From positions 1,116,001-1,180,000 of the forward strand of contig NZ_FSRC01000001.1 of assembly GCF_900129785.1 (NCBI RefSeq): a stretch of 64,000 nt of DNA, in the 5' to 3' direction. Under the pieces are notes generated by a model. It was not told the DNA's origin and ran no database searches. It was given only the letters and a program-made list of their open reading frames with translations. How positions within the stretch are numbered: position 1 is the stretch's first letter; each line of letters starts with the position of its first letter. The translations under genes were made by a program, and so were the position numbers. Below, piece by piece: positions 1 through 64,000 of the stretch. Origin of the DNA: Algoriphagus halophilus. Lineage in GTDB: Bacteria; Bacteroidota; Bacteroidia; Cytophagales; Cyclobacteriaceae.

Positions 1-1
1 T

Positions 2-1348
2 TTGGGAGCCAATGCGATTTGGCTGATGCCGATCATGCCTTCTCCCAGTTACCATAAGTATGATGTGACAGATTATAAGGCAATTCATCCCGATTACGGG
101 ACTTTAGAGGATTTTAAGAACTTGTTAGAGGAAGCTCATAAAAGGGATTTGAAGGTGGTGATTGACTTGATTATCAACCATACCAGTAGCGAACATCCTT
201 GGTTTTTGGAATCAAAAAAAGGCAGGGATAACCCGTATCGGGATTATTATGTTTGGGCTCAAAAAGATACGATCGCGGACTTTATTGAAAAGAAAAAGGT
301 CACGTTGGATTCGGACAATATCAGGCAATGGCATGATCCAGGAGATGGGGAGGATTTTTATTATGGCTTTTTTTATGGTGGAATGCCGGATTTGAATTTC
401 GACAATGAACAGGTAAGGAAGGAGATTTTTGAAATAGGGAAGTTTTGGTTGGAAGAAATAGGGGTGGATGGTTTTCGACTAGATGCCGCCAAACATATAT
501 ACCCGGATGAGCGGGCAAAAGACAATCATGAATTCTGGAAAGAATTTAGGTCTGAAATGACCAAAATCAATCCAGACTTGTATTTGGTAGGAGAGGTGTA
601 TGATCAAAAAGAGGTGGTGGCTCCTTTTCTTCCTGGATTGCCGGCCCTATTTAATTTTGACTTTCATTATACCTTGATTGAATCCCTGAATAAAGAAGAT
701 GGGAAACTATTGGTAGATAAAGAAAAGAGTGTGTTGGACTACTATGAACGTATTACTTCAGATTTTATTGATGCAACCATATCTTCCAACCATGACCAAC
801 CCAGGCTCTTAAATGAGCTGAAATCAGATCAGGCAAAGTACAAACAGGCAATCGCTATTTTGATGAGCATGCCAGGAGCTCCTTACTTGTATTATGGAGA
901 GGAAATAGGGATGTTGGGTTTGAAGCCTGACGAACATATACGAGAGCCATTTTTATGGGAAAGACAAGCGGAGGATAAGGGAAGAGCAACTTGGATCAAA
1001 CCCATCTATTCCACAGATTCTACGGTAACTCCACTTGCAATTCAAATGAAAGATGAATCCAGTTATTTTCATCACTATCAGGAACTTATTCATTTGAGGA
1101 ATTCTACTCCAGCCTTGGCTATTGGAAGTTTAGAAAAGTCCACAGAAAATTACCCTAAATCAATCATGGCATTCAATAGGGTGTTGGGAGACCAAAATTT
1201 AATGGTGATTCACAATGTGGGGAAAAAGCCTGTTCAATTGCCAATTCCAAGCGATTTTCAAACGGTTGTTTATGAATTGGGAAGCGTAAAGTGGAAAGGA
1301 AATGAGCTAAGTCTTGGCAAAAACGCCTCAGTGGTACTATCAAAATAA
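2..1348 (+). CDS. GH13 alpha-amylase/alpha-glucosidase family enzyme, 5'-truncated by the window edge
   Basis: Hydrolyses or transfers alpha-glucosidic bonds. Only the C-terminal 448 codons are visible; the reading frame is open to the left edge, so the true start lies outside. Clan GH-H landmarks are clear: IDLIINHT (region I), GVDGFRLDAAKH with the nucleophile Asp at visible residue 161, LVGEVYD with the acid/base Glu near residue 198, and SSNHDQPR with the transition-state Asp at residue 265. A beta-sandwich C domain follows. The GMPDLNFDN stretch is common in Bacteroidota amylases and oligo-1,6-glucosidases. Exact substrate (starch, maltooligosaccharide, isomaltose or trehalose) cannot be settled without the N terminus. 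It faces pfkA across an inserted segment, and a hairpin lies immediately after its stop. Confidence 0.9.
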   Translation: MGANAIWLMPIMPSPSYHKYDVTDYKAIHPDYGTLEDFKNLLEEAHKRDLKVVIDLIINHTSSEHPWFLESKKGRDNPYRDYYVWAQKDTIADFIEKKKVTLDSDNIRQWHDPGDGEDFYYGFFYGGMPDLNFDNEQVRKEIFEIGKFWLEEIGVDGFRLDAAKHIYPDERAKDNHEFWKEFRSEMTKINPDLYLVGEVYDQKEVVAPFLPGLPALFNFDFHYTLIESLNKEDGKLLVDKEKSVLDYYERITSDFIDATISSNHDQPRLLNELKSDQAKYKQAIAILMSMPGAPYLYYGEEIGMLGLKPDEHIREPFLWERQAEDKGRATWIKPIYSTDSTVTPLAIQMKDESSYFHHYQELIHLRNSTPALAIGSLEKSTENYPKSIMAFNRVLGDQNLMVIHNVGKKPVQLPIPSDFQTVVYELGSVKWKGNELSLGKNASVVLSK

Positions 1349-1349
1349 A

Positions 1350-1370
1350 AGGGACTCTTTTGGAGTCCTT
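1350..1370. terminator. Hairpin after the GH13 gene
   Basis: GGACTC (1352-1357), loop TTTTG, GAGTCC (1363-1368), with flanking AA/TT pairs. On the minus strand it is followed by CTTTTATTTT, so it would stop transcription arriving from the right better than from the left. It lies just beyond the displaced copy of the pfkA 3' end at 1386-1433, so it was probably the ancestral pfkA terminator. Confidence 0.6.
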
Positions 1371-1385
1371 ATCATATTTATTTAC

Positions 1386-1433
1386 GTAGAAAGAATTTTT
1401 GCGACTCTAAAATCTTCCTCATCCACCGGTTTA
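1386..1433 (-). repeat. Displaced 48-bp copy of the pfkA 3' end
   Basis: This segment matches 3083-3130 at 46 of 48 positions in the same orientation. Read on the minus strand it encodes KPVDEEDFRVAKILST followed by TAA, while the functional pfkA ends KSVDEEDFRIAKILST followed by TGA, so frame and stop are both kept. Upstream of this block the similarity ends. It is either the original tail of pfkA displaced by an insertion or a remnant of a second pfkA. The distance between copies is 1697 bp. Confidence 0.85.
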
Positions 1434-1571
1434 AAAGTTAAAAGTACATTTGGTCATTTAAAACTATCCAAGTATGACTTTTTACTGATTTTTGTATTTT
1501 TTAAATAAAAATTAGGTCAACTATAAATTTTTTATATGATTATCTATTCAATTTTATAAACTTAATTATTT

Positions 1572-1763
1572 ATGAAAAATCTTAAAAAATTAGCAAAACC
1601 TTTGTTTTTATTCGTTTTCGTAGGAGCCATGTCGGTGACTTTTTCAGCGGTTGCTGCTGATTGTTGAGCTTCAAATGACAAAGGATGTACCGATAGATTA
1701 GGAACTAACTATCCGTTTGATAGAGATGGAACTCCAAATTGTGACCCTCCTGTTGAAGTTTAA
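1572..1763 (+). pseudogene. Small secreted Cys-containing peptide gene with an in-frame TGA
   Basis: Reading from ATG 1572 gives a clear Sec signal peptide (MKNLKKLAK, then a hydrophobic stretch to SAVAA), then Asp-Cys and a TGA at 1665-1667 (codon 32). After the TGA the same frame continues for 31 more codons (start ASNDKGCTDR, end CDPPVEV) to TAA at 1761-1763, immediately before a strong terminator. Without the TGA the product would be a 62- to 63-residue exported peptide with three Cys in its mature part. A TGG-to-TGA change is the simplest explanation. The layout recalls the NVEALT-type small exported peptides that accompany beta-propeller lipoproteins in Bacteroidota, but the NVEALT motif itself is absent, so that link is inferred. 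Confidence 0.6.
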
Positions 1764-1771
1764 TTAATTCA

Positions 1772-1809
1772 AATAGTTGCGCAATAGATCATGCGCAACT
1801 ATTCCTTTT
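1772..1809 (+). terminator. Rho-independent terminator after the small peptide gene
   Basis: Perfect 12-bp stem AATAGTTGCGCA (1772-1783) / TGCGCAACTATT (1792-1803) with an 8-nt loop, then CTTTTT. It separates the peptide gene from the lipoprotein gene, so the two are probably transcribed separately. Confidence 0.9.
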
Positions 1810-1975
1810 TAAAAAGTTAATAGCAAATCCTTTAATAAAGCATATTGTACTAAAGTCTTATCTATACTTATTACAAGTAGAGGGATTTCATTCGATCCCT
1901 CGGTACTCCAGATTCTTGTAAATGAATTAGAAGGATTTTTAATACCGGATCAACTGTATATCAATAGTTTTAATT

Positions 1976-3019
1976 ATGAAAATCAAATTTTTCTTATTCA
2001 TCCTCCATACCATCTTATTAGGTTCAGTATCCTGCTCTGATAGAGAAGAAGTCATAGAAATAGTCGAGCTAAAATCTAAGAAATTCTATTTCGAGGAGAT
2101 AAAAATTCCCATGTTGATACAGTCCAAGAAAGGTAAATTGGTGGTTTCAGAACATCCGCGAATAGCTCCTGGTTTACCGCTTTTACATGTCGTAAACGGA
2201 GGTGATATGACCTATGAATTTTCACATGGAAAGGTTGGTTTTGGTCCGGGAGAGCTATCTGATGTTTCTGGATTTGATCTTGGCAGTAATGACTCTACCT
2301 TTTGGGTTTATAGTGCTATGGAGAAACGAATAAGTGAGTTTTCACTTTTTGAATCATCCGATCTTGCTAAAGACCAGATAAAACAGCCGGAAAATTTTTT
2401 TAAAGCGACAGATTGTCTTTTTCTGACGGATTCAACGTTTTTAGGGATGTTTGTTGATTCTCCTCATCGATTGGTTGAATTTGGCTTTGACAATGATTTT
2501 GAAAAAGGCTATGGGACGCTAGAAAATTTCACAGCCAGGAATGACTTAGATAATTATAATTTATCCCAGATAAATTCAGGCTGGTTTAGGTCAAATGAAG
2601 ATAAATCGATCTTTGCTATCGCATGTATTTATTATGATAAGCTCGAAGTGTTTAATTCAAAAACAAAGGAATTTAAAACTATTTATGGGCCTGATCTTGA
2701 AGTCTTTGATTTTGAAGTTAAATATAAAACCAGTGGACCTTCACTGCTTTTTCCTTGGGAAGCTCCTTACCAGTACAGAGACATCGCCATCACGAATGAT
2801 CGAATTTATGCCCTTTATGGTGGTATCAGTGAGCCAGAAATCTCTCAAACATCTGAGATAGCGAGGATTATAAGAGTTTATGATCTGGATGGTAATTTGT
2901 TGGAACTGTACCATTTAGATAGATCACTTCGAAGTATCGAATTGGATATAGAGAATGAAAAGATATACGGAATCACCACAGATAGTGATCCTGGTATTGC
3001 TTTCTTTAAACTTCCTTGA
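1976..3019 (+). CDS. Probable TolB-like six-bladed beta-propeller lipoprotein (BF3164-like)
   Basis: 347 residues. The N terminus is a lipoprotein signal (hydrophobic to residue 19, SVSC with the lipidated Cys at 20), so it should sit on the periplasmic or outer membrane. The rest is beta-rich, with repeats of the kind seen in propeller blades: GKVGFGPGELSD near residue 88, DSTFWVYSAMEKRISEFSL, DSTFLGMFVDSPHRLVEFG, and a C-terminal NDRIYALYGG / IRVYDLDGNLLELY / IENEKIYGI series. This matches the Bacteroidota TolB-like/BF3164 lipoprotein pattern (PF15869) by eye; no catalytic residues are recognisable. Family members often neighbour small secreted peptides, as here. The gene lies wholly inside the segment bracketed by the two pfkA tails, so it was probably acquired with it. 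Confidence 0.65.
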   Translation: MKIKFFLFILHTILLGSVSCSDREEVIEIVELKSKKFYFEEIKIPMLIQSKKGKLVVSEHPRIAPGLPLLHVVNGGDMTYEFSHGKVGFGPGELSDVSGFDLGSNDSTFWVYSAMEKRISEFSLFESSDLAKDQIKQPENFFKATDCLFLTDSTFLGMFVDSPHRLVEFGFDNDFEKGYGTLENFTARNDLDNYNLSQINSGWFRSNEDKSIFAIACIYYDKLEVFNSKTKEFKTIYGPDLEVFDFEVKYKTSGPSLLFPWEAPYQYRDIAITNDRIYALYGGISEPEISQTSEIARIIRVYDLDGNLLELYHLDRSLRSIELDIENEKIYGITTDSDPGIAFFKLP

Positions 3020-3022
3020 ATC

Positions 3023-3060
3023 AAAAAAACTCCGGAAAATAAACTTCCGGAGTTTTTTAA
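3023..3060. terminator. Bidirectional terminator between the propeller gene and pfkA
   Basis: Stem AACTCCGGAA (3029-3038) / TTCCGGAGTT (3045-3054), loop of 6 nt, flanked by A6 on the left and T6 on the right, so it can serve both converging genes. Confidence 0.9.
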
Positions 3061-3078
3061 TTTGGAATCTTAATAATA

Positions 3079-4065
3079 TCAGGTAGAAAGAATTTTTGCG
3101 ATTCTAAAATCTTCCTCATCCACCGATTTATCGTCTACAATTGCTTTTTTAATTGGCGTGTAAACCACCTTGTTATTGATCAAACCAGCCATGACATCGT
3201 ATTTGCCTTGCAATAGACCTTCAACAGCTGCAACCCCTAATTTGGATGCAAGCAAACGGTCAAAGGAAGAAGGGGCTCCCCCTCTTTGCAGGTGACCCAG
3301 GATGGTCACTTTGATGTCATAAGATGGAAGGAATTTCTTTACTTTTTCAGCGATTTCACCTGCTCCACCACTTTTACCACCTTCTGCTACAATCACGATG
3401 TTGGAGGATTTTTTGGCTTTGGATCTAATCTTTAATTTGTCCACCAAATGGTCAATTGGCATCTTCTTTTCAGGAATCAAAATAGCGGCAGCAGCACTAC
3501 CAATACCCGCATTGATGGCAATAAATCCAGCATCCCTACCCATTACTTCCACAAAGAATAGTCGATCATGTGAGGTGGCAGTATCCCTGATCTTGTCAAT
3601 TGCCTCAATGGCTGTGTTGCAGGCAGTATCGAATCCAATGGTAGAATCCGTTCCTGATAGGTCATTGTCTATCGTGCCCGGTAATCCAATAGAAGGGATT
3701 CCAAATTCTTGGAAAAACAAGTGCGCCCCTGTTAAAGATCCATCTCCACCAATCACTACCAAGGCGTCAATTCCATGAGACTTGATGTTCTCATACGCTT
3801 TTTTTCTTCCTTCTGGAGTTCTGAATTCTGCACTTCTGGCTGATTTCAAGAAAGTGCCTCCTCGTTCCAAAACGTGGGTGATGTATTTGGAATCAAGTTT
3901 TTTTATGTCATTTTGAATGAGACCTTCGTATCCACGATAAATCCCATACATCTCCAAGTTATAGTAAAAACCTGCCCTTACAGCAGCTCTGATTGCAGCG
4001 TTCATTCCAGGTGAGTCGCCCCCGGAGGTCAATACGCCTATTTTCTTGATAGTCTTAGGTTCCAT
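3079..4065 (-). CDS. pfkA: ATP-dependent 6-phosphofructokinase
   Basis: Phosphorylates fructose 6-phosphate to fructose 1,6-bisphosphate in glycolysis. 328 residues, the normal bacterial length. Visible motifs: SGGDSPGMNAAIR (residues 14-26, ATP site), GGDGS near residue 105, where Gly rather than Asp indicates ATP instead of pyrophosphate as donor, PGTIDNDLSGTD with the catalytic Asp near 130, and VEVMGRDAGF. It ends with KSVDEEDFRIAKILST, and this tail is duplicated at 1386-1433. mgsA lies 12 bp upstream in the same direction, so the two are probably co-transcribed from the promoter at 4466-4473. Confidence 0.97.
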   Translation of the reverse strand: MEPKTIKKIGVLTSGGDSPGMNAAIRAAVRAGFYYNLEMYGIYRGYEGLIQNDIKKLDSKYITHVLERGGTFLKSARSAEFRTPEGRKKAYENIKSHGIDALVVIGGDGSLTGAHLFFQEFGIPSIGLPGTIDNDLSGTDSTIGFDTACNTAIEAIDKIRDTATSHDRLFFVEVMGRDAGFIAINAGIGSAAAAILIPEKKMPIDHLVDKLKIRSKAKKSSNIVIVAEGGKSGGAGEIAEKVKKFLPSYDIKVTILGHLQRGGAPSSFDRLLASKLGVAAVEGLLQGKYDVMAGLINNKVVYTPIKKAIVDDKSVDEEDFRIAKILST

Positions 4066-4077
4066 TAAAGGTTTGGG

Positions 4078-4440
4078 TTAAAGGCTTTTAAACATTAGTT
4101 CTGCAGAAGCAGGATTGGTAGCCAAAGGAATATTGTGCACGTCACATATTCTCATCAGCATTTGTACATCAGGTTCATGGGGATGCTTATCCAATGGGTC
4201 TCTAAAAAAGATGACCATATCTAACTCCTTTTGGGCTGCCATGGCTGCTATTTGGGCATCACCTCCAATTGGGCCAGATAGCAGTTTCTCTACGTTAAAG
4301 CCTGATTTTTCGATGTGAGATCCCGTTGTGCCCGTAGCAACAAGTTGTACGTCAACCATTTCGAGTTTTTCTCGAAACCTACTTAAAAAATGTACCATGT
4401 CGGCTTTCTTTCCGTCATGGGCGATTAGGGCAATTTTCAT
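4078..4440 (-). CDS. mgsA: Methylglyoxal synthase
   Basis: Converts dihydroxyacetone phosphate to methylglyoxal and phosphate, an overflow route when triose phosphates build up. 120 residues, usual size. Motifs: [10 protein letters not shown] at the N terminus, TGTTGSHIE (phosphate binding), [13 protein letters not shown] with the catalytic Asp of GGD, and [14 protein letters not shown] followed by [12 protein letters not shown]. Encoding it upstream of pfkA couples the glycolytic commitment step with its phosphate-releasing bypass. Confidence 0.96.
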
Positions 4441-4465
4441 GTACAGGTATTAACAGGTTTGAAGC

Positions 4466-4499
4466 CAAAGTTAGAAAAAAATCTTTTTTTCCAACTTTG
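4466..4499 (-). promoter_or_regulatory. mgsA-pfkA promoter overlapped by a 34-bp inverted repeat
   Basis: On the minus strand TAACTTTG (4473 to 4466) fits the Bacteroidota -7 consensus TAnnTTTG, with a TTG at 4494-4492 as a candidate -33 element and a start about 25 nt before mgsA. The same bases form an inverted repeat, CAAAGTT-a-GAAAAAAA / TTTTTTTC-c-AACTTTG, with a 2-nt centre and one mismatch. Confidence 0.6.
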
Positions 4500-4565
4500 A
4501 CGAAATTAAATAAACGTGAAATATTAAACTTTTAGCGACTTCTTTTGAAATTCCTTTTCTCAGGG

Positions 4566-6611
4566 TTAAGGCACAATTTTTTCCAAGTGAAACAGGAATG
4601 TATATTCCATTGCCAATTCTTTGAGCGCATTAAATCTACCTGAAGCTCCGCCATGTCCGGCATCCATATTGGTATGCAATAACAACAGGTTATTATCGGT
4701 CTTTAATTCACGAAGTTTTGCCACCCATTTGGTAGGCTCCCAATATTGTACCTGGCTATCATGGAGACCAGAGGTGACCAATAAATTGGGATAATCTTTT
4801 GCCGTGACATTATCATAAGGAGAATAGGATAGCATGTAATCGTAATATTCCTTGTCTTTCGGATTTCCCCATTCCTGAAACTCTCCGGTAGTTAATGGAA
4901 TACTTTCATCCAACATGGTAGAGACCACATCCACAAATGGTACACTGGCTATGAGTCCATGGAAAAGATCCGGTCTCATGTTCATTACCGCTCCCATCAA
5001 TAAACCTCCCGCACTTCCTCCCATGGCATATAAATGTGGAGTAGAAGTATACTTCTCCTCAATCAGGTGTTCTGCACAGGCTATGAAATCGGTAAACGTA
5101 TTTTTCTTTTTCAGCATCTTTCCATCCTCGTACCAATGCCGTCCCATATCTTCTCCACCTCTAATGTGTGCTATCGCAAATACAAACCCTCTGTCCAAAA
5201 GGCTTAATCTGCTAGATGAAAAATAAGCTTCCGTACTAAAACCATACGAACCATAAGCATACAATAAGAGTGGACTCGATCCGTCTGGTCTAAAAAGCTC
5301 TTTTTTGTAAACAAGAGAAATAGGGACCATGACCCCATCAGGAGCTTTCGCCCAGATCCTGGCGGAATGATAGTGACTTTGATCATAGCCTCCGACTACT
5401 TCTTGTTGCTTCAAAAGCGTTTTAGTCTGCAATGCCATGTGATAATCGTAAATGCTGGAAGGGGATACCAGGGAGTTATATCCAAATCTGAGCGTTTCCG
5501 TGTTGAATTCGGGATTGGTACTGATCCAGGCAGTATACGTTTCATCGTCAAATTCAAGCTGATGTCCAGGACTCCCATCCCAAGGTTTTATCAATATCTG
5601 TACTAAGCCATTGCTTCTTTCCTGAGTGACCAGGTAATGAGAAAATAACTCGAAGTCTTCCAATAACACATGCTCCCGATGGGGAATCACATCTTCCCAA
5701 TGTTCTATAGAGGGAGAGGAGATGGGTGCTTTTACCACCTTGAAGTTTTGTGCCTGATCATTGGTTCTGATCCAAAAATAATCGTCATAATGATCTGCAG
5801 CGTATTCCAGGTGAGGGACCCGTGGTTGCAGTAACTGAAAATCTCCATTTGGTTGATCCGATTTAATAAATCGAATTTCAGAGGAAATGGTACTTTCTGA
5901 ATGAATAAAGATGTATTCTTCGGATTTGGTACTGACTACATGGCAAGAAAACTCATCGTCCGTTTCCTCAAATACTAGTCGATCCTCTTCTACAGGAGTG
6001 CCAAGAACATGTCGGTATATTTGATGGGCACGTAGGGTTTCTGGATCTTGTTTGGAGTAGAAGATGGTTTGATTATCTGAGGCCCAAGTTAAGTTTCCAG
6101 TCACATTGGGAATGGTATCTTCCAGGAGTTCACCGGTACTTAGGTCCTTGAAATAAATGGTATAAATTCTTCTTCCCACCTCATCTGCGGCAAAGGCCAA
6201 TAGGTGCTGGTTTGGAGAACTAGAGGTGCCACCCACTTGGTAGTAACTTTTACCCTCAGCGAGCTTATTGACGTCCAACAGAATTTCCTCAGGATGATCT
6301 AAAGAGTTGGCTTTTCTGCAATAGATGGGATATTCAGACCCTTTTTCATATCGGGCATACCAATAATATCCGGATTTAAAATAGGGTACACTTTGATCAT
6401 CTTCCTTGATCCTTCCTTTGATTTCTTCAAAAAGCGCTTTTTGAAATTCTTCTGTATGCTTTAGGTTCTCTTTCAAAAAGGCATTTTCCTCATTCAGGTA
6501 TTCGATTACTGCTGGATTTTCCCGTTCTCTCATCCAAAAGTAATTGTCTATTCGTTGATGACCATGAGTTTCTATAATCTCTGGTTTTTTGGCTGCAATG
6601 GGTGACTTCAT
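4566..6611 (-). CDS. ptrB: Oligopeptidase B-type serine peptidase (S9A)
   Basis: Cytoplasmic serine peptidase expected to cleave short peptides after Arg or Lys. 681 residues, no signal peptide. The N-terminal half is a seven-bladed propeller lid; the C-terminal half is the alpha/beta hydrolase. Catalytic triad elements are visible: AMGGSAGGLLMG (Ser), VTSGLHDSQVQYWEP (Asp) and DAGHGGASGR (His). IPLTTGEFQEWGNP contains the acidic residues typical of the oligopeptidase B P1 pocket. The start HGHQRIDNYFWMRERENPAV is also characteristic. A prolyl oligopeptidase is less likely because of these pocket residues. Confidence 0.92.
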   Translation of the reverse strand: MKSPIAAKKPEIIETHGHQRIDNYFWMRERENPAVIEYLNEENAFLKENLKHTEEFQKALFEEIKGRIKEDDQSVPYFKSGYYWYARYEKGSEYPIYCRKANSLDHPEEILLDVNKLAEGKSYYQVGGTSSSPNQHLLAFAADEVGRRIYTIYFKDLSTGELLEDTIPNVTGNLTWASDNQTIFYSKQDPETLRAHQIYRHVLGTPVEEDRLVFEETDDEFSCHVVSTKSEEYIFIHSESTISSEIRFIKSDQPNGDFQLLQPRVPHLEYAADHYDDYFWIRTNDQAQNFKVVKAPISSPSIEHWEDVIPHREHVLLEDFELFSHYLVTQERSNGLVQILIKPWDGSPGHQLEFDDETYTAWISTNPEFNTETLRFGYNSLVSPSSIYDYHMALQTKTLLKQQEVVGGYDQSHYHSARIWAKAPDGVMVPISLVYKKELFRPDGSSPLLLYAYGSYGFSTEAYFSSSRLSLLDRGFVFAIAHIRGGEDMGRHWYEDGKMLKKKNTFTDFIACAEHLIEEKYTSTPHLYAMGGSAGGLLMGAVMNMRPDLFHGLIASVPFVDVVSTMLDESIPLTTGEFQEWGNPKDKEYYDYMLSYSPYDNVTAKDYPNLLVTSGLHDSQVQYWEPTKWVAKLRELKTDNNLLLLHTNMDAGHGGASGRFNALKELAMEYTFLFHLEKIVP

Positions 6612-6795
6612 ATCTTGATTTACTAAGCTGCAATGTTAATGAAAAAATGGGGTAGCAGGTTCCATTTTTGTATAAGTAAGCACCGAAAAGAAGATGAGCT
6701 AATAAAAAAAGTGATTAGTATTTTATTCAAGTACTTGTTTACAAAGAGAATAATTAAAATATTCAGTCAAATTATCAACCATTAACCTTTTATAT

Positions 6796-7224
6796 ATGGG
6801 AATGCTTAAAGAGTTTAAAGACTTTGCCGTCAAAGGCAATGTGGTCGATCTGGCCGTTGCTGTCATCATAGGTGGTGCCTTTGGAAAGATCGTTACCTCA
6901 TTTGTAAATGATATTGTCATGCCTCCGATAGGCTTGATGATAGGAGGGGTCAATTTTAAAAATTTGGCTGTTGTTTTGAAAGAAGCGGTCGTAGATGATG
7001 CAGGGGAAGTGGTTACTGCAGCTGTCACTTTAAATTACGGAGCTTTTATTCAAAATGTAGTGGACTTTACCATCATTGCTTTTGTGATTTTTCTGGCAGT
7101 GAAAGCCATTAACAACATGAAAAAGAAAGAAGCTGCTGCACCGCCACCTCCGCCACCAGCACCTCCAAAATCTGAAGTATTGCTAGAGGAAATTAGAGAC
7201 CTTCTGAAAAATAAGGAAAAGTAA
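6796..7224 (+). CDS. mscL: Large-conductance mechanosensitive channel
   Basis: Opens a wide pore in the inner membrane when tension rises on hypo-osmotic shock. 142 residues. The first transmembrane helix carries [19 protein letters not shown], the conserved gate with small residues, and [13 protein letters not shown] starts the periplasmic loop. TM2 is [17 protein letters not shown] proline-rich linker ([11 protein letters not shown]) leads to a C-terminal amphipathic helix ending [10 protein letters not shown]. The periplasmic loop is a little longer than in E. coli. It is monocistronic, closed by a strong bidirectional terminator. Confidence 0.97.
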
Positions 7225-7235
7225 TCCTTCCAAAA

Positions 7236-7280
7236 AAAAATAGCCCCAAACCTACATCTCGTTCGTTTGGGGCTATTGTT
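7236..7280. terminator. Bidirectional terminator between mscL and the Spy-like gene
   Basis: Stem AATAGCCCCAAAC (7239-7251) / GTTTGGGGCTATT (7265-7277) with a 13-nt loop, preceded by an A-run that becomes a T-run for minus-strand transcripts. Confidence 0.88.
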
Positions 7281-7714
7281 TAGCGGTCTTCCCGTCTTTG
7301 TCTTTGGTATATATGCCGGGCAAAATCCCTTGAAAGACCATTCAATAGAAATAGTTGATTGTAACTGATGACCGAAGAAGCCTTACTCACGAATTTTTTC
7401 TCCTCGTTGAGTAATTGTTGTTGTAGCTCAAATCGTTTCTCTACCCTGTTTTTTGCCTCCTCTTCTGAGATCGGCTGATCTCTCCGGTCATTAAGTTCAG
7501 CCATTTGACGAATCATGGCTTCTCTTTTATCACTGAATTCATTGTAGATGGGCCAAAACTTTTCAGCTTGCTCTGAATTCAAATCCAAGCGCGTGGTAAT
7601 AAAGGCCACCTTTGCAGCTTTTAATTTTTCGGGATCATATCTTTCTCCACCTCTCTGGGCATAGACAGCTCCAACTAATAAGGTGAATAATAGGACTATT
7701 GTATATTTTTTCAT
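7280..7714 (-). CDS. Small periplasmic Spy/CpxP-like protein of an ECF sigma operon
   Basis: 144 residues from ATG 7714; an upstream TTG at 7720 is in frame but less likely. The signal peptide ends at VYAQ. The mature part is almost entirely helical and charged (LDLNSEQAEKFWPIYNEFSDKREAMIRQM), which resembles LTxxQ/Spy/CpxP proteins that sense or hold unfolded envelope proteins. The family match is by pattern, not certain. It begins 2 nt after the stop of the membrane-anchored gene and is third in the sigma operon, so it probably feeds envelope information back to the sigma factor. Confidence 0.7.
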   Translation of the reverse strand: MKKYTIVLLFTLLVGAVYAQRGGERYDPEKLKAAKVAFITTRLDLNSEQAEKFWPIYNEFSDKREAMIRQMAELNDRRDQPISEEEAKNRVEKRFELQQQLLNEEKKFVSKASSVISYNQLFLLNGLSRDFARHIYQRQRREDR

Positions 7715-7716
7715 GT

Positions 7717-8073
7717 TCAATACCAGATTTCTTCCTGCTCTGATGAAGCATCCTCAATGAAAGGATTTTCATCTTGAATAATTTCATTTAATATCTCCTC
7801 CGGGTTGTCTGACATACTGAGTATATCTTCTGCCGACCAATACTGACTATCGATATAAAGATCGATTTCCTGCTCCATGATCAATTGTTCTGAAGTAGCA
7901 TCCATTTTAGAGTATTGCCAGACTCCTAACCCTGCGATCAAGATCACTGAAGCAGCCCATTTCATCCAAGGATCACTTTCCTTTTTGTTGGCTTTCAATA
8001 TGATCTGATCTGGAAGCTTGTCAAAGTATCCATCAGGTGACTTTAAATCTTTTATTTTTGGCAGTGTTTGCAT
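7717..8073 (-). CDS. Single-pass membrane protein, probable anti-sigma factor
   Basis: 118 residues: a cytoplasmic N-terminal part of about 35 residues (LPKIKDLKSPDGYFDKLPDQI), one transmembrane helix WAASVILIAGLGVWQ near residues 38-52, and an acidic periplasmic tail (EQEIDLYIDSQYW, DNPEEILNEIIQDENPF). The position directly downstream of an ECF sigma gene (33 bp) and this topology suggest an anti-sigma factor, but no zinc-binding HxxxCxxC motif is present, so the mechanism would differ from the classical ZAS type. No named family was recognised. Confidence 0.55.
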   Translation of the reverse strand: MQTLPKIKDLKSPDGYFDKLPDQIILKANKKESDPWMKWAASVILIAGLGVWQYSKMDATSEQLIMEQEIDLYIDSQYWSAEDILSMSDNPEEILNEIIQDENPFIEDASSEQEEIWY

Positions 8074-8106
8074 ACTAATTATTAGACTTAAAATTGGGTC
8101 AATGGT

Positions 8107-8655
8107 TTATTCTTCTAATACGCTTTGTTCAATTTTTTTTACCGCATGATGGTAGCTTGCTTTTAAAGCCCCTATGCTGGTACCGGTTATTTCAGCGATT
8201 TGATCATAGGTCAAATCTTCCTGGTTTTTTAGTTGGAAGACTAGTCGTTGCTTTTCAGGGAGGGATTGCATTGCCCGTTGTAATTTCATCTGTATTTGAT
8301 CCCCATCAAAATGATCCGGGTGGTTCAAATAGGATTCTATTTTTTCTTGATAATCATCCATAGAGAAGAAAAAACGCTTTTTTTTCTTCTCTAAAAATGT
8401 GAGGGTTTCATTGGTTGCAATTCTATAGAGCCAGGTAAATAGGCTCGATTGTCCCTGAAATTTATCAATATGATGAAAGGCCTTGATAAAGGTGTTTTGG
8501 GTTAAATCATCCGCATCTTCATGAATCAAAACCATTCTTCGGATGACATGATATACCTTTTTCTGATACGTCTGGATCAATTGCCGGAAACCCATATCCC
8601 TGCTTACTGGGCTTTGAATCAAATGTAGAATTTCCTGATCTTTAGTATTCATCAT
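8107..8655 (-). CDS. ECF RNA polymerase sigma factor
   Basis: 182 residues. Region 2 is visible as DADDLTQNTFIKAFHHIDKFQGQSS-type sequence with FTWLYRIATNETLTFL (region 2.3-2.4), and region 4 as MQSLPEKQRLVFQLKNQEDLTYDQIAEITGTSIGALKASYHHAVKKIEQ, carrying the helix-turn-helix that reads the -35 element. It is the first gene of a three-gene operon with the membrane protein and the Spy-like protein. Two ATG codons are adjacent at the start (8655 and 8652). Confidence 0.93.
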   Translation of the reverse strand: MMNTKDQEILHLIQSPVSRDMGFRQLIQTYQKKVYHVIRRMVLIHEDADDLTQNTFIKAFHHIDKFQGQSSLFTWLYRIATNETLTFLEKKKKRFFFSMDDYQEKIESYLNHPDHFDGDQIQMKLQRAMQSLPEKQRLVFQLKNQEDLTYDQIAEITGTSIGALKASYHHAVKKIEQSVLEE

Positions 8656-8727
8656 TAAGACTTTGACCCTAAAAGCCGAGCGAGGTTTAATAGAATATCA
8701 AAAATTAGTTTTTAAACTGCTATTCAC

Positions 8728-8775
8728 AAAAAAACCTTCAGCAAGATCGTTGTAGGTTATTCTTACTGAAGGTTT
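8728..8775 (-). terminator. Terminator of the tandem universal stress protein gene
   Basis: Stem AAACCTTCAG (8732-8741) / CTGAAGGTTT (8766-8775) enclosing 24 nt; on the minus strand it is followed by TTTTTTTGTG. Confidence 0.7.
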
Positions 8776-8797
8776 AAAAAAGAAGTTGGTTTGAATG

Positions 8798-9724
8798 TTA
8801 GATTTCTAATATGTAGTCAAGAATTCCTGCATTTTTCCCTTTCGGTCTTGTCACCAAAAGAGGCATACTATCGTTGTACTGGATTAATCTTTCGGCCATA
8901 CTTCCTATAAATAGGGCAGTAGCAGCAGTCCTCCCTTTGGCTCCAATAATGATGCCGTCAGCTTTGATTTCCAAGGCCTTGGATACGATTTCTTCCACAG
9001 GGTCATCATTGTCATCCTTGGTATAAATCGGAGTGATCTTGATTCCCTTGGTATCTATTTTTCTGATAAATTTCTTGTAGTTTATTTCAGCATGTAGCTG
9101 CATGATTTGGGAGAATTCTTCATACGTTTTCCCTGTATAATGATAGCCTGAAGGAACTGAATAAACGTTTTGGCAAACAATTTCCAGATTATCTTTTCCA
9201 TATTTATCAGCAACCATAATGGCTTCTTCCAGTGCATCTTTTGAATATTCTGAAAAATCGCTTGGAACCAATAGCTTGGTTAATTTAGGGAGGGACCCTT
9301 CTGGAATAATCAGGAGTGAACAACTTGCTCTTCTTGCCAGTCTAAGTGACGCAACCCCCGTACCAGGCAGATTAATTTTTCTACCTATAATAATCATATC
9401 AGCAGATTTCTCTTCTGCGAGCTTAAGGATTTTCTTGGAGAGAGAACCTTCTTTAACAACATAACTAAACGATACCCCTTTGGTATCCTTGTAGTTTTCT
9501 TTCACGACTGCTTCCATCGCTTCCTTTCTCTCATTGATCATGTTTTCAACAAGATTTGGGAACTCTTCTAGGACTTCTTTTGGAACAGTAAGGTTCTTAA
9601 TAACATTTACAAAATAAATTTTCTTGGTCTGATTGACTTTCGAGATAAATTCTGCGTATTGGACCAACGTTTGATCCATTGGACTTTGATCTAGGCAGAC
9701 GATTAGCTTTTTTATCAGATACAT
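8798..9724 (-). CDS. Tandem-domain universal stress protein
   Basis: 308 residues made of two UspA domains (about 1-145 and 150-300). The second domain keeps the ATP-binding pattern GAKGRTAATALFIGSMAERL-like (G-x2-G-x9-G-S); the first has IIGRKINLPGTGVASLRLARRA, a weaker version. Strands LIVCLDQSPMD and KLLVPSDFSEYSKDAL open the two domains. Such proteins bind nucleotide or persist under stress and dormancy; the client is unknown. It is monocistronic, with a perfect 18-bp palindrome 109 bp upstream. Confidence 0.9.
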   Translation of the reverse strand: MYLIKKLIVCLDQSPMDQTLVQYAEFISKVNQTKKIYFVNVIKNLTVPKEVLEEFPNLVENMINERKEAMEAVVKENYKDTKGVSFSYVVKEGSLSKKILKLAEEKSADMIIIGRKINLPGTGVASLRLARRASCSLLIIPEGSLPKLTKLLVPSDFSEYSKDALEEAIMVADKYGKDNLEIVCQNVYSVPSGYHYTGKTYEEFSQIMQLHAEINYKKFIRKIDTKGIKITPIYTKDDNDDPVEEIVSKALEIKADGIIIGAKGRTAATALFIGSMAERLIQYNDSMPLLVTRPKGKNAGILDYILEI

Positions 9725-9832
9725 AATTCTCCAAAAGGTTTTGAGAGTGCAAATTTAGTTGGTTTCAAAAGAATGTGTAATGAAATTATAGAATAAAATT
9801 TTGAAATTTTAATTATTACAATTTTAAAAGTG

Positions 9833-9850
9833 CTTGTGACGGTACACAAG
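9833..9850. promoter_or_regulatory. Perfect palindrome upstream of the universal stress protein gene
   Basis: CTTGTG (9833-9838), centre ACGGTA, CACAAG (9845-9850). It sits between the universal stress protein start (9724) and the putative noncoding RNA promoter (9972). It is a plausible dimeric-regulator site, but differs in register from the GTGAT-N4-ATCAC sites elsewhere. Confidence 0.4.
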
Positions 9851-9971
9851 TATATGATTGTTAGGTACGAAGAGAACTAATTTTGAAAAAATAAAGAAAA
9901 TTTAAACTACCGTTTGTCAATTGTTTGTCGAATTAAAGCCGATTCATTTAAACCTCCCCATTTTTATCCCG

Positions 9972-10190
9972 TATATTTGTAGCGGTCCGGGTCGTCGACA
10001 TGTTCAAACTTCACAATTAACAAAATCACCGAGTGAAGCCCTCTCCAAAAACAGGCCTCACCTCTGTTCTGAATTTCAGGACGGGGCCTCGTCTCTTCGG
10101 AGTCAGGATAACAGTGGAAGTTTGCGGTTTCAAGGCAGCTCAAATCTTGTCTACTAGGAGGTTTGTAACACTCTAAGATCCGGACTTTTT
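9972..10190 (+). ncRNA. Candidate structured noncoding RNA of about 200 nt, identity unknown
   Basis: TATATTTG (9972-9979) is an exact TAnnTTTG -7 box. Just after it, GTCCGG (9985-9990) can pair with CCGGAC (10180-10185), and the latter is followed at once by T5, like a closing stem and terminator. Inside, CAAACTTC (10005-10012) pairs with GAAGTTTG (10117-10124), and AGGCC/GGCCT (10053-10057/10085-10089) encloses GTTCTGA/TCAGGAC (10066-10072/10076-10082). CTC-TTCG-GAG (10093-10102) makes a UUCG tetraloop. CTTCAC/GTGAAG (10009-10014/10033-10038) competes with the long helix. The 3' end overlaps the last codons of the converging flippase gene. The tmRNA, RNase P and canonical SRP RNA cores are absent. 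A 6S-like or lineage-specific RNA is possible. Confidence 0.55.
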
Positions 10191-11654
10191 ACTTTTTAAT
10201 TTTTCCAGAATCCATCTCCATTCTTCTTTTCCAGCTCCAAATACGAAGGAAAAAAACAGATACCCGATTAATACACACCCTGAAGTCAAGACCATCTCTA
10301 ACATCGGTCCCTGTCCAAATTTCAGGAAATACATCGGAAGATAGGCCGCTATTCCCACTGCTAATATCTTAAGCGTTTCTATTGAGAAAGGATCAAATTG
10401 AAGTTTGATTTTTAGAAAGATATATTTCACCAAATTAAACAATAGCATGACCAAGGCAGAGGCAATTGCTGCTCCTTCAATACCATAAATGGGGATCAAC
10501 CAATAATTAAGTCCAATAATGGTCAAACTCATGAGGATGGTGGCCACTAAATTGAATCTGTAATATTTAGAAAAAACCAACACCTCGCTATTGACTGAAA
10601 AGACCACATCAAATAGTTTTCCCAAACCAATAAGGAACACCACATACTTTCCAGTCTCATATATTTCTCTATTCGGGATCAAAAAATATAAACTGTCAAT
10701 GTTGGCCCAAATCCCAATAAACAGTAAGAGGCAGATGTATAACTGCCGGTTGGAAACTTGCTTGTAGAGAAGATTAATTTCCTGAAAATTACCTTTAGTG
10801 AAATGGGCTGCGATCACCGGCATGACAACTTGCGAAATGGCCCTTCTAGGAAGTTCTATCACCAAAGCCATACTAAAGGCAATGGTGTAAATAGCATTCG
10901 CTTCCAAACTCACCATGGAACTTACCATGATGCTGTCAATTTTCATGATGAGGGTAGATGCTGCGGTAGCCAAAAAAGTGATTAGACTAAATCTTAGAAA
11001 TGAACTTCTAAATCCCTTTGGAAAATTGCTCCATCGAAAATCAAACTTCAAAACACCCAGCCAGAGCAAATAAATCAATACTCCTGAAGTGGAAATCCCA
11101 TACACCAAGACGAGTCCATACATCACAAATTCAAATCCTATCCAACCTAGGAAATAGGTTCCTACTAAGATTCCGGTCAGTAATCTTAAGAATACTTCCC
11201 TAAAAAAAGTAGGTACTGCGACTTTTAAATAGGACCGGGCATAGGAGTCAAAAATGCTACTCAAAAGGGAGAAGAGTGTAATCAATAACACCACTTGCAG
11301 GAAGTCGATTACTTGCGGTGAATTGGTTGCAAATAAGGCAATGAGTTGAGTTTTGAAAAGGAGAAATAAGGAGCAAACTAAAAAAAAACCACCTAATGCA
11401 AGGAGAATACTAAAGCTTAGGAAAGCGGAATGATTTGATTTGAGCTTTGGAAAATAACGGGTAATCCCATGACCCAAGCCCAACTGAGCAAAAGGAACAA
11501 ACAATAAGCCCAAATCCTGAATGGTTCGGAATGTTCCTAATTGGGATGCTTCTAATGCATACGGAAATAACCATAACACATTAAAATAGCCTATGACTAC
11601 TCCAATGTATGAGAAAAGTGCTGTTTGAAGACTCTGCTTGGCTATTTTGCCCAT
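10173..11654 (-). CDS. Polysaccharide/oligosaccharide flippase (Wzx/MATE-like)
   Basis: 493 residues, about 14 membrane helices. It begins MGKIAKQSLQTALFSYIGVVIGYFNVLWLF, the usual opening of lipid-linked oligosaccharide flippases of the MOP superfamily, and has YGIEGAAIASALVMLL in the second half. It would move lipid-linked glycans across the inner membrane for surface polysaccharide or lipopolysaccharide. No glycosyltransferases are nearby, so the substrate is open. It is downstream of the feo genes on the same strand, 51 bp beyond the FeoB-associated peptide, and may be read through from them. Its last codons overlap the 3' end of the candidate RNA. Confidence 0.85.
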   Translation of the reverse strand: MGKIAKQSLQTALFSYIGVVIGYFNVLWLFPYALEASQLGTFRTIQDLGLLFVPFAQLGLGHGITRYFPKLKSNHSAFLSFSILLALGGFFLVCSLFLLFKTQLIALFATNSPQVIDFLQVVLLITLFSLLSSIFDSYARSYLKVAVPTFFREVFLRLLTGILVGTYFLGWIGFEFVMYGLVLVYGISTSGVLIYLLWLGVLKFDFRWSNFPKGFRSSFLRFSLITFLATAASTLIMKIDSIMVSSMVSLEANAIYTIAFSMALVIELPRRAISQVVMPVIAAHFTKGNFQEINLLYKQVSNRQLYICLLLFIGIWANIDSLYFLIPNREIYETGKYVVFLIGLGKLFDVVFSVNSEVLVFSKYYRFNLVATILMSLTIIGLNYWLIPIYGIEGAAIASALVMLLFNLVKYIFLKIKLQFDPFSIETLKILAVGIAAYLPMYFLKFGQGPMLEMVLTSGCVLIGYLFFSFVFGAGKEEWRWILEKLKSKKSGS

Positions 11655-11705
11655 GAGCTTAAAAGTATCAAAAAAACTTAAAAATTGGGCGAAGAAAGAG
11701 AGGGT

Positions 11706-11822
11706 TTAGTTTTTGGCGCACTTTTCACAGCCCGGCTCTTTTTTGGTTTTTCCAAAGAACTTCCTTCCCAAAAAGAAGAGGGCTCCTACCACTAATAATC
11801 CAACTAATAGTTCCTGTACCAT
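11706..11822 (-). CDS. FeoB-associated Cys-rich membrane peptide
   Basis: 38 residues: a short N terminus, one transmembrane helix (LLVGLLVVGALFFLG), a basic stretch GRKFFGKTKK and a C-terminal GCEKCAKN with a Cys-x2-Cys pair. This matches the small FeoB-associated Cys-rich proteins (PF12669 type) that accompany FeoB in Bacteroidota and Firmicutes and may help FeoB assembly or sense iron. Its ATG lies 1 nt after the feoB stop. It is too short for most gene finders. Confidence 0.85.
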   Translation of the reverse strand: MVQELLVGLLVVGALFFLGRKFFGKTKKEPGCEKCAKN

Positions 11823-11823
11823 A

Positions 11824-13950
11824 TTATGAAAAGATATTATAGGTGACTAAGGCGGCTACGTATGCCAAAACAGTCATATACACTGTTTGAATTAACGGCC
11901 ATTTCCAACCTTTTGTTTCTCTATATACCACGGCAACGGTACTCATACATTGCATCGCAAATACGTAGAATACCATTAAAGAAAAGGCAGTTGCCTTATT
12001 GAATACTTTGTCTCCTGTGGACGGGTTGATTTGCTGGTTTAACTTTTCCCGGATGGTTAATTCATCTTCCACATCCGATCCAATACTATAAATGGTGGCA
12101 ATCGTGGATACGAAGACTTCTCTTGCAGCGAAGGAAGTGATCAGGGCAATTCCAATTTTCCAATCATAGCCTAAAGGTTTGATGACTGGCTCAATTCCCC
12201 TACCCATGATTCCAATGAAAGAACTCTCTAGCAGTTGAGAAGAAATCTCTGATTCAATCAGCTCATGTTGGTCTTCTGGAGCTTGTGCTAATCGTTCTTC
12301 ACCAGCCGTCCTGATTTCCTCCATTTTGGAAGGAGGTCCATAAGATGCTAAGACCCATAGGACCACAGAAATTGCCAAGATTACTTTACCAGCCTCCGTG
12401 ACAAAGGTTCTGGATTTGTTGTACATGGTAAGTAGTACATCTTTCCAGCGAGGGGTTCTATAGGTTGGTAATTCCACCATCAAGAAGCTTTTCTCTTCAG
12501 ATTTAAGAATCAATTTCAGAGAAAATGCAGTAACCAAAACGCCCAAAATCCCCAAAAGATAAAGTCCTAAAAGGGTAAGGGCCTGAAGGTTAATGAATCC
12601 AAAGTTTTCATTGGGAACTACCAATCCGATTAGGATAATGTAAACTGGCAGTCGGGCAGAGCAACTCATTAATGGAGTTACCAAAATGGTGATGATTTTC
12701 TCCTTCCAATTTCCAATGTTTCGAGCAGCCATTACTCCAGGGATGGCGCATGCAACGCCCGAAACAAGTGGAACGATACTTTTGCCATGTAGGCCAAATG
12801 GACGCATCCACCTATCCATCAAGAATACCACACGGGACATGTATCCAGTATCCTCAAGAATCGCCAGAAAACCAAATAACAGGGCGATCTGAGGAATAAA
12901 GATGACTACTCCTCCAATCCCGGGTACGATCCCCTCTGAGATTAAACTAGTCAATGGGCCAGGAGGGAGAACGCTGTTTACCCACCCACTGATTTCTGCA
13001 AATAAACCATCGATCAAGTCCATTGGGACAGAAGCCCAAGTGAATATGGTTTGAAAAATCAACAGGAGAATGCCAATGAAGATGGCGTACCCAAATACAG
13101 GGTGAAGGAAAATCTTATCCAGGGTGGAAGCAGGTTTTTTTGCTTCTTTTTTAACCACACAGGACTCTACAAGATTGGTGATTTTTCTATACCGCAAGGT
13201 GGTCTCTTCCAACTGAGCACTTTCAAGGTCAAATTTTTGATCTGCAATCAATGATTGAATCCAAAGACGATCTTCTGGATTGATGGAACGGTCTTTTGGA
13301 CCGAATCGAAGCATTTGATAGGCTCGATAGTCATTTTTAAGATCAAACTTCTCTTTAATTGGCTGAATTAAAGACTGGGGAATTACTTCAGAAATATCGA
13401 GGTAAGAGGAGTCTACACTGAAATTCTTCTCATGGATTAATGTCTTGATTTGTTCAAGGCCTTTAATTCCCCTGGCATCTGTGCTAAGAATAGGAACTCC
13501 CAGAGATTTGTAAATCTCATAACTACGGATTTCCAGGTTTTTTTTGGCTGCTAAGTCAGCCATGTTCAATATGATTGCAAGTTGAACGCCCAAATCAATG
13601 AGTTGGGTGGCTAAAAATAGCCCTCTTGAAAGTTGACAAGAGTCTATGACCATCAACACATAGTCCGGTCTTTTCTCTTTGTCAATATGGTTTAATACTC
13701 GATGAGCAATAATTTCGTCCTCGGAATTGGGATAAAGGCTGTAGGTACCTGGAAGATCTAAAATTTCGTAGGTAGCACCTTCATAATTCATCCACCCGGT
13801 TTTCTTGTCAACTGTAACTCCAGGATAGTTGCCTATTTTTTGGTTTAAACCAGTTAATTGGTTGAAAATCGTAGATTTCCCAACATTAGGATTGCCTATC
13901 AAGGCTATTTTTGGAGTTCGAGTGGTAGATCGAATAGTTGACTCAGACAT
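11824..13950 (-). CDS. feoB: Ferrous iron transport protein B
   Basis: Inner-membrane Fe(II) transporter driven by an N-terminal G domain. 708 residues. G1 GNPNVGKST (residues 19-27), G3 DLPGTYSL, G4 NMAD. The membrane half shows the two inverted Gate repeats, including SGVACAIPGVMAARN and TPLMSCSARLPVYIIL with conserved Cys, and a closing MQCMSTVAVVYRETKGWKWPL. feoA precedes it by 5 bp and the Cys-rich peptide follows by 1 bp, giving an A-B-accessory operon. Confidence 0.97.
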   Translation of the reverse strand: MSESTIRSTTRTPKIALIGNPNVGKSTIFNQLTGLNQKIGNYPGVTVDKKTGWMNYEGATYEILDLPGTYSLYPNSEDEIIAHRVLNHIDKEKRPDYVLMVIDSCQLSRGLFLATQLIDLGVQLAIILNMADLAAKKNLEIRSYEIYKSLGVPILSTDARGIKGLEQIKTLIHEKNFSVDSSYLDISEVIPQSLIQPIKEKFDLKNDYRAYQMLRFGPKDRSINPEDRLWIQSLIADQKFDLESAQLEETTLRYRKITNLVESCVVKKEAKKPASTLDKIFLHPVFGYAIFIGILLLIFQTIFTWASVPMDLIDGLFAEISGWVNSVLPPGPLTSLISEGIVPGIGGVVIFIPQIALLFGFLAILEDTGYMSRVVFLMDRWMRPFGLHGKSIVPLVSGVACAIPGVMAARNIGNWKEKIITILVTPLMSCSARLPVYIILIGLVVPNENFGFINLQALTLLGLYLLGILGVLVTAFSLKLILKSEEKSFLMVELPTYRTPRWKDVLLTMYNKSRTFVTEAGKVILAISVVLWVLASYGPPSKMEEIRTAGEERLAQAPEDQHELIESEISSQLLESSFIGIMGRGIEPVIKPLGYDWKIGIALITSFAAREVFVSTIATIYSIGSDVEDELTIREKLNQQINPSTGDKVFNKATAFSLMVFYVFAMQCMSTVAVVYRETKGWKWPLIQTVYMTVLAYVAALVTYNIFS

Positions 13951-13955
13951 GAATG

Positions 13956-14207
13956 TTATAGCAATTGAACCTCAATCAAGGCCGCTTCAGATTTTCTGAG
14001 TGCCAAAAGGGTTTCGTCCATTAGGAAAGCCATCGGCCCTCCCATAGGAGCTGCGTGATTTAAGGTTATGGTTTTACCGGGCAGAAAGCCAAGTTCCATC
14101 AAATTAATTTTGAGCGGGGAAGCGGAGATCTGTCTAATAATAGCAGATCTGGATTCGGTCATGGTATCAGCGGTAATATGCATAGGTTTTAGTGGGTGAT
14201 AACCCAT
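13956..14207 (-). CDS. feoA: Ferrous iron transport protein A (SH3-like)
   Basis: 83 residues as annotated from ATG 14207. A second ATG at 14183 would give 75 residues, nearer the family mean. A good -7 box (TATTTTTG, minus strand 14219-14212) puts the likely transcript start close to 14205, so either the mRNA is leaderless from the first ATG or the second ATG is used. The body ELGFLPGKTITLNHAAPMGGP...LLALRKSEAALIEVQL is the SH3-like FeoA fold that contacts FeoB at the membrane. Confidence 0.9.
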   Translation of the reverse strand: MGYHPLKPMHITADTMTESRSAIIRQISASPLKINLMELGFLPGKTITLNHAAPMGGPMAFLMDETLLALRKSEAALIEVQLL

Positions 14208-14284
14208 GTCGCAAAAATAGAACTATTTGGAATGAATCTAAAGAAAAATAAATAAGATTTTTGTCAGTTTTTCGAAGGGTGAAG

Positions 14285-14914
14285 CTACTTTATACTCAAA
14301 ACGACTTCATTTAACACTTTTTCTACCTGGTTTTCTAAAAAAAATCGAATACTGAAAGTGATAACTATCTCTTTTTCAGGATTTTTTATAAAGTAAAGTT
14401 TGAAAGGTTCGTAACTGTATATTTCTTGTTTTTCGGTGAAAAAATCTTCTATGTTTTTTGGACTAACGGTGAAATCAGAACTTATTTCGAAATAATCATT
14501 GAGAATTTCGCCAACCTTGAGGACGGTTCCATCTCCAAGTGTCACCTCATTGGAATTGTAAATTTCCAAATACAACAATGCATTCGTCGATTTAGGAGGT
14601 ACAGGTGAACAGGCATATACCAGTCCTGGAAAAGCGCCTTTGGAGAAGGGGTCGGCCTCGGAAACAAATTCAAATTCCTCGACTTTTATGGATTTATAAA
14701 CTTCATTATAAGGTAGAAAAAGCTCATCGGATACCTCAACTCCATTTGAGTTGTAGCTTGCGGATGAAAAAGAAATGATATTAAAATTTCTGACTTGAGG
14801 TGCGGGGCCACAACCGCAGGGATTAGTACAAACCACATCACAGGAAATTGGCAAAAGTGCCAACACCAAAAATACAAGAAGGGTAGCGATGGAATTTTTA
14901 AAAGAAGTTCCCAT
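14285..14914 (-). CDS. Hypothetical lipoprotein
   Basis: 209 residues. The signal ends LLPISC (lipid Cys at residue 25) and the start of the mature chain is Cys-rich (VVCTNPCGCGP). The rest is beta-rich with no known catalytic motif (ALLYLEIYNSNEVTLGDGTVLKVGEI, YEPFKLYFI, IVITFSIRFFLEN). No family was recognised with confidence. It is 70 bp upstream of the receptor gene's 3' end and reads the same way, so co-expression with the receptor is possible. Confidence 0.6.
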   Translation of the reverse strand: MGTSFKNSIATLLVFLVLALLPISCDVVCTNPCGCGPAPQVRNFNIISFSSASYNSNGVEVSDELFLPYNEVYKSIKVEEFEFVSEADPFSKGAFPGLVYACSPVPPKSTNALLYLEIYNSNEVTLGDGTVLKVGEILNDYFEISSDFTVSPKNIEDFFTEKQEIYSYEPFKLYFIKNPEKEIVITFSIRFFLENQVEKVLNEVVLSIK

Positions 14915-14984
14915 TTCCTCGGTGTTGAATTATAATCAAAGATCTATAATTCAATGGAAATGGGAAATTTTCAATGGGATAAGT

Positions 14985-17399
14985 TTAAAAAGAAGCTTTT
15001 ATAGAAAAGGTAAAATTCCTTCCAGATGCCGCTAAACCTGAACTATAGGGTCTATATCGTTTATCTCCTATATTTTCAATTCCAGCCATGAGATCCAAGG
15101 ATTTTAGAAGTTTGTAAGTGCCCTGAAGATTGAAAGTAGTCCAGGAAGGAGAGTAGGGGTTGCCATTTTCATCTAATGCATACAAATGTGGTTTCCCAAT
15201 TTCATCCATTGGCATATCTTCAAATGCAACTTCTCCGCTATACATGGTACTTAACTCAATTTTCAATTTGTTTTTGGAATAGGTCAACCGGGTTAATCCA
15301 AATAACGGAGCAGCATGTCTGGAAGGGCTTGTACTTTCATCATCTAACTCTTCTTTGCCTTTTTGCCAATTGATTTTTGAATAAACTAGCCAGTTTTGAG
15401 AAGGAGACCATTCTACCCCTGCCTGCATACCAAAGATCTTGGCAGATGCAGCGTTTTGAATCGCTAAAACCTTACTTGGCACTCCTTCATAGGGTATGCT
15501 GTCTTGTCCATCCAATTGAAAGGGTCTTCTTACCATAGCATGATCTAGGTAAGTATAAAAGACAGAGGCGTCAATTTTTAGGAAGCTTCCCCAATGTTTA
15601 TTGAGGTTGATTTCGGCATTATAAACGTATTCTGGCTTTAAGTCTGGGTTTGGAATTATGATCGCACCTGGCTCCGAATCAAAAAATTTACCTAAGTCAT
15701 CTACATTGGGTGCTCTGAATCCAGTGGATACCTGGGGGGAAATCGTCCAGGTAGAAGAAGGATTCAGGATTAACCCCAAAGAACCGGTGAAAGCACCGTT
15801 ATTGTTACTTGTTTTTTGATAAGGGAGAGGGAAGAATGCTGCATTGGAAGCAAAGTCCGCAGAAAGAAAAACCTGATTGTAACGAAGCCCTGTTTGAAGT
15901 TTTAATTTTTCTGAAAGGTGTGCATGGTAGGTTCCGTATGCTGCCAAAGACGTCCATTCTGATGTCGGGTACCTAGCAGAAGCAGCCATAGTTTCTCCTG
16001 ATTGAATGTTGGTCTCAACTCCTGTGGATGCTACACCATTGTATACCGTTTCAATTCCATAACTTAAAAAGCTTTCTTGGTTGATGTTTTTTACCCAATC
16101 GGCATTCAGAGACCAAGCATTTACTTTTTCAACCCGGTCAAACAAACTGTAGTCATTAAACCTTCTGTTGATGCGACTTTCTTCGAAGTATTGTTGGGCT
16201 AATTTGATGCTCATTTGATCATAGAGCTTTCCATTTCCAAGTTGGTTCAGCGTCAATTGGTTCATCATCCATACTTGAGGGCCGTAATTCCATATCGCAT
16301 ACCTGGGCTTATCCAATGAACCCTGAATTAAACGATCATATCTAGGAATATCTGAAGAGCGGGAGTAATGAAAGCCATATTCCCAATCCGTTTTATGGGA
16401 GGGATTAAAGCTGATTTTTTGCATTAAATTAAGTTGGGTATACCCGCTTGTTTTCTGAATTAATGGATCAGGATTTTCTAAAACAAGATCCCCATCGGCT
16501 GAAGGAATGACATACCATGATCTTAAATAATCATCTGGGCCATGTTTACCCATTTTTAAATCCCCATAATCAAAATGGGATACACTGGTTAAAAATGCCC
16601 ATTTCTCTGTCGCAAGAGAAATGTCCCCATGAAATGTCTTTTCATGATTGGAGGAGGCAAAACGGCCAAATAGATTTCCATTGATAGAAAGACCAGAATC
16701 AGAAAAGTTAGGTTTCAATGTTTCAAATGCCATGACACCTCCCAACGCATCACTTCCAAACATGACTGAGCCCGGACCAAATAGAACTTCGGTATTTTGA
16801 ATGGCCAAGGGGTCTATAGAAATGACATTATGGAGATTTCCACCTCGAAATATGGCTGTATTTACTCGGACCCCATCTACGGCATAAAGGAGACGATTGG
16901 CAGAGAAACCTCTGATCATGGGACTACCACCGCCCTGTTGACTTTTTTGGATGAAAACGTCTCCATTGCTGCCTAACCAGTCTGCGGTAGTGGAGGGGGA
17001 CCGCAATTGGAAGTTATCCTTATTAAGAACTGTGATTTTGCCTGGAATATCTTGGTTACTTTGACGCCATCTACTACCTGTCACGATTGCTTGTTCCATC
17101 TGTATTAACCCGGGACTTAAAAAAACTTGATAGTCTGAGTTTTTTAATTCTTCCACTGAAAAGGATACAGATTCAAACCCTAAAAGCTGAAAATGTATTT
17201 CTGCTTGCTCAGAAAAAATAGAGAGGTCAATCTGCCCTTTTGAATTCGTGATCGCACTTAAATAAGGTTCATTTCCAAACACCAAAACCCCTGGAATGAC
17301 TTGTTTGCTGCTTTTTTCGTAAACAGTAAGCACTTGTCCGAAGGAAAGAGTACAAGAGAAAAAGATGAATGAAAATAATAATAAGTAAATCTTCCTCAT
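14985..17399 (-). CDS. TonB-dependent receptor, heme/hemoglobin-type
   Basis: 804 residues. Signal peptide ends at SFGQ. A carboxypeptidase-regulatory-like domain (about 21-100) precedes the plug, which has EQAIVTGSRWRQSNQDIPG as the start and GGGSPMIRGFSANRLLYAVDGVR, FGPGSVMFGSDALGGVMAFET as its core. The beta barrel ends GRNFTFSIKASF with the terminal aromatic residue used by the Bam machinery. The plug is closest to the hemoglobin/transferrin/lactoferrin receptor family, so iron or heme uptake is likely, consistent with the neighbouring feo genes. The exact ligand is not visible. Confidence 0.88.
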   Translation of the reverse strand: MRKIYLLLFSFIFFSCTLSFGQVLTVYEKSSKQVIPGVLVFGNEPYLSAITNSKGQIDLSIFSEQAEIHFQLLGFESVSFSVEELKNSDYQVFLSPGLIQMEQAIVTGSRWRQSNQDIPGKITVLNKDNFQLRSPSTTADWLGSNGDVFIQKSQQGGGSPMIRGFSANRLLYAVDGVRVNTAIFRGGNLHNVISIDPLAIQNTEVLFGPGSVMFGSDALGGVMAFETLKPNFSDSGLSINGNLFGRFASSNHEKTFHGDISLATEKWAFLTSVSHFDYGDLKMGKHGPDDYLRSWYVIPSADGDLVLENPDPLIQKTSGYTQLNLMQKISFNPSHKTDWEYGFHYSRSSDIPRYDRLIQGSLDKPRYAIWNYGPQVWMMNQLTLNQLGNGKLYDQMSIKLAQQYFEESRINRRFNDYSLFDRVEKVNAWSLNADWVKNINQESFLSYGIETVYNGVASTGVETNIQSGETMAASARYPTSEWTSLAAYGTYHAHLSEKLKLQTGLRYNQVFLSADFASNAAFFPLPYQKTSNNNGAFTGSLGLILNPSSTWTISPQVSTGFRAPNVDDLGKFFDSEPGAIIIPNPDLKPEYVYNAEINLNKHWGSFLKIDASVFYTYLDHAMVRRPFQLDGQDSIPYEGVPSKVLAIQNAASAKIFGMQAGVEWSPSQNWLVYSKINWQKGKEELDDESTSPSRHAAPLFGLTRLTYSKNKLKIELSTMYSGEVAFEDMPMDEIGKPHLYALDENGNPYSPSWTTFNLQGTYKLLKSLDLMAGIENIGDKRYRPYSSGLAASGRNFTFSIKASF

Positions 17400-17500
17400 A
17401 AATGGATAATAGGTACCGGAAGATGAAAGTAAAAGATAGGATTTAGATTAAATATTGCTTTGGGTAAAATGGCGATAAGTTGTTTTGGAAGGTATGAAAG

Positions 17501-17530
17501 TAAAAAAACCGGTCTTTTTAAGACCGGTTT
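17501..17530 (-). terminator. Terminator of the sulfide:quinone reductase gene
   Basis: Stem AAACCGGTCTT (17506-17516) / AAGACCGGTTT (17520-17530), 3-nt loop, T-run on the minus strand after the stem. Confidence 0.9.
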
Positions 17531-17533
17531 ACG

Positions 17534-18796
17534 TTAAGCTTTTCCTTTAAGCATCAGATTCCAATACATAAAAGGTAGGCCGTATTTCTTCAAGAGCCAC
17601 ATCGAATACTGCTCTTTAGTGGTGTCTACAAATTTTGAAATTAGAGGGTCACTGTCCCTTACATTGTCATATTTAAATTCTGCAAGTACCATTTTGGAAT
17701 ATCCGGTTACCAAAGGACAAGAAGAATAGCCGTTGTAAGCCGCTGATCCCACATGATTGGTATGGATCAATTTTAACAAATTTTCAACTAAGACTGGGGC
17801 TTGTTTTCGAATTGCCGCCCCTGTTTTGGCTGTTGGTAAAGCTGCAACATCACCTAGGGAAAAGATATTCGGAAACCGAAGATGTTGTAAAGTATTCTTA
17901 TCCACATCTATCCAACCTTTATTCGGACCTTCTTGAATGGAGACGATGGAATCCCTAATAAATTTTGGAGCTCCTTGGGGAGGGGCCAGGTGTAGGAAGT
18001 CAAACGCAAGTTTAATTTCATCTTCTCCTACCAATTCCTCACCAATGGTATTGCCTTCCACTTCCTTGGAAGCATCTCCTTTAGGTTTGATGTACTTGAA
18101 CGTGATTTCCTTTTTGTCAGGATCAATCTTTACAGGCGCATAAAACGGCTTGAAAATGATTTCCCGGTCATGTATTATTTGATTGAGCGTATTGGCAAAA
18201 TCAGGGACTCCAAATATGACTGTTCCCGGAGTCGCAAATATGACATTTGTTTTGTCCCTTACTCCGGACCGACGGAAATATTCTTCAGCTAAATACATGA
18301 TTTTTTGAGGAGCTCCACCACATTTGATAGGGGTGGTAGGCTGGGTAAATACCGCATTTCCGCCTTTAAATTTTTGAAGTTGTTCCCAAGTGTACTCCGG
18401 GTCGGTATAATTACTACAAACAATTCCCTTTTCCATCGCTTCAGGAAGTCCGGGAAGCAATTCGGGCATCATGACCAAACCTGGGGCAACTACTAAATAT
18501 TCATAGGTGATCTTTCCTGAATCTTGAGTGGAAACTGAATTGTGATCGGGGTCTATTTCTGTTGCATAATCTTTAATCCAATCTACCCCTTTCGGTATAT
18601 AATCAGCTTCACTTCGCTCGGTATCTTTGAAATTATAAGTTCCTGCTCCTACCAAGGTCCAAGCGGGTTGGTAGTAATGTTTCTCAGATGGTTCAATGAT
18701 AGCCATCGATAAGGATTTATCTTTTCTCTTAAGTTGAGCAGCCACAGTGATCCCTGCAGTTCCCCCTCCTATAATTAAAATCTGATAATGCTTCAT
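17534..18796 (-). CDS. sqr: Sulfide:quinone oxidoreductase, type II (SQRDL-like)
   Basis: Membrane-associated flavoprotein that oxidises sulfide and passes electrons to quinone, making a persulfide or polysulfide. 420 residues. The FAD dinucleotide fold opens IIGGGTAGITVAAQL. HYYQPAWTLVGAG and TQPTTPIKCGGAPQKIMYLAEEYFR are typical of the type II (mitochondrial-like) group and carry one redox Cys; another lies at IVCSNY. SLGDVAALPTAKTGAAIRKQAP is the second FAD contact and SSCPLVTGYSKMVLAEF follows. The promoter carries a Crp/Fnr-type operator. The persulfide product suits the rhodanese and TauE/SafE genes to the right. Confidence 0.93.
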   Translation of the reverse strand: MKHYQILIIGGGTAGITVAAQLKRKDKSLSMAIIEPSEKHYYQPAWTLVGAGTYNFKDTERSEADYIPKGVDWIKDYATEIDPDHNSVSTQDSGKITYEYLVVAPGLVMMPELLPGLPEAMEKGIVCSNYTDPEYTWEQLQKFKGGNAVFTQPTTPIKCGGAPQKIMYLAEEYFRRSGVRDKTNVIFATPGTVIFGVPDFANTLNQIIHDREIIFKPFYAPVKIDPDKKEITFKYIKPKGDASKEVEGNTIGEELVGEDEIKLAFDFLHLAPPQGAPKFIRDSIVSIQEGPNKGWIDVDKNTLQHLRFPNIFSLGDVAALPTAKTGAAIRKQAPVLVENLLKLIHTNHVGSAAYNGYSSCPLVTGYSKMVLAEFKYDNVRDSDPLISKFVDTTKEQYSMWLLKKYGLPFMYWNLMLKGKA

Positions 18797-18817
18797 GGGT
18801 TAGTGAATTGATATTCA

Positions 18818-18861
18818 TAAATTTAACAAAGCAAGGCGTAGTAAAAGGTGATATTTATCAC
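18818..18861 (-). promoter_or_regulatory. sqr promoter with Crp/Fnr-type operator
   Basis: Operator GTGAT-ATTT-ATCAC at 18848-18861, a perfect palindrome in its 5-bp arms. On the minus strand TAAATTTA (18825 to 18818) matches the -7 box TAnnTTTG except for the last base. The operator centre is 29.5 bp upstream of the first base of the -7 box, the same spacing as at the crp and tauE promoters. Confidence 0.7.
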
Positions 18862-19021
18862 ATTTTCAAAATTTGTGTTTCAATTCAACACCTTAAAAAT
18901 TAGGTCAAAATTACAGGGGATTTAGTTGGTGTTTTTGGGGTAAAATTTTTAAATTAAAATTCTGTTTTTCAAGAGGTTAACTCCTGAGTGTTTATTTTTT
19001 TTAAGCCTTTCTTTTTATCCC

Positions 19022-19049
19022 TTGAAAAATGCATTAAGTCTTACTTTTA
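19022..19049 (+). promoter_or_regulatory. Possible promoter of the giant-gene pair
   Basis: TTG at 19022 and TACTTTTA at 19042-19049 approximate the TTG / TAnnTTTG pair with suitable spacing, and would give a very short leader before ATG 19062. The last base of the -7 box deviates. Confidence 0.35.
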
Positions 19050-19061
19050 ATCCTTTTTATC

Positions 19062-22000
19062 ATGGAAAAAGACCAGCTGGAATCGCTATTGTCCAATGTT
19101 TTTGGTCATTTAAATGCAGAAAAATCTTCAGAGAAAAAACAATGGGATGAAGGAATACCACTATTGGCAAAATCTTTACTGATTCAGGATAGCCAAGAAA
19201 TTCAAGAGGATTCATTTAGTTTTGAGAATTCAGAACTTTTTTTTCATGAAAGAATTCCCAAGAAAAAGATTGAGCTCATTAGGAAAGAGGCTGATAAAGC
19301 AACAGTAAAGGAAGACGATCCTCGTTTGAAAGCTTTTGTTAGAGAAGTTCCTGTCAAAAGCACACAGATTAGGGCGAGTACGCCCAAATGGGCAGCGGGT
19401 GCAAAGGTGGTCAAATCGATTGGACCCTTGAAAAGGGTGGATGGAAGAGTGGTAGTCATTGATTTTTATAGAGTAACCAAGTTGGTGGGGATTTACCAAC
19501 AAAACAGTAGCCTTCCTGTCCTTTTATTTAAAGCAACTTTTAAAGAGTCGAAAGTAAAAAAGATCAAGGCTGCTCCGATAGAGGTAACAAAAAACTATGA
19601 TGTTGCGGCGGGTAGTTTTTATGTGCGTGCGGATATGCTTGCCAACAATGCACCAAATTCCCGCTATGTAGGATTTTTGGTGAAAGACGGGAGAATTCAA
19701 TTAAGTGCAGACCCTGTTTTACAAGGAGAGAAGCTTATTTTGGCTGCCACTACTTCTGTCCAGGTAAGTCTGGATTTAGATCAGGCACCGAATCCTGCCA
19801 ATTCGAAAAGCAAACATGGAAGAGATGCATTTGAGGCGAAGATCAATACTCCTGATAAACTTAATTTTTCATTTACTGGCGCCTCCAAAATTCAATTAAA
19901 AGAAATAAGTGACGCCCAATGCACAGTGTATGGAGAGAAGGCTTCCTTCAAAAGGTCTAATAAGGTACCAAAGTATAATTCCCAACTTTCAAGATTACTC
20001 ATCCCATTTGATTGTTCGGAGTCAGAATTTGCTCCAAAAAAGCAGAAAAGTCCTATGGTGGAATTTTCTGGAAGTGCACCTATTCAAGATTCTTGGTGGG
20101 CAATTCCTGCAGCGGAGCTGGACATCGCAGCCCCTTTGGAGGTGGCTGGATCCGGAGGGATTCTTCAACTTCTCCAATCAGGTATCAAACTAAAATGGCA
20201 AGGACTGCAGGCCAGGAAGCTCTTATTAGAGAATCCGTTTCTTTTGGTAGATGTGGGAAGAATCGGGATCACAGATGTGTTTTCCAATGGGGAAGGAGCA
20301 TTTCAGGAAATGGATCATTGGAAAGATGATTTAAATGAACATGGAACATCCATCTCTTTGAGCCTTAAGAAGGGAGCCCTGTTTTTATATAATTCCCTGG
20401 CTGAAGGAACTGAAATGATAGCTGGATTGGTCAATTCTGAAATCAAGGTGGATAGGCCATTGCAAGTCAATGGATTGCCTGTTTCTGTGAAAACAAAAAA
20501 TTCAGCTTTGATATTGGCAGGAAGCGATGCCAAGAAATTGATATACCTATTTGATGATAATATACTTTGGGACAATAAGTTACCCTTTAGTAAAGTTCCT
20601 GATTTTAAAAGTATCGCCATCGCACTGGAAAATGCACTATTTACCATATCTCCTGCAAATGGAGCTTTGGTATTCGGAGAGTGTTCAGAGAACTGGAAAA
20701 AAATCCTTAAAAGTCAGACGTTCTTGGTGTTTGGTATGCTGAGTTACATGCCTACTTTACCTGATCCTTATGTCGCCAACCTAGGATTATTTGCAAGACA
20801 ATTCGGTGATAAAAGGAAAGGAATTGATGGGATCAAGAGTTGGCTGGTTTGCCAAATCAGCCAAGAACCTCAAGATGAAAAATCGGATGCTGTAGCAGTC
20901 AAATTCCATTTTGGTCCTGCCAATACCTCTACTTCCGGTCAAGGGGATATTGCCATGGCCGCAAGCACGGTTTCCATGAATCAAGTGAAATCAGAGGCTG
21001 TAGCAGGTACCTTAAAAGCCGTGAATACTGCTGCTGCAAGTGATAATGGATTGCCTCCCTATGAAGATCAATTGGATCCCTTCATGAGGCCATATGATAC
21101 GGAGTATTTTGCCTTACTGGACGTGAGTTCAAATGCCAATCAGTTGGGGGTAAGTATGGGATTCCCCAGAAGGGATCGGGTAACTACGGGAATAGCTCAT
21201 TCAGTTTCAGAATCTGAAGCAACGATTTCCCAATCCGGTCAATTGATTTCTGTGGAGGGAATGGAAGTCATTGCTCCTGGAGCAATGACCCGCTTATTCA
21301 TGATGCCTCAAGTAGCATGGGAACCAATTTTCAATTTAACTCCTCCTGGAAAAGCCAAGCCGGGAGATCCTCCGGTTTTATTCAACTACTATCCCAACGA
21401 TGGGGGTCCAACTAGGATTTTGAATAATCATCCGGAACGGATAGCCATTTCACCAAAACCTTTGGTTGAATTTATCCTGGATAAATATCAGAAAAAGGAA
21501 ACTTCAGTGGATGCACAATTTACCCTTTCATTTGGAATGAAAGCTTTGGCAGAGTTGAGTCATACCAATGCCAAAGAGACCATCAAGCCTGAATTGGATC
21601 ATGTGAGGCCTAATTTCCCAAATCAATTGGAAGGAGGGATTCAAATCCGAGCAACAGCTGGAAATTATGGTAAAAAGGATCCTGCTGAACCTAAAATGAA
21701 TGACTCCTCCATGTTTGCAGGATTTACTGTTCAGTTAAATAATGTACTGGGGATGAATGGTGTAGCTACTGGAGCTTCTACTTTAGGTCAAAGTGTTACG
21801 GAGATTTTTAATGGTGAATTCTTCGTCAACCAAGGCAATCCCACCCAATTACTTTCTAGAGGTGTTCCGGTAAGCAAAATTGATTTTTCAGGATATGGAG
21901 CCAGTATGTTTAGTAATTGGTTGAGCCCATCTGCTGCCATCGCCCAAACAAGCCAAGCAAGATTTGATGTGATGCTTGGGAGGACAGGACACGAAGTAAT

Positions 22001-24368
22001 TCAAGTGAAAAGCATCGTGTATCCTTGGGGGATTCGTGTGGTAAGAACAATCACTATTTTTCGGACAAGTTCAGGCTTTGTGTTTAGAACGGATAGTGGT
22101 TGGCAACCTGAATCAGATGGGATTTTTGATTTTAGAGCGAAATACATTGACGAATCATTCCCCGGAAAATTGGAGGAAAAAGAGCGATATGAATTACACC
22201 CCGGTACACTTAGGGGGCTTTTTAATATTTCCAATATTCAAGAAGATGGGTCGGTAGCCGACTTTGTGACTTCCAATCAGATCCAAGTTGGGAAAAAATA
22301 CATCAATGAAAGTGGAGATGTCATCGTCAATAGTGAGACTTCAGATGGCTTAAGCTACCTGGATCAACAAGTCAAATGTGTTGCAGTTTACTTCGATGCA
22401 GATGTGGAGATTGAGAATTTAGTGCAAGGGCATAAGAATGGAAGAACTCCTGCTAAAAAGATCTTAGGATATGTTCAGTTGTCTCCCCCTGGAATTCCCT
22501 TGACCCCAAAGCAACTCAATGCCTTGTTGGGGTTACAAGGAGGTTTGATCGGAGGGGATGTGGATTGTGTGATGGATGTAGGTGGCACAGGTCAGTTGAT
22601 GCAAATCAACCGATTTGATATTTCACCTTCAGAAAAACCAGGAAATGAATTTGGGAATCCAATTTTTGTCGCCTCTACAAGGGGATCAGTCATTCTTCCC
22701 AAAGATGGAAGTTGGAGTATGGTGCAGCATGAAACAGGTACAGGAGAAGTGACTCCTTTACCTCCCCATGTTCCTATTCCATTAATTCGAATCGGAAAAT
22801 GGGTAGCAGAAAAAGTCGTCAGCAATTCAGATGTCAATAATAATCTGGTTCGGTTGGCGCATCCTATGGAGATTTTAAGAGATCCGGTAGAAGGCACTTT
22901 TAATTATGGATTCTTACAAAGTACCTCCACTCAAAAAGCACTCTTTTTGACTCCTAGCTATAAGAAAGGAGTTTCCAAGCTATTGAGTAAAACTCCTCCG
23001 ATCTTTTCAGACGCATACAAATTGATGAATGGAAGCAGTATTTTTCCCAATGTGGGAGATGCCTACTCCAATTATGGAAAGGCCATGGCTTTATTGGAAG
23101 GAGTTGATGACCAGGGGAATAAGGTCAAGGCATTTATTGAAAATGCGGCCACCGATGGAGGAAGGAAAGTGCTGGAGTTGATGGAGATTACGGCTAAAGA
23201 GGAAGCAGGGAAAATTGTTGATAAAGGATTTAAACTCTTATCAGGTGAAGCGAATCAGGCGCTGAATAAAGCTTTGGCATTTGATGTCCCTAATTTTGAC
23301 CCATTGTATTTGGTGAATATGGATTCATTGAAAATCTATATTGAATACAAAGCGACTCAGGGAGACCCGGGAAATAAGCAGTATGTGGATTCCAAGTTGA
23401 ATTTCGATGTCGATTCATTTGCAAATGACTTAGCGGACACCTGGAAGAGTAAGGTAAATAATGTTGGAATGGTGGTTGACCTCGGGTCATTTGAACGATT
23501 GATTACCATCAAGGGGAATTTTGATGCTGGGAAGGGAAAAGAAACTGGGTATGCTGGAGACAAGGATAATCCCGGTCCTTTGGATGGGATTCCATTACCT
23601 GAAGTGGAATTTAGCCCAGCCTTAGAACCTGTTATTGAATTGCTACAGATGCTGGCAGCCTTGAGCACCGGTGATTATGGTGCAGTCATGCGAAAAGGTC
23701 TACAAATAGCCATGAGTAATGCTGGAGAAATCTGGGAATATAAGTTTGAGGCGTCCAAAGAAATTCCGTTGATACGCTTCCCGCCCGAAGACTCCGTATA
23801 TAATTCACCTCAATGTCCATTAAGATTGGAAGCAGGTTTGGCACTTGGGGTTTATTTCAATGCTGCTTTAAAAGTGACCACAGACCCTAAACAATTACTT
23901 CCTACAGCGGGCGGATTTATCCAGTTCAATGGCGGCTTGGAGGTGATGTGTGTAACTGTAGGAGCAGCAACGATTTATGCTGTGGGTTCGGTAGAGGTCA
24001 AAATCGCTTGCGATACCAAAATAGGCCCGAGCCTCATGATGAAATTTGGTTTTGGAGCCAATATTTCTGTAGGACTTCCGGTGGTTGGTAATGTCAGTGT
24101 TACCTATATGGTAGGTTGCGAAATGTATGCCGATGCAAATGTCATTGAAGTAACTGCCTTCATGCTTTTCAAAGGACATGCGAACCTATTGGGTGGAGTG
24201 GTAAGTGTCACCATTTACATAGAAGCAAGCGGTACTGTCAAGAGAATTTCTAGCCCAGAGAGAACAGATTGTACTGCTTCTGTGACTTTTGGTTTAGACA
24301 TAAGTATTTGCTTCATCATCAACATCAGCTTCGAAGAGACTTGGCAAGAAAGTCGACAGATAGCCTAA
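19062..24368 (+). CDS. Giant protein of unknown function, first of a two-gene operon
   Basis: 1768 residues, no signal peptide. No family was recognised. The first 95 residues are charged and helical (SLLSNVFGHLNAEKSSEKKQ). Around 105-250 a compact beta segment follows (VDGRVVVIDFYRVTKLVGIYQ, GSFYVRADMLANNAPNSRYVG). Near 343 comes DSWWAIPAAEL, then AGSGGILQLLQSGIKLKWQG. Residues 650-1250 are long beta-rich stretches with few Cys. The last 180 residues (about 1585-1760) are strikingly regular alternating hydrophobic strands rich in Gly, Val and Ala, such as GLALGVYFNAALKV, VSVTYMVGCEMYADAN and ASVTFGLDISICFIINISF. Together these suggest a large beta-solenoid or beta-sandwich assembly. It is followed 22 bp later by another giant gene, so the two proteins probably form one complex. 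Divergent from sqr. Confidence 0.75.
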   Translation: MEKDQLESLLSNVFGHLNAEKSSEKKQWDEGIPLLAKSLLIQDSQEIQEDSFSFENSELFFHERIPKKKIELIRKEADKATVKEDDPRLKAFVREVPVKSTQIRASTPKWAAGAKVVKSIGPLKRVDGRVVVIDFYRVTKLVGIYQQNSSLPVLLFKATFKESKVKKIKAAPIEVTKNYDVAAGSFYVRADMLANNAPNSRYVGFLVKDGRIQLSADPVLQGEKLILAATTSVQVSLDLDQAPNPANSKSKHGRDAFEAKINTPDKLNFSFTGASKIQLKEISDAQCTVYGEKASFKRSNKVPKYNSQLSRLLIPFDCSESEFAPKKQKSPMVEFSGSAPIQDSWWAIPAAELDIAAPLEVAGSGGILQLLQSGIKLKWQGLQARKLLLENPFLLVDVGRIGITDVFSNGEGAFQEMDHWKDDLNEHGTSISLSLKKGALFLYNSLAEGTEMIAGLVNSEIKVDRPLQVNGLPVSVKTKNSALILAGSDAKKLIYLFDDNILWDNKLPFSKVPDFKSIAIALENALFTISPANGALVFGECSENWKKILKSQTFLVFGMLSYMPTLPDPYVANLGLFARQFGDKRKGIDGIKSWLVCQISQEPQDEKSDAVAVKFHFGPANTSTSGQGDIAMAASTVSMNQVKSEAVAGTLKAVNTAAASDNGLPPYEDQLDPFMRPYDTEYFALLDVSSNANQLGVSMGFPRRDRVTTGIAHSVSESEATISQSGQLISVEGMEVIAPGAMTRLFMMPQVAWEPIFNLTPPGKAKPGDPPVLFNYYPNDGGPTRILNNHPERIAISPKPLVEFILDKYQKKETSVDAQFTLSFGMKALAELSHTNAKETIKPELDHVRPNFPNQLEGGIQIRATAGNYGKKDPAEPKMNDSSMFAGFTVQLNNVLGMNGVATGASTLGQSVTEIFNGEFFVNQGNPTQLLSRGVPVSKIDFSGYGASMFSNWLSPSAAIAQTSQARFDVMLGRTGHEVIQVKSIVYPWGIRVVRTITIFRTSSGFVFRTDSGWQPESDGIFDFRAKYIDESFPGKLEEKERYELHPGTLRGLFNISNIQEDGSVADFVTSNQIQVGKKYINESGDVIVNSETSDGLSYLDQQVKCVAVYFDADVEIENLVQGHKNGRTPAKKILGYVQLSPPGIPLTPKQLNALLGLQGGLIGGDVDCVMDVGGTGQLMQINRFDISPSEKPGNEFGNPIFVASTRGSVILPKDGSWSMVQHETGTGEVTPLPPHVPIPLIRIGKWVAEKVVSNSDVNNNLVRLAHPMEILRDPVEGTFNYGFLQSTSTQKALFLTPSYKKGVSKLLSKTPPIFSDAYKLMNGSSIFPNVGDAYSNYGKAMALLEGVDDQGNKVKAFIENAATDGGRKVLELMEITAKEEAGKIVDKGFKLLSGEANQALNKALAFDVPNFDPLYLVNMDSLKIYIEYKATQGDPGNKQYVDSKLNFDVDSFANDLADTWKSKVNNVGMVVDLGSFERLITIKGNFDAGKGKETGYAGDKDNPGPLDGIPLPEVEFSPALEPVIELLQMLAALSTGDYGAVMRKGLQIAMSNAGEIWEYKFEASKEIPLIRFPPEDSVYNSPQCPLRLEAGLALGVYFNAALKVTTDPKQLLPTAGGFIQFNGGLEVMCVTVGAATIYAVGSVEVKIACDTKIGPSLMMKFGFGANISVGLPVVGNVSVTYMVGCEMYADANVIEVTAFMLFKGHANLLGGVVSVTIYIEASGTVKRISSPERTDCTASVTFGLDISICFIINISFEETWQESRQIA

Positions 24369-24390
24369 TTTTTTATTAAAAACTCGAATT

Positions 24391-27300
24391 ATGGAACCTA
24401 AAAGATTGATATCCTTAATGACTTTTCCTCAGCGATTTGATGGGAATACGCTGACTTTAAATATTGTCGTAGTGCCAAGGAATACAAACCCCTTTTCCAC
24501 TTGGTCCACGGGCCTTCCCAATCCAACTAATGTGCCAGGATTTGCGAATTTTCAACCGGAGTTTAGTTTGTCTATTGTCAGAGGTTCGGAAGATTTTCCT
24601 TTGAGTAATGCGACTGCTCCGAGTAGAATTCCAATTGTACAGGCTGTAAATGTGATACCGGCTTCCAATAAGGCAGATATTATTCAAAAAGTGGCCGATG
24701 CCATGCCTTTACCAATCACGGATAACACGGATAAATTGCCTGCCCCGGTACCAGTAGAAAATAGTATTAAAAAATACTTGCCGTTTTCCTATCGTGATCG
24801 TTTCAATTTCACCCAGCCTAGACACCCCAATGCCGTGACGGATGATGGATACCATTGCGCCGTTCGGGATAAAATTCCAACAATCAATTACCAACCCAGG
24901 ACGGAGTTGAGTTGGGGAAAAGTATTTGCCAACATTTTGAGACAACCCCTCTTGGCGAAAGCCTGCGGGATGATTTACGAGGTACAGCTTCAAGTGCAGG
25001 CAGATTGGTTTGAAGATGGGGGTTATATCTATGCGGATATAATAAATGACCCTTATGCAGTGGCCCAGGCCGGATTGCTTGAACATGCTGATGGACCTTT
25101 GATCAAGCGATATGCTGCAAAAATCCCAACACTAACGATGGGAGAAAGCCGCCCTGTATTTGCCCCGGTTTTGTTTCCTGTTTTATATAAGAAGGTATCT
25201 GATGCAAGTGAACCTGTGCCATTGGGTCCTTGGGATGAATTATTTATGGAGGCTCAGACATATAATGATGGATTTGCCAAAATTGTACATGCCAACCAAC
25301 CGGTCAGTGGTAATTTATTGGAGGAAACACAAGATGAATTACCTCCCCAATCCGATTCTGGTATTCGCCTGGGTTGGGATGATGAGCAGATTCTTGTTTG
25401 GTACTTGCGGCAAATGATTGAAAATCCCTCTGATCCGGGTTCCAATGAACGGATTGATGCTCCTTTAGGAGTCATGGGATACCATATAGATGTTAGGCAA
25501 GCTAGCCCGGGTAATGATTGGGAAAGTTTGAATAGCATTGAAATCAATGAAGCTGAAAATATGTTTTCAGGTCAACTTGACTCAAGTTCAACGGAGCTTC
25601 CCTACCAAGTCTACCCCAATAAAATCAGTGGCCCAAACAGCGACCATTATTGGTTGCCCATGTATTATGCCCATTGGATTGGAAAAAATCTGGTAACTGA
25701 GGATCAGGATGCCTTGGAAATCTACAGGAACCATGAGGAAAATGGGGGCATTCAAGGTGTGGTGCAGGATAAGAAAGTAGTGCAGAATAAGACCTTGATT
25801 CCGACTCCATTGACAACTCAGCTTCGATATGGAAATAGCTATGAATTCAGGATTAGGATGACTGATATTTCAGGTGGAGGTCCGAATTTGGACGATGAGC
25901 CCTTAAATGCAGCACCTAGTCCCGAAACCAGCGTTTCTTTCAAGAGGTTTGTAAATCCTGCGATGTTGAGAATTGAGAAACCGATAGAGATCAGAAGTAA
26001 TCTAAGGACTTATTTCAATGCGTTGGATGATGATGAAACGCAATTTGACCCGAATCCAAGTTTTTCAATTCAGCGACCATTGTTGGAATATCCTGCTGTT
26101 GTCTTTACCAATAAATACCAGGGAATAGGTCAGGACCCAGTGGCACTTTTGAAAGCCTTGCCTTTCCAGGAAGATGGATTAAAACCTGCTTTGCCTGATC
26201 CTGATGTAACGCATGTAAAGATCCGAGTGGAGGTAAAATCTCTAAGAATGGATACCCAGTTAAGCCAAAAAGGAGATGATAGTTTCATTACCTTGTATGA
26301 AACAAACAGGTTTTTTCCTGAGGAGTTTGAGGGTACGCTCACTATTCCCATGGAATTCATTGATGTTCCGGTATTGAATTTAGGAGAGCCTGCCAACCCG
26401 TTTTTAAGGGATGATTTATTGATAGACGACCTCAACGGAATGGAAGGCTTGATCCTACCGACGGGAAGACATATCCGGATATCCATGAGAGCAGTGGCAG
26501 TCAGTGATGGAGCTCCTGAAAGTTATTTTGGCTTTATTGATGAAGAGGAGGATAAGGATAGTCGCTATGGTAAAAACCAACAGTTTATGTTGTATAAAGA
26601 GCCTAGCATTGAAGATGATTTATTGCAACCTTTTGAGGCGATTGCTCCAGTTCAGGCGTTGTTTTTAAAACCTGACTCTGTTCCAACGGTTAAAGGTGAT
26701 ATTTATAAATCCTTAATAAGGAGGAATTCAGAAGAGGAGCAATCAGGTGTGGTAGAAAGATTGGCCGATGCCTTGGGGGTGAGGGCCAAAGGCTTAACCT
26801 TGGTGGCTCCTAAAGGAGAACGAATTGCTTTTGGATGTAATTCAAGGATCAGACATACCCTTGCGCCAGACGGAAGTTCTATCACGTTTGCTACTAAAGC
26901 AGACCTATATAATCATTGGATTGCTACCTTAAGTTATAAGATCAACAGAGACTGGGCCTGGGATTCCCTGGAAGATGTGGGGTTTGTGATCGAAAGGGCT
27001 TATAAATTCCGAAAGGATTCCGAGTCTGAGACAAGAGTCAATACTTATTTAGGAGATATTGAAATCAAGCATACGGTTTCCTTCGAAGCCCTACAGGCAG
27101 ATAGCTTTGATCGTGTGAACAGGAATTATACGAGAATCATTTACATTGATGCCCTAGACCCCAAAAATGAGCTCAAACAACCCAATGGTGAACTAAGATT
27201 TCCAGATGAAATATGGGCAGAATATAAAATCAAGCCCAATGTAAAATCAGGTCATCCGGAACCTGCCATCATTGAAACGGATCAGTTGACGCTTCCAACT

Positions 27301-28512
27301 GTTTTACCTCCAGCTCAAGTCCCAAAATTAGTCAGTGTAGGGATTGCCTTTTCACCTTATGAAAGATCGGATGATTATAGTTCTTCTGAGGCGAGGAAAA
27401 GGTATTTATGGGTTGAATTTGATCAACCTGTGGAGAATCCTGATGACACCTATTATTGTCGTGTATTGGGCAATGCTCCGGATCAACTGTTGGCCAGTAA
27501 TGAAGGGGATCAGTTTGTTCCTCCGGAAGAAGCAGCCATTAGTTTGGATCCGGAATTAACCAGACAGATCATTCCGGGACAAAGTGATGATAAAGCAGGA
27601 ATTGCTGCAATGCAACCCATGACTGCTGCTAGTGATAGTGATCGACATTATATTCTTCCTATTCCCTCAGGAATGCATGCTGAAAGTCCTGAAATGTTTG
27701 GGTTTTTTACCTATGAATTCAGGGTGGGACATGGTCATTGGCCAGATAGAGAGGATAACCTTTGGTCTACTGCCCAAGGAAGGTTTGGAAGGCCATTGAG
27801 AGTGACAGGGGTACAACATCCTGCCCCGACCCTGCTTTGCTCTTTGAACCGGAGTAAAAATCATTTGTATGTCAGCGCCCCGTATGCGAAAGCAGTGCAT
27901 AATGGTAAGAATGTAACTTCAAAACCTCCAAGGACCAGTCTCTGGACATTGGTATATGCGCAAGTTTTCCAAGCCGATGGGAGGGATTTTAGAAACATTT
28001 TATTAGGTGAGATCGAGATGAAAATCGGTGTTAGAGTGAATACGGATCCAAAAGAATTGAAAAAAATAAATGACTTGACACAGCAGGTTTATTTCAAACC
28101 GACCATTGGTGATTATACCAAAGGAAGTGTCAGCATCAATCCTAACCTGATTAAAACAGGGAATTTAATTGCTTCAATAAAAGATGAGCATCCCGTGGGA
28201 ACAGCAATCGTGACCTCCCAGGATATTGCTGATAAGCTCAAGCAATTAGGATTGCCAGAAGATAGTCCTTTAAGTGTGTTGGTAGTGGAGGTTTTTGGGA
28301 ATATTACCAATATCCATGACCACTTGAATCAATCCAGAAGTCAAAGGTCAGGAGAGGTGTCAGGAAGGTTCGCGGAGGGTTTGAAAGCTAAAAAAGCAGC
28401 AACTAACTTAGTTTCAACCATTAGACCTTTGAGTAGGGGCTTGGGACATTTTAGGATATTGAGGACTTCACCACTTACTAAAGTTCCGTTTGTTTGTTGT
28501 CCGACCTGTTAA
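24391..28512 (+). CDS. Giant protein of unknown function, second of a two-gene operon
   Basis: 1373 residues, no signal peptide. No family was recognised. The sequence is mostly beta: an N-terminal region with FPQRFDGNTLTLNIVVVPRN, an FnIII-like segment near 478 (TQLRYGNSYEFRIRMTDISG), a middle region ending YRNHEENGGIQG, and a C-terminal part with YEFRVGHGHW and WSTAQGRFGRPLRVTGVQHP near 1126-1145. This last block looks like a conserved core. The very end is VPFVCCPTC, a Cys-Cys-x2-Cys cluster as the last residues. It starts 22 bp after the first giant gene, with a terminator directly after its own stop, so the pair forms a closed unit. The partner is probably the first giant protein. Confidence 0.75.
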   Translation: MEPKRLISLMTFPQRFDGNTLTLNIVVVPRNTNPFSTWSTGLPNPTNVPGFANFQPEFSLSIVRGSEDFPLSNATAPSRIPIVQAVNVIPASNKADIIQKVADAMPLPITDNTDKLPAPVPVENSIKKYLPFSYRDRFNFTQPRHPNAVTDDGYHCAVRDKIPTINYQPRTELSWGKVFANILRQPLLAKACGMIYEVQLQVQADWFEDGGYIYADIINDPYAVAQAGLLEHADGPLIKRYAAKIPTLTMGESRPVFAPVLFPVLYKKVSDASEPVPLGPWDELFMEAQTYNDGFAKIVHANQPVSGNLLEETQDELPPQSDSGIRLGWDDEQILVWYLRQMIENPSDPGSNERIDAPLGVMGYHIDVRQASPGNDWESLNSIEINEAENMFSGQLDSSSTELPYQVYPNKISGPNSDHYWLPMYYAHWIGKNLVTEDQDALEIYRNHEENGGIQGVVQDKKVVQNKTLIPTPLTTQLRYGNSYEFRIRMTDISGGGPNLDDEPLNAAPSPETSVSFKRFVNPAMLRIEKPIEIRSNLRTYFNALDDDETQFDPNPSFSIQRPLLEYPAVVFTNKYQGIGQDPVALLKALPFQEDGLKPALPDPDVTHVKIRVEVKSLRMDTQLSQKGDDSFITLYETNRFFPEEFEGTLTIPMEFIDVPVLNLGEPANPFLRDDLLIDDLNGMEGLILPTGRHIRISMRAVAVSDGAPESYFGFIDEEEDKDSRYGKNQQFMLYKEPSIEDDLLQPFEAIAPVQALFLKPDSVPTVKGDIYKSLIRRNSEEEQSGVVERLADALGVRAKGLTLVAPKGERIAFGCNSRIRHTLAPDGSSITFATKADLYNHWIATLSYKINRDWAWDSLEDVGFVIERAYKFRKDSESETRVNTYLGDIEIKHTVSFEALQADSFDRVNRNYTRIIYIDALDPKNELKQPNGELRFPDEIWAEYKIKPNVKSGHPEPAIIETDQLTLPTVLPPAQVPKLVSVGIAFSPYERSDDYSSSEARKRYLWVEFDQPVENPDDTYYCRVLGNAPDQLLASNEGDQFVPPEEAAISLDPELTRQIIPGQSDDKAGIAAMQPMTAASDSDRHYILPIPSGMHAESPEMFGFFTYEFRVGHGHWPDREDNLWSTAQGRFGRPLRVTGVQHPAPTLLCSLNRSKNHLYVSAPYAKAVHNGKNVTSKPPRTSLWTLVYAQVFQADGRDFRNILLGEIEMKIGVRVNTDPKELKKINDLTQQVYFKPTIGDYTKGSVSINPNLIKTGNLIASIKDEHPVGTAIVTSQDIADKLKQLGLPEDSPLSVLVVEVFGNITNIHDHLNQSRSQRSGEVSGRFAEGLKAKKAATNLVSTIRPLSRGLGHFRILRTSPLTKVPFVCCPTC

Positions 28513-28531
28513 TGGATGACTGGTACATTGG

Positions 28532-28562
28532 AAGCTCCTGGAACGTTTTCAGGAGCTTTTTT
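28532..28562 (+). terminator. Terminator of the giant-gene operon
   Basis: Stem AAGCTCCTG (28532-28540) / CAGGAGCTT (28550-28558), 9-nt loop, followed by TTTT. Confidence 0.88.
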
Positions 28563-28590
28563 ATTGAAATGTTCATTAAATCAATAAAAA

Positions 28591-28634
28591 GTGATTTTTA
28601 TCACCTAATTGGTTTCCACTACTTCTTAAATTTG
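28591..28634 (+). promoter_or_regulatory. crp promoter with autoregulatory-type operator
   Basis: GTGAT-TTTT-ATCAC (28591-28604), then TAAATTTG (28627-28634), an exact -7 consensus. Operator centre to -7 start is 29.5 bp, equivalent to about -42 from the expected start, which is a class II activator position. Confidence 0.7.
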
Positions 28635-28647
28635 ATTTTTATGCATT

Positions 28648-29304
28648 ATGAATCTAGAAGAGCTTAAATCGTACTTACCCAATTTTACAGACCCCAAACT
28701 GCTTCAAGCGATTTTGGATAAAGGTCAAATTATTCATTTGGCAGCAGGTAAGGTTCTCATGGAACCCGGTCAATTCGTAAAAATGGTACCCATAGTTTTA
28801 GAGGGGTCTATCAAAATCCTAAGAATGGATGAAGAAGGGAAAGAGCTGTTTTTGTATTATTTGGATGCCGGTGAAACCTGTGCCCTGTCTTTGACCTGTT
28901 GCGCAGCTTCAAAACCAAGTGAGATAAGGGCAATAGTAGAAGAGGATACCACGTTGGTTGGAATTCCGATTGCAGTACATGAACAATGGACGGATGAATT
29001 CAGGCAATGGAAAGATTTTGTGTCCAATACCTACCAAAGTAGATTTCAGGAAATGCTGGTAGCATTAGATGCTGTGGCCTTCAAACGAATGGATGAACGC
29101 TTGATGCGATATATTGTGACTAAAATGAAACAACATAAAGCCAATGAACTTCATACCACGCATCAAGAAATCGCCAATGAATTGGGAACCTCCCGTGAAG
29201 TAATTTCGAGATTATTAAAGCAATTGGAGAAGAAAAAGTGGATTGAACTGGGTAGAAATGTGATCTATATCCGTGATGATTTTGAAGAGTTGATTAGTAA
29301 ATAA
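28648..29304 (+). CDS. Crp/Fnr-family transcription regulator
   Basis: 218 residues: N-terminal cyclic-nucleotide-binding-like beta roll (about 15-125), dimer helix (RFQEMLVALDAVAFKRMDERL), and a C-terminal winged helix THQEIANELGTSREVISRLLKQLEKK. The recognition helix has E-V-I-S-R, the Fnr-type ExxSR signature that reads TGA/TCA half-sites, consistent with GTGAT-N4-ATCAC next to it. There is no N-terminal Cys cluster for an oxygen-sensing Fe-S cluster; instead ETCALSLTCC holds three Cys in the sensor domain, and these might react with persulfide or oxidants. The stop touches the convergent gene (29305) with no gap. Likely autoregulated and likely also regulator of sqr and tauE. Confidence 0.92.
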   Translation: MNLEELKSYLPNFTDPKLLQAILDKGQIIHLAAGKVLMEPGQFVKMVPIVLEGSIKILRMDEEGKELFLYYLDAGETCALSLTCCAASKPSEIRAIVEEDTTLVGIPIAVHEQWTDEFRQWKDFVSNTYQSRFQEMLVALDAVAFKRMDERLMRYIVTKMKQHKANELHTTHQEIANELGTSREVISRLLKQLEKKKWIELGRNVIYIRDDFEELISK

Positions 29305-30108
29305 TCAAGTCATGATTAGGAGGGGAACGTGTGTATGATAGGCCATTTGTAAAGATTTACTCTTCGTGAGGATTTGCTCCCAAAGGTTTTTATGATGATG
29401 GCACATGACTAGAATGGTGTCATCATTTTTAGAAAGGTATTGTTCCATGCCATTGATCAAGTCTTCCGAATAAAACGTATGAAGCTTAACAGGAATCTCT
29501 GGATATTTTTTTTGTACAAAAGCCTCTAATCCAAGCACGCAAAGTTCTTCTTTAAAATTCTTCTGTAATTGAATATGAAGAAATTCTAATTGTAAATTCC
29601 AGTTCTTACTTAACGAGATTACCCATTCTATAAAAGGCTCTTCATGTTCGGCAAATTCCAAGGCAAGAGTTACTTTTTCAATGTGATCGATTTTAGTTTC
29701 GCTAGGCACCAAAAGTACCGGGCAAACAGAATTCTTTACTACCTCTACCGAGGTGCTTCCAAATAATTTCTGTTCAATCCCACTTGCTCCGTGAGTTCCT
29801 AAGACGATTAAATCTGCATTTATTTCTTCTGCTGTTTTGGCAGTCATGATAGAAACCGTTCCCTCTTTGATGAGGTAATCCATCTTAACTCCCTCTTTTT
29901 TAGTTTCTTCAATCAGCCCTTGTATGTATTTTTCAGCATCTCTATGCATACCATCTATGACAATAGCTGCTTGCGCCGCAAAATCATAAATTGCTTCAAT
30001 GACATGCAAGATGGTAATCGTTGCATTTTTCTTTTTTGCTAAGATGATCGCAAAGTCAAAGGTTTTTTTCGAGTTTTCGGAAAAATCTAAAGGCAGTAAA
30101 ATTCTCAT
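29305..30108 (-). CDS. Tandem-domain universal stress protein
   Basis: 267 residues with two UspA-type domains. The first has ILLPLDFSENSKKTFDFA at its start and the G-x2-G-x9-G-S ATP motif GTHGASGIEQKLFGSTSVEVV near residue 108. The second domain (from about 145) has lost the motif: its end is LVMCHHHKNLWEQILTKSKS, so it probably no longer binds nucleotide. It converges on crp with no gap and diverges from tauE; a conserved USP in a sulfur island is common but its client is unknown. Confidence 0.88.
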   Translation of the reverse strand: MRILLPLDFSENSKKTFDFAIILAKKKNATITILHVIEAIYDFAAQAAIVIDGMHRDAEKYIQGLIEETKKEGVKMDYLIKEGTVSIMTAKTAEEINADLIVLGTHGASGIEQKLFGSTSVEVVKNSVCPVLLVPSETKIDHIEKVTLALEFAEHEEPFIEWVISLSKNWNLQLEFLHIQLQKNFKEELCVLGLEAFVQKKYPEIPVKLHTFYSEDLINGMEQYLSKNDDTILVMCHHHKNLWEQILTKSKSLQMAYHTHVPLLIMT

Positions 30109-30248
30109 AGTAACCCGTTTTTTTTATAATTTACAAAAAAGGATCTTCGGGATCACCTTCGATTTGTTTTCTTTTTTACATTCTTTGTAGTTTCTATTTG
30201 TACCATTTTCCCTAGCTATCTGAACTTATTTTTATTTTCCGATCAAGT

Positions 30249-30292
30249 GTAACATTTGTCACTACTTACCGCTACCAGCTAACGTACTTTTG
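30249..30292 (+). promoter_or_regulatory. tauE-rhodanese promoter with Crp/Fnr-type operator
   Basis: GTAAC-ATTT-GTCAC (30249-30262), an imperfect version of the GTGAT-N4-ATCAC palindrome (11 of 14 identical to the sqr site), then TACTTTTG (30285-30292), an exact TAnnTTTG box. Spacing centre to -7 start is again 29.5 bp. Confidence 0.6.
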
Positions 30293-30317
30293 TGGTGTTA
30301 ATTCTGAATAAAAAATT

Positions 30318-31124
30318 ATGGATTTAGTAAATATTATAGGATTTGCATCTGCAGTAATCATCGGGGTCTCCCTAGGACTTATTGGGGGAGGAGGATCTAT
30401 ATTAACGGTTCCTGTACTGGTATACATCTTAGGTGTGGAACCAGTATTGGCGACAGCTTATTCGCTATTTGTGGTGGGTAGTACTTCATTGGTAGGCTCC
30501 TTTACCTATATGAAGAAGAACTTGGTGGATTATAAAACCGCTTTGGTTTTTGCAGTCCCTTCGTTTATCGCAGTCTTTTTAACAAGAAAATTCCTGGTTC
30601 CGGCTCTGCCAGATCCCTTATTTTCTATAGGAGGGTTTGAATTGGCTAAAAGTGTGGGGATTATGGTGTTTTTCTCAATCATCATGCTGGCAGCATCCTA
30701 TTCGATGATCAAAGAGAAAAAGGCAAATAAAGAAGAAGGAAATGGAGAGGTGAAGTTTAACTTCCCCATGATCGCATTAGAAGGATCCGTAGTTGGACTG
30801 GTAACAGGTATAGTGGGTGCTGGGGGAGGATTTTTGATCATTCCTGCTTTGGTAATACTTGCGAAATTACCTATGAAAATGGCCGTAGGGACTTCTCTTC
30901 TAATTATTTCTGCAAAATCTCTTATAGGATTTCTTGGAGATGTGGCCAACCAACCAATTGATTGGAAGATGCTGATCATCTTTACTGCATTGTCTATCAT
31001 TGGGATCTTTATAGGAAGTTCATTGTCTAAAAAGATCAATGAAAAAGCACTGAAAAAAGGATTTGGATGGTTCGTTCTTGGAATGGGAATTTACATTATA
31101 TCCAAAGAACTGATATTCGTATAG
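30318..31124 (+). CDS. TauE/SafE-family sulfite/organosulfur exporter
   Basis: 268 residues and about 8 transmembrane helices in two repeats. Repeat one begins GVSLGLIGGGGSILTVPVLVYILG and repeat two VVGLVTGIVGAGGGFLIIPALVIL, the paired glycine motifs of the family. Members export sulfite, sulfoacetate or related anions. Together with the rhodanese 72 bp downstream and the Crp/Fnr operator at its promoter, it fits disposal of products of sulfide oxidation started by Sqr. Confidence 0.9.
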   Translation: MDLVNIIGFASAVIIGVSLGLIGGGGSILTVPVLVYILGVEPVLATAYSLFVVGSTSLVGSFTYMKKNLVDYKTALVFAVPSFIAVFLTRKFLVPALPDPLFSIGGFELAKSVGIMVFFSIIMLAASYSMIKEKKANKEEGNGEVKFNFPMIALEGSVVGLVTGIVGAGGGFLIIPALVILAKLPMKMAVGTSLLIISAKSLIGFLGDVANQPIDWKMLIIFTALSIIGIFIGSSLSKKINEKALKKGFGWFVLGMGIYIISKELIFV

Positions 31125-31195
31125 TTTAGTCCTATGTGACTTTTGATACTGATAGTCAATAAGTTTTGAAAGACTTTTGCGTCAAAATTAATCCT

Positions 31196-31531
31196 ATGAA
31201 TAATTCTTCCAATACTGTGTCCAAGAACTATAGAGAAATTGCTTCCGGTGAATTTCATGATTTGGCAATAATGCCTCATACCATAGTAGTGGATGTAAGA
31301 TCAGCAGGTGAGTTTGAAGGAGGAAAAATTAGAGGGGCAATTAACCTGGATGTATCCTCAAGTGATTTCATGAATCAAATTCAAAATCTATCGAAGGATA
31401 TCACTTATTTGATTTATTGTAGAAGTGGAAATAGAAGTGGAATGGCCTGTGCAATCATGAATGAAATGGGTTTTAAAGAGGTTATTAATCTTAAACAGGG
31501 ATTATTATTATGGCCATTTGAATTGGTCTAA
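31196..31531 (+). CDS. Single-domain rhodanese-like sulfurtransferase
   Basis: 111 residues from ATG 31196; an in-frame TTG at 31166 gives a longer version, but the first ATG fits better. The domain spans nearly the whole protein: VVDVRSAGEFEGGKIRGAINLD, then the active-site loop YCRSGNRSG with the persulfide-carrying Cys, and a C-terminal LKQGLLLWPFELV. It would transfer sulfane sulfur, probably from persulfides produced by Sqr. It has no signal peptide, so it acts in the cytoplasm. The strong terminator after its stop closes the unit. Confidence 0.9.
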   Translation: MNNSSNTVSKNYREIASGEFHDLAIMPHTIVVDVRSAGEFEGGKIRGAINLDVSSSDFMNQIQNLSKDITYLIYCRSGNRSGMACAIMNEMGFKEVINLKQGLLLWPFELV

Positions 31532-31551
31532 CTTATCATAGTTATTGTTGT

Positions 31552-31579
31552 AAAAAGAGTCTAATAGGCTCTTTTTTTT
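31552..31579 (+). terminator. Terminator after the rhodanese gene
   Basis: Stem AAAAAGAGTCT (31552-31562) / AGGCTCTTTTT (31566-31576) with one G-T pair, 3-nt loop, then more T. Confidence 0.9.
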
Positions 31580-31721
31580 GTTTTCGGTTGAATACAACTA
31601 GGATTAAATGATTGTTTTAGAAGGTGATGGAACCTTGATTTCTAGACAGGGTGGAGAGTAATTCATTGAGAGGTAAAAGTTTATGGGGTATTTTTATCGA
31701 ACTTTTTAACTCTTGAATTCC

Positions 31722-32441
31722 TTATCCTTTGTAAACTAAAATATAAAAGATGAGCCAGATTAGCAGGGGAAAATAATAGGAAATAAGCACGACAATTGAG
31801 CATTCTCCCAGCCCTCTGTTACTGATCATATGAAATCCATAAAGCCATAGAATTCCATAAAAAATTTCAAAAATATTAACGGTTCCCAAGGCATAGTGGT
31901 ATTGGGCAGCCACATTTTCAGATCCTAGTAAGGATAATAGTGAAAATGGACGATACTCATCAATTTCTTGAAAAGTGACGGAAGAGGAAGGATTTAGGTA
32001 AACAAGAAGTCTAATCAGTTCTGGGAAAATAAAAATCACCTCTGCGACTAAAGCAAATTTCCATAGTTCTTTATAAGGTACTTTGTATCCCAAGAAAAAA
32101 GCTCCAAGCCAGAATAAAAAGGAGATGGCAGTGAATTTCCAAAGAAGCGCGAAGGGTGTCCAAATGTAATTAAGTGCATTGAAAATATGGAAAATCATAA
32201 AGTCTCCACGGCTTTCCAAGGCATCATAATCTGGGATTGATTCCAGGATTAACGTATTGGTTAAATACCTAATGGATAAGAATAAAATTACCAAAATGAA
32301 AAAATATATTCTTTTGTCGAAATCTATTGTCTCTTTAAGACGTTGTGCTTCTATGGAAAGTGGTTTTGCCATTTTTTGATGATTCTCATCCAAATCTAAA
32401 AGATTGTTTGGGATTCCATCTAATTTTGCAATGTCATTCAT
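31722..32441 (-). CDS. Hypothetical multi-pass membrane protein
   Basis: 239 residues with about 5 transmembrane helices (FFILVILFLSIRYL, FTAISFLFWLGAFFLG, LVAEVIFIFPELIRLLVYL, IFYGILWLYGFHMI, LISYYFPLLIWLIFYILVY). No family was recognised. The start is uncertain: ATG 32441 lies only 6 bp from the start of the divergent gene, which leaves no space for promoters outside the coding sequence. The in-frame Met of MAKPLSIEAQRLKE, 22 residues further in, is an alternative. It has no visible partner. Confidence 0.6.
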   Translation of the reverse strand: MNDIAKLDGIPNNLLDLDENHQKMAKPLSIEAQRLKETIDFDKRIYFFILVILFLSIRYLTNTLILESIPDYDALESRGDFMIFHIFNALNYIWTPFALLWKFTAISFLFWLGAFFLGYKVPYKELWKFALVAEVIFIFPELIRLLVYLNPSSSVTFQEIDEYRPFSLLSLLGSENVAAQYHYALGTVNIFEIFYGILWLYGFHMISNRGLGECSIVVLISYYFPLLIWLIFYILVYKG

Positions 32442-32447
32442 TGAAAC

Positions 32448-33647
32448 ATGATTAAAAAAATTATAGCCCTTAGTTTATTTTCAGTATTGCTATTCAGCAA
32501 AGTAAATGCCTTTAGCCAGTCTACCTTAGCCGATACATTCAAGGTAGAACAGTCCCGGTATTTATTGCTTGATAAAGGTTTGCAGTTTAGGATAACCAAA
32601 TCAATCAATAGCATGTATGATTTCAATTTTCCGGTAGCTGAACGGGATTTCGCAGTGTTGGCGTACCAATACCCGGATCATCCCTTGCCTGATTTTTTGA
32701 TGGCTCTTGGATATTGGTGGAGAATAGAAGTAGATGTTACCAATGAGAAATATGACGATATCTTCATTCAGTATTTGGATCGCGCAATTGAAAAGGCTGA
32801 AGCCATTTATGATGAAGATGAAACCAATAAAGAAGCTGCTTTTTTTTTAGCAGCGGGCTACGGCTTCCAGAGTAGACTCTATTCTGAAAGAAAGAAATGG
32901 ACCAAAGCAGCTTGGGGAGGAAAGAATGCATTGAAATACATGGAATTGAGTAGAGGGGAGGAGGAATTCAACCCAGAGTTGCTATTGGGAGATGCACTTT
33001 TCAACTATTTTTCTGTTTGGATTCCGGAACATTATCCATTGCTTCGACCTGTCATGGCTTTATTTCCAAAGGGAAGTAAGGAATTAGGACTGCAGCAATT
33101 GGAACAAGTGGCGACAAATGCATTTTATACCCGAGTGGAGGCACAGTATTTTTTATTTAGACTGTATGCTTCTGAGGAGAAGAAACCTTATGAAGCATTA
33201 CGTATTTCAGAGTACTTACATTCCAAATTTCCAAATAATCCTTATTTCCATCGTTCCTATGCGAGGCATTTATATACGGTGGGGCGTTGGACTGAATCGT
33301 TGGACCAATCTCTGGAAATCTTGGATAGGATTGCTGCCAAGCAAGTGGGGTATGAGGCAAATTCAGGAAGATATGCATCCTTTTATGCAGCAGAATATTA
33401 TAGAAGGATTGGAGATATGGTTGAAGCAAAGAAGTATTACTTACAAACCATTTCCTATGGAGAGGAATCTGAGTCACAAGAAAGTGGGTACTATCTGCAC
33501 GCTTTAGTTCAACTAGGAAAAATGGAGACAGCAGCAGGAAACAAATCTTTAGCTAAAAAATACTTTAAAGAAGTTAAGCGTTATGCAAAGCGAAAACACC
33601 CCGCTCATCAGGAAGCTAGGGATTTTATAAAAAAGAATAAACTTTAA
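32448..33647 (+). CDS. Secreted TPR-like repeat protein
   Basis: 399 residues. A signal peptide ends at NAFSQ. The mature part is all helical, with TPR-like pairs such as YLDRAIEKAEAIYDEDETNKEAAFFLAAGYG, KWTKAAWGGKNALKYMEL, EALRISEYLHSKFPNNPYFHRSYARHLYTVGRW and LVQLGKMETAAGNKSLAKKYFKEVKRYAKRK. Periplasmic scaffold of unknown partner. The starting ATG lies 6 bp from the ATG of the divergent membrane gene. Confidence 0.75.
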   Translation: MIKKIIALSLFSVLLFSKVNAFSQSTLADTFKVEQSRYLLLDKGLQFRITKSINSMYDFNFPVAERDFAVLAYQYPDHPLPDFLMALGYWWRIEVDVTNEKYDDIFIQYLDRAIEKAEAIYDEDETNKEAAFFLAAGYGFQSRLYSERKKWTKAAWGGKNALKYMELSRGEEEFNPELLLGDALFNYFSVWIPEHYPLLRPVMALFPKGSKELGLQQLEQVATNAFYTRVEAQYFLFRLYASEEKKPYEALRISEYLHSKFPNNPYFHRSYARHLYTVGRWTESLDQSLEILDRIAAKQVGYEANSGRYASFYAAEYYRRIGDMVEAKKYYLQTISYGEESESQESGYYLHALVQLGKMETAAGNKSLAKKYFKEVKRYAKRKHPAHQEARDFIKKNKL

Positions 33648-33817
33648 ATAAAATTCTCTCGTAATGTTGTGTGTGATACAGGAGATAATTTGAATTTTTT
33701 TGAGAGACTGAGGGATTTTGAAAGGATTCTTTGCTTAAACCCACCGATTTCTTAATAAAATTTCGAATTGCGGTATTAAATTATCATAAATCACTTTAAA
33801 ATTTTAAGCAAATATTA

Positions 33818-33825
33818 TAATTTTG
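33818..33825 (+). promoter_or_regulatory. -7 box of the Lrp/AsnC gene
   Basis: TAATTTTG fits TAnnTTTG exactly and is 32 bp before ATG 33857. Confidence 0.55.
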
Positions 33826-33856
33826 CACAACAGAAAATTTTGTAAAACCAGAGATC

Positions 33857-34339
33857 ATGGATAATAGCGTAAGAATAAAATTTGATAAAATTGATAGAAG
33901 AATTTTAGAAATACTTCAGGGGAATGCTAAAATCACAAATGCTCAACTATCAAAAGATATAGGTCTTTCGCCTGCACCGACTTTGGAGCGAGTGAAAAAG
34001 TTAGAGCAGTCTGGGATAATCAAAAGCTATCACGCTAAACTTGATCCAGAGAAAATTGGCTTAGGGGTAAGTACCTTCGTTCTTGTTAGTTTGATTGGAC
34101 ACAACAAAGGAAATATTGATGCTTTCATGAGAGAGATCAATGGTATTCCTGAAGTGATTGAGTGTCATCATATCACCGGTACAGGAGACTTTATTTTAAA
34201 AATCATTTCTAAGGACATCACTGCCTATCAAAAATTGATGCTTGAAAAAGTTTCTGAGATCAAGGAAGTAGATTCCATGCAGTCTATGGTGATTTTATCT
34301 ACCTTCAAGGACTCTAAAGTATTGCCAATCCCGGCTTAA
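33857..34339 (+). CDS. Lrp/AsnC-family transcription regulator
   Basis: 160 residues. N-terminal helix-turn-helix (IDRRILEILQGNAKITNAQLSKDIGLSPAPTLERVKKLEQSGII) and C-terminal RAM/ActR ligand-binding domain (GVSTFVLVSLIGHNKGNIDAFMREI ... GTGDFILKIISKDITAYQKLM). Regulators of this family respond to amino acids. It is monocistronic and may act on ilvE or on other amino-acid genes, but no target is visible. Confidence 0.92.
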   Translation: MDNSVRIKFDKIDRRILEILQGNAKITNAQLSKDIGLSPAPTLERVKKLEQSGIIKSYHAKLDPEKIGLGVSTFVLVSLIGHNKGNIDAFMREINGIPEVIECHHITGTGDFILKIISKDITAYQKLMLEKVSEIKEVDSMQSMVILSTFKDSKVLPIPA

Positions 34340-34361
34340 TTAAATTAAAACGGAAAATTTT

Positions 34362-34389
34362 GGGGTGGCTTTGGTCACCCTTTTTTTTT
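34362..34389 (+). terminator. Terminator after the Lrp gene
   Basis: GGGTG (34363-34367) and CACCC (34376-34380) enclose 8 nt and are followed by T9. Confidence 0.75.
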
Positions 34390-34396
34390 GAATACA

Positions 34397-34939
34397 ATGA
34401 AAGGAAACCCCTGGAAAACTAAAGAAGTCAAAGAGATTTATCAAAATCCTTGGATTAAGGTGGAAGAACACCAAGTAATCAACCCAGCAGGAAATTTGGG
34501 GATCTACGGAAAAGTGCAGTTTAAAAATAAAGCACTTGGGATTATTCCTTTGGATTCGGATGGGTATACTTGGATCGTAGGTCAATATCGCTACCCTTTA
34601 GATGAATATTCCTGGGAAATCCCTATGGGTGGGGGACCAATAGGAGTTGATATTTTGGAAAGTGCCAAAAGGGAGTTGAAAGAGGAAACTGGGCTTACTG
34701 CTAAAAAATGGACGGAAGTAATGCGTATCCATACTTCCAATTCGGTGACAGATGAAGAAGGGTTTGTTTTTTTAGCAGAAGAACTTACTGAGGGTTTAAC
34801 GGAATTTGAGGAGACGGAAGTGTTGGAGATCAAAAAAATACCATTTAAGGATCTGTTAACCATGGTGATGAATGGTGAGATCACCGATGGGATCAGTATT
34901 GCAGGAGTTCTTAAAGTTGCCCGGATTTTGGGTATATAA
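34397..34939 (+). CDS. NUDIX hydrolase, ADP-ribose pyrophosphatase-like
   Basis: 180 residues from the first ATG. The NUDIX core REL-K-EETGL is intact, while the first Glu of the classic G-x5-E-x7-REUxEE box is replaced by Val (PIGVDILESAKRELKEETGL). The REUxEE metal ligands remain, so activity is expected. The N-terminal PWIKVEEHQVINPAG and the VGQYRYP...WEIPMGG lines are typical of ADP-ribose pyrophosphatases. It cleaves nucleoside diphosphate sugars. The MATE gene starts 3 nt after its stop. Confidence 0.85.
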   Translation: MKGNPWKTKEVKEIYQNPWIKVEEHQVINPAGNLGIYGKVQFKNKALGIIPLDSDGYTWIVGQYRYPLDEYSWEIPMGGGPIGVDILESAKRELKEETGLTAKKWTEVMRIHTSNSVTDEEGFVFLAEELTEGLTEFEETEVLEIKKIPFKDLLTMVMNGEITDGISIAGVLKVARILGI

Positions 34940-34942
34940 GTC

Positions 34943-36301
34943 ATGACAATCAAGGATCATTTTAAAATTACATTTAACCTGGCTTTTCCGGTGATGTTGA
35001 GTCAGTTGGGACAGGTTTCCGTTGGTGTTGCAGATTCCATGATGGTGGGAAGACTTGGGGCACTACCCTTAGCGGCTGCATCACTTGGAAACAGCATCTT
35101 TTTCGTGATTTTAATGTTTGGAATGGGGGTTTCTATGGGAATAACCCCTTTGGTGTCAGTTGCTGAAGGTAAAGGGAAGCCTAACCGAATCTCGCGTTTG
35201 TTTCAACATGGGCTTTGGATCAACATTATTGCCAGTTTCTTGTTGACCTCGATCGTCTTGATTCTTGCACAGGGCTTGCACTTTCTAGACCAACCAGAAG
35301 AGGTAGTTTCCTTGACGATTCCCTACCTGTTTGTGATCACCGCATCTCTGTTGCCTTTTATGATTTTCCAAACGTTTAAACAGTTTGCAGAAGGCTTGTC
35401 GCAGACTAAGCAGGCGATGTACATTACCATCTTTTGTAACCTTGTCAACGTATTCCTGAACTGGGTTTTAATATTTGGAAAGCTGGGTGCTCCGGAAATG
35501 GGCTTAATGGGAGCGGGGTGGGCCACCTTACTTTCTAGAATATTAATGCCAATTATGATGGGTTGGTATGTGCTAAAAGCAAAGAGGTATCAGGTTTTTC
35601 AACTTTCCATGAATTTAAAGAAATGGAGTTTACCCATGTTTAGCCGAATTCTAAATGTAGGTATTCCCACAGGCTTTCAATATATTTTTGAGGTAAGCGC
35701 CTTTAGTACTGCAGCCATCATGATGGGATGGCTGGGGGTGAATGCACTCGCAGGCCACCAGATTGCAATCAATTTGGCCTCCATTAGTTATATGATGGTC
35801 GCAGGATTATCCACTGCGGGAATGATTCGTGTAAGCAATCAAATCGGAAGGGCAAATTTCAAAGCGATGAAAGAAGCAGGAATGGTGGTATATGCTATGT
35901 CTATGATTTTCATGGCTACTACCGCATTGATTTTTATCACGTTCCGGAATTTCCTCCCCACTCTTTATATTGATGATCCAGCAGTGATTTCCTTGTCCTC
36001 TTCCTTATTGGTCATAGCAGGCCTGTTTCAATTATCGGATGGGGCCCAAGTGATTGGTTTAGGGGTATTGAGAGGGATGGAAGATGTGAAAGTCCCCACC
36101 TACGTGACCCTGATAGCTTATTGGATTTTGGGTCTGCCTTTAGGGTATTTATTGGCTTTTGAATTTGGTTTTGGAGCAAAGGGAATTTGGTATGGACTTT
36201 TGATAGGCTTAAGCGTGACCGCATTTTTACTTTACTTTAGGTTTAGAAAATTAAGCAGAGAAAGATTTCAACTATCAAAACCAACCCTCCCAGTAGTTTG
36301 A
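34943..36301 (+). CDS. MATE-family multidrug/toxin efflux transporter
   Basis: 452 residues, 12 transmembrane helices. Family signs: FNLAFPVMLSQLGQVSVGVADSMMVGRLG in helix 1-2, GMGVSMGITPLVSVAEG, and the duplicated half starting GIPTGFQYIFEVSAFSTAAIMMGWLG. NorM-like cation-coupled export of drugs or metabolites. It begins 3 nt after the NUDIX stop, so the two are co-transcribed. Confidence 0.9.
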   Translation: MTIKDHFKITFNLAFPVMLSQLGQVSVGVADSMMVGRLGALPLAAASLGNSIFFVILMFGMGVSMGITPLVSVAEGKGKPNRISRLFQHGLWINIIASFLLTSIVLILAQGLHFLDQPEEVVSLTIPYLFVITASLLPFMIFQTFKQFAEGLSQTKQAMYITIFCNLVNVFLNWVLIFGKLGAPEMGLMGAGWATLLSRILMPIMMGWYVLKAKRYQVFQLSMNLKKWSLPMFSRILNVGIPTGFQYIFEVSAFSTAAIMMGWLGVNALAGHQIAINLASISYMMVAGLSTAGMIRVSNQIGRANFKAMKEAGMVVYAMSMIFMATTALIFITFRNFLPTLYIDDPAVISLSSSLLVIAGLFQLSDGAQVIGLGVLRGMEDVKVPTYVTLIAYWILGLPLGYLLAFEFGFGAKGIWYGLLIGLSVTAFLLYFRFRKLSRERFQLSKPTLPVV

Positions 36302-36369
36302 CCATTTACCAAATGAAAGAAGGGTTAAATTGAATAATGAATTATATTCAAGAATTAATAAATCTGAAT

Positions 36370-37722
36370 ATGATCAAAAAAATACTCTCTCTTTTACTCA
36401 TAGTGATAGGTGCACAAAGTATCTATGCCCAAGATTTTGCTGTTTTAACCCAAAGGGAACAAGCTCAGGTAATTGATAGCTGGTTGGATGATAGAATCAC
36501 CAATTTATTGCCCGAGCTGATGACAGAAACCGGAATAGACATGTGGGTAGTAATATCCCGAGAATACAATGAAGATCCGGTCATTCGAAAACTACTTCCT
36601 GCCACCTGGATGGCTGCGCGTAGAAGAACCATTTTGGTGATGTATCAACCTGCACCAAATGGGCCAGTAGAGACCTATGCTGTAGCTAGATATGATGTGG
36701 GAAAAGCATTTAAAAGAGCTTGGGATCCGGAATCCCAACCGGATCAATGGGAGGCTTTGATGGATTTAATCAAAGAGAAAAATCCAAAAGCCATTGGACT
36801 GAATTATGCCAAGGATTATGGTCATGCAGATGGATTGACCATGAATGAATACCAGATTTTCCATGAGTATTTGCCGGAAAACTTAAAATCAAAAATCGTA
36901 TCTGCACAGACATTGGCAGTTAGATGGTTAGAAACGAGAACACCTGCGGAAATGGCTACCTATCGCCATATTCAAGAAATAGCACATCAAATTGTTCAAC
37001 AAGGGTTATCCGAGCAAGTGATAACCCCAGGTGTAACCACTACGGATGACGTGGTTTGGTGGTATAGAGAAAAAATCAAATCCATGAAGCTGGACACTTG
37101 GTTTCACCCATCTGTAGATATACAGCGTCCTGACCCTGCTTCTCAGGATGCAAATCGATCTTTTGCCTCGACACCAGCTTCACAGGTCATCATGCCAGGG
37201 GATTTACTTCATATAGATTTTGGAATCACTTATCTACGATTGAATACAGATACGCAAGAAATGGCCTATGTTCTGAAATTGGGAGAAACAGAAGTTCCCG
37301 AATATTTGCAAAAGGCATTTGAACAAGGAAACAGGGTGCAGGATTTGTTGACTCAGAATTATGTTTCCGGAAGAACGGGCAATGAAATTTTGAGAGAGAC
37401 CAGAAAACAGATGGATGCTGAAGGGATCAAAGGAAGTATTTATACACACCCACTTGGATATTATGGGCATTCGGCTGGTCCTACCATTGGTATGTGGGAT
37501 AATCAAGGGGATACTCCAGGAGCAGGAGATTTTCCGCTACATGCCAATACAGGCTATGCGATTGAACTCAATGCAGTGGTTTTTGTGAAAGAGTGGAATA
37601 AAGAAGTTCGAATCATGCTGGAAGAAGGGGCATTTTTTGATGGAGACAAAGTAAATTATTACAATGGCCGACAAAAAAAGATTTTAGCCATTCCAAGACC
37701 CACCGGATACCTAGGAAATTAA
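36370..37722 (+). CDS. Secreted M24 metallopeptidase (Xaa-Pro aminopeptidase type)
   Basis: 450 residues from ATG 36370, chosen because MIKKILSLLLIVIGAQSIYAQ is a proper signal peptide; an ATG at 36337 adds 11 residues ahead of it. The N-terminal creatinase-like domain precedes the pita-bread domain, whose metal ligands can be traced: LLHIDFGITY (Asp), the following NTDTQEMAYVL (Asp), GHSAGPTIGMWD (His), IELNAVVFV (Glu) and IMLEEGAFFDG (Glu). It should act in the periplasm on peptides with Pro at the second position. Confidence 0.88.
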   Translation: MIKKILSLLLIVIGAQSIYAQDFAVLTQREQAQVIDSWLDDRITNLLPELMTETGIDMWVVISREYNEDPVIRKLLPATWMAARRRTILVMYQPAPNGPVETYAVARYDVGKAFKRAWDPESQPDQWEALMDLIKEKNPKAIGLNYAKDYGHADGLTMNEYQIFHEYLPENLKSKIVSAQTLAVRWLETRTPAEMATYRHIQEIAHQIVQQGLSEQVITPGVTTTDDVVWWYREKIKSMKLDTWFHPSVDIQRPDPASQDANRSFASTPASQVIMPGDLLHIDFGITYLRLNTDTQEMAYVLKLGETEVPEYLQKAFEQGNRVQDLLTQNYVSGRTGNEILRETRKQMDAEGIKGSIYTHPLGYYGHSAGPTIGMWDNQGDTPGAGDFPLHANTGYAIELNAVVFVKEWNKEVRIMLEEGAFFDGDKVNYYNGRQKKILAIPRPTGYLGN

Positions 37723-37759
37723 ATCAAAAGAGCCCGAATTTATTCGGGCTCTTTTGATT
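37722..37759. terminator. Long bidirectional terminator embedding the MFS stop codon
   Basis: AATCAAAAGAGCCCGAAT (37722-37739) and its perfect complement (37742-37759), 2-nt centre. A-rich and T-rich arms serve both converging genes. The MFS stop codon (37740-37742) and last sense codons lie inside. Confidence 0.88.
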
Positions 37760-38921
37760 GGTAGTTATCCTTTTTAATCAACATGAGATAAAAGAATGCC
37801 AAAAAGGCCATCCCGGCACTGACTATGAATACCCATTGAAAATTTGCCGGATTGTTTCCATAGACCCAACCTGAAACCAAAGCTCCCACACCAATTCCCG
37901 CTTCTAGAAAAATATACATGGTGGCCAGAGCTCGGCCTCTATAATGATTTAGTGAAAGGTCAACTACCCAAGCTGCTGTAGTGGGACTGTACATTCCAAC
38001 CGCTGCACCATATAAAACTCCTGATAGCATTAATACGGCTTTTGACTGCACAAATGCGATGGATAGCATGGCTACTATTAACAGAAAGCAAGCAACCCGC
38101 ATCACGGGTATTCTCCCGTATTTATCTGAGGCTCTTCCTGCCAAGAGGCGAATTCCCAAAGAGGAAAGCGTAAAGACCGCAAAGAACAATCCCTTGTTTT
38201 CAATCTGTAGATGACTGGATAAATCTGGAATAATGGTTAGTACAACTCCGAAGGAAAAGACAGATAGGAAAAGAATAGTAGAAGGGACCAATACTCGTTT
38301 TTCGATGAGTTCATCTTTTTTCAAGCGGAAAAGCTTAAAGGAGAATTTTTCCTTTTCAGGTAAGGTCTCTTTTAATCTAATCAAGATTAAAATTGAAAAA
38401 ATAGAAGTAAAGGCAGAGGTATAGAATAACGTATTTAGCTCCCAATGGGTAGCAATCCATCCGCCTATGGCTGGACCAGCAGCCATTCCTAAAGATCCAA
38501 ATAAGGATTGGATTCCCATCGCTTCTCCTCTTTTTTGAAATGGTACAATGTCAGCCACATATGCAGAGGTGCCTGTTGGTTTGAATCCAGTTGAAAATCC
38601 ATGGATGAAACGAAGAAATAGAAAGCCAGCTACAAAATTGAGAATGGGATATAATAGACCAACAATAAAGCAAATGGAAGTCCCAAAAATCATGACTGGA
38701 ATCCTTCCGATTTTATCGGCAAGTTTCCCACTAAAAGGTCTAGATAGACCTGCTGAAAGCGTAAATAAAGAAATTATCAATCCTTTGTATTCTTCCCCTC
38801 CCAAGGAACTCAGGTAGTTTGGTAGCTCCGGAATGATCATGTTGAATGAGGAGAAAAACAGGAACGAACTCAGGCAAAGAAGAAAAAAATTGAGTGTAAA
38901 AAAGGAAGGGATTAATTTCAT
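37740..38921 (-). CDS. MFS transporter
   Basis: 393 residues and 12 transmembrane helices. The 2-3 loop motif is present as GKLADKIGRIPVM and its second-half echo as GRASDKYGRIPVM, the typical major-facilitator signature in both halves. The substrate is unknown; drug or sugar export are the usual options. It is monocistronic, convergent to the M24 peptidase. Confidence 0.88.
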   Translation of the reverse strand: MKLIPSFFTLNFFLLCLSSFLFFSSFNMIIPELPNYLSSLGGEEYKGLIISLFTLSAGLSRPFSGKLADKIGRIPVMIFGTSICFIVGLLYPILNFVAGFLFLRFIHGFSTGFKPTGTSAYVADIVPFQKRGEAMGIQSLFGSLGMAAGPAIGGWIATHWELNTLFYTSAFTSIFSILILIRLKETLPEKEKFSFKLFRLKKDELIEKRVLVPSTILFLSVFSFGVVLTIIPDLSSHLQIENKGLFFAVFTLSSLGIRLLAGRASDKYGRIPVMRVACFLLIVAMLSIAFVQSKAVLMLSGVLYGAAVGMYSPTTAAWVVDLSLNHYRGRALATMYIFLEAGIGVGALVSGWVYGNNPANFQWVFIVSAGMAFLAFFYLMLIKKDNYQSKEPE

Positions 38922-38937
38922 CTAGGTATTGAAGATC

Positions 38938-38966
38938 AAAAAAGGCCAGAAATTAATCTGGCCTTT
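38938..38966 (-). terminator. Terminator of prfB
   Basis: Stem AAAGGCCAGA (38941-38950) / TCTGGCCTTT (38957-38966), 6-nt loop; the minus strand continues with TTT. Confidence 0.85.
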
Positions 38967-38969
38967 CCA

Positions 38970-40071
38970 TTAGTTTTTATTTGCTTCTTCTTCACTTTGA
39001 GCCAACAGGTAGGCTTTCATGAATTCGTTTAGACCACCATCCAATACGTGTTGTGTATCTGAGGTTTCATAGCCTGTTCGTGCATCCTTGACAAGTTTGT
39101 ATGGATGAAGTACATAGTTTCTAATTTGAGAACCAAAGTCAACTCGCAACTTGGAAGATTCGATTTTTGCTATTTCCGCATTTCTTTTCTCCACTTCCAA
39201 CTGGAACAACCTTGATTTCAACATCTGCATTGCCTTTTCCCTATTGGCCAATTGAGAACGCTCAATTTGACAAACTACGACGATCCCAGTAGGCTTGTGA
39301 GTCAGCTGAACTTTGGTTTCCACTTTGTTCACGTTCTGACCTCCAGCTCCTCCCGATCTAGAAGTATGCAATTCAATATCGGCCGGATTGATGTCAATTT
39401 CAATGGAATCATCCACTTCAGGATAGGCATATACTGAGGCAAAAGAAGTATGTCTACGCCCTCCTGAATCAAAAGGTGAGATACGTACCAAGCGGTGTAC
39501 ACCAGTTTCTGATTTTAAGAAACCATAGGCAAGGGGTCCTTCAAATTCCAAAGTACAGGATTTAATACCTGCTACGTCGCCTTGTTGCACGTCTACTTCA
39601 CGGACTTTGTAACCATTTTTTTCTCCCCACATGATGTACATTCTCATGAGGATAGAAGCCCAATCATTACTTTCTGTTCCACCGGCACCAGGATTGATCT
39701 CCAATACAGCGTTAAGTTGATCCTCCTCTGAAGAAAGCATTTTCTTCAATTCGAGTTCTTCAACCACGTTTTTGGCTTTTTCATATTCTGTTTTGATTTC
39801 CTCTTCTGAAACCTCGTCTGCACTATAGAATTCGTATAGCACATCCAGGTCTTCAATAATTTTATTGAGGTTCTCAAAAGCGGTGGTCCAAGTTTTTCTT
39901 GCTTGGATCTGCTTCATGGTTTTTTCCGCTTCTTCCGGATTATTCCAAAAGTCAGGTTGGGCTGATACAGCCTCAAAATCTTCTATTTCTGCTTTCTTAC
40001 GATCGTAGTCAAAGATACCTCCTTAAAGCCGAGGTGCGAGCTTTCAAGTCTTTCAGTTGTTCTGAAGTCAT
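38970..40071 (-). CDS. prfB: Peptide chain release factor 2, with programmed +1 frameshift
   Basis: Terminates translation at UGA and UAA. The gene starts at ATG 40071: [20 protein letters not shown], followed by an in-frame TGA (40011-40009, codon 21). Skipping one base gives [22 protein letters not shown] and then the long frame to 38970. The site is AGGAGG, TATCTTTGAC, the classic RF2 frameshift signal with an internal Shine-Dalgarno-like stimulator, by which RF2 regulates its own level. Total length is 366 residues, equal to the family norm. Further motifs: [13 protein letters not shown] (SPF codon reader) and [11 protein letters not shown] (GGQ catalytic loop). Confidence 0.96.
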
Positions 40072-40138
40072 CTGTCTAGGTGTAAAATTTAGGATGCAAA
40101 ATTCCGAAAAAAAGTCTGTTAATACTAATGGATTTCAA

Positions 40139-40645
40139 TTAATCCATTCGCATCATGATAATTTGAATATGATTTCTCCCTCGGTGCTTGAAGGTTTTGT
40201 ATCTCAAAGGCAACATCGCCAGTCCAGTAGCCAGTAAAACACCTGAGGTGATTCCAACCCCCTTGTCAACGGTCACCTCCCCATCATGGTAAAGGCTGTT
40301 GATCATATCTACCGAGATCAAAATGATTCCTGCTCCCAAAACCAGGGAGTTGAATGCTCTTAATGTCCCATTTCGTTTATCTTTTCTACGGATATCAATC
40401 TCTTCTATATCCATTGGAGAGATGATATTTTCAGTCATATAGATATAATCCTGATCGATCTTTTCGATCACATCCGTAATAAAATATCCTATTTTTTTGC
40501 TTTTATAGGTAATTTCTTCTCCTGGATAATAGCGGATCTGGGATTTTTGATTAGCACCACGTTTTAATAGGATAAAATCCCTTGACTGGGCCTGGACCAA
40601 CAAGGGTATGCTGATCAAGAAAGAAAAAAGTAACAGCTTTTTCAT
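40139..40645 (-). CDS. Hypothetical exported protein
   Basis: 168 residues. Signal peptide ends at VQAQ. The mature part begins with a short beta region (LLKRGANQKSQIRYYPGEEITYKSKK), where ITYKSKKIGYFITDVIEKIDQDYIYM resembles a Bacteroidota Sm-like or beta-barrel module, followed by two hydrophobic helices (SLVLGAGIILISVDMI, GITSGVLLATGLAML) and a basic C terminus. No family was recognised. Confidence 0.6.
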   Translation of the reverse strand: MKKLLLFSFLISIPLLVQAQSRDFILLKRGANQKSQIRYYPGEEITYKSKKIGYFITDVIEKIDQDYIYMTENIISPMDIEEIDIRRKDKRNGTLRAFNSLVLGAGIILISVDMINSLYHDGEVTVDKGVGITSGVLLATGLAMLPLRYKTFKHRGRNHIQIIMMRMD

Positions 40646-40701
40646 TTAGCCTAAATAACTAATTTACGAAGTCAAAATAGGAACTTTTTAAAGTCTTTTA
40701 A

Positions 40702-40733
40702 TAAAAAAAGCGGGAATTAATAATTCCCGCTTT
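40702..40733 (-). terminator. Terminator of ilvE
   Basis: Stem AAAGCGGGAATT (40707-40718) / AATTCCCGCTTT (40722-40733), with a T-run on the minus strand. Confidence 0.88.
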
Positions 40734-40736
40734 CAT

Positions 40737-41804
40737 TTAAATCTTGATGATCCAATCATGGGGATCTGCTATAGTCCCATATTTTATCCCATCTAATTCT
40801 GCGAGCACTTTGTTGGAAAAGGCATCAGAGGATTTTGTAGGTAAAATATAATCAGTTCCGTTCACATTGATTCTTTCAATATGTGCGATCGTTGCGGCAG
40901 TACCTGTACCAAAAGCTTCCTCAAGAGTTCCGTCTTTCAAGGCCGTTTCCAGTTCAGATACAGTCAAGAATCTTTCTTCAACAGGCTGACCCCAGTCTTT
41001 AGCCAATTGAAGCACGGAATTTCTAGTGATTCCTTTCAAAATGGTGCCTGAGTTAATAGGGGCAGTGATCAAGGTTCCATTGATTTTGAACATGACATTC
41101 ATGGTGCCACTTTCCTCTATCTTACTATGACTTTTTCCATCTGTCCAAAGTAATTGGTCATAACCGGATTTCTGGGCTTTTTGTGCAGGATATAAAGACG
41201 CAGCATAATTACCAGCTGTTTTAGCAGCACCAGTTCCTCCTTCAGTAGCTCTGGTAAATTGGGTTTCCACTTTGACACTTACCGGCTTGCTGTAGTAATT
41301 ACCTACAGGGCATGTGAAAATGATGAATTTATAGGTATCAGAAGGTTTTACTCCGATGTAGTCATCGGTAGCAAACATGAAAGGCCTGATATACAGGGAA
41401 GAACCTTTTGCATCCGGAACCCAACCCTTGTCAAGTTCTAACAATTGAATCATACCTTCCATAAAAATATCTTCTGGAATGGCTGGCATACACATTCTTT
41501 CGGCAGATTCATTCATTCTGGACCAGTTTGCATCCGCTCTAAAGACCAAGACCTCGCCTTTGTCATTTTTATAAGCTTTTAAACCTTCAAAAATAGACTG
41601 TCCATAATGAAGGGTAGCGTTTGCAGGACTCAGGACCAAAGGAGCATAAGGTTCAATTCTTAAATCTGTCCATTCTCCATTTTTGTAATCAGCCACAAAC
41701 ATGTGGTCACTAATTGTTTTACCAAATACCAGATTAGAGAAATCGGTTTTGGGTAAGCGAGAGCTGGTGGTAGCTTCTACAGGGATGGCAAGTGATGTTT
41801 TCAT
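40737..41804 (-). CDS. ilvE: Branched-chain amino acid aminotransferase
   Basis: PLP enzyme that makes or breaks Leu, Ile and Val. 355 residues, the size of the BCAT2-like group. The PLP Lys lies in GTGAAKTAGNYAAS. Other motifs: LHYGQSIFEGLKAY near residue 65, SSLYIRPFMFATD, KIEESGTMNVMF and EEAFGTGTAATIAHI. A 16-bp perfect palindrome (41819-41834) lies 15 bp before its start. It follows the adenosyltransferase gene on the same strand by 43 bp. Confidence 0.96.
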   Translation of the reverse strand: MKTSLAIPVEATTSSRLPKTDFSNLVFGKTISDHMFVADYKNGEWTDLRIEPYAPLVLSPANATLHYGQSIFEGLKAYKNDKGEVLVFRADANWSRMNESAERMCMPAIPEDIFMEGMIQLLELDKGWVPDAKGSSLYIRPFMFATDDYIGVKPSDTYKFIIFTCPVGNYYSKPVSVKVETQFTRATEGGTGAAKTAGNYAASLYPAQKAQKSGYDQLLWTDGKSHSKIEESGTMNVMFKINGTLITAPINSGTILKGITRNSVLQLAKDWGQPVEERFLTVSELETALKDGTLEEAFGTGTAATIAHIERINVNGTDYILPTKSSDAFSNKVLAELDGIKYGTIADPHDWIIKI

Positions 41805-41818
41805 AAGTTATGCCTTTA

Positions 41819-41834
41819 ACTGGTTCAAACCAGT
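41819..41834. promoter_or_regulatory. Perfect palindrome upstream of ilvE
   Basis: ACTGGTT-CA-AACCAGT, 7-bp arms, between the adenosyltransferase stop (41848) and the ilvE start. No T-run follows, so it is more like an operator or a leader hairpin than a terminator. Confidence 0.4.
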
Positions 41835-41847
41835 GTGAAATACAATG

Positions 41848-42396
41848 TTAAATTCGCGGCTTCCAGGTAATTTCCTCAGCGCCTAATTCCTGACTCATAG
41901 CTCTTCCCAACACAAAGAGAAAATCCGAAAGTCTATTTAGATATTGAATTATCAAATCTGAAACTTGTTCGAAAGATGCTAATTCAACGGTGATCCGTTC
42001 CGCTCTCCTACAAACTGTTCTCGCCAAATGGCAAAATGAAACAGATTGATGTCCTCCCGGTAAGATAAATGCTTTTAAAGGAGGAAGCTCCATTTCCATC
42101 AGATCCATCTCTTTTTCCAAAAGAATAATATCCTCTAGATGAAGGTCCGGTTTTTTTACTTTTTCCTTGCCTGGAACAGTGGCTAAATCTGACCCAATGG
42201 TAAATAACCTATCTTGAATTTCTTTTAAAAGATCCCCTCTTTTTTGATTTACGGGTTGATCTCTAACTAATCCAAGGTAAGAATTTAACTCATCGATTGT
42301 CCCATAAGCATCTATTCTTAAATCAGATTTTGGGACACGAATACCCCCCAATAATGAGGTGATACCTTTGTCTCCTGTTTTTGTATAGATTTTCAT
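41848..42396 (-). CDS. PduO-type ATP:cob(I)alamin adenosyltransferase
   Basis: Adds the adenosyl group to cobalamin to make coenzyme B12. 182 residues from ATG 42396. Motifs: MKIYTKTGDKGITSLLGG (ATP site), GTIDELNSYLG, and the signature LARTVCRRAERIT and RLSDFLFVLGR of the trimeric four-helix bundle. Bacteroidota usually need it for methylmalonyl-CoA mutase. No cobalamin riboswitch or mutase gene lies nearby. Confidence 0.93.
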   Translation of the reverse strand: MKIYTKTGDKGITSLLGGIRVPKSDLRIDAYGTIDELNSYLGLVRDQPVNQKRGDLLKEIQDRLFTIGSDLATVPGKEKVKKPDLHLEDIILLEKEMDLMEMELPPLKAFILPGGHQSVSFCHLARTVCRRAERITVELASFEQVSDLIIQYLNRLSDFLFVLGRAMSQELGAEEITWKPRI

Positions 42397-42453
42397 CGGC
42401 AATCTTTTGATCTTCCGACAAAAATAAGAATCTATTTGTAAAAAAATGGATAA

Positions 42454-43170
42454 TTAGGTGTGCATCGCAACTCCACGTGTAGGATTTGGATTTATTGTGT
42501 CCGTTTCAACCAGTCCATCCCTTAATCTCACAATTCTATGGGCATAATGCGCAATGTCATCCTCGTGCGTAACCATGATAATGGTGTTTCCTTTGGCATG
42601 TAACTCATGAAACAATTCCATGATTTCATAAGAGGTTTTGGAATCTAGATTACCTGTGGGTTCATCCGCTAAAATAATACTTGGATTATTCACCAAAGCC
42701 CTGGCAATCGCCACACGTTGTCGTTGACCACCTGAAAGCTCATTGGGCTTATGCTTGGTTCTATCTCCAAGTCCAACATTGGAAAGGGCTTGAAATGCCA
42801 ATTCTTCTCTGTCTTCTTTGCTATATCCTGCATAGACCAATGGCAAGGCTACGTTTTCCAGACAGGTAGCTCGTGGAAGTAGGTTAAAAGTCTGAAATAC
42901 AAATCCGATTTCTTTGTTTCGAATCTCTGCCAATTCATTTTCAGTCATGTCACTGGCATCTTTATTATTTAGAATATAGGTGCCAGAAGTAGGGGTGTCC
43001 AAGCATCCGATGATATTCATCAAGGTAGATTTTCCTGATCCAGAGGGACCCATAAATGCTACATATTCACCTTTATCTACTGTAATGGATACAGACTTAA
43101 GAGCCTGAATCACTTCAGCTCCCATTTTATAGGTTTTATTTATTTCATGGGTTTCAATTACTCTGCTCAT
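42454..43170 (-). CDS. ABC transporter ATPase, LolD/MacB type
   Basis: 238 residues. Walker [15 protein letters not shown]-loop VFQTFNLLP, signature [15 protein letters not shown], Walker [13 protein letters not shown] and H-loop VTHEDD. The pattern [12 protein letters not shown] with [16 protein letters not shown] is that of the MacB/LolD group, which acts on lipoproteins, macrolides or cell division through a FtsX-like permease. The permease is not in this window. Confidence 0.9.
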
Positions 43171-43256
43171 GGATGCTATTTTTTGCTGAAGATAAATTAT
43201 ATGCGTTAAAAAATTAAAAGTAGACTAGTGAAATTACGTGAAATATATGGCTAAGT

Positions 43257-46037
43257 TTAAAAATTAAGTTTTTCCAGTTCAGAATCAGACACCCATTCCC
43301 TCAGTTTTGCTAATGCATCATCAGCATAATTATCCAGGTTAATCCTTCTCGCAGCCTGTATTTTCCGGATCCATAATAAAGGATCATGATTAAACTGAGA
43401 TATATCATTCAATAATTCATATTGAGTGAGTGGATCATTAATCCTTTCTGCAGCAGCTAATACCAAAGGAGTGAAATAAGGATTAGCCGTTAATTCCTCG
43501 CCAAGTCCCAGCCAATGAGTGAAAGATGTCAAGGTTTCCTCCTTTTGCCAGTTTGGATCGGCAAGGAATTTTGCTAATTCTTCCCTGTTTTCAATATGGC
43601 CTGCTAAATAGGTTCCAACTTCTTGGATTTGATTTACTTCCAAACCATGGGCCTTGTAACTAAGGAGTCTAACAGACAGATCTAATTTTAATTCAGAATC
43701 AGGGAATGATTTCCATTCAGAAAATAAGCGTTGAGGGAATGATTCATGAAGGTTTTTGATCAAGTCAAAATACTGTTTGCTGATCCCGGCTGATTCTGAT
43801 AAAAATTCAGGCGAAATAACTTGATATTCAGTTTTGATTTCTTCGGCATTCCCATTGTATCCTGAGAGAAGCAAAATCGCGATATGGTGGGGTTGAAATG
43901 CCTTGAAGCCTTTTTCTTCAGCCACAATCAACTCTCTAGCTGCTTTTTTGAAATCAAGGTTTTGAGCTAATACCTGAGAAGAAAGATTTAAATAATAACC
44001 TGCAGAACCTGGGTTTCTAAACGCTAAGCCATTCAAATTTTTGACTGCTTCAGAGATTCTTCCTGCACCTAAACTTCTGATGACCGCTGTTTCCTGGATA
44101 TCCATTAAATAATCTGCCATTTCTGGCTGCTTACTGAGGCTATCCAAAAAGGTCAGTTCCTGGCTAGGGTCGGATCGGTCTCTATCCGAAAGTAAATTTC
44201 TCCAGCCTGCATGGAGGAGCATGGGGCTTTGTTCTTTTTCTAAACCGGATTTGATGGCACTTTTTAACGCATTACTGGATAAATTGGCGGACGCATTGTT
44301 CAATGCCAACTGATTGATTTGTCCAATTAAGTCTGCTGGATTTTCATTCATTTCACCCTTGAAGCCCAATTTTGTCCGCAAAGCCGATAAATTAGATAGC
44401 AGGGTAGGATGGTTTTGAGCATGTTCCTCCAGTGTTTGCACGGCTTTTTCTTCCTGGTTTATCTTGACATAGAAAAGCGCGAGATTATTGGCTAAATAAG
44501 GATTGGAAGGAAACATATCCAGCCCTTTTTCCAAGTAAAAGATCGATTCAAACAGTTTGTCTTCCCGATGTAATCGATTACTTAAAAGGATGATATTATC
44601 TACTTGGGGATATTCTGCAAAACTCTCTTCCAAATGTTGCTTCGCCAAGGTAGGTTGGTTCAATTCAAACAGGAGCTGTGCAGTGAGGTGTTTTGCCTTG
44701 TTGTTTTTTCTGTATTTAGCCCAGGAGTTTTCATAGAGAATACTTGCTTCCAGCTGTTGACCTGATTGGTAATAATAATCTCCCATTATATTATTCGTCA
44801 GGGCATTCAGCTGAACCGAGATGATCCCTTCTGCATAGATGGTCAGCACCAAGATTGCCATTAAGCCCCCAATCCGAAGATGATAATAGGGGAGCGAATA
44901 CGGTTTATAAAGAATTTCATCAATGGCCTTTCCAGAATCCATGATGGACAAAAAATTACTAAAAAGGTATACGATAAAGAAGAGTGTAAATCCTATCTGA
45001 CTATAGAGAAATAGATGCTTTACCAGTTCTTCGCCCGGTTGATTTCCGCTTATAATAAGTTTCCAGCAAAGCCATAAGGTCAGTCCAAAACCTAAGAGAT
45101 GGAGTATTTTTAGGGTTTTTCCATCTGCAGCCAACTTCGGTATTTGGTTGATTTTTGAATTGAAAGATACCCATCCCAATGCTCCAACCGGAATTAATAG
45201 ATATAGGGGAGAAAATCCGAAAAATGGAGTGACTAAATCTCCTGTCATCTCCATAAACAATAGAAAAAGTGTGGCAAGATATCCTATAGAAATAATCCCC
45301 ATTTGGTAGGAGATTTTCATGCCTAAGTCCTTATTCGTTCTTGCCAAAAGAATATAGATTCCTGAAACAAAACTATGTCCATTCCAAAATATCCAGGCAA
45401 TACATAAACCCAAGGCCATAACTGTTGAATACTCTGAAATAAATAGGATTGGTTGGGTGATGGGACTAAGCTTAACCAAGATAAAAATGGCCAGCCCAAA
45501 GCTCATGGTAGTGATCAACCATTTAAGGATAAATGATAAATTCTGACCCCAGATATGAAGAAAAATAACAGGAACCAAAGAACCCACTAAAACAATGATC
45601 AAGGGTAAATTAGCACTAGCTCCCCCGATATTTAACCCATTGAAATTACAAAGTGTAACCAATACGATCCAACCGATCCCTCCAGCTACAATTGCCATTT
45701 TATTGAATCCCGAGAGCATGGTCAAAAAAGAGGAGGCTATTAGAAAGACCAATCCAAAAAAGAAATAGGACTCCATTGGATTAATTGCCATGGGTAAGGA
45801 ATGAAATTCCTGAAAAATCAAAAAGTTGTCAATGTTGATAGGGTAGGCAAGCGGCCCTATTTGAACCCAATCAAATGGCACGGCAATCCTGTCCAAAAAT
45901 GTTGCACTTTCTATCACCTCATAAGGCATGGGGTCCAATACCAAGTAATAAAGTGCAAAAAGCCCTCCAGCTATCAGAAGTAGGAGGGCAAGTAGACTGG
46001 AAATTTGATAGCCTTGATTTGAATTTTTTAGACTCAT
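43257..46037 (-). CDS. Large polytopic membrane protein fused to a TPR domain
   Basis: 926 residues. The first 390 contain about 11 hydrophobic helices (SLLALLLLIAGGLFALYYLV, FFFGLVFLIASSFLTML and onward). From about 415 follows a long TPR domain (SILYENSWAKYRKNNKAKHLTAQLLFELNQPTLAKQHLEESFAEYP, NNLALFYVKINQEEKAVQTLEEH), then more helical pairs to the end. The TPR part probably faces the periplasm or cytoplasm and binds protein partners. No family was identified. Its start overlaps the last base of gatC and may be co-transcribed with it. Confidence 0.75.
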   Translation of the reverse strand: MSLKNSNQGYQISSLLALLLLIAGGLFALYYLVLDPMPYEVIESATFLDRIAVPFDWVQIGPLAYPINIDNFLIFQEFHSLPMAINPMESYFFFGLVFLIASSFLTMLSGFNKMAIVAGGIGWIVLVTLCNFNGLNIGGASANLPLIIVLVGSLVPVIFLHIWGQNLSFILKWLITTMSFGLAIFILVKLSPITQPILFISEYSTVMALGLCIAWIFWNGHSFVSGIYILLARTNKDLGMKISYQMGIISIGYLATLFLLFMEMTGDLVTPFFGFSPLYLLIPVGALGWVSFNSKINQIPKLAADGKTLKILHLLGFGLTLWLCWKLIISGNQPGEELVKHLFLYSQIGFTLFFIVYLFSNFLSIMDSGKAIDEILYKPYSLPYYHLRIGGLMAILVLTIYAEGIISVQLNALTNNIMGDYYYQSGQQLEASILYENSWAKYRKNNKAKHLTAQLLFELNQPTLAKQHLEESFAEYPQVDNIILLSNRLHREDKLFESIFYLEKGLDMFPSNPYLANNLALFYVKINQEEKAVQTLEEHAQNHPTLLSNLSALRTKLGFKGEMNENPADLIGQINQLALNNASANLSSNALKSAIKSGLEKEQSPMLLHAGWRNLLSDRDRSDPSQELTFLDSLSKQPEMADYLMDIQETAVIRSLGAGRISEAVKNLNGLAFRNPGSAGYYLNLSSQVLAQNLDFKKAARELIVAEEKGFKAFQPHHIAILLLSGYNGNAEEIKTEYQVISPEFLSESAGISKQYFDLIKNLHESFPQRLFSEWKSFPDSELKLDLSVRLLSYKAHGLEVNQIQEVGTYLAGHIENREELAKFLADPNWQKEETLTSFTHWLGLGEELTANPYFTPLVLAAAERINDPLTQYELLNDISQFNHDPLLWIRKIQAARRINLDNYADDALAKLREWVSDSELEKLNF

Positions 46038-46324
46038 TATTCTAATACTTTCGGAACTCTAAAGTATTCTGCATCTCTTTTTGGAGCATTTTTTAAAGCA
46101 GCTTCATGATTTAAATGTGTGCCACTGACATCTTCTCTCATATCATTTACTTCTGAAGACATAGTGGTTAAAGGTTCTATATTGTCCGTGTTTATTTCAT
46201 TCAACTGTTCTACCCAGTCCAAAATCTGACTCATGTCCCGAGACATTTTTTCAGCACTGTTTTCATCAAATTCCAATCTGGCTAAATGAGAGATTTTTTT
46301 GATGGTGGTTTTATCGATTCTCAT
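46037..46324 (-). CDS. gatC: Asp/Glu-tRNA(Asn/Gln) amidotransferase subunit C
   Basis: 95 residues, usual length. Features IKKISHLARLEFDENSAEKMSRDMSQILDWVEQLNEINTDNIEPL and the C-terminal FRVPKVLE of GatC. It stabilises the GatA/GatB complex that forms Gln-tRNA or Asn-tRNA. It shares 1 bp with the downstream membrane gene and 4 bp with plsC upstream (ATGA). gatA and gatB are not in the window, as is common in Bacteroidota where the genes are scattered. Confidence 0.93.
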   Translation of the reverse strand: MRIDKTTIKKISHLARLEFDENSAEKMSRDMSQILDWVEQLNEINTDNIEPLTTMSSEVNDMREDVSGTHLNHEAALKNAPKRDAEYFRVPKVLE

Positions 46325-47052
46325 AAGTTTTCGGCATCTAAATTCAATTGATTCTGAATGACATTAAAACATTTTTGTTTCAAGGTTTCCTCAGTGTCTT
46401 CCTCAGTAGGTAAGATCACTTCATGGATCACCATTTTTGCAGGCCTCCAATTTAGTAATAACTTACCGTCATCAGGCAAAATTATATGATTATAAGATAA
46501 AGTGACCGGGATAATGGGGATTTGTTTGGATATGGAAATTTTGAATGCTCCGATTTTAAAAGGAATCATCTGAGGAGGGTTTTTGGTGTAAATACCTCCT
46601 TCCGGGAAAATGATCAATCCACTTCCATGCTCAATGGCAGCAATAGATCTTCTCATAGTTTCCGCTCGGCTTTTAAGTCGCTCACGATCCACTGCGATAT
46701 GTAACTGTTTGAAGTAATAACCAAATAATGGAGCTTTTCTGATAGAAGCTTTTCCCACAAACTGAACATCTCCGGGAATAAATCCCATCATGGGAATGTC
46801 TAAGTAGCTGAAGTGGTTTGCTACGAAAATATAAGGTTGCCCCTTTTTTGTTTTAGCTCTATTCTCGATTTTAACAGGCAGGAAAATCAAAGAGAAATAT
46901 ACTCTGGCCCAATATCGATTGATCTTTCTTCCAAATTTTTTGAAACCTGGAATCCATATGCAGATCAGTATAAAAGGGAAAATCAGAATAAAGCTTATGA
47001 TAAAAAGAAGCCCTGCATATCCTGAATAAATTCTTCTCAAAATCTTATTCAT
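46321..47052 (-). CDS. plsC: 1-acyl-sn-glycerol-3-phosphate acyltransferase
   Basis: Adds the second acyl chain in phospholipid synthesis. 243 residues, with a hydrophobic N-terminal anchor. Acyltransferase block I NHFSYLDIP (His and Asp of the NHx4D catalytic motif), block II around VGKASIRKAPLFGYYFK, block III IIFPEGGIYT. Overlaps the globin gene by 8 bp and gatC by 4 bp, so the three are one transcription unit. Confidence 0.93.
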   Translation of the reverse strand: MNKILRRIYSGYAGLLFIISFILIFPFILICIWIPGFKKFGRKINRYWARVYFSLIFLPVKIENRAKTKKGQPYIFVANHFSYLDIPMMGFIPGDVQFVGKASIRKAPLFGYYFKQLHIAVDRERLKSRAETMRRSIAAIEHGSGLIIFPEGGIYTKNPPQMIPFKIGAFKISISKQIPIIPVTLSYNHIILPDDGKLLLNWRPAKMVIHEVILPTEEDTEETLKQKCFNVIQNQLNLDAENL

Positions 47053-47422
47053 GATTGATCATATGGTTGGCCACTTTGATAAAGTATCCCAGCATCAACT
47101 CTTTGACATTAGGATCTAGGTCCATTTGATCTATAGCAGTCATCATGGCATTGAGCCAGTGGTTTCTCATTTTGCTATCGATCTTCCAATTAAGATGCCT
47201 CATCCTCAATCTTGGGTGCCCTCTTTGTTCGGAGTAGGTCTGAGGTCCTCCGAAAACCTGAAGTAAAAATAAAAAAAGACGTTCTTCTGCAGGAGCCAGA
47301 TCCTTTTCAGGGTACAGGCTTCTTAATGCTTCATTTTTTTTAACTTCTAAATAAAATAAGTGGGAGAGATGACGGATTTTTTCTTCTCCTATCTCTTCAT
47401 AAACAGACTGAAATGGATTCAT
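47045..47422 (-). CDS. Group II truncated hemoglobin
   Basis: 125 residues, a compact 2-on-2 globin. The block FGGPQTYSEQRGHPRLRMRHLNWKID contains the E-to-F helix features and the proximal His (MRH) of group II globins. These bind oxygen, NO or sulfide. Its 3' end overlaps plsC by 8 bp. Confidence 0.9.
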   Translation of the reverse strand: MNPFQSVYEEIGEEKIRHLSHLFYLEVKKNEALRSLYPEKDLAPAEERLFLFLLQVFGGPQTYSEQRGHPRLRMRHLNWKIDSKMRNHWLNAMMTAIDQMDLDPNVKELMLGYFIKVANHMINHE

Positions 47423-47450
47423 GCTGCAAACTTAAGGAATTCCAAAAAGT

Positions 47451-48800
47451 TTAAGCCTCTGATTTTTTGACTTTCAGAGAAGTTCCTTCCGTCGAAATGA
47501 CAATGATGGGCTCTCCCTTGTCTATAAATTCTCCCCTGGAATAGGCATCATAAATTTCACCTTCAATTTCCACCCTTCCGCTAGGTCGCAGTCTGGAATG
47601 AACAATCCCTTTTTGTCCTTGTAAACTCTCTGAATAGAAACTGGAAGTATAACCATCTCGTTTTTGTTGGGTTCCAGCTAGGGAAATGGCACTGAATGCC
47701 TTCCATTCATTGACCTTTGGAGTGAGCCAAAAAACGATCCCCACAGATGCAATAGCCGCCAAGATCACCGTCAGTAAGGCGGTAAATAATTCAGAGGCTG
47801 GGACAAATTCAAAGTCAAAGTTTTCATTGGGGAGCATGCCCAATACCAATCCGGAAAGGATACAGGTGATCCCCAGAATTCCAAAAATCCCAAAACCGGG
47901 AATGACAAAAAGCTCTAGCGCCAAGAGAATAATTCCCGCAACAAAAACAATGATTTCCCAGTTGTCGGCTAAGCCATTTAAATAATAGGGAGTAAAATAC
48001 AATACGACTGCAATCAAAGATGCTACTAAAGGAAAACCTACTCCAGGTGTTTGCAATTCAAAATAGATTCCACCTATGATGATGAGGATTAAAAAACCAC
48101 TCACCGCTGGACTAAGAAAAAAAGCAATGATTTTTTCGGTAAAGTCGGTTTGATAGGAAATGAGGTTGGCATCTGAAAGATTTTGATCTTGAATAAGTTG
48201 ATCCATTGAATTATACTCTCCATCACAAAATCCATATTTTTTTGCTTCCGAAACGGAAAATGTAATCACAGAACCAGCCTCACTTATCCCCTCGATTTCT
48301 ATATTCTCATCTACCATGGCTTCCGCAATTTTTGGATCACGCCCTTTGGCTTCAGCCGTACTTCTCATCATGGACCGCATGTAGGATTGATATTTGTCCG
48401 GTGCAGCGGCTCCATCCATGCCATTTACCACGGTGGCTGCTCCAATACTTCCCCCAGGGGCCATAAATATTTTATCACTGGCAATGGAGATTAAAGCTCC
48501 AGCTGACGCAGCATCCTTATTGATAAAAACATAAACAGGAATGGAGGATTCCAAGATCATAGTTCTGATGTCATCGGCATCATTGACTGCCCCTCCATAG
48601 GTATCCATTTCAATGATGATAAGATCTGCAGACGCTTCTTTTGCCTGTTCTAGTGCCAACTTCACTTTTCGATTCATGGCAGGGTCAATGTCCTCATCGA
48701 TTTTAAATGTAAATACGGTATTTACAGCTTGGTCTTGAGCTTTTAAGAGCAAAGGGAAAAAGACTAGTAAGGTAAAGAGATGTCTAATTAGGGTCTTCAT
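47451..48800 (-). CDS. NfeD-type ClpP-class membrane serine protease
   Basis: 449 residues: signal peptide to LLKAQ, a ClpP-class protease domain (about 25-225) with DAASAGALISIASDKIFM carrying the catalytic Ser and DPKIAEAMVD carrying the general-base Lys, 4-5 membrane helices (240-350), and a C-terminal NfeD OB-fold domain (HSRLRPSGRVEIEGEIYDAYSRGEFIDKGE). Such proteins team with stomatin-like proteins; none is adjacent. Starts 29 bp after the globin gene on the same strand when read downstream. Confidence 0.88.
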   Translation of the reverse strand: MKTLIRHLFTLLVFFPLLLKAQDQAVNTVFTFKIDEDIDPAMNRKVKLALEQAKEASADLIIIEMDTYGGAVNDADDIRTMILESSIPVYVFINKDAASAGALISIASDKIFMAPGGSIGAATVVNGMDGAAAPDKYQSYMRSMMRSTAEAKGRDPKIAEAMVDENIEIEGISEAGSVITFSVSEAKKYGFCDGEYNSMDQLIQDQNLSDANLISYQTDFTEKIIAFFLSPAVSGFLILIIIGGIYFELQTPGVGFPLVASLIAVVLYFTPYYLNGLADNWEIIVFVAGIILLALELFVIPGFGIFGILGITCILSGLVLGMLPNENFDFEFVPASELFTALLTVILAAIASVGIVFWLTPKVNEWKAFSAISLAGTQQKRDGYTSSFYSESLQGQKGIVHSRLRPSGRVEIEGEIYDAYSRGEFIDKGEPIIVISTEGTSLKVKKSEA

Positions 48801-49006
48801 ATAGATTTGTACGCAATTGCAAGGAAAATATACGAAAAGGCAGCGGAAACTGCTGTTTTTACCAACTTTGGTTTAAAAAATCTCATCTTTGTATTCTCAA
48901 GATTAATCACAGGATTATTGTTTTCTAGCATAATTCTTGTTTCTACTGCAAATCGAAATTAATCTTGTATTTAGAATACATCAATTATTCAATCCCAACA
49001 CGTATT

Positions 49007-50197
49007 ATGATTTTCGGATCTAGATTCCATGTAGCCATATTCTCAGGTTTTCTAATGATTTCAAGTGCTTCCCTTGCTTCAGAAATGACAAGTATAGATT
49101 CAGTAGGAGTGGAGAGAGTTGGTGACAAGACTTATATCCTTCACGCTGTAGAGCCTAAAGAAACTCTTTTCGGAATTAGTAGACGTTATGCAGCTCCGGT
49201 AAGTGAAATTATTGAGTCAAATGCGGTTCTAAAGCAAGGACTGAAGATTGGTCAGACGATTCGGGTTCCATTTATTGCTAAATCCGAAATTCCTGATGGG
49301 GCAAGTCTTCATAAAGTAGTCCCTGGAGAGACCCTTTTCTCCATTTCAAAAAAATATGGAGTGACTGTGAGTGAGGTGATGCAATGGAATGAGTTGAAAG
49401 GAAATGACTTAAGCGTGGGGCAAGCGCTTATTATTAAAAAGCCAGTTGCGGCAGCTCAACCCAAAGTGGAACCAGTGGTTCAAGAAAGCCCAAAGACGGA
49501 AGTTGCAGTAGTCACTACCACCAACACTACTACTTCTGCTCCCGTGAAAAAAATGGAGTCTGAAAAGCCAAAAGTGGTTGAAAAGGAAGCTGAAAAGCCA
49601 GCTCCTGCACCTGAAAAAGTTGAATTGAAAGAAGTGGCAGAGAAAAAGGCTGCGGAAAATGCAGTGCCTATTGCACCTGGAGAATGGGTTTCCCATGAGG
49701 TGAAATCTGGTGAAACGTTATTTTCCATTGCCAATCAATACCAAGCAAGAGTGGAAGATTTGATTACCTGGAATGCTTTAACCTCCAATAATGTTCGAGT
49801 AGGACAAACCCTGAAAGTGGGTAGAGGAGAAGTAGGTCCTTCTACAGTGCCAATTGTTGGGACACCAAGAGTGGTTTCCGATGCAGATGAAATGAACATC
49901 CCCGCCAATCCAGATAATGCTTCCGGAGGTTTTAAAAACATTAAGGAAACTGGACAGGCTGAATTGATCGAAGGGACTGGAGGTCATAAAAAATATTTGG
50001 TACTTCATAGAACGGCTCCTGTTGGGACGATCATGAGAATTAAAAATGAAGAAAACGACGTAACTATTTTTGCCAGAGTGGTGGGAACACTTCCTGAGAC
50101 GGGAGATAATAGCAAACTGGTAATCAAGTTATCTCAAGCGGCTTATGATCAACTGAAAGCCGTGAATCCAAGATTCCCTGTAGAAGTCATGTACTAA
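49007..50197 (+). CDS. LysM peptidoglycan-binding protein with C-terminal barrel domain
   Basis: 396 residues from ATG 49007; the longer TTG start is less likely. A signal peptide ends at SLASE. Three LysM modules: LHAVEPKETLFGISRRYA, VVPGETLFSISKKYGVT, and EVKSGETLFSIANQYQ, each ending in an I/L-R-V-G-Q element. A Pro/Glu/Lys linker (residues 165-225) joins the second and third. The last 90 residues (ELIEGTGGHKKYLVLHRTAPVGTIMRIKNEENDVTIFARVVG) look like a double-psi beta barrel of the RlpA type, with a possible role in cell-wall remodelling. Not essential residues for catalysis were identified. Confidence 0.85.
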   Translation: MIFGSRFHVAIFSGFLMISSASLASEMTSIDSVGVERVGDKTYILHAVEPKETLFGISRRYAAPVSEIIESNAVLKQGLKIGQTIRVPFIAKSEIPDGASLHKVVPGETLFSISKKYGVTVSEVMQWNELKGNDLSVGQALIIKKPVAAAQPKVEPVVQESPKTEVAVVTTTNTTTSAPVKKMESEKPKVVEKEAEKPAPAPEKVELKEVAEKKAAENAVPIAPGEWVSHEVKSGETLFSIANQYQARVEDLITWNALTSNNVRVGQTLKVGRGEVGPSTVPIVGTPRVVSDADEMNIPANPDNASGGFKNIKETGQAELIEGTGGHKKYLVLHRTAPVGTIMRIKNEENDVTIFARVVGTLPETGDNSKLVIKLSQAAYDQLKAVNPRFPVEVMY

Positions 50198-50228
50198 AAG
50201 GACTTTTTAGGAAAAGAATTTATCAATG

Positions 50229-50252
50229 AACCCCGGCCTTGTCGGGGTTTTT
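50229..50252 (+). terminator. Terminator after the LysM gene
   Basis: Stem AACCCCG (50229-50235) / CGGGGTT (50243-50249), 7-nt loop, then TTTTA. Confidence 0.85.
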
Positions 50253-50314
50253 AATTTCCCTCATTTGGTCCATATTTTTTGATTATACTTTATAGAGGGC
50301 TAATTTTGTGGCTG

Positions 50315-50869
50315 ATGAATAAGGCTCAACTCATTTTCCACCACATCTTTCGCTTTATCTGGAATGCCATTTTTGTCATTTCCTATCCGATCTTGGCAAG
50401 CTTTGGATTACTTTTTATTGGCCTAACGTATTTGTTTTCACTACTCTCCAGATTCCTTACACGATTGAAACCAGAAGGATCCAAAGTGGTATTGAAAGAG
50501 GAGGAATGGGAAACGCTTCCTTTTTCCAACGACTTATTGGAGGCTAAACTCTGCAAACAAATTATGTTCGGACCCTCTGGTTTCAAATTGAGGAGGAAAG
50601 ATGGAGTGCCTACCGTCTTAAGTGATTATGTGTTTGGAAATAAAGTCAGGATTTTAGAAGAAGGTTTTCTTCTTGAAAAATGGAATAGTACGGAATCCAA
50701 AAACTTACCGGATTTTGATATTTGTCTTTATAATCCTGATGCAGATACCTTAAAGCCATTGACGAATATTAAATGTTTTGACTGGCATGTTTCCGAAAAG
50801 GTGGACAATGAACTTTCCTTCAAATGGTTTGACGGAACGCAAGGAGGAGAAGTGAAAGTTGCACTTTGA
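50315..50869 (+). CDS. Hypothetical membrane-anchored protein
   Basis: 184 residues from ATG 50315 (an earlier TTG at 50279 is in frame). Two N-terminal hydrophobic helices (FRFIWNAIFVISYPILASFGLLFIGLTYLF-like) are followed by a soluble domain of mixed alpha/beta type (TLPFSNDLLEAKLCKQIMFGPSG, VRILEEGFLLEKWNSTES, FDICLYNPDADTL). No family was recognised. Its stop TGA overlaps the ATG of the next gene by one base, so it is coupled to it. Confidence 0.6.
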   Translation: MNKAQLIFHHIFRFIWNAIFVISYPILASFGLLFIGLTYLFSLLSRFLTRLKPEGSKVVLKEEEWETLPFSNDLLEAKLCKQIMFGPSGFKLRRKDGVPTVLSDYVFGNKVRILEEGFLLEKWNSTESKNLPDFDICLYNPDADTLKPLTNIKCFDWHVSEKVDNELSFKWFDGTQGGEVKVAL

Positions 50870-51636
50870 TGCATCATCTGAAGGAATTCTTAGATGAAAA
50901 AGTAGTTCAATATAACCAGCCCGGTTTTATTGAAAATGATCCAGTGTCGATTCCCCATTACTATTCCAAAAAGGAGGATATTGAAATCACTGGTTTCTTC
51001 GCCGCTATTTTGGCTTGGGGCCAGCGAAAGACCATTATTAATAAGTGCAAGGAACTGTTTCAACTGATGGATCATGCTCCTCATGACTTTTTAATCCACC
51101 ATCAGGAACAGGACTTGAAGCCGTTTTTAAACTTTAAACACCGTACCTTCAATGATATTGATACCCTGTATTTCATTCATTTTTTAAGTTGGTTTTATAA
51201 AAATCATCGCTCTCTCGAAGAAGCATTTTTGTTAGGATGGAAAGAAGGGGATGAGGCCATGGAGCCCATGTTGAAATCATTTCATGACTTTTTCTTCCAT
51301 CTTCCAGAAGCCCCTCAAAGAACCAGAAAGCATATTGCCACCCCAGCTCGAAAAGCAGCATGTAAAAGGATCAATATGTATTTACGTTGGATGGTTCGTA
51401 AGGATGATTCGGGAGTAGATTTCGGGATTTGGAACCAGATTCAGCCTTCTCAACTCATATGTCCCTGTGATCTCCACGTAGATAGAGTGGGGCGGAAGTT
51501 AGGATTGATTACCAGAAAACAAACCGATTGGTTGACTGCCATAGAACTCACTGAAAGGCTGAGGGAATTTGATGCAAAGGATCCGGTGAAATATGATTTT
51601 GCACTTTTTGGCTTAGGAATAGAAGAGAAATTTTAA
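50869..51636 (+). CDS. TIGR02757/DUF2400 family protein
   Basis: 255 residues. The text matches this conserved family: DPVSIPHYYSKKEDIEITGFFAAILAWGQRKTII, then RTRKHIATPARKAACKRINMYLRWMVR and LICPCDLHVDRVGRKLGL. It resembles HhH-GPD-like DNA-repair proteins and has a CPCDLHVDR that could be functional, but no activity is proven. The ATG overlaps the stop of the preceding gene (TGATG), and the 3' end overlaps pepA by 4 bp. Confidence 0.88.
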   Translation: MHHLKEFLDEKVVQYNQPGFIENDPVSIPHYYSKKEDIEITGFFAAILAWGQRKTIINKCKELFQLMDHAPHDFLIHHQEQDLKPFLNFKHRTFNDIDTLYFIHFLSWFYKNHRSLEEAFLLGWKEGDEAMEPMLKSFHDFFFHLPEAPQRTRKHIATPARKAACKRINMYLRWMVRKDDSGVDFGIWNQIQPSQLICPCDLHVDRVGRKLGLITRKQTDWLTAIELTERLREFDAKDPVKYDFALFGLGIEEKF

Positions 51637-53069
51637 GGCGTTTTGAATTCCTTGATCTTTTTTTCCACAAAATCTAAAATTAATCCCATTCCGAATGCAG
51701 TGCCGGTTTTGGTTTTTGCAAATTCTGAATCTTTAAATGAAACCCCAGGGATATCGATATGGGCCCAGGAGGGATGCTTGTGAATGAAAGCTTCCAGAAA
51801 TTTTGCTGCCGTAATAGCTCCTGCATAAGGTTTGCCATGGTAATTTTTAATATCTGCTATTTCGCTGTCCATTTCAGATCTGTAGGCATCCCAGATGGGA
51901 AGAGGCCAAACTTTTTCTCCGCTTCTCAATCCAGATTCTTGAAGGTGAGAAGAGAAACTTTCATTATTAGAAAAAAGTGCTCCGCACTCATATCCAAATG
52001 TTCCTAATGCACTTCCAGTTAAGGTTGCTAAATCCAATAGATGATCCGGTTGATAAGTTGAAACCATGTAGGATAGACCATCGGCTAGGATCAGCCTTCC
52101 TTCTGCATCTGTATCTATTACTTCTATGTTTAAACCCGAATGTGAGCCGATGATTTCACTTGGTAGATATGCTTCTTTATCAACTGCATTTTCCACAGAT
52201 GGAACAATGGTGGTTAGGTTTATTTCAAGCTTTAAATCGGCAATCAGTTGAGAGGCAGCTAAAACTCCTGCAGCTCCTCCCATGTCGGATTTCATATCTA
52301 CCATTCCAGAAGTTTTGATATTAAGCCCTCCGGTATCAAAGGTGACTCCTTTCCCTACTAGCCCTAAGTGGAATTTTGCATTGGGATGGCGATATTCCAT
52401 GATGATGAATTTAGGTGGTTTAGCACTTCCTCTTCCCACTGCTAAAAATGCTTTCAGGCCTGTTTCTTCTGCTTTCTTTTGATCAAAAATGATTGTTTTC
52501 GAATTTGGTTTGTTAGCCCATTCCTTTGCCCAGTTTGCCAAGTATTCAGGAGTAAGAACATTAGGAGGCAAATCGACCAATTTAAATCCTTCCATTTTTG
52601 CCTTGGCAATTTTTCCTGCCCTGGATAAAATTCCTTCAATTTCAGGATGGTTGGTTCTTATTTCCACTTGTAGGCCTAGGTACTCCCTGGGTTTTTCTTT
52701 TTTATAAAATCCAATGGAATAAGATCCAAGTTGAAAGCCTATCAATGCACTTTCAATTAATTCCTTATTGCAAGAATCCGGAAATTCTAAAATGATTTGA
52801 TCCTTCACCAAATCCTTGTTTTTTGCCAAAACTCTTCGAAAACAGGTTTCAACCTCATAAGATTCAAACTGCTTTCCTAATCCGATTAACAGGAGTATAT
52901 CTTGCTTGGACTCGACTAAAAAAGTACTGTCTTTTTTGCCTGAAAATAAGGAAGGGTTGACCGGTATTCCCACATGTTCTTGAAGAGTTTGATTCAGTAA
53001 ATCTTCTTGGACGGGGATAACTTTCAGACCTTGGCTTTTTGATGAGATGGGTTGGATATAAAAATTCAT
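51633..53069 (-). CDS. pepA: Leucyl aminopeptidase (M17)
   Basis: 478 residues. The C-terminal metal-binding core is complete: VGKGVTFDTGGLNIKTSGMVDMKSDMGGAAGVLAA with two metal-binding Asp and Lys, and IDTDAEGRLILADGLSY, the M17 signature. It forms hexamers in the cytosol and trims N-terminal residues from peptides. The last codons overlap the TIGR02757 gene by 4 bp on the opposite strand. Confidence 0.94.
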   Translation of the reverse strand: MNFYIQPISSKSQGLKVIPVQEDLLNQTLQEHVGIPVNPSLFSGKKDSTFLVESKQDILLLIGLGKQFESYEVETCFRRVLAKNKDLVKDQIILEFPDSCNKELIESALIGFQLGSYSIGFYKKEKPREYLGLQVEIRTNHPEIEGILSRAGKIAKAKMEGFKLVDLPPNVLTPEYLANWAKEWANKPNSKTIIFDQKKAEETGLKAFLAVGRGSAKPPKFIIMEYRHPNAKFHLGLVGKGVTFDTGGLNIKTSGMVDMKSDMGGAAGVLAASQLIADLKLEINLTTIVPSVENAVDKEAYLPSEIIGSHSGLNIEVIDTDAEGRLILADGLSYMVSTYQPDHLLDLATLTGSALGTFGYECGALFSNNESFSSHLQESGLRSGEKVWPLPIWDAYRSEMDSEIADIKNYHGKPYAGAITAAKFLEAFIHKHPSWAHIDIPGVSFKDSEFAKTKTGTAFGMGLILDFVEKKIKEFKTP

Positions 53070-53096
53070 GGTTACTAGCGACTAGGAGGAGATAAA

Positions 53097-54824
53097 TTAT
53101 ATGCTTTGTTCAGGTCTAAAACGGATTTCTTCCGGGTAAGGGAAGGCATGGATCAGTTCACCTTTTAGTATCCGTTTTTGGACCTCTTGCCAATATTCTG
53201 GCGAAAATAAGTCTTCATGGTAGGTTAAAAAATGTTCCTTTAAATCTTTTCTTCCAATCATCCATCTTTTAAAATCTTCAGGGAATACATCGTTTTTTGC
53301 GATAGAATACCAGGGTTCAGGAGCATAGATTTGTTCATAAGTTTCCGCTTTCGGCTTGACTCTGAAATTCATGTCCGTCAGAAACTCAATTTCATCGTAA
53401 TCATAGAATATAACCCGTTTTTGCCTGGTCAAACCAAAGTTCTTGGTCATCATATCCCCAGGGAAAATATTGGCCTGAGCCAGTTGCAGAATTGCTCTTC
53501 CATAATCTTCGACCACTTTTTTACCTTCTTCCGTATCACAATGTTCCAGATATAGGTTTAAGGGTTCCATTTTTCGCTCCGTATAGAGATGTTTTAATAT
53601 CAAATGGGTGTCCGTAAACTTCAATAAGGAGTTGGTTGTATTTCGAAGTTCAGTAAGCAATTCGGGGCTAATTCGATCTTTGGGTATTTTAAAATATTCA
53701 AATTCATGGGTGTCAGCCATTCTTCCGACCCTGTCATGAAGGGAAACAAGCTTGTACTTTTCCCTCACTTCTTGACGTGTCATATTTTTAGGAGGCTCAA
53801 AATGATCTTTGATCAATTTGAAAACAATGTTTAAGGATGGGAGGGTGAACACCGTCATAACCATGCCTTTGATTCCAGGGGCTATTACAAACTGATCCGT
53901 ACGATGATCAAGGTGATGTAGAAAATCCCTATAAAAAAGGGTCTTTCCATGTTTGTTAAATCCGATGGCATTATACAATTCATGGATTTTTTTATGGGGA
54001 ATTACTGAGCTTAGAAAGGCAACAATCTCAGAGGGAACTTCAGCTTCCACCATAAAATAGGACCTGGTGAAGCTAAAAATATGACTCATGAGGTTAGGGT
54101 CAAAAATCAGCGTATCTACAAACAACCCTTTTTTTCCATTGAGAACAGGAATAATAAAAGGCATCCATTTCTTTCCGACAAAGGTCCTTCCTATTAAATA
54201 AGCTGCTTTATTTCTATAGAAAACAGACTTCAAGATTTGGGTCCTAGTTTCGGGATCAATGTTGTAACGGGTAAGAATAACTTTTTGGACTCCTTCAATC
54301 AGGAATTGAATGTCCCTTTCCTTATCCATAAATGGAACGCCAAAGTCGAAGTCATCTAATATCTGCCGGATGATTTTATCCAGCCCTAACCCTTCAGGAT
54401 AATCTCGGATCAAATCAGAGTTTTCTCTTATGCTACAAAAGTCATGGCCTTCCATCACAAACATGAGTTCCTCATCAATAGAAATATTTTCATAGGTTTT
54501 GCGAATCACCGAATTGAAAAAAGTTTCTGCGATTTCCAATTCAGGTTTATCAGCGATTAAGGTGGTGTAATGAGTTTTAATTGTTGCCCAGAGTACTCGG
54601 TCTGTACTTTTTTCTCCCATTAAGTCTTTACAGGTAGCCGCCAAAGGAAACAGTAAATCCTTATATAAACGAAGTCGCTGTTTATGATTGAGTTGGATTG
54701 CTTTCCAATTTCTTTCACTAAAATATTTTGGAGTTAACCTGGTATAAGTGTTGAAAGAGTGAATGTAAGTATTGAACCCATCTAAAATTTTATGTGCTAC
54801 CTGTTTATCAAGGTTTTTTGTCAT
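53097..54824 (-). CDS. aceK: Isocitrate dehydrogenase kinase/phosphatase
   Basis: 575 residues, normal size. AceK switches isocitrate dehydrogenase off by phosphorylation, sending isocitrate to the glyoxylate shunt. Visible: N-terminal regulatory part with YTRLTPKYFSERNWKAIQLNHKQRL, the ATP loop APGIKGMVMTVFTLPSLNIVFKLIKD, and the kinase end DYGRAILQLAQANIFPGDMMTKNFGLTRQKRVIFYDYDEI with catalytic Asn and Asp. aceA and aceB are not in the window, unlike the aceBAK operon of enterobacteria. Confidence 0.93.
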   Translation of the reverse strand: MTKNLDKQVAHKILDGFNTYIHSFNTYTRLTPKYFSERNWKAIQLNHKQRLRLYKDLLFPLAATCKDLMGEKSTDRVLWATIKTHYTTLIADKPELEIAETFFNSVIRKTYENISIDEELMFVMEGHDFCSIRENSDLIRDYPEGLGLDKIIRQILDDFDFGVPFMDKERDIQFLIEGVQKVILTRYNIDPETRTQILKSVFYRNKAAYLIGRTFVGKKWMPFIIPVLNGKKGLFVDTLIFDPNLMSHIFSFTRSYFMVEAEVPSEIVAFLSSVIPHKKIHELYNAIGFNKHGKTLFYRDFLHHLDHRTDQFVIAPGIKGMVMTVFTLPSLNIVFKLIKDHFEPPKNMTRQEVREKYKLVSLHDRVGRMADTHEFEYFKIPKDRISPELLTELRNTTNSLLKFTDTHLILKHLYTERKMEPLNLYLEHCDTEEGKKVVEDYGRAILQLAQANIFPGDMMTKNFGLTRQKRVIFYDYDEIEFLTDMNFRVKPKAETYEQIYAPEPWYSIAKNDVFPEDFKRWMIGRKDLKEHFLTYHEDLFSPEYWQEVQKRILKGELIHAFPYPEEIRFRPEQSI

Positions 54825-54880
54825 GCTTAAAGATTATTGCCGAAATAGATTTGAACAAGATACTAAGGATAAAAATATTT

Positions 54881-55092
54881 TAAATTTGAAATAGATTATT
54901 TGTCCTGATTTTTAGGCCTTTAACATAAAAAATAGGGGAGGAAATAAAATTTTGAAAATCTTTCGCAATCGATTGTTTGGAGGATATGAAAACATTTTCT
55001 ACTTTTCGCAAGTATTCATGAATTGAATATCTACAATAGGTTTAATAGGTTTGAGAGCAGGAAAAGGCCAGGATTTTATCCAGGCCTTTTTT
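54881..55092 (+). other. Intergenic promoter-terminator pair, possible small RNA or short-peptide unit
   Basis: 316 bp between divergent aceK and a lipoprotein gene hold TAAATTTG at 54881-54888 (an exact TAnnTTTG box) and a hairpin-T-run at 55062-55092 on the same strand, with no larger gene between. A tiny frame MKTFSTFRKYS (ATG 54986) is present. A transcript of about 200 nt could arise here. Neither transcription nor product is shown by the sequence alone. Confidence 0.4.
55062..55092 (+). terminator. Orphan terminator in the aceK-lipoprotein gap
   Basis: AAAAGGCC (55062-55069) and GGCCTTTT (55083-55090) with inner GGAT/ATCC pairs and an A-A mismatch, then TT. There is no annotated gene immediately upstream on the + strand. 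Confidence 0.75.
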
Positions 55093-55140
55093 GTTTTTTA
55101 CTAACTCTAGATTAGTTTCAACTTCTGCTACAAGATTTCT

Positions 55141-55824
55141 ATGAAAGTATCTATTTCCTATACACTTCGAATCCTCGTATTAATGGCCTTAACAGGTTTT
55201 TTTTATTCCTGCGAAAGTTCTGATTCTGAATCTGAAGGGGCAATACCTGATAGGAATGTTGATGAGGAGGAATCAAGAAAGTTGAGAAGTTTCTTGGAAT
55301 TTGGGCTTGGAGAAAAGTCCGACTGGAAATCTCATTGGATGGAGCAAATTGGAAATTTTGAGGGAATTGATTTTTCTTTAATTCAGACAGATTCTATTGA
55401 TCCAATGGAAATGCCGGAGAAAAATCCAATTTTACCAGGAGACCCTCTTTTTCCTTACCAAATCCCACATCCAGAAGGGAATGGAACCATGGATATATAT
55501 AGCTATAAAGTGGAAGCCCAAGAAGGATTGGACTCACCATTTTTAAACCCTGATTCCGAAGTAATTTGGTATCGGGAGGATGGGATGAAGGAACGTCTGT
55601 TATTTATGGGTCCATCTGGTATGTTTGAGGAAGGCTTGTGGTTAAATAACACCAATTTTGTCGTGTTTGGGTATTTTCAAGAAGAGGCTGGATTTAGGCC
55701 CATGGCTTGGATTATTGATTTAGATACTCACCAACTCCATCGGTATCAGTTGAACAAGGTGGCCTCAGAATATGCTCCTGAGTCCTATATAAATAACAAG
55801 ATTAAGAAAGTTGACCTGAGTTGA
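55141..55824 (+). CDS. Hypothetical lipoprotein
   Basis: 227 residues. Lipoprotein signal ends FFYSC with Cys at 24, followed by an acidic linker (ESSDSESEG). The folded part has a mixed beta pattern (LPGDPLFPYQIPHPEGNGTMDIYSYKVEAQEG, LFMGPSGMFEEGLWLNNTNFVVFGYF, WIIDLDTHQLHRYQLN). No family was identified. Its stop is 1 nt before the NUDIX gene, so the two are co-transcribed. Confidence 0.6.
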   Translation: MKVSISYTLRILVLMALTGFFYSCESSDSESEGAIPDRNVDEEESRKLRSFLEFGLGEKSDWKSHWMEQIGNFEGIDFSLIQTDSIDPMEMPEKNPILPGDPLFPYQIPHPEGNGTMDIYSYKVEAQEGLDSPFLNPDSEVIWYREDGMKERLLFMGPSGMFEEGLWLNNTNFVVFGYFQEEAGFRPMAWIIDLDTHQLHRYQLNKVASEYAPESYINNKIKKVDLS

Positions 55825-55825
55825 A

Positions 55826-56461
55826 ATGGAGTTTCTTGAAGTCATAGAAATTCTAAAATCTGGTTTAAAAAATCCACTTCCAGGAATAGATGCTCATATG
55901 GTCATGTCCCCAAGGCCTATCAATATGGCGCGGTTTAACCCAGAACGACCTAAAAATCACAGGAAGGGTGCAGTACTTCTTCTTTTTTATCCAGATCAAG
56001 GAGAAGCTTTTTTTCCATTGATCAAAAGGCCTGTATATGAGGGAGTGCACAGTGGACAAATTGCATTACCTGGAGGTAAAATGGAAGAGGAAGATCCTGA
56101 TTTGATCCATACTGCTTTGAGGGAAGCATCTGAAGAGGTGGGAGTGAACCCTGATAAGGTGGAAGTAATTGGAACCATGACAGACCTTTACATAGCTCCC
56201 AGTAATTTTTTGGTTACCCCTGTTATTGGATTTTCTACCCTCAAGCCGAATTTTATACCCGAGGAAAAGGAAGTTGAAAGAATCATTCAAACAACGGTGA
56301 GGCATTTGACTAGCCCGGAGGTTAAAAAGCAGAAAACCCTTGAAATCAGTAAGTCATTTAGATTAGATACGCCCTATTTTGACATTGATCAAGAAGTGGT
56401 TTGGGGAGCTACAGCGATGATTTTAGGGGAATTGCTTCAAATTTTAGAGAAAGGAAAATAA
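55826..56461 (+). CDS. NUDIX CoA pyrophosphatase
   Basis: 211 residues, of the NudL/YeaB type. The motif PGGKMEEEDPDLIHTALREASEEVGV combines the NUDIX box with the upstream LIKRPVYEGVHSGQIALPGG of CoA pyrophosphatases (UPF0035 motif). It hydrolyses CoA to 4-phosphopantetheine and 3',5'-ADP and may remove damaged CoA. It starts 1 nt after the lipoprotein stop. Confidence 0.9.
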   Translation: MEFLEVIEILKSGLKNPLPGIDAHMVMSPRPINMARFNPERPKNHRKGAVLLLFYPDQGEAFFPLIKRPVYEGVHSGQIALPGGKMEEEDPDLIHTALREASEEVGVNPDKVEVIGTMTDLYIAPSNFLVTPVIGFSTLKPNFIPEEKEVERIIQTTVRHLTSPEVKKQKTLEISKSFRLDTPYFDIDQEVVWGATAMILGELLQILEKGK

Positions 56462-56524
56462 CCTGCCGGTGTTTTTCTCAAGTTTATTATAGGTATTATT
56501 GAAAATCACTCCGTATTTCGAAGC

Positions 56525-57778
56525 ATGGAAGAACACAGCCCTTTATTTACAAATGACGCAGTAGTTTTTGGGATTTTGATGGCTATTTTGGCTATTGTAT
56601 TTGCTACATCTGCTAGTGAGAATCGTTTTTTTAGAAAGTTTTATAAAGTAGTTCCTACAGTCTTGCTGTGTTACTTTATACCAGCCTTATTTAATTCATT
56701 TGGGTGGATCTCAGGGGAAAGTTCAGGAATTTATAGGGTAGCGAGTAGGTATTTATTACCTGCCTCATTGGTACTTTTTACCCTAAGCATTGATTTAAAA
56801 AGCATATTGAAGTTAGGGCCTAAGGCTTTGACTATGTTTTTGGCAGGTACATTTGGAATTATGATTGGAGGACCTCTAGCATTGGCTACAGTAGGTTTTA
56901 TCCAACCAGAACTGTTGGGAGGGAGCGGGCCCGATGAGATTTGGAGGGGGTTAGCGACCATTGCTGGTTCCTGGATAGGAGGAGGAGCAAACCAGACCGC
57001 CATGCTGGAAGTTTTTGGAGCAAGCCCTTCTTTGTTTAGTCAGATGATTGCCGTGGATGTATTGGTTGCCAACCTATGGATGGCTGTTTTGTTGTATTGG
57101 GCTGCCAAACCAGAAGTATTCGACAAAAAGTTTAAAGCGGACAGTTCTGCGATCTATGAGCTTCGAGATAAAATTGCAGAGTTTAGGGCCGGGATCATGA
57201 AAATCCCCAATTTGGCTGATACCATGTTGATTCTTGGAGTTGGATTTGGGGTGACCGGATTCTCTCATTTGATAGCTGATGCCATTGCTCCATTTATCGG
57301 AGAAAATTATCCTCAATTAAGCCAATATTCATTGGATTCAGCCTTCTTTTGGATTGTGGTGATTGCCACTACAGTTGGCTTGCTCCTTTCTTTCACCAAA
57401 GCTAGAAATTTAGAAGGGGCAGGAGCCTCTAGGATGGGCAGTGTTTTATTATACATCTTGGTAGCATCGATTGGGATGCAAATGGATTTAGGAGCAGTAT
57501 TGGATTCACCTATTCTTTTTTTAATAGGGATTTTATGGATGTTTTTTCATATCCTGATTATGCTGCTGGTCGCCTATTTTATCAAAGCCCCGTTTTTTTA
57601 TGTGGCAGTTGGATCCCAGGCCAATGTGGGAGGAGCAGCTTCAGCTCCGATTGTAGCCTCAGCTTTCGATTCTTCGTTAGCACCAGTAGGAGTACTGCTG
57701 GCAGTATTAGGATATGCTGCGGGTACTTACGGCGCTTATTTATGTGGTTTAATGATGCAGGCTGTATCAGGAGGTTAA
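56525..57778 (+). CDS. DUF819 family membrane protein
   Basis: 417 residues, about 10-11 transmembrane helices. Repeated signs: FLAGTFGIMIGGPLALATVG, GSWIGGGANQTAMLEVFG in the first half and SQANVGGAASAPIVASAFD in the second, consistent with two inverted halves of a transporter related to DUF819/YjcL. Substrate unknown. The ferredoxin-like gene follows with no gap. Confidence 0.88.
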   Translation: MEEHSPLFTNDAVVFGILMAILAIVFATSASENRFFRKFYKVVPTVLLCYFIPALFNSFGWISGESSGIYRVASRYLLPASLVLFTLSIDLKSILKLGPKALTMFLAGTFGIMIGGPLALATVGFIQPELLGGSGPDEIWRGLATIAGSWIGGGANQTAMLEVFGASPSLFSQMIAVDVLVANLWMAVLLYWAAKPEVFDKKFKADSSAIYELRDKIAEFRAGIMKIPNLADTMLILGVGFGVTGFSHLIADAIAPFIGENYPQLSQYSLDSAFFWIVVIATTVGLLLSFTKARNLEGAGASRMGSVLLYILVASIGMQMDLGAVLDSPILFLIGILWMFFHILIMLLVAYFIKAPFFYVAVGSQANVGGAASAPIVASAFDSSLAPVGVLLAVLGYAAGTYGAYLCGLMMQAVSGG

Positions 57779-58021
57779 ATGGAATCCAAAAGAAAACTTG
57801 TTTTTGTGTGCGGGGGATCTGATTGTAAAAAAGCAGGTTCGAAAATTCTGAATAAGGAAATAGCCAAAGAGCTTAAGTCTTCAGAATTAAAAGGTCAATG
57901 CAAGTTGATCAAAACCAAATGCATGGATTTTTGTAAATCAGCACCAGTGGTTATTGTTGGTGAATTTGTTTGCAAAAAAGCGGATCTCGAGAAAGTTACC
58001 CAGCAAATAAAAAAGTCCTGA
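57779..58021 (+). CDS. Thioredoxin-like [2Fe-2S] ferredoxin
   Basis: 80 residues. Four Cys are arranged in two pairs: VCGGSDCKKAG and KTKCMDFCKSAP, as in the thioredoxin-like ferredoxins related to the NuoE fold. It would carry electrons in the cytosol. It begins at the base right after the DUF819 stop and its 3' end is overlapped by the YbjQ-family terminator. Confidence 0.9.
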   Translation: MESKRKLVFVCGGSDCKKAGSKILNKEIAKELKSSELKGQCKLIKTKCMDFCKSAPVVIVGEFVCKKADLEKVTQQIKKS

Positions 58022-58032
58022 AATCTCAGGAC
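58009..58032 (-). terminator. Terminator of the YbjQ-family gene
   Basis: Stem GTCCTGA (58015-58021) / TCAGGAC (58026-58032), 4-nt loop, minus-strand TTTTTTATTTG after it. It lies partly within the end of the ferredoxin-like gene. Confidence 0.8.
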
Positions 58033-58038
58033 CTGATG

Positions 58039-58359
58039 TTACAATTTTGTGGTTTTTACTGCTGTACCACTGACAGTGACCATGAGCATCCCATCCCTGA
58101 TGGTTTCATAATCCAAGTCGATTCCTACTACTGCATTTGCCCCAAAAGCACGAGCTTGCATTTCCATTTCTGAAGTTGCTGTAGCTTTTGCTTCACGTAA
58201 AACTTGCTCGTAGGAAGATGCTCTTCCTCCAACGATGTCAGTGATGCTTGCGAAAAAATCTTTAAAAACATTGGCGCCAATGATTGTTTCCCCAGAAACA
58301 ATTCCTAAGTATTCCGTGATTTGATAGCCTTCAAGATTTGGGGTGGTTGAAATGATCAT
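58039..58359 (-). CDS. YbjQ/UPF0145 family protein
   Basis: 106 residues, typical length. Sequence features: [86 protein letters not shown]. This is the heavy-metal-binding/YbjQ family of homopentamers whose role is unclear. It is monocistronic, with its terminator overlapping the neighbouring gene. Confidence 0.93.
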
Positions 58360-58597
58360 AGATTGAATTTTGATTTATAAACTTATTAATTGTCATTTTA
58401 TCACGAATTAAATCTGATCGAGGTTTTTCTTTTTTGACTTTTTGTTGGAAAAGACTAATTAGTAATAGCCAAGAATTTATAGTTAAATTGAAAGTAAGTC
58501 TTTAGGAGGTTGGTTTGTAAGCCTTCTTTTAGCCATATTAGCTAACATTTTTTGAATTAAGGGAAGCTCTTAATGATAAGATGAGTAGAAGAAAAGT

Positions 58598-61500
58598 ATG
58601 ACAAAGTTCCAACAATTTGATATTTCCCATTTTTTTGATCAACTAAGAGAGCCACTTTTTTTGATCGATTCAGAGGAAATTATTTTTTTCAACGAGTTCT
58701 TTAAATCAAATTTTAATTCGTTGAATGAAGATTGGAAGGAATTCGTTCAAGACCCTGAAGTCATAGAGCTATTAAAAAGCTATTTCGATGGGAATGAATT
58801 AAAACCTATTACATTTTTAAAGTCTCTTCAATCAAAAAACGTTGAAGATCTTCTATTTGAATGGAGTTTTACTCCGCTTCCATCCAGCTATCAAGATCGT
58901 TTTATAATTGTTAAAGGAGTACGATCCACTTTTGCCCATGAAACCCAATCTGATTTCAGTTTAAAATACCTGGAGAGCATTCTGACAAATACGCATGATT
59001 TAATCACTGTTTTAGACCAGGAGGGGCGATATAAGTTTGTTGGGCCCACGGTCGGTCAAAAACTTGGATTTAATGCAAATGATCTCCTTGGGAAAAATTT
59101 TAGGGAACTGATTGATGCAGGGATTATAGAAATAATAAAGGGGAGTTTTGAGGAGGCATTGGAATCAGATCAAGAGGTCAATATTGATTTTTGGGTTCAT
59201 CAAGGGAATGGTAAAAAAGTCTACATAGAAAGTTTTGCCAAAAACCTTCAGCATCATCCTCAGATCAAAGGAGTGCTTTTTAGTGCTAGAGATATTACGG
59301 AATATATTCAAACCGACCTTTCCCTTCAGAGACGTTTCGAACTAGAAAATATCATCAATAAAATTTCTTCTCGTCTTTTGAATGGAAACCCAAAAGATCT
59401 CAGTAAGAACTTTCAAGAGTCCTTGGAGATTTTAAGTCCATTTTTGAACGCTCGATATTCTACTGTCCTATTTTTAAATTCAGAGGATGGGGGATTCGAA
59501 ATATTAAGTAAATGGGAAAAGGAAGGTGAATACTCCATTCCAGATGCTCAATTAGTCTCAATAGTTGACTTGGTGAAAGAATCAACAAAATCCGAGGATT
59601 TTGGAAAAGTGAAACTCATTCGATCCACGGAGGAATCTTTTTTCATTTTAGTTCCAATAATTTCCTCTCATAAACTAAAAGGGGTGTTAGTTCTTGAGAT
59701 TGATAATTTGACCAGTTATTTAGAAGAAAACGAACTTCAAATTTTGAGGCAATTGGGGGATATTCTATCCGGAGCTTATCAAGGAGGCCAATTACTTCGA
59801 AAAATAGAAAGAAATGAAACCTTACTTGCTACCACCGAGCTTCTGGCCAAGTCAGGATCCTGGAGGTACATCCCTGCTAGAAAGAGTTTTCATTTCTCAG
59901 GAGGTTTAGCCCATATGTTTGGTATGGGGGAAAGCCCAACCTATGCAAAATTTTCCAAGTTGATCTACAGCATGGAAAAAGAGTACCGACAGGGATTTAT
60001 CCATAATCTGAAAGAAACAGTTGCCACCCATAAATCTACTTCGGGGGAATTTGTAATGCTCTCACCTGAAAAGAAGAAGGTGGTGATCCAATACGAAATA
60101 GATGCGAGGAAGCACTTTTTCAATCAACGTGTGGAAGTGGTAGGTTTTTGTACAGATATTACCCATAAAAGGGCCTCTGAGGAAAATTTACTGCTTCAAT
60201 CTCAAATTTTAGCGCAGGTAAGCGACCCCATTGTGGTGACCGATCCAGACCTTAATTTCATTTATTTAAATGAAGCTGCTAGAGGGTTGTTGGGACAGAG
60301 TGGGAAACAAACTATATCAGGAAGCATCAAAGAGTATTTCAAATTTGAGGACAAGGATGCGAGTTTGAATGAATTTTTAATAAAAAAGGGGGAATCTTCC
60401 TTATGGAAGAATGAAGTGTTCATTAAAATTCTTGACCGTCCATTAGAACCATTTGATATTTCTATCCAGACTATTTTTTCAGAAACAAATGAAAAAATTG
60501 GGTTTTCATTTGTCTTAAGAAATCTAACTGAAAAATATGAAACCGAAAAGTTGGCTCGAAGGGCTCAAATGATTGTTGAAAATAGTCCAACCATTCTTTT
60601 TAGGACCGACCCCAACAATGATTTTGAATTGGTTTATATCTCAGAAAACATCAGTCGCTTTGGCTATGATTCCAAGACCCTTTTAAAAGAAAAAAAGTCT
60701 ATACTGGATTTATTGTACCCTGAGGATGCACGTCAATTCAGAGAGAAAGCAAAATCGATTAAAACTGAGAAAGGAATACAATCATTTTCAGGAGCTTATC
60801 GGTTTAGAAATGCCAATGGGAAATATACTTGGGTAGAAGACCAGACTCAAGATGTACTCAATGATGCAGGAGAGATTATTCTGCATGAGGGAATTTTTCA
60901 AGATATCAATGATCGAAAAAATCTTGAGGAAATCAATGAAGAGCGAGATAGGCAATACCGAATCTTGGCTTCCAACATACCTGGTACCAATATCTTCTTG
61001 CTGGATAAAGAGAGGAAATACATAGTGGCAGAAGGAACCAATTTTGAGAATTGGGGAATGTCAAGTGAAGATTTTGAAGGGAAGTTTTTATGGGATGTCC
61101 AGCTGACCTCTTATGAGGAAGTGAATGAATTGTTGGACAAGGTTTATTATGAAAGGGAGATCATAGAATCTAAACTTCAAATAAACGGCCGGTATTATTC
61201 CAGAATTTTTAGACCTATCATTATCCGGGATGAGGTGGAATTTGTCTTGAGTATTATTCGGGACATTACGGAGGAACACCAGGCTAAAATTGACCTCCTA
61301 CAATCGGAAGAGAAGTACAGAACCTTGGTAGAAGAATCTACAGAAATCATTTTCTCTTTGACCGAGTCATTTGATCTGAAATACGTTTCCCCGAATGTGC
61401 AGCAGTTTTTAGGTTACCAGGCAGAGGAGGTAATTGGAAGGTCGATTTTTGAGTTTCTGAACCCAGATGACATGGGTAAGTTTCAAGAAATGCTCGAAAC

Positions 61501-62860
61501 CACTGAGGATTTTCTTTCTGTCAATCAATACTTGGAATTTCGTTTGAAGCATAAGAATGGTGAATTCAAAGTTTTCAATTCCAATGGAAAGATGGTTAAA
61601 ACCAAAGATGGAAAGGAGAATTATTATACGGGGATTGCAAGAGATATTTCCAAGCTAAAAGAGGCTCAAAAAGAATTGTTGAAAGCCAAGGAAAATGCTG
61701 AGCAGGCTTCACAGATTAAGTCTCAATTCTTATCCGTGATGAGCCATGAAATCCGTACCCCAATGAATGCGGTGATCGGACTTTCACACTTGTTAGTGGA
61801 AGGGAACCCACGTCCTGATCAATTGGAGAATCTTAAAACCTTGCAATTTTCAGCAGAGAACTTAATGGCTCTGATTAATGATATTTTAGATTACAATAAA
61901 ATTGATTCCGGTAAAGTGGAGTTGGAGTCAGTTCCTTTTGATCTTCAAAATGTTGTTTCTCGAATTGTCCATTCTCATAGTTTTCAAGCCCATGAAAAGT
62001 CAGTTTCAGTAGATTGTGAATTTGATCCAAACCTTCCAAATCAAGTGGTCAGTGACCCGATCAGGCTAGGTCAAATTATCAACAACCTCTTATCCAATGC
62101 CATTAAATTTACCGAACATGGGTTTGTAAAAATAGTCCTTGAAGAAATTCATAGAGACCATGAATTTACGGAGATAGAATTTAGGTTTGAGGATAGTGGG
62201 ATTGGTATACCTGAAGATAAACGAGAAAGTATTTTTGAGGCTTTCACACAAGCTTCTTCTTCCACCACTAGAAAATACGGTGGTACCGGTCTGGGATTAG
62301 CAATTGTTAAAAGGTTGGTAGAATTATTTGGGGGTGAAATTTCAGTGAGCGCAAGAGAAGGGGGAGGAAGTGTTTTTAGGTTTACTTCTAAACTTCAAAT
62401 AGGAAAACTACATCGGGTAGTAAATAAAGATGGGGTAGGTGATTTGGGAAAGGCTCTCCAAGAGGCATCCATCTTAGTAGCAGAGGACAACTATGTCAAT
62501 CAAATTCTTATTCAAAAATTTCTAAAGAAATGGGAAGTTGGAAGATTAGTCATCGTTTCAAATGGGAAAGAAGCTCTTGAAAAATTTAAAGATGAGGATT
62601 TTAATTTGGTCTTATTGGATCTTCAAATGCCGGTGTTGGATGGCTTTGAAGTAGCCCGATCTATTCGTTCCTATCAGCAAGAAATGAAACGAAAAACCCC
62701 GATTTTAGCTTTGACAGCGACTTCACTTCAAGAGGTGAAAGATCAGTTAATAGAGATAGGATTTAATGATTTTATTCCAAAGCCATTTGTCCCAGAGATA
62801 CTCTACGAAAAATTAATTTTTCATCTAAGCGGTAAAGATCACTCTGAAATGTCGGTTTAG
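58598..62860 (+). CDS. Multi-PAS hybrid sensor histidine kinase
   Basis: 1420 residues, no membrane helix, so a soluble sensor. Domain order: PAS-like (1-110), PAS (about 125-245), GAF-like (250-395), PAS-like (405-520), PAS (525-650), PAS (655-780), PAS (790-905), PAS (910-1030), HisKA with SHEIRTPMNAVIG (phospho-His at 1050), HATPase with NNLLSNAIKF, DSGIGIP and GGTGLGLAI, and a C-terminal receiver with LVLLDLQMPVLDG (phospho-Asp at 1341). The receiver has no DNA-binding output, so signals pass to another protein by phosphorelay. The input ligands cannot be read. Confidence 0.94.
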   Translation: MTKFQQFDISHFFDQLREPLFLIDSEEIIFFNEFFKSNFNSLNEDWKEFVQDPEVIELLKSYFDGNELKPITFLKSLQSKNVEDLLFEWSFTPLPSSYQDRFIIVKGVRSTFAHETQSDFSLKYLESILTNTHDLITVLDQEGRYKFVGPTVGQKLGFNANDLLGKNFRELIDAGIIEIIKGSFEEALESDQEVNIDFWVHQGNGKKVYIESFAKNLQHHPQIKGVLFSARDITEYIQTDLSLQRRFELENIINKISSRLLNGNPKDLSKNFQESLEILSPFLNARYSTVLFLNSEDGGFEILSKWEKEGEYSIPDAQLVSIVDLVKESTKSEDFGKVKLIRSTEESFFILVPIISSHKLKGVLVLEIDNLTSYLEENELQILRQLGDILSGAYQGGQLLRKIERNETLLATTELLAKSGSWRYIPARKSFHFSGGLAHMFGMGESPTYAKFSKLIYSMEKEYRQGFIHNLKETVATHKSTSGEFVMLSPEKKKVVIQYEIDARKHFFNQRVEVVGFCTDITHKRASEENLLLQSQILAQVSDPIVVTDPDLNFIYLNEAARGLLGQSGKQTISGSIKEYFKFEDKDASLNEFLIKKGESSLWKNEVFIKILDRPLEPFDISIQTIFSETNEKIGFSFVLRNLTEKYETEKLARRAQMIVENSPTILFRTDPNNDFELVYISENISRFGYDSKTLLKEKKSILDLLYPEDARQFREKAKSIKTEKGIQSFSGAYRFRNANGKYTWVEDQTQDVLNDAGEIILHEGIFQDINDRKNLEEINEERDRQYRILASNIPGTNIFLLDKERKYIVAEGTNFENWGMSSEDFEGKFLWDVQLTSYEEVNELLDKVYYEREIIESKLQINGRYYSRIFRPIIIRDEVEFVLSIIRDITEEHQAKIDLLQSEEKYRTLVEESTEIIFSLTESFDLKYVSPNVQQFLGYQAEEVIGRSIFEFLNPDDMGKFQEMLETTEDFLSVNQYLEFRLKHKNGEFKVFNSNGKMVKTKDGKENYYTGIARDISKLKEAQKELLKAKENAEQASQIKSQFLSVMSHEIRTPMNAVIGLSHLLVEGNPRPDQLENLKTLQFSAENLMALINDILDYNKIDSGKVELESVPFDLQNVVSRIVHSHSFQAHEKSVSVDCEFDPNLPNQVVSDPIRLGQIINNLLSNAIKFTEHGFVKIVLEEIHRDHEFTEIEFRFEDSGIGIPEDKRESIFEAFTQASSSTTRKYGGTGLGLAIVKRLVELFGGEISVSAREGGGSVFRFTSKLQIGKLHRVVNKDGVGDLGKALQEASILVAEDNYVNQILIQKFLKKWEVGRLVIVSNGKEALEKFKDEDFNLVLLDLQMPVLDGFEVARSIRSYQQEMKRKTPILALTATSLQEVKDQLIEIGFNDFIPKPFVPEILYEKLIFHLSGKDHSEMSV

Positions 62861-62863
62861 CAT

Positions 62864-62871
62864 TACTTTTG
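62864..62871 (+). promoter_or_regulatory. -7 box of the terminal exported-protein gene
   Basis: TACTTTTG fits TAnnTTTG exactly, 49 bp before ATG 62920. Confidence 0.5.
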
Positions 62872-62919
62872 CCTTGTAAGGTTTCGGACCAGTTGGCCTA
62901 TTTCTAATAGAGTGATTAA

Positions 62920-64000
62920 ATGCCTTTTTTTTCAAGATTATTTCTGTTAATCCTTTGTTTTGGGATTTTCTTCAGTGCTTCCGCCCAAAGACTTGTAACC
63001 AAAAGACCATCCTTCTATTTTTTGGCAGGTACTTCAGGAGCGAAGTTGAATCAATTCGATAAATTGCTGGAAGAGAGAGGGCTTACGGGCCTAAGAAATA
63101 GGTATAACACCATTGGGTTGGGGTATCAGGTAAGGTATAATGATTTTGTCATCGGGATGGAACTTTATCATAATAGAGGTTCTAAAAGTGAGTTTGATCA
63201 CTACAAGTTATATTATAGAACATCCAGAGCTTTATTGAATGTGGGATATGCCTTTATAGAAGAGTCAAGATTTCAACTCATTCATTATATGTCGGTGGGA
63301 GCAGGATTTTTGAATTTTCAGATGCTACCACAACATCCCAGCGAGAATTTAGGTGATTTTTTGAATGATCCATCCCAGGGATATATTCTAAGGAAAAAGG
63401 ATATCCAAAAAGGCACCAAACATTATGGGAATTTTTTAACTGAAATAGGTTTCCAGCTTAGTTATGATTTCGATATTCTAGGCAGAAACGAAGCCTTAGA
63501 AGTTTTGATGAAATTAGGTTATGGATTTAGCCCTTTTGAGGGCAAATGGAACCTTAACGGAATTTCTTTTGACAATGCTCAAAGTGGTGCATTTATTAGG
63601 GTTGGCGCCGGATTGACCTTACCAGATAGAAATTTCTTTTATAAAGATGCAAGTATCGGGGTTTCTATGATTAGTGGAATTCATTTTACTTCTCCTACTG
63701 AATTTAATGAGCAGCTGGAGGAAGCTGGTTTTAATGCCTTGGATGGTTCTCCTTCCAATTGGGGACTTCGAATTTTAGGCGAAAGTGGAAATCTGCTTTA
63801 CGGTTCGGATGTCTATAATTTAGCTATGAATGGGGCAGCGAACAATATCAGAAACCATACTTTGAATAGTCTTCGTGTATATGGGAATCTTGGGATGAAA
63901 TTTATCCAATATAGAAATATGTCTATTGGGGTATTGGGAGGGATTGGTTATGGAAATATCCGATATACTAATACCCAAAAGGGAAAACCGGATTTTCCAG
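62920..64000 (+). CDS. Exported beta-rich protein, probable outer-membrane barrel, 3'-truncated by the window edge
   Basis: At least 360 codons, open to the window end. Signal peptide MPFFSRLFLLILCFGIFFSASAQ. The mature part alternates polar and hydrophobic residues with aromatic-rich strands and Gly turns (NTIGLGYQVRYNDFVIGMELYHNRG, GAGFLNFQML, VLMKLGYGFSPFEG, AFIRVGAGLTLPDRNFFY, SIGVLGGIGYGNIRY), as in Bacteroidota outer-membrane beta barrels. No specific family was recognised. Confidence 0.75.
   Translation, partial: MPFFSRLFLLILCFGIFFSASAQRLVTKRPSFYFLAGTSGAKLNQFDKLLEERGLTGLRNRYNTIGLGYQVRYNDFVIGMELYHNRGSKSEFDHYKLYYRTSRALLNVGYAFIEESRFQLIHYMSVGAGFLNFQMLPQHPSENLGDFLNDPSQGYILRKKDIQKGTKHYGNFLTEIGFQLSYDFDILGRNEALEVLMKLGYGFSPFEGKWNLNGISFDNAQSGAFIRVGAGLTLPDRNFFYKDASIGVSMISGIHFTSPTEFNEQLEEAGFNALDGSPSNWGLRILGESGNLLYGSDVYNLAMNGAANNIRNHTLNSLRVYGNLGMKFIQYRNMSIGVLGGIGYGNIRYTNTQKGKPDFP

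What the first reader, a model, noticed from the sequence alone, without database searches (positions are those of the whole stretch)
19062..28512. Two-gene operon of 1768- and 1373-residue proteins with no recognised family
Both proteins lack signal peptides and are beta-rich over thousands of residues, they are 22 bp apart, and a terminator closes the pair. The first ends in about ten regular amphipathic strands; the second has an FnIII-like segment, a block like WSTAQGRFGRPLRVTGVQHP and a terminal Cys cluster. Paired giant cytosolic beta proteins are typical of assemblies such as sheaths, cages or secretion particles, but no known one is matched here. This is the strongest candidate in the window for an undescribed system.
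Basis: partly seen in the sequence, partly recalled or inferred. Interest (0 to 1): 0.78.

Follow-up and report, generated by a model that had tools for sequence, protein, structure and literature searches.

The report
Undescribed paired giant beta-protein operon
Two neighbouring bacterial genes make very large proteins that are found together in distantly related bacteria and match no known family; many distant relatives carry a tag for exporting folded proteins, so the pair probably forms one large complex of still unknown purpose.

Summary
In detail: two intact genes (A, 1768 aa; B, 1373 aa), 22 bp apart, closed by a terminator. Neither matches Pfam, NCBIfam, PHROGs or PADLOC at E <= 5. It is a two-gene module: in 76 of 78 loci A lies just upstream of B; the other two contigs begin inside B. 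The same 11 of 58 genomes, own included, carry both, and close relatives show the empty site. It occurs in several phyla and on plasmids, without a constant third gene. B is modelled as FnIII/Ig-like domains; A ends in an 11-strand porin-like sheet whose hydrophobic face is the more conserved. The pair belongs to a wider, unnamed superfamily of tandem giants; 40 of the 46 long remote A proteins listed pass a crude twin-arginine test, 0 of 120 close A proteins do. Best reading: A and B form one complex, exported folded in many relatives. In this clade no signal is seen, so location and function stay open. A contractile-system link was tested and is not supported.

The parts
19062..24368 (+). 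gene A, 1768 aa
   Evidence: ORF; homologues; upstream of B in 76 of 78 loci
24391..28512 (+). gene B, 1373 aa, string of FnIII/Ig-like domains
   Evidence: ORF; homologues; model and fold matches
24369..24390 (.). 22-bp gap between A and B
   Evidence: sequence
23697..24365 (+). A residues 1546-1768: 11-strand amphipathic beta meander, porin-like
   Evidence: model and VIA-align; face analysis
27763..27822 (+). B residues 1125-1144, conserved block WSTAQGRFGRPLRVTGVQHP
   Evidence: alignment A2
28489..28509 (+). B residues 1367-1373, terminal cysteine cluster FVCCPTC
   Evidence: alignment A2
28530..28563 (+). intrinsic terminator after B
   Evidence: fold, z -3.3; sequence
17534..18796 (-). 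left flank, oxidoreductase-like gene (the name SQR-like is recalled), not part of the module
   Evidence: ORF; adjacent to the right-flank gene in genomes without the module
28648..29304 (+). right flank, Crp/Fnr-like regulator (name recalled), not part of the module
   Evidence: ORF; empty-site comparison

Best explanation
A and B are partners, probably made from one mRNA, that assemble into a single large complex. B supplies a chain of FnIII/Ig-like domains; A supplies a beta-rich body that ends in an 11-strand sheet with one conserved hydrophobic face, which I infer holds or covers something hydrophobic (a lipid or other ligand, a second protein layer, or a membrane). In the wider superfamily many A proteins carry a twin-arginine-type signal and the B partners examined do not, so I infer that the pair folds and assembles inside the cell and B leaves by hitch-hiking on A. 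In the clade of this window neither protein has a signal, so the complex either stays in the cytosol or leaves by another route. SHOWN: strict pairing and order, co-occurrence, presence and absence as a unit, parallel divergence, domain folds at model level, the two-faced sheet, Tat-type signals on many distant A homologues. INFERRED: one mRNA, physical complex, hitch-hiker export, hydrophobic contact, and any biological role.
Against: No signal on A in this clade; 7 of 16 remote loci also lack one (L112, L113, L115, L117, L126, L127, L128), as do most remote A proteins shorter than 1500 aa (8 of 74 meet the rule). The rule is not specific: 14 of 120 close B proteins meet it through an RR at residue 4 that lies in the first beta strand, and a few remote hits do not look like signals. 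Two of the nine remote B partners have fairly hydrophobic N-termini without RR (L122, L123). The A-to-A distant match covers only 101 columns at probability 69, and a first comparison with a single remote sequence found nothing. The distance correlation has no species-tree control. No interaction was modelled, no coordinates could be examined, and parts of A and B were not modelled. Foldseek gave no global match for either model. Nothing points to a cargo.
Confidence: 0.45

Rival explanations
1. A secreted two-component membrane-active (pore-forming) complex: A's amphipathic meander inserts into a target membrane and B recognises or carries it.
Against: The hydrophobic face is more conserved than the polar one (0.69 against 1.37 bits), opposite to what I recall for lipid-facing residues. 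No immunity-like third gene is constant. No toxin family match.
Confidence: 0.15
2. A structural or cargo part of an extracellular contractile injection system (eCIS) encoded elsewhere in the genome; UniRef names in the hit lists ('Baseplate J-like' for P0023, 'LysM domain-containing' for P0126, P0161 and P0171) hint at this.
For: The window's genome has sheath genes in two places, inside what look like eCIS loci by ORF order. Sheath hits in 9 of 11 carriers against 19 of 47 non-carriers among relatives (p 0.015), and 7 of 8 against 79 of 384 in the phylum sample (p 0.00013). GerE regulators, named as an eCIS shell domain in PMC8213781 (passages), lie beside 12 of 54 loci outside the Algoriphagus set.
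Against: phmmer at E <= 1e-5 found no relative of an eCIS structural ORF in the fetched A/B loci, about 10 kb each side where the contig allows. Within the genus the association is not clear: 9 of 11 against 15 of 25, p 0.19. G016, G022 and G216 carry A/B without a sheath hit. PMC8213781 reports eCIS in 69% of sequenced Algoriphagus and 89% of Chitinophaga (passages), so shared taxonomy can explain the overlap. Tat signals do not fit an injected cargo.
Confidence: 0.1
3. A is an outer-membrane channel and B its extracellular or periplasmic partner.
For: Porin-like fold matches for A 1546-1768.
Confidence: 0.08
4. An anti-phage or inter-element defence module carried as a cassette.
For: Patchy, two-gene, sometimes on plasmids. 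On several plasmids the neighbours are defence-type genes: dpdE/dpdF, N-6 methylase, SIR2, HsdR N-terminal, CRISPR type I-D.
Against: No PADLOC match for A or B at E <= 5. Among 82 of 89 immediate neighbours in loci outside Algoriphagus no PADLOC family occurs in more than one (7 long or unselected neighbours left out). The window's neighbours are ordinary. No catalytic family recognised.
Confidence: 0.07
5. An accessory but ordinary role of a soluble giant complex, for example storage or scaffolding, that only looks unusual because nobody has studied it.
For: Function unassigned; no catalytic, toxin or transport family; no constant partner gene.
Against: Absent from 47 of 58 genomes examined and found across phyla, so not housekeeping in the strict sense.
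Confidence: 0.15

Closest known systems
Tat-exported hetero-oligomers ('hitch-hiker' export, for example E. coli PaoABC; start of the abstract of PMC4273604 seen)
   Same: One partner with an RR-type signal, the other without, encoded in tandem (remote relatives)
   Different: The window's pair has no signal; no cofactor-enzyme family was recognised; remote A proteins reach 3311 aa
Outer-membrane porins such as CymA and OmpG
   Same: Long-strand amphipathic meander at the end of A
   Different: No signal peptide seen, short turns on both sides, hydrophobic face the more conserved, closed barrel not shown
FnIII/Ig-domain arrays (PTPRD FN4-6, Tie2 and others)
   Same: B's chain of FnIII/Ig-like domains
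Extracellular contractile injection systems
   Same: Overlapping hosts
   Different: No sheath, tube or baseplate relative found near the pair
DUF1501 proteins
   Same: A Tat-signal DUF1501 gene upstream of A in L089; a near-identical start in L090 (only L089 was scanned)
   Different: A neighbour, not a relative of A or B; noticed in 2 of 78 loci, not searched for

Membership tests
Contractile injection system (eCIS, T6SS, phage tail) | sheath, tube and baseplate genes in the same locus | tested here: not met
   phmmer (E <= 1e-5) with all ORFs of the host's two eCIS-like regions against ORFs of the fetched A/B loci (L013 to L128): the only hits were an ABC-transporter-like and a UspA-like ORF (names recalled), no structural ORF
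Contractile injection system (eCIS, T6SS, phage tail) | present only where a sheath gene is present | tested here: not met
   carriers G016 and G022 and G216 show no sheath hit at E <= 0.001; a profile miss is possible
Tat substrate | N-terminal RR motif followed by a hydrophobic stretch (window A or B) | tested here: not met
   no RR motif, low hydropathy in A and B; 0 of 120 close A proteins meet the rule
Tat substrate | same feature in distant homologues of A | tested here: met
   48 of 120 listed, 40 of 46 of 1500 aa or more; 9 of 16 loci by eye; tatA beside B in L123
Outer-membrane beta-barrel protein | Sec signal peptide | tested here: not met
   by hydropathy only; no dedicated predictor was available
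Outer-membrane beta-barrel protein | closed amphipathic barrel | tested here: inconclusive
FnIII/Ig domain proteins | FnIII/Ig-type domains in B | tested here: inconclusive
Type IX secretion cargo | C-terminal sorting domain | tested here: inconclusive
   no NCBIfam or Pfam match at E <= 5; that the libraries hold such models is recalled
Anti-phage defence systems | match to a known or candidate defence family | tested here: not met
   PADLOC, no match at E <= 5
Phage structural proteins | match to phage protein families or presence in phages | tested here: not met
   PHROGs none for A and B; B: no match in 50,697 phage records, none of 41 candidate stretches in viral contigs confirmed; a remote A: no match in phage records. 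Window A itself was not searched in phages

The most novel reading that the evidence does not exclude
A and B found a new class of giant two-protein particle: pre-assembled in the cytoplasm, exported whole through the twin-arginine pathway in the long-form branches (with a TatA of its own in one), and carrying hydrophobic cargo or a membrane-active sheet together with a scaffold of FnIII-like domains; the branch in this window lacks the signal and keeps or releases the particle in another way.
Probability: 0.25. Interest if true: 0.85.

Novelty: categorically new. Interest (0 to 1): 0.62.

Why it matters
A widespread pair of giant proteins has no family model in four libraries, no name and no known role. 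Its close form occurs in Bacteroidota and, partly from metagenome bins, in Ignavibacteriota, Chloroflexota, Acidobacteriota, Cyanobacteriota and Pseudomonadota; its remote form also in Actinomycetota. If the remote members really are exported folded as a pair, they would be very large cargo for the Tat pathway and a direct test of how big a folded complex it can move. The lipid- or membrane-like sheet at the end of A gives a concrete biochemical starting point.

Tried and rejected
Family placement: Pfam, PHROGs, PADLOC and NCBIfam gave nothing for A or B at E <= 5. Scanning 27 and 28 aligned homologues singly against Pfam gave only weak scattered hits, at most one family in 3 of 28 at best E 0.024. 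Remote members: no Pfam family over its cut-off and no NCBIfam family over its cut-off (each a selection). Sequence and profile searches of the PDB with A, B and their alignments gave nothing better than E 0.099; remote A and B: nothing and E 0.5. Hits of the remote A profile to helical proteins and the 'Apolipoprotein' Pfam hits under cut-off sit in one amphipathic helical stretch and were treated as composition, not homology. A against B: no homology.

A third module gene: clustering the neighbours of 78 loci found, apart from A and B, nothing in more than 6 of the 54 loci outside the Algoriphagus set except LuxR/GerE regulators in 12. Defence link: not supported. Contractile-particle link: not supported. 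Viral fold library, searched with the A model only: weak, unspecific matches. Families not listed by VIA-align are not excluded by it.

Literature: five searches of the PMC library listed nothing whose title or shown abstract start describes the pair; one paper, PMC8213781, was read in passages only. The terms were broad, and most subscription journals are missing, so absence from print is not shown.
Full report
WHAT IS THERE. The window lies at G000:C1:1116001-1180000 of a 4.98-Mb genome; the closest named locus in the genome collection is Algoriphagus lutimaris, 98% identical in B. Gene A (19062-24368, 1768 aa) and gene B (24391-28512, 1373 aa) are intact, on one strand and 22 bp apart. A stem-loop with a T-run follows B (28530-28563; -18 kcal/mol, z -3.3); the consensus scan did not list it. 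Neither protein shows a signal peptide by hydropathy or an RR motif. Neither matches Pfam, PHROGs, PADLOC or NCBIfam at E <= 5.

IT IS A TWO-GENE UNIT. Protein searches returned 1324 relatives of B and 859 of A at E <= 0.001, each from about 8000 scored candidates (120 of each listed). A scan of the genome collection gave 198 stretches encoding a B relative, of which the best 80 were kept as 78 distinct loci. In 76 of these 78, A lies upstream on the same strand within 0.8 kb, sometimes cut by the contig start; the remaining two (L080, L087) are contigs that begin inside B. Among 58 genomes the same 11, the own one included, carry A and B (in the fragmented G031 they lie on different contigs). 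In a sample of 392 genomes of the phylum, 8 carry both; one more (G267) has only a 307-aa piece of A with a stop; three more have weak B hits, and these three turned out to hold a remote A-B pair side by side. One plasmid (Microvirga sp. VF16) has only the last third of B. Distances among A proteins and among B proteins correlate at 0.94 over 74 pairs (0.88 for the 2420 comparisons under about 60% identity); there is no species-tree control.

IT COMES AND GOES AS A UNIT. In G001, whose flanking genes are 88% and 92% identical at protein level, the left-flank oxidoreductase-like gene and the right-flank Crp/Fnr-like gene stand back to back across 584 bp with no module; the coordinates show the same empty arrangement in G003, G004, G005, G010, G015 and G019. 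In G016 the module sits on the other side of the oxidoreductase gene. A tree of 57 B proteins needs at least 4 changes of the label 'Bacteroidota' on well-supported branches; Chloroflexota, Acidobacteriota, Cyanobacteriota, Ignavibacteriota and Pseudomonadota lie among them. The tool warns that more than one change is no proof of transfer, and several rows are metagenome bins; but the Nodosilinea genome is titled as a strain, and complete plasmids of Chlorohelix, Microvirga and Tistrella carry relatives of both genes. No phage record matches B and no viral contig was confirmed for it.

NO CONSTANT THIRD GENE. Clustering the ORFs around 78 loci found, apart from A and B, nothing in more than 6 of the 54 loci outside the Algoriphagus set, with one partial exception: LuxR/GerE regulators in 12, upstream in some and downstream in others (two of them confirmed with Pfam). 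Of 89 immediate neighbours, 82 were scanned and share no PADLOC family.

A WIDER SUPERFAMILY WITH EXPORT SIGNALS. The three weak B hits opened a larger group. Their A-like proteins begin with twin-arginine-type signals (L107, L108, L109), and a search with one of them found 283 relatives at E <= 0.001, among them Achromobacter, Phyllobacterium and Salipiger (120 listed). Profile comparison links B to the remote B proteins (E 3e-9, probability 96). It links the end of A to the end of the remote A proteins more weakly (E 4.3e-5, probability 69, 101 columns); a first attempt with a single remote A sequence failed. A crude rule (RR motif in the first 75 residues followed by a hydrophobic stretch) is met by 48 of the 120 listed remote A proteins: 40 of 46 that have 1500 aa or more and 8 of 74 shorter ones. 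It is met by 0 of 120 close A proteins. It is also met by 14 of 120 close B proteins, through an RR at residue 4 within the first strand, so the rule alone is not proof. By eye, 9 of 16 remote loci have such a signal on A (L107, L108, L109, L114, L116, L122, L123, L124, L125) and 7 do not (L112, L113, L115, L117, L126, L127, L128). Of the nine B partners of signal-bearing A proteins none has an RR motif followed by a hydrophobic stretch; L116 B has an RR with low hydropathy, and L122 B and L123 B have fairly hydrophobic N-termini without RR. In Sinorhizobium meliloti pC a TatA gene (PF02416, E 2.4e-9, over cut-off) starts 49 bp after B. The amphipathic end of A persists in five remote homologues tested, Streptomyces included (z 4.0 to 5.6 against shuffles; other stretches -0.5 to 2.5). 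Lengths reach 3311 aa for A and 2569 aa for B.

HOW IT MOST LIKELY WORKS. Strict pairing and parallel divergence make a physical A-B complex the simplest reading. Signals on A alone in many remote pairs suggest that the complex folds first and leaves through Tat with B as passenger, as the abstract start of PMC4273604 describes for PaoABC (seen). The branch of this window has no signal, although the genome has a TatC gene, so its complex is either cytosolic or leaves otherwise. The conserved hydrophobic face suggests a bound hydrophobic partner. The role is unknown; my confidence in the whole account is 0.45.

RIVALS TESTED. An eCIS part: the host has sheath genes at two places within what look like eCIS loci by ORF order. 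Carriers have sheath hits more often in the broad samples (9 of 11 against 19 of 47, p 0.015; 7 of 8 against 79 of 384, p 0.00013), but not clearly within the genus (9 of 11 against 15 of 25, p 0.19); three carriers have none, and no eCIS structural ORF has a relative in the fetched A/B loci at E <= 1e-5. PMC8213781 (passages) reports eCIS in 69% of sequenced Algoriphagus and 89% of Chitinophaga, so taxonomy can explain the overlap. Defence: some plasmid neighbours fit, but the core clade shows nothing. An outer-membrane channel: no signal peptide seen, and the two-faced end is kept in Streptomyces.

VERDICT. A real, widely spread and, in the libraries and paper searches used here, undescribed two-protein system. 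It is ranked as categorically new because no system known to the libraries searched contains either protein, with the caution that its building blocks (FnIII-like domains, porin-like sheet, Tat signals) are familiar and that its function may turn out to be of a known kind.

Noticed in passing
G000:C2 about 1037000-1061000 and G000:C1 about 2256000-2272000 (L133-L135): The window's genome carries what look by ORF order like two eCIS-type contractile injection loci, one with two tandem sheath genes; only the sheath was identified with a profile.
   Followed up: partly
L123:24694-24861 (Sinorhizobium meliloti pC): A stand-alone TatA gene starts 49 bp after the B-like giant.
   Followed up: partly
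L060, L062-L071 and L078 beside A or B: LuxR/GerE regulators lie next to the module in 12 of 54 loci outside the Algoriphagus set, in different orientations; the one upstream type scanned also has a weak PAS match.
   Followed up: partly
window 18848-18861 and 28591-28604: GTGAT-N4-ATCAC palindromes, Crp/Fnr-like by recall, lie upstream of the two flanking genes; similar sites are visible in the empty site of G001.
   Followed up: no
G016:C54:142580-154435 (L121): Here the module lies on the other side of the oxidoreductase gene than in the window, so its position differs within the genus; three other Cyclobacteriaceae loci (L033, L052, L082) also have that gene after B.
   Followed up: no
L089:2639-4258 and L090:3154-4770: A Tat-signal DUF1501 gene (scanned in L089 only) stands directly upstream of A on the same strand in two related loci.
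   Followed up: no
L103, L115, L122, L124, L125: On several plasmids the close or remote module has defence-type genes within about 14 kb (CRISPR type I-D, SIR2, Dpd, HsdR N-terminal, N-6 methylase).
   Followed up: partly
G267:C185:16612-17541 and Microvirga sp. VF16 plasmid (L106): Pieces of one gene only: 307 aa of A with an internal stop, and the last third of B; probably decayed copies.
   Followed up: no
remote A proteins P0241-P0360: The remote A proteins fall into a long form, mostly with a twin-arginine-type signal, and a shorter form, mostly without (40 of 46 against 8 of 74).
   Followed up: partly
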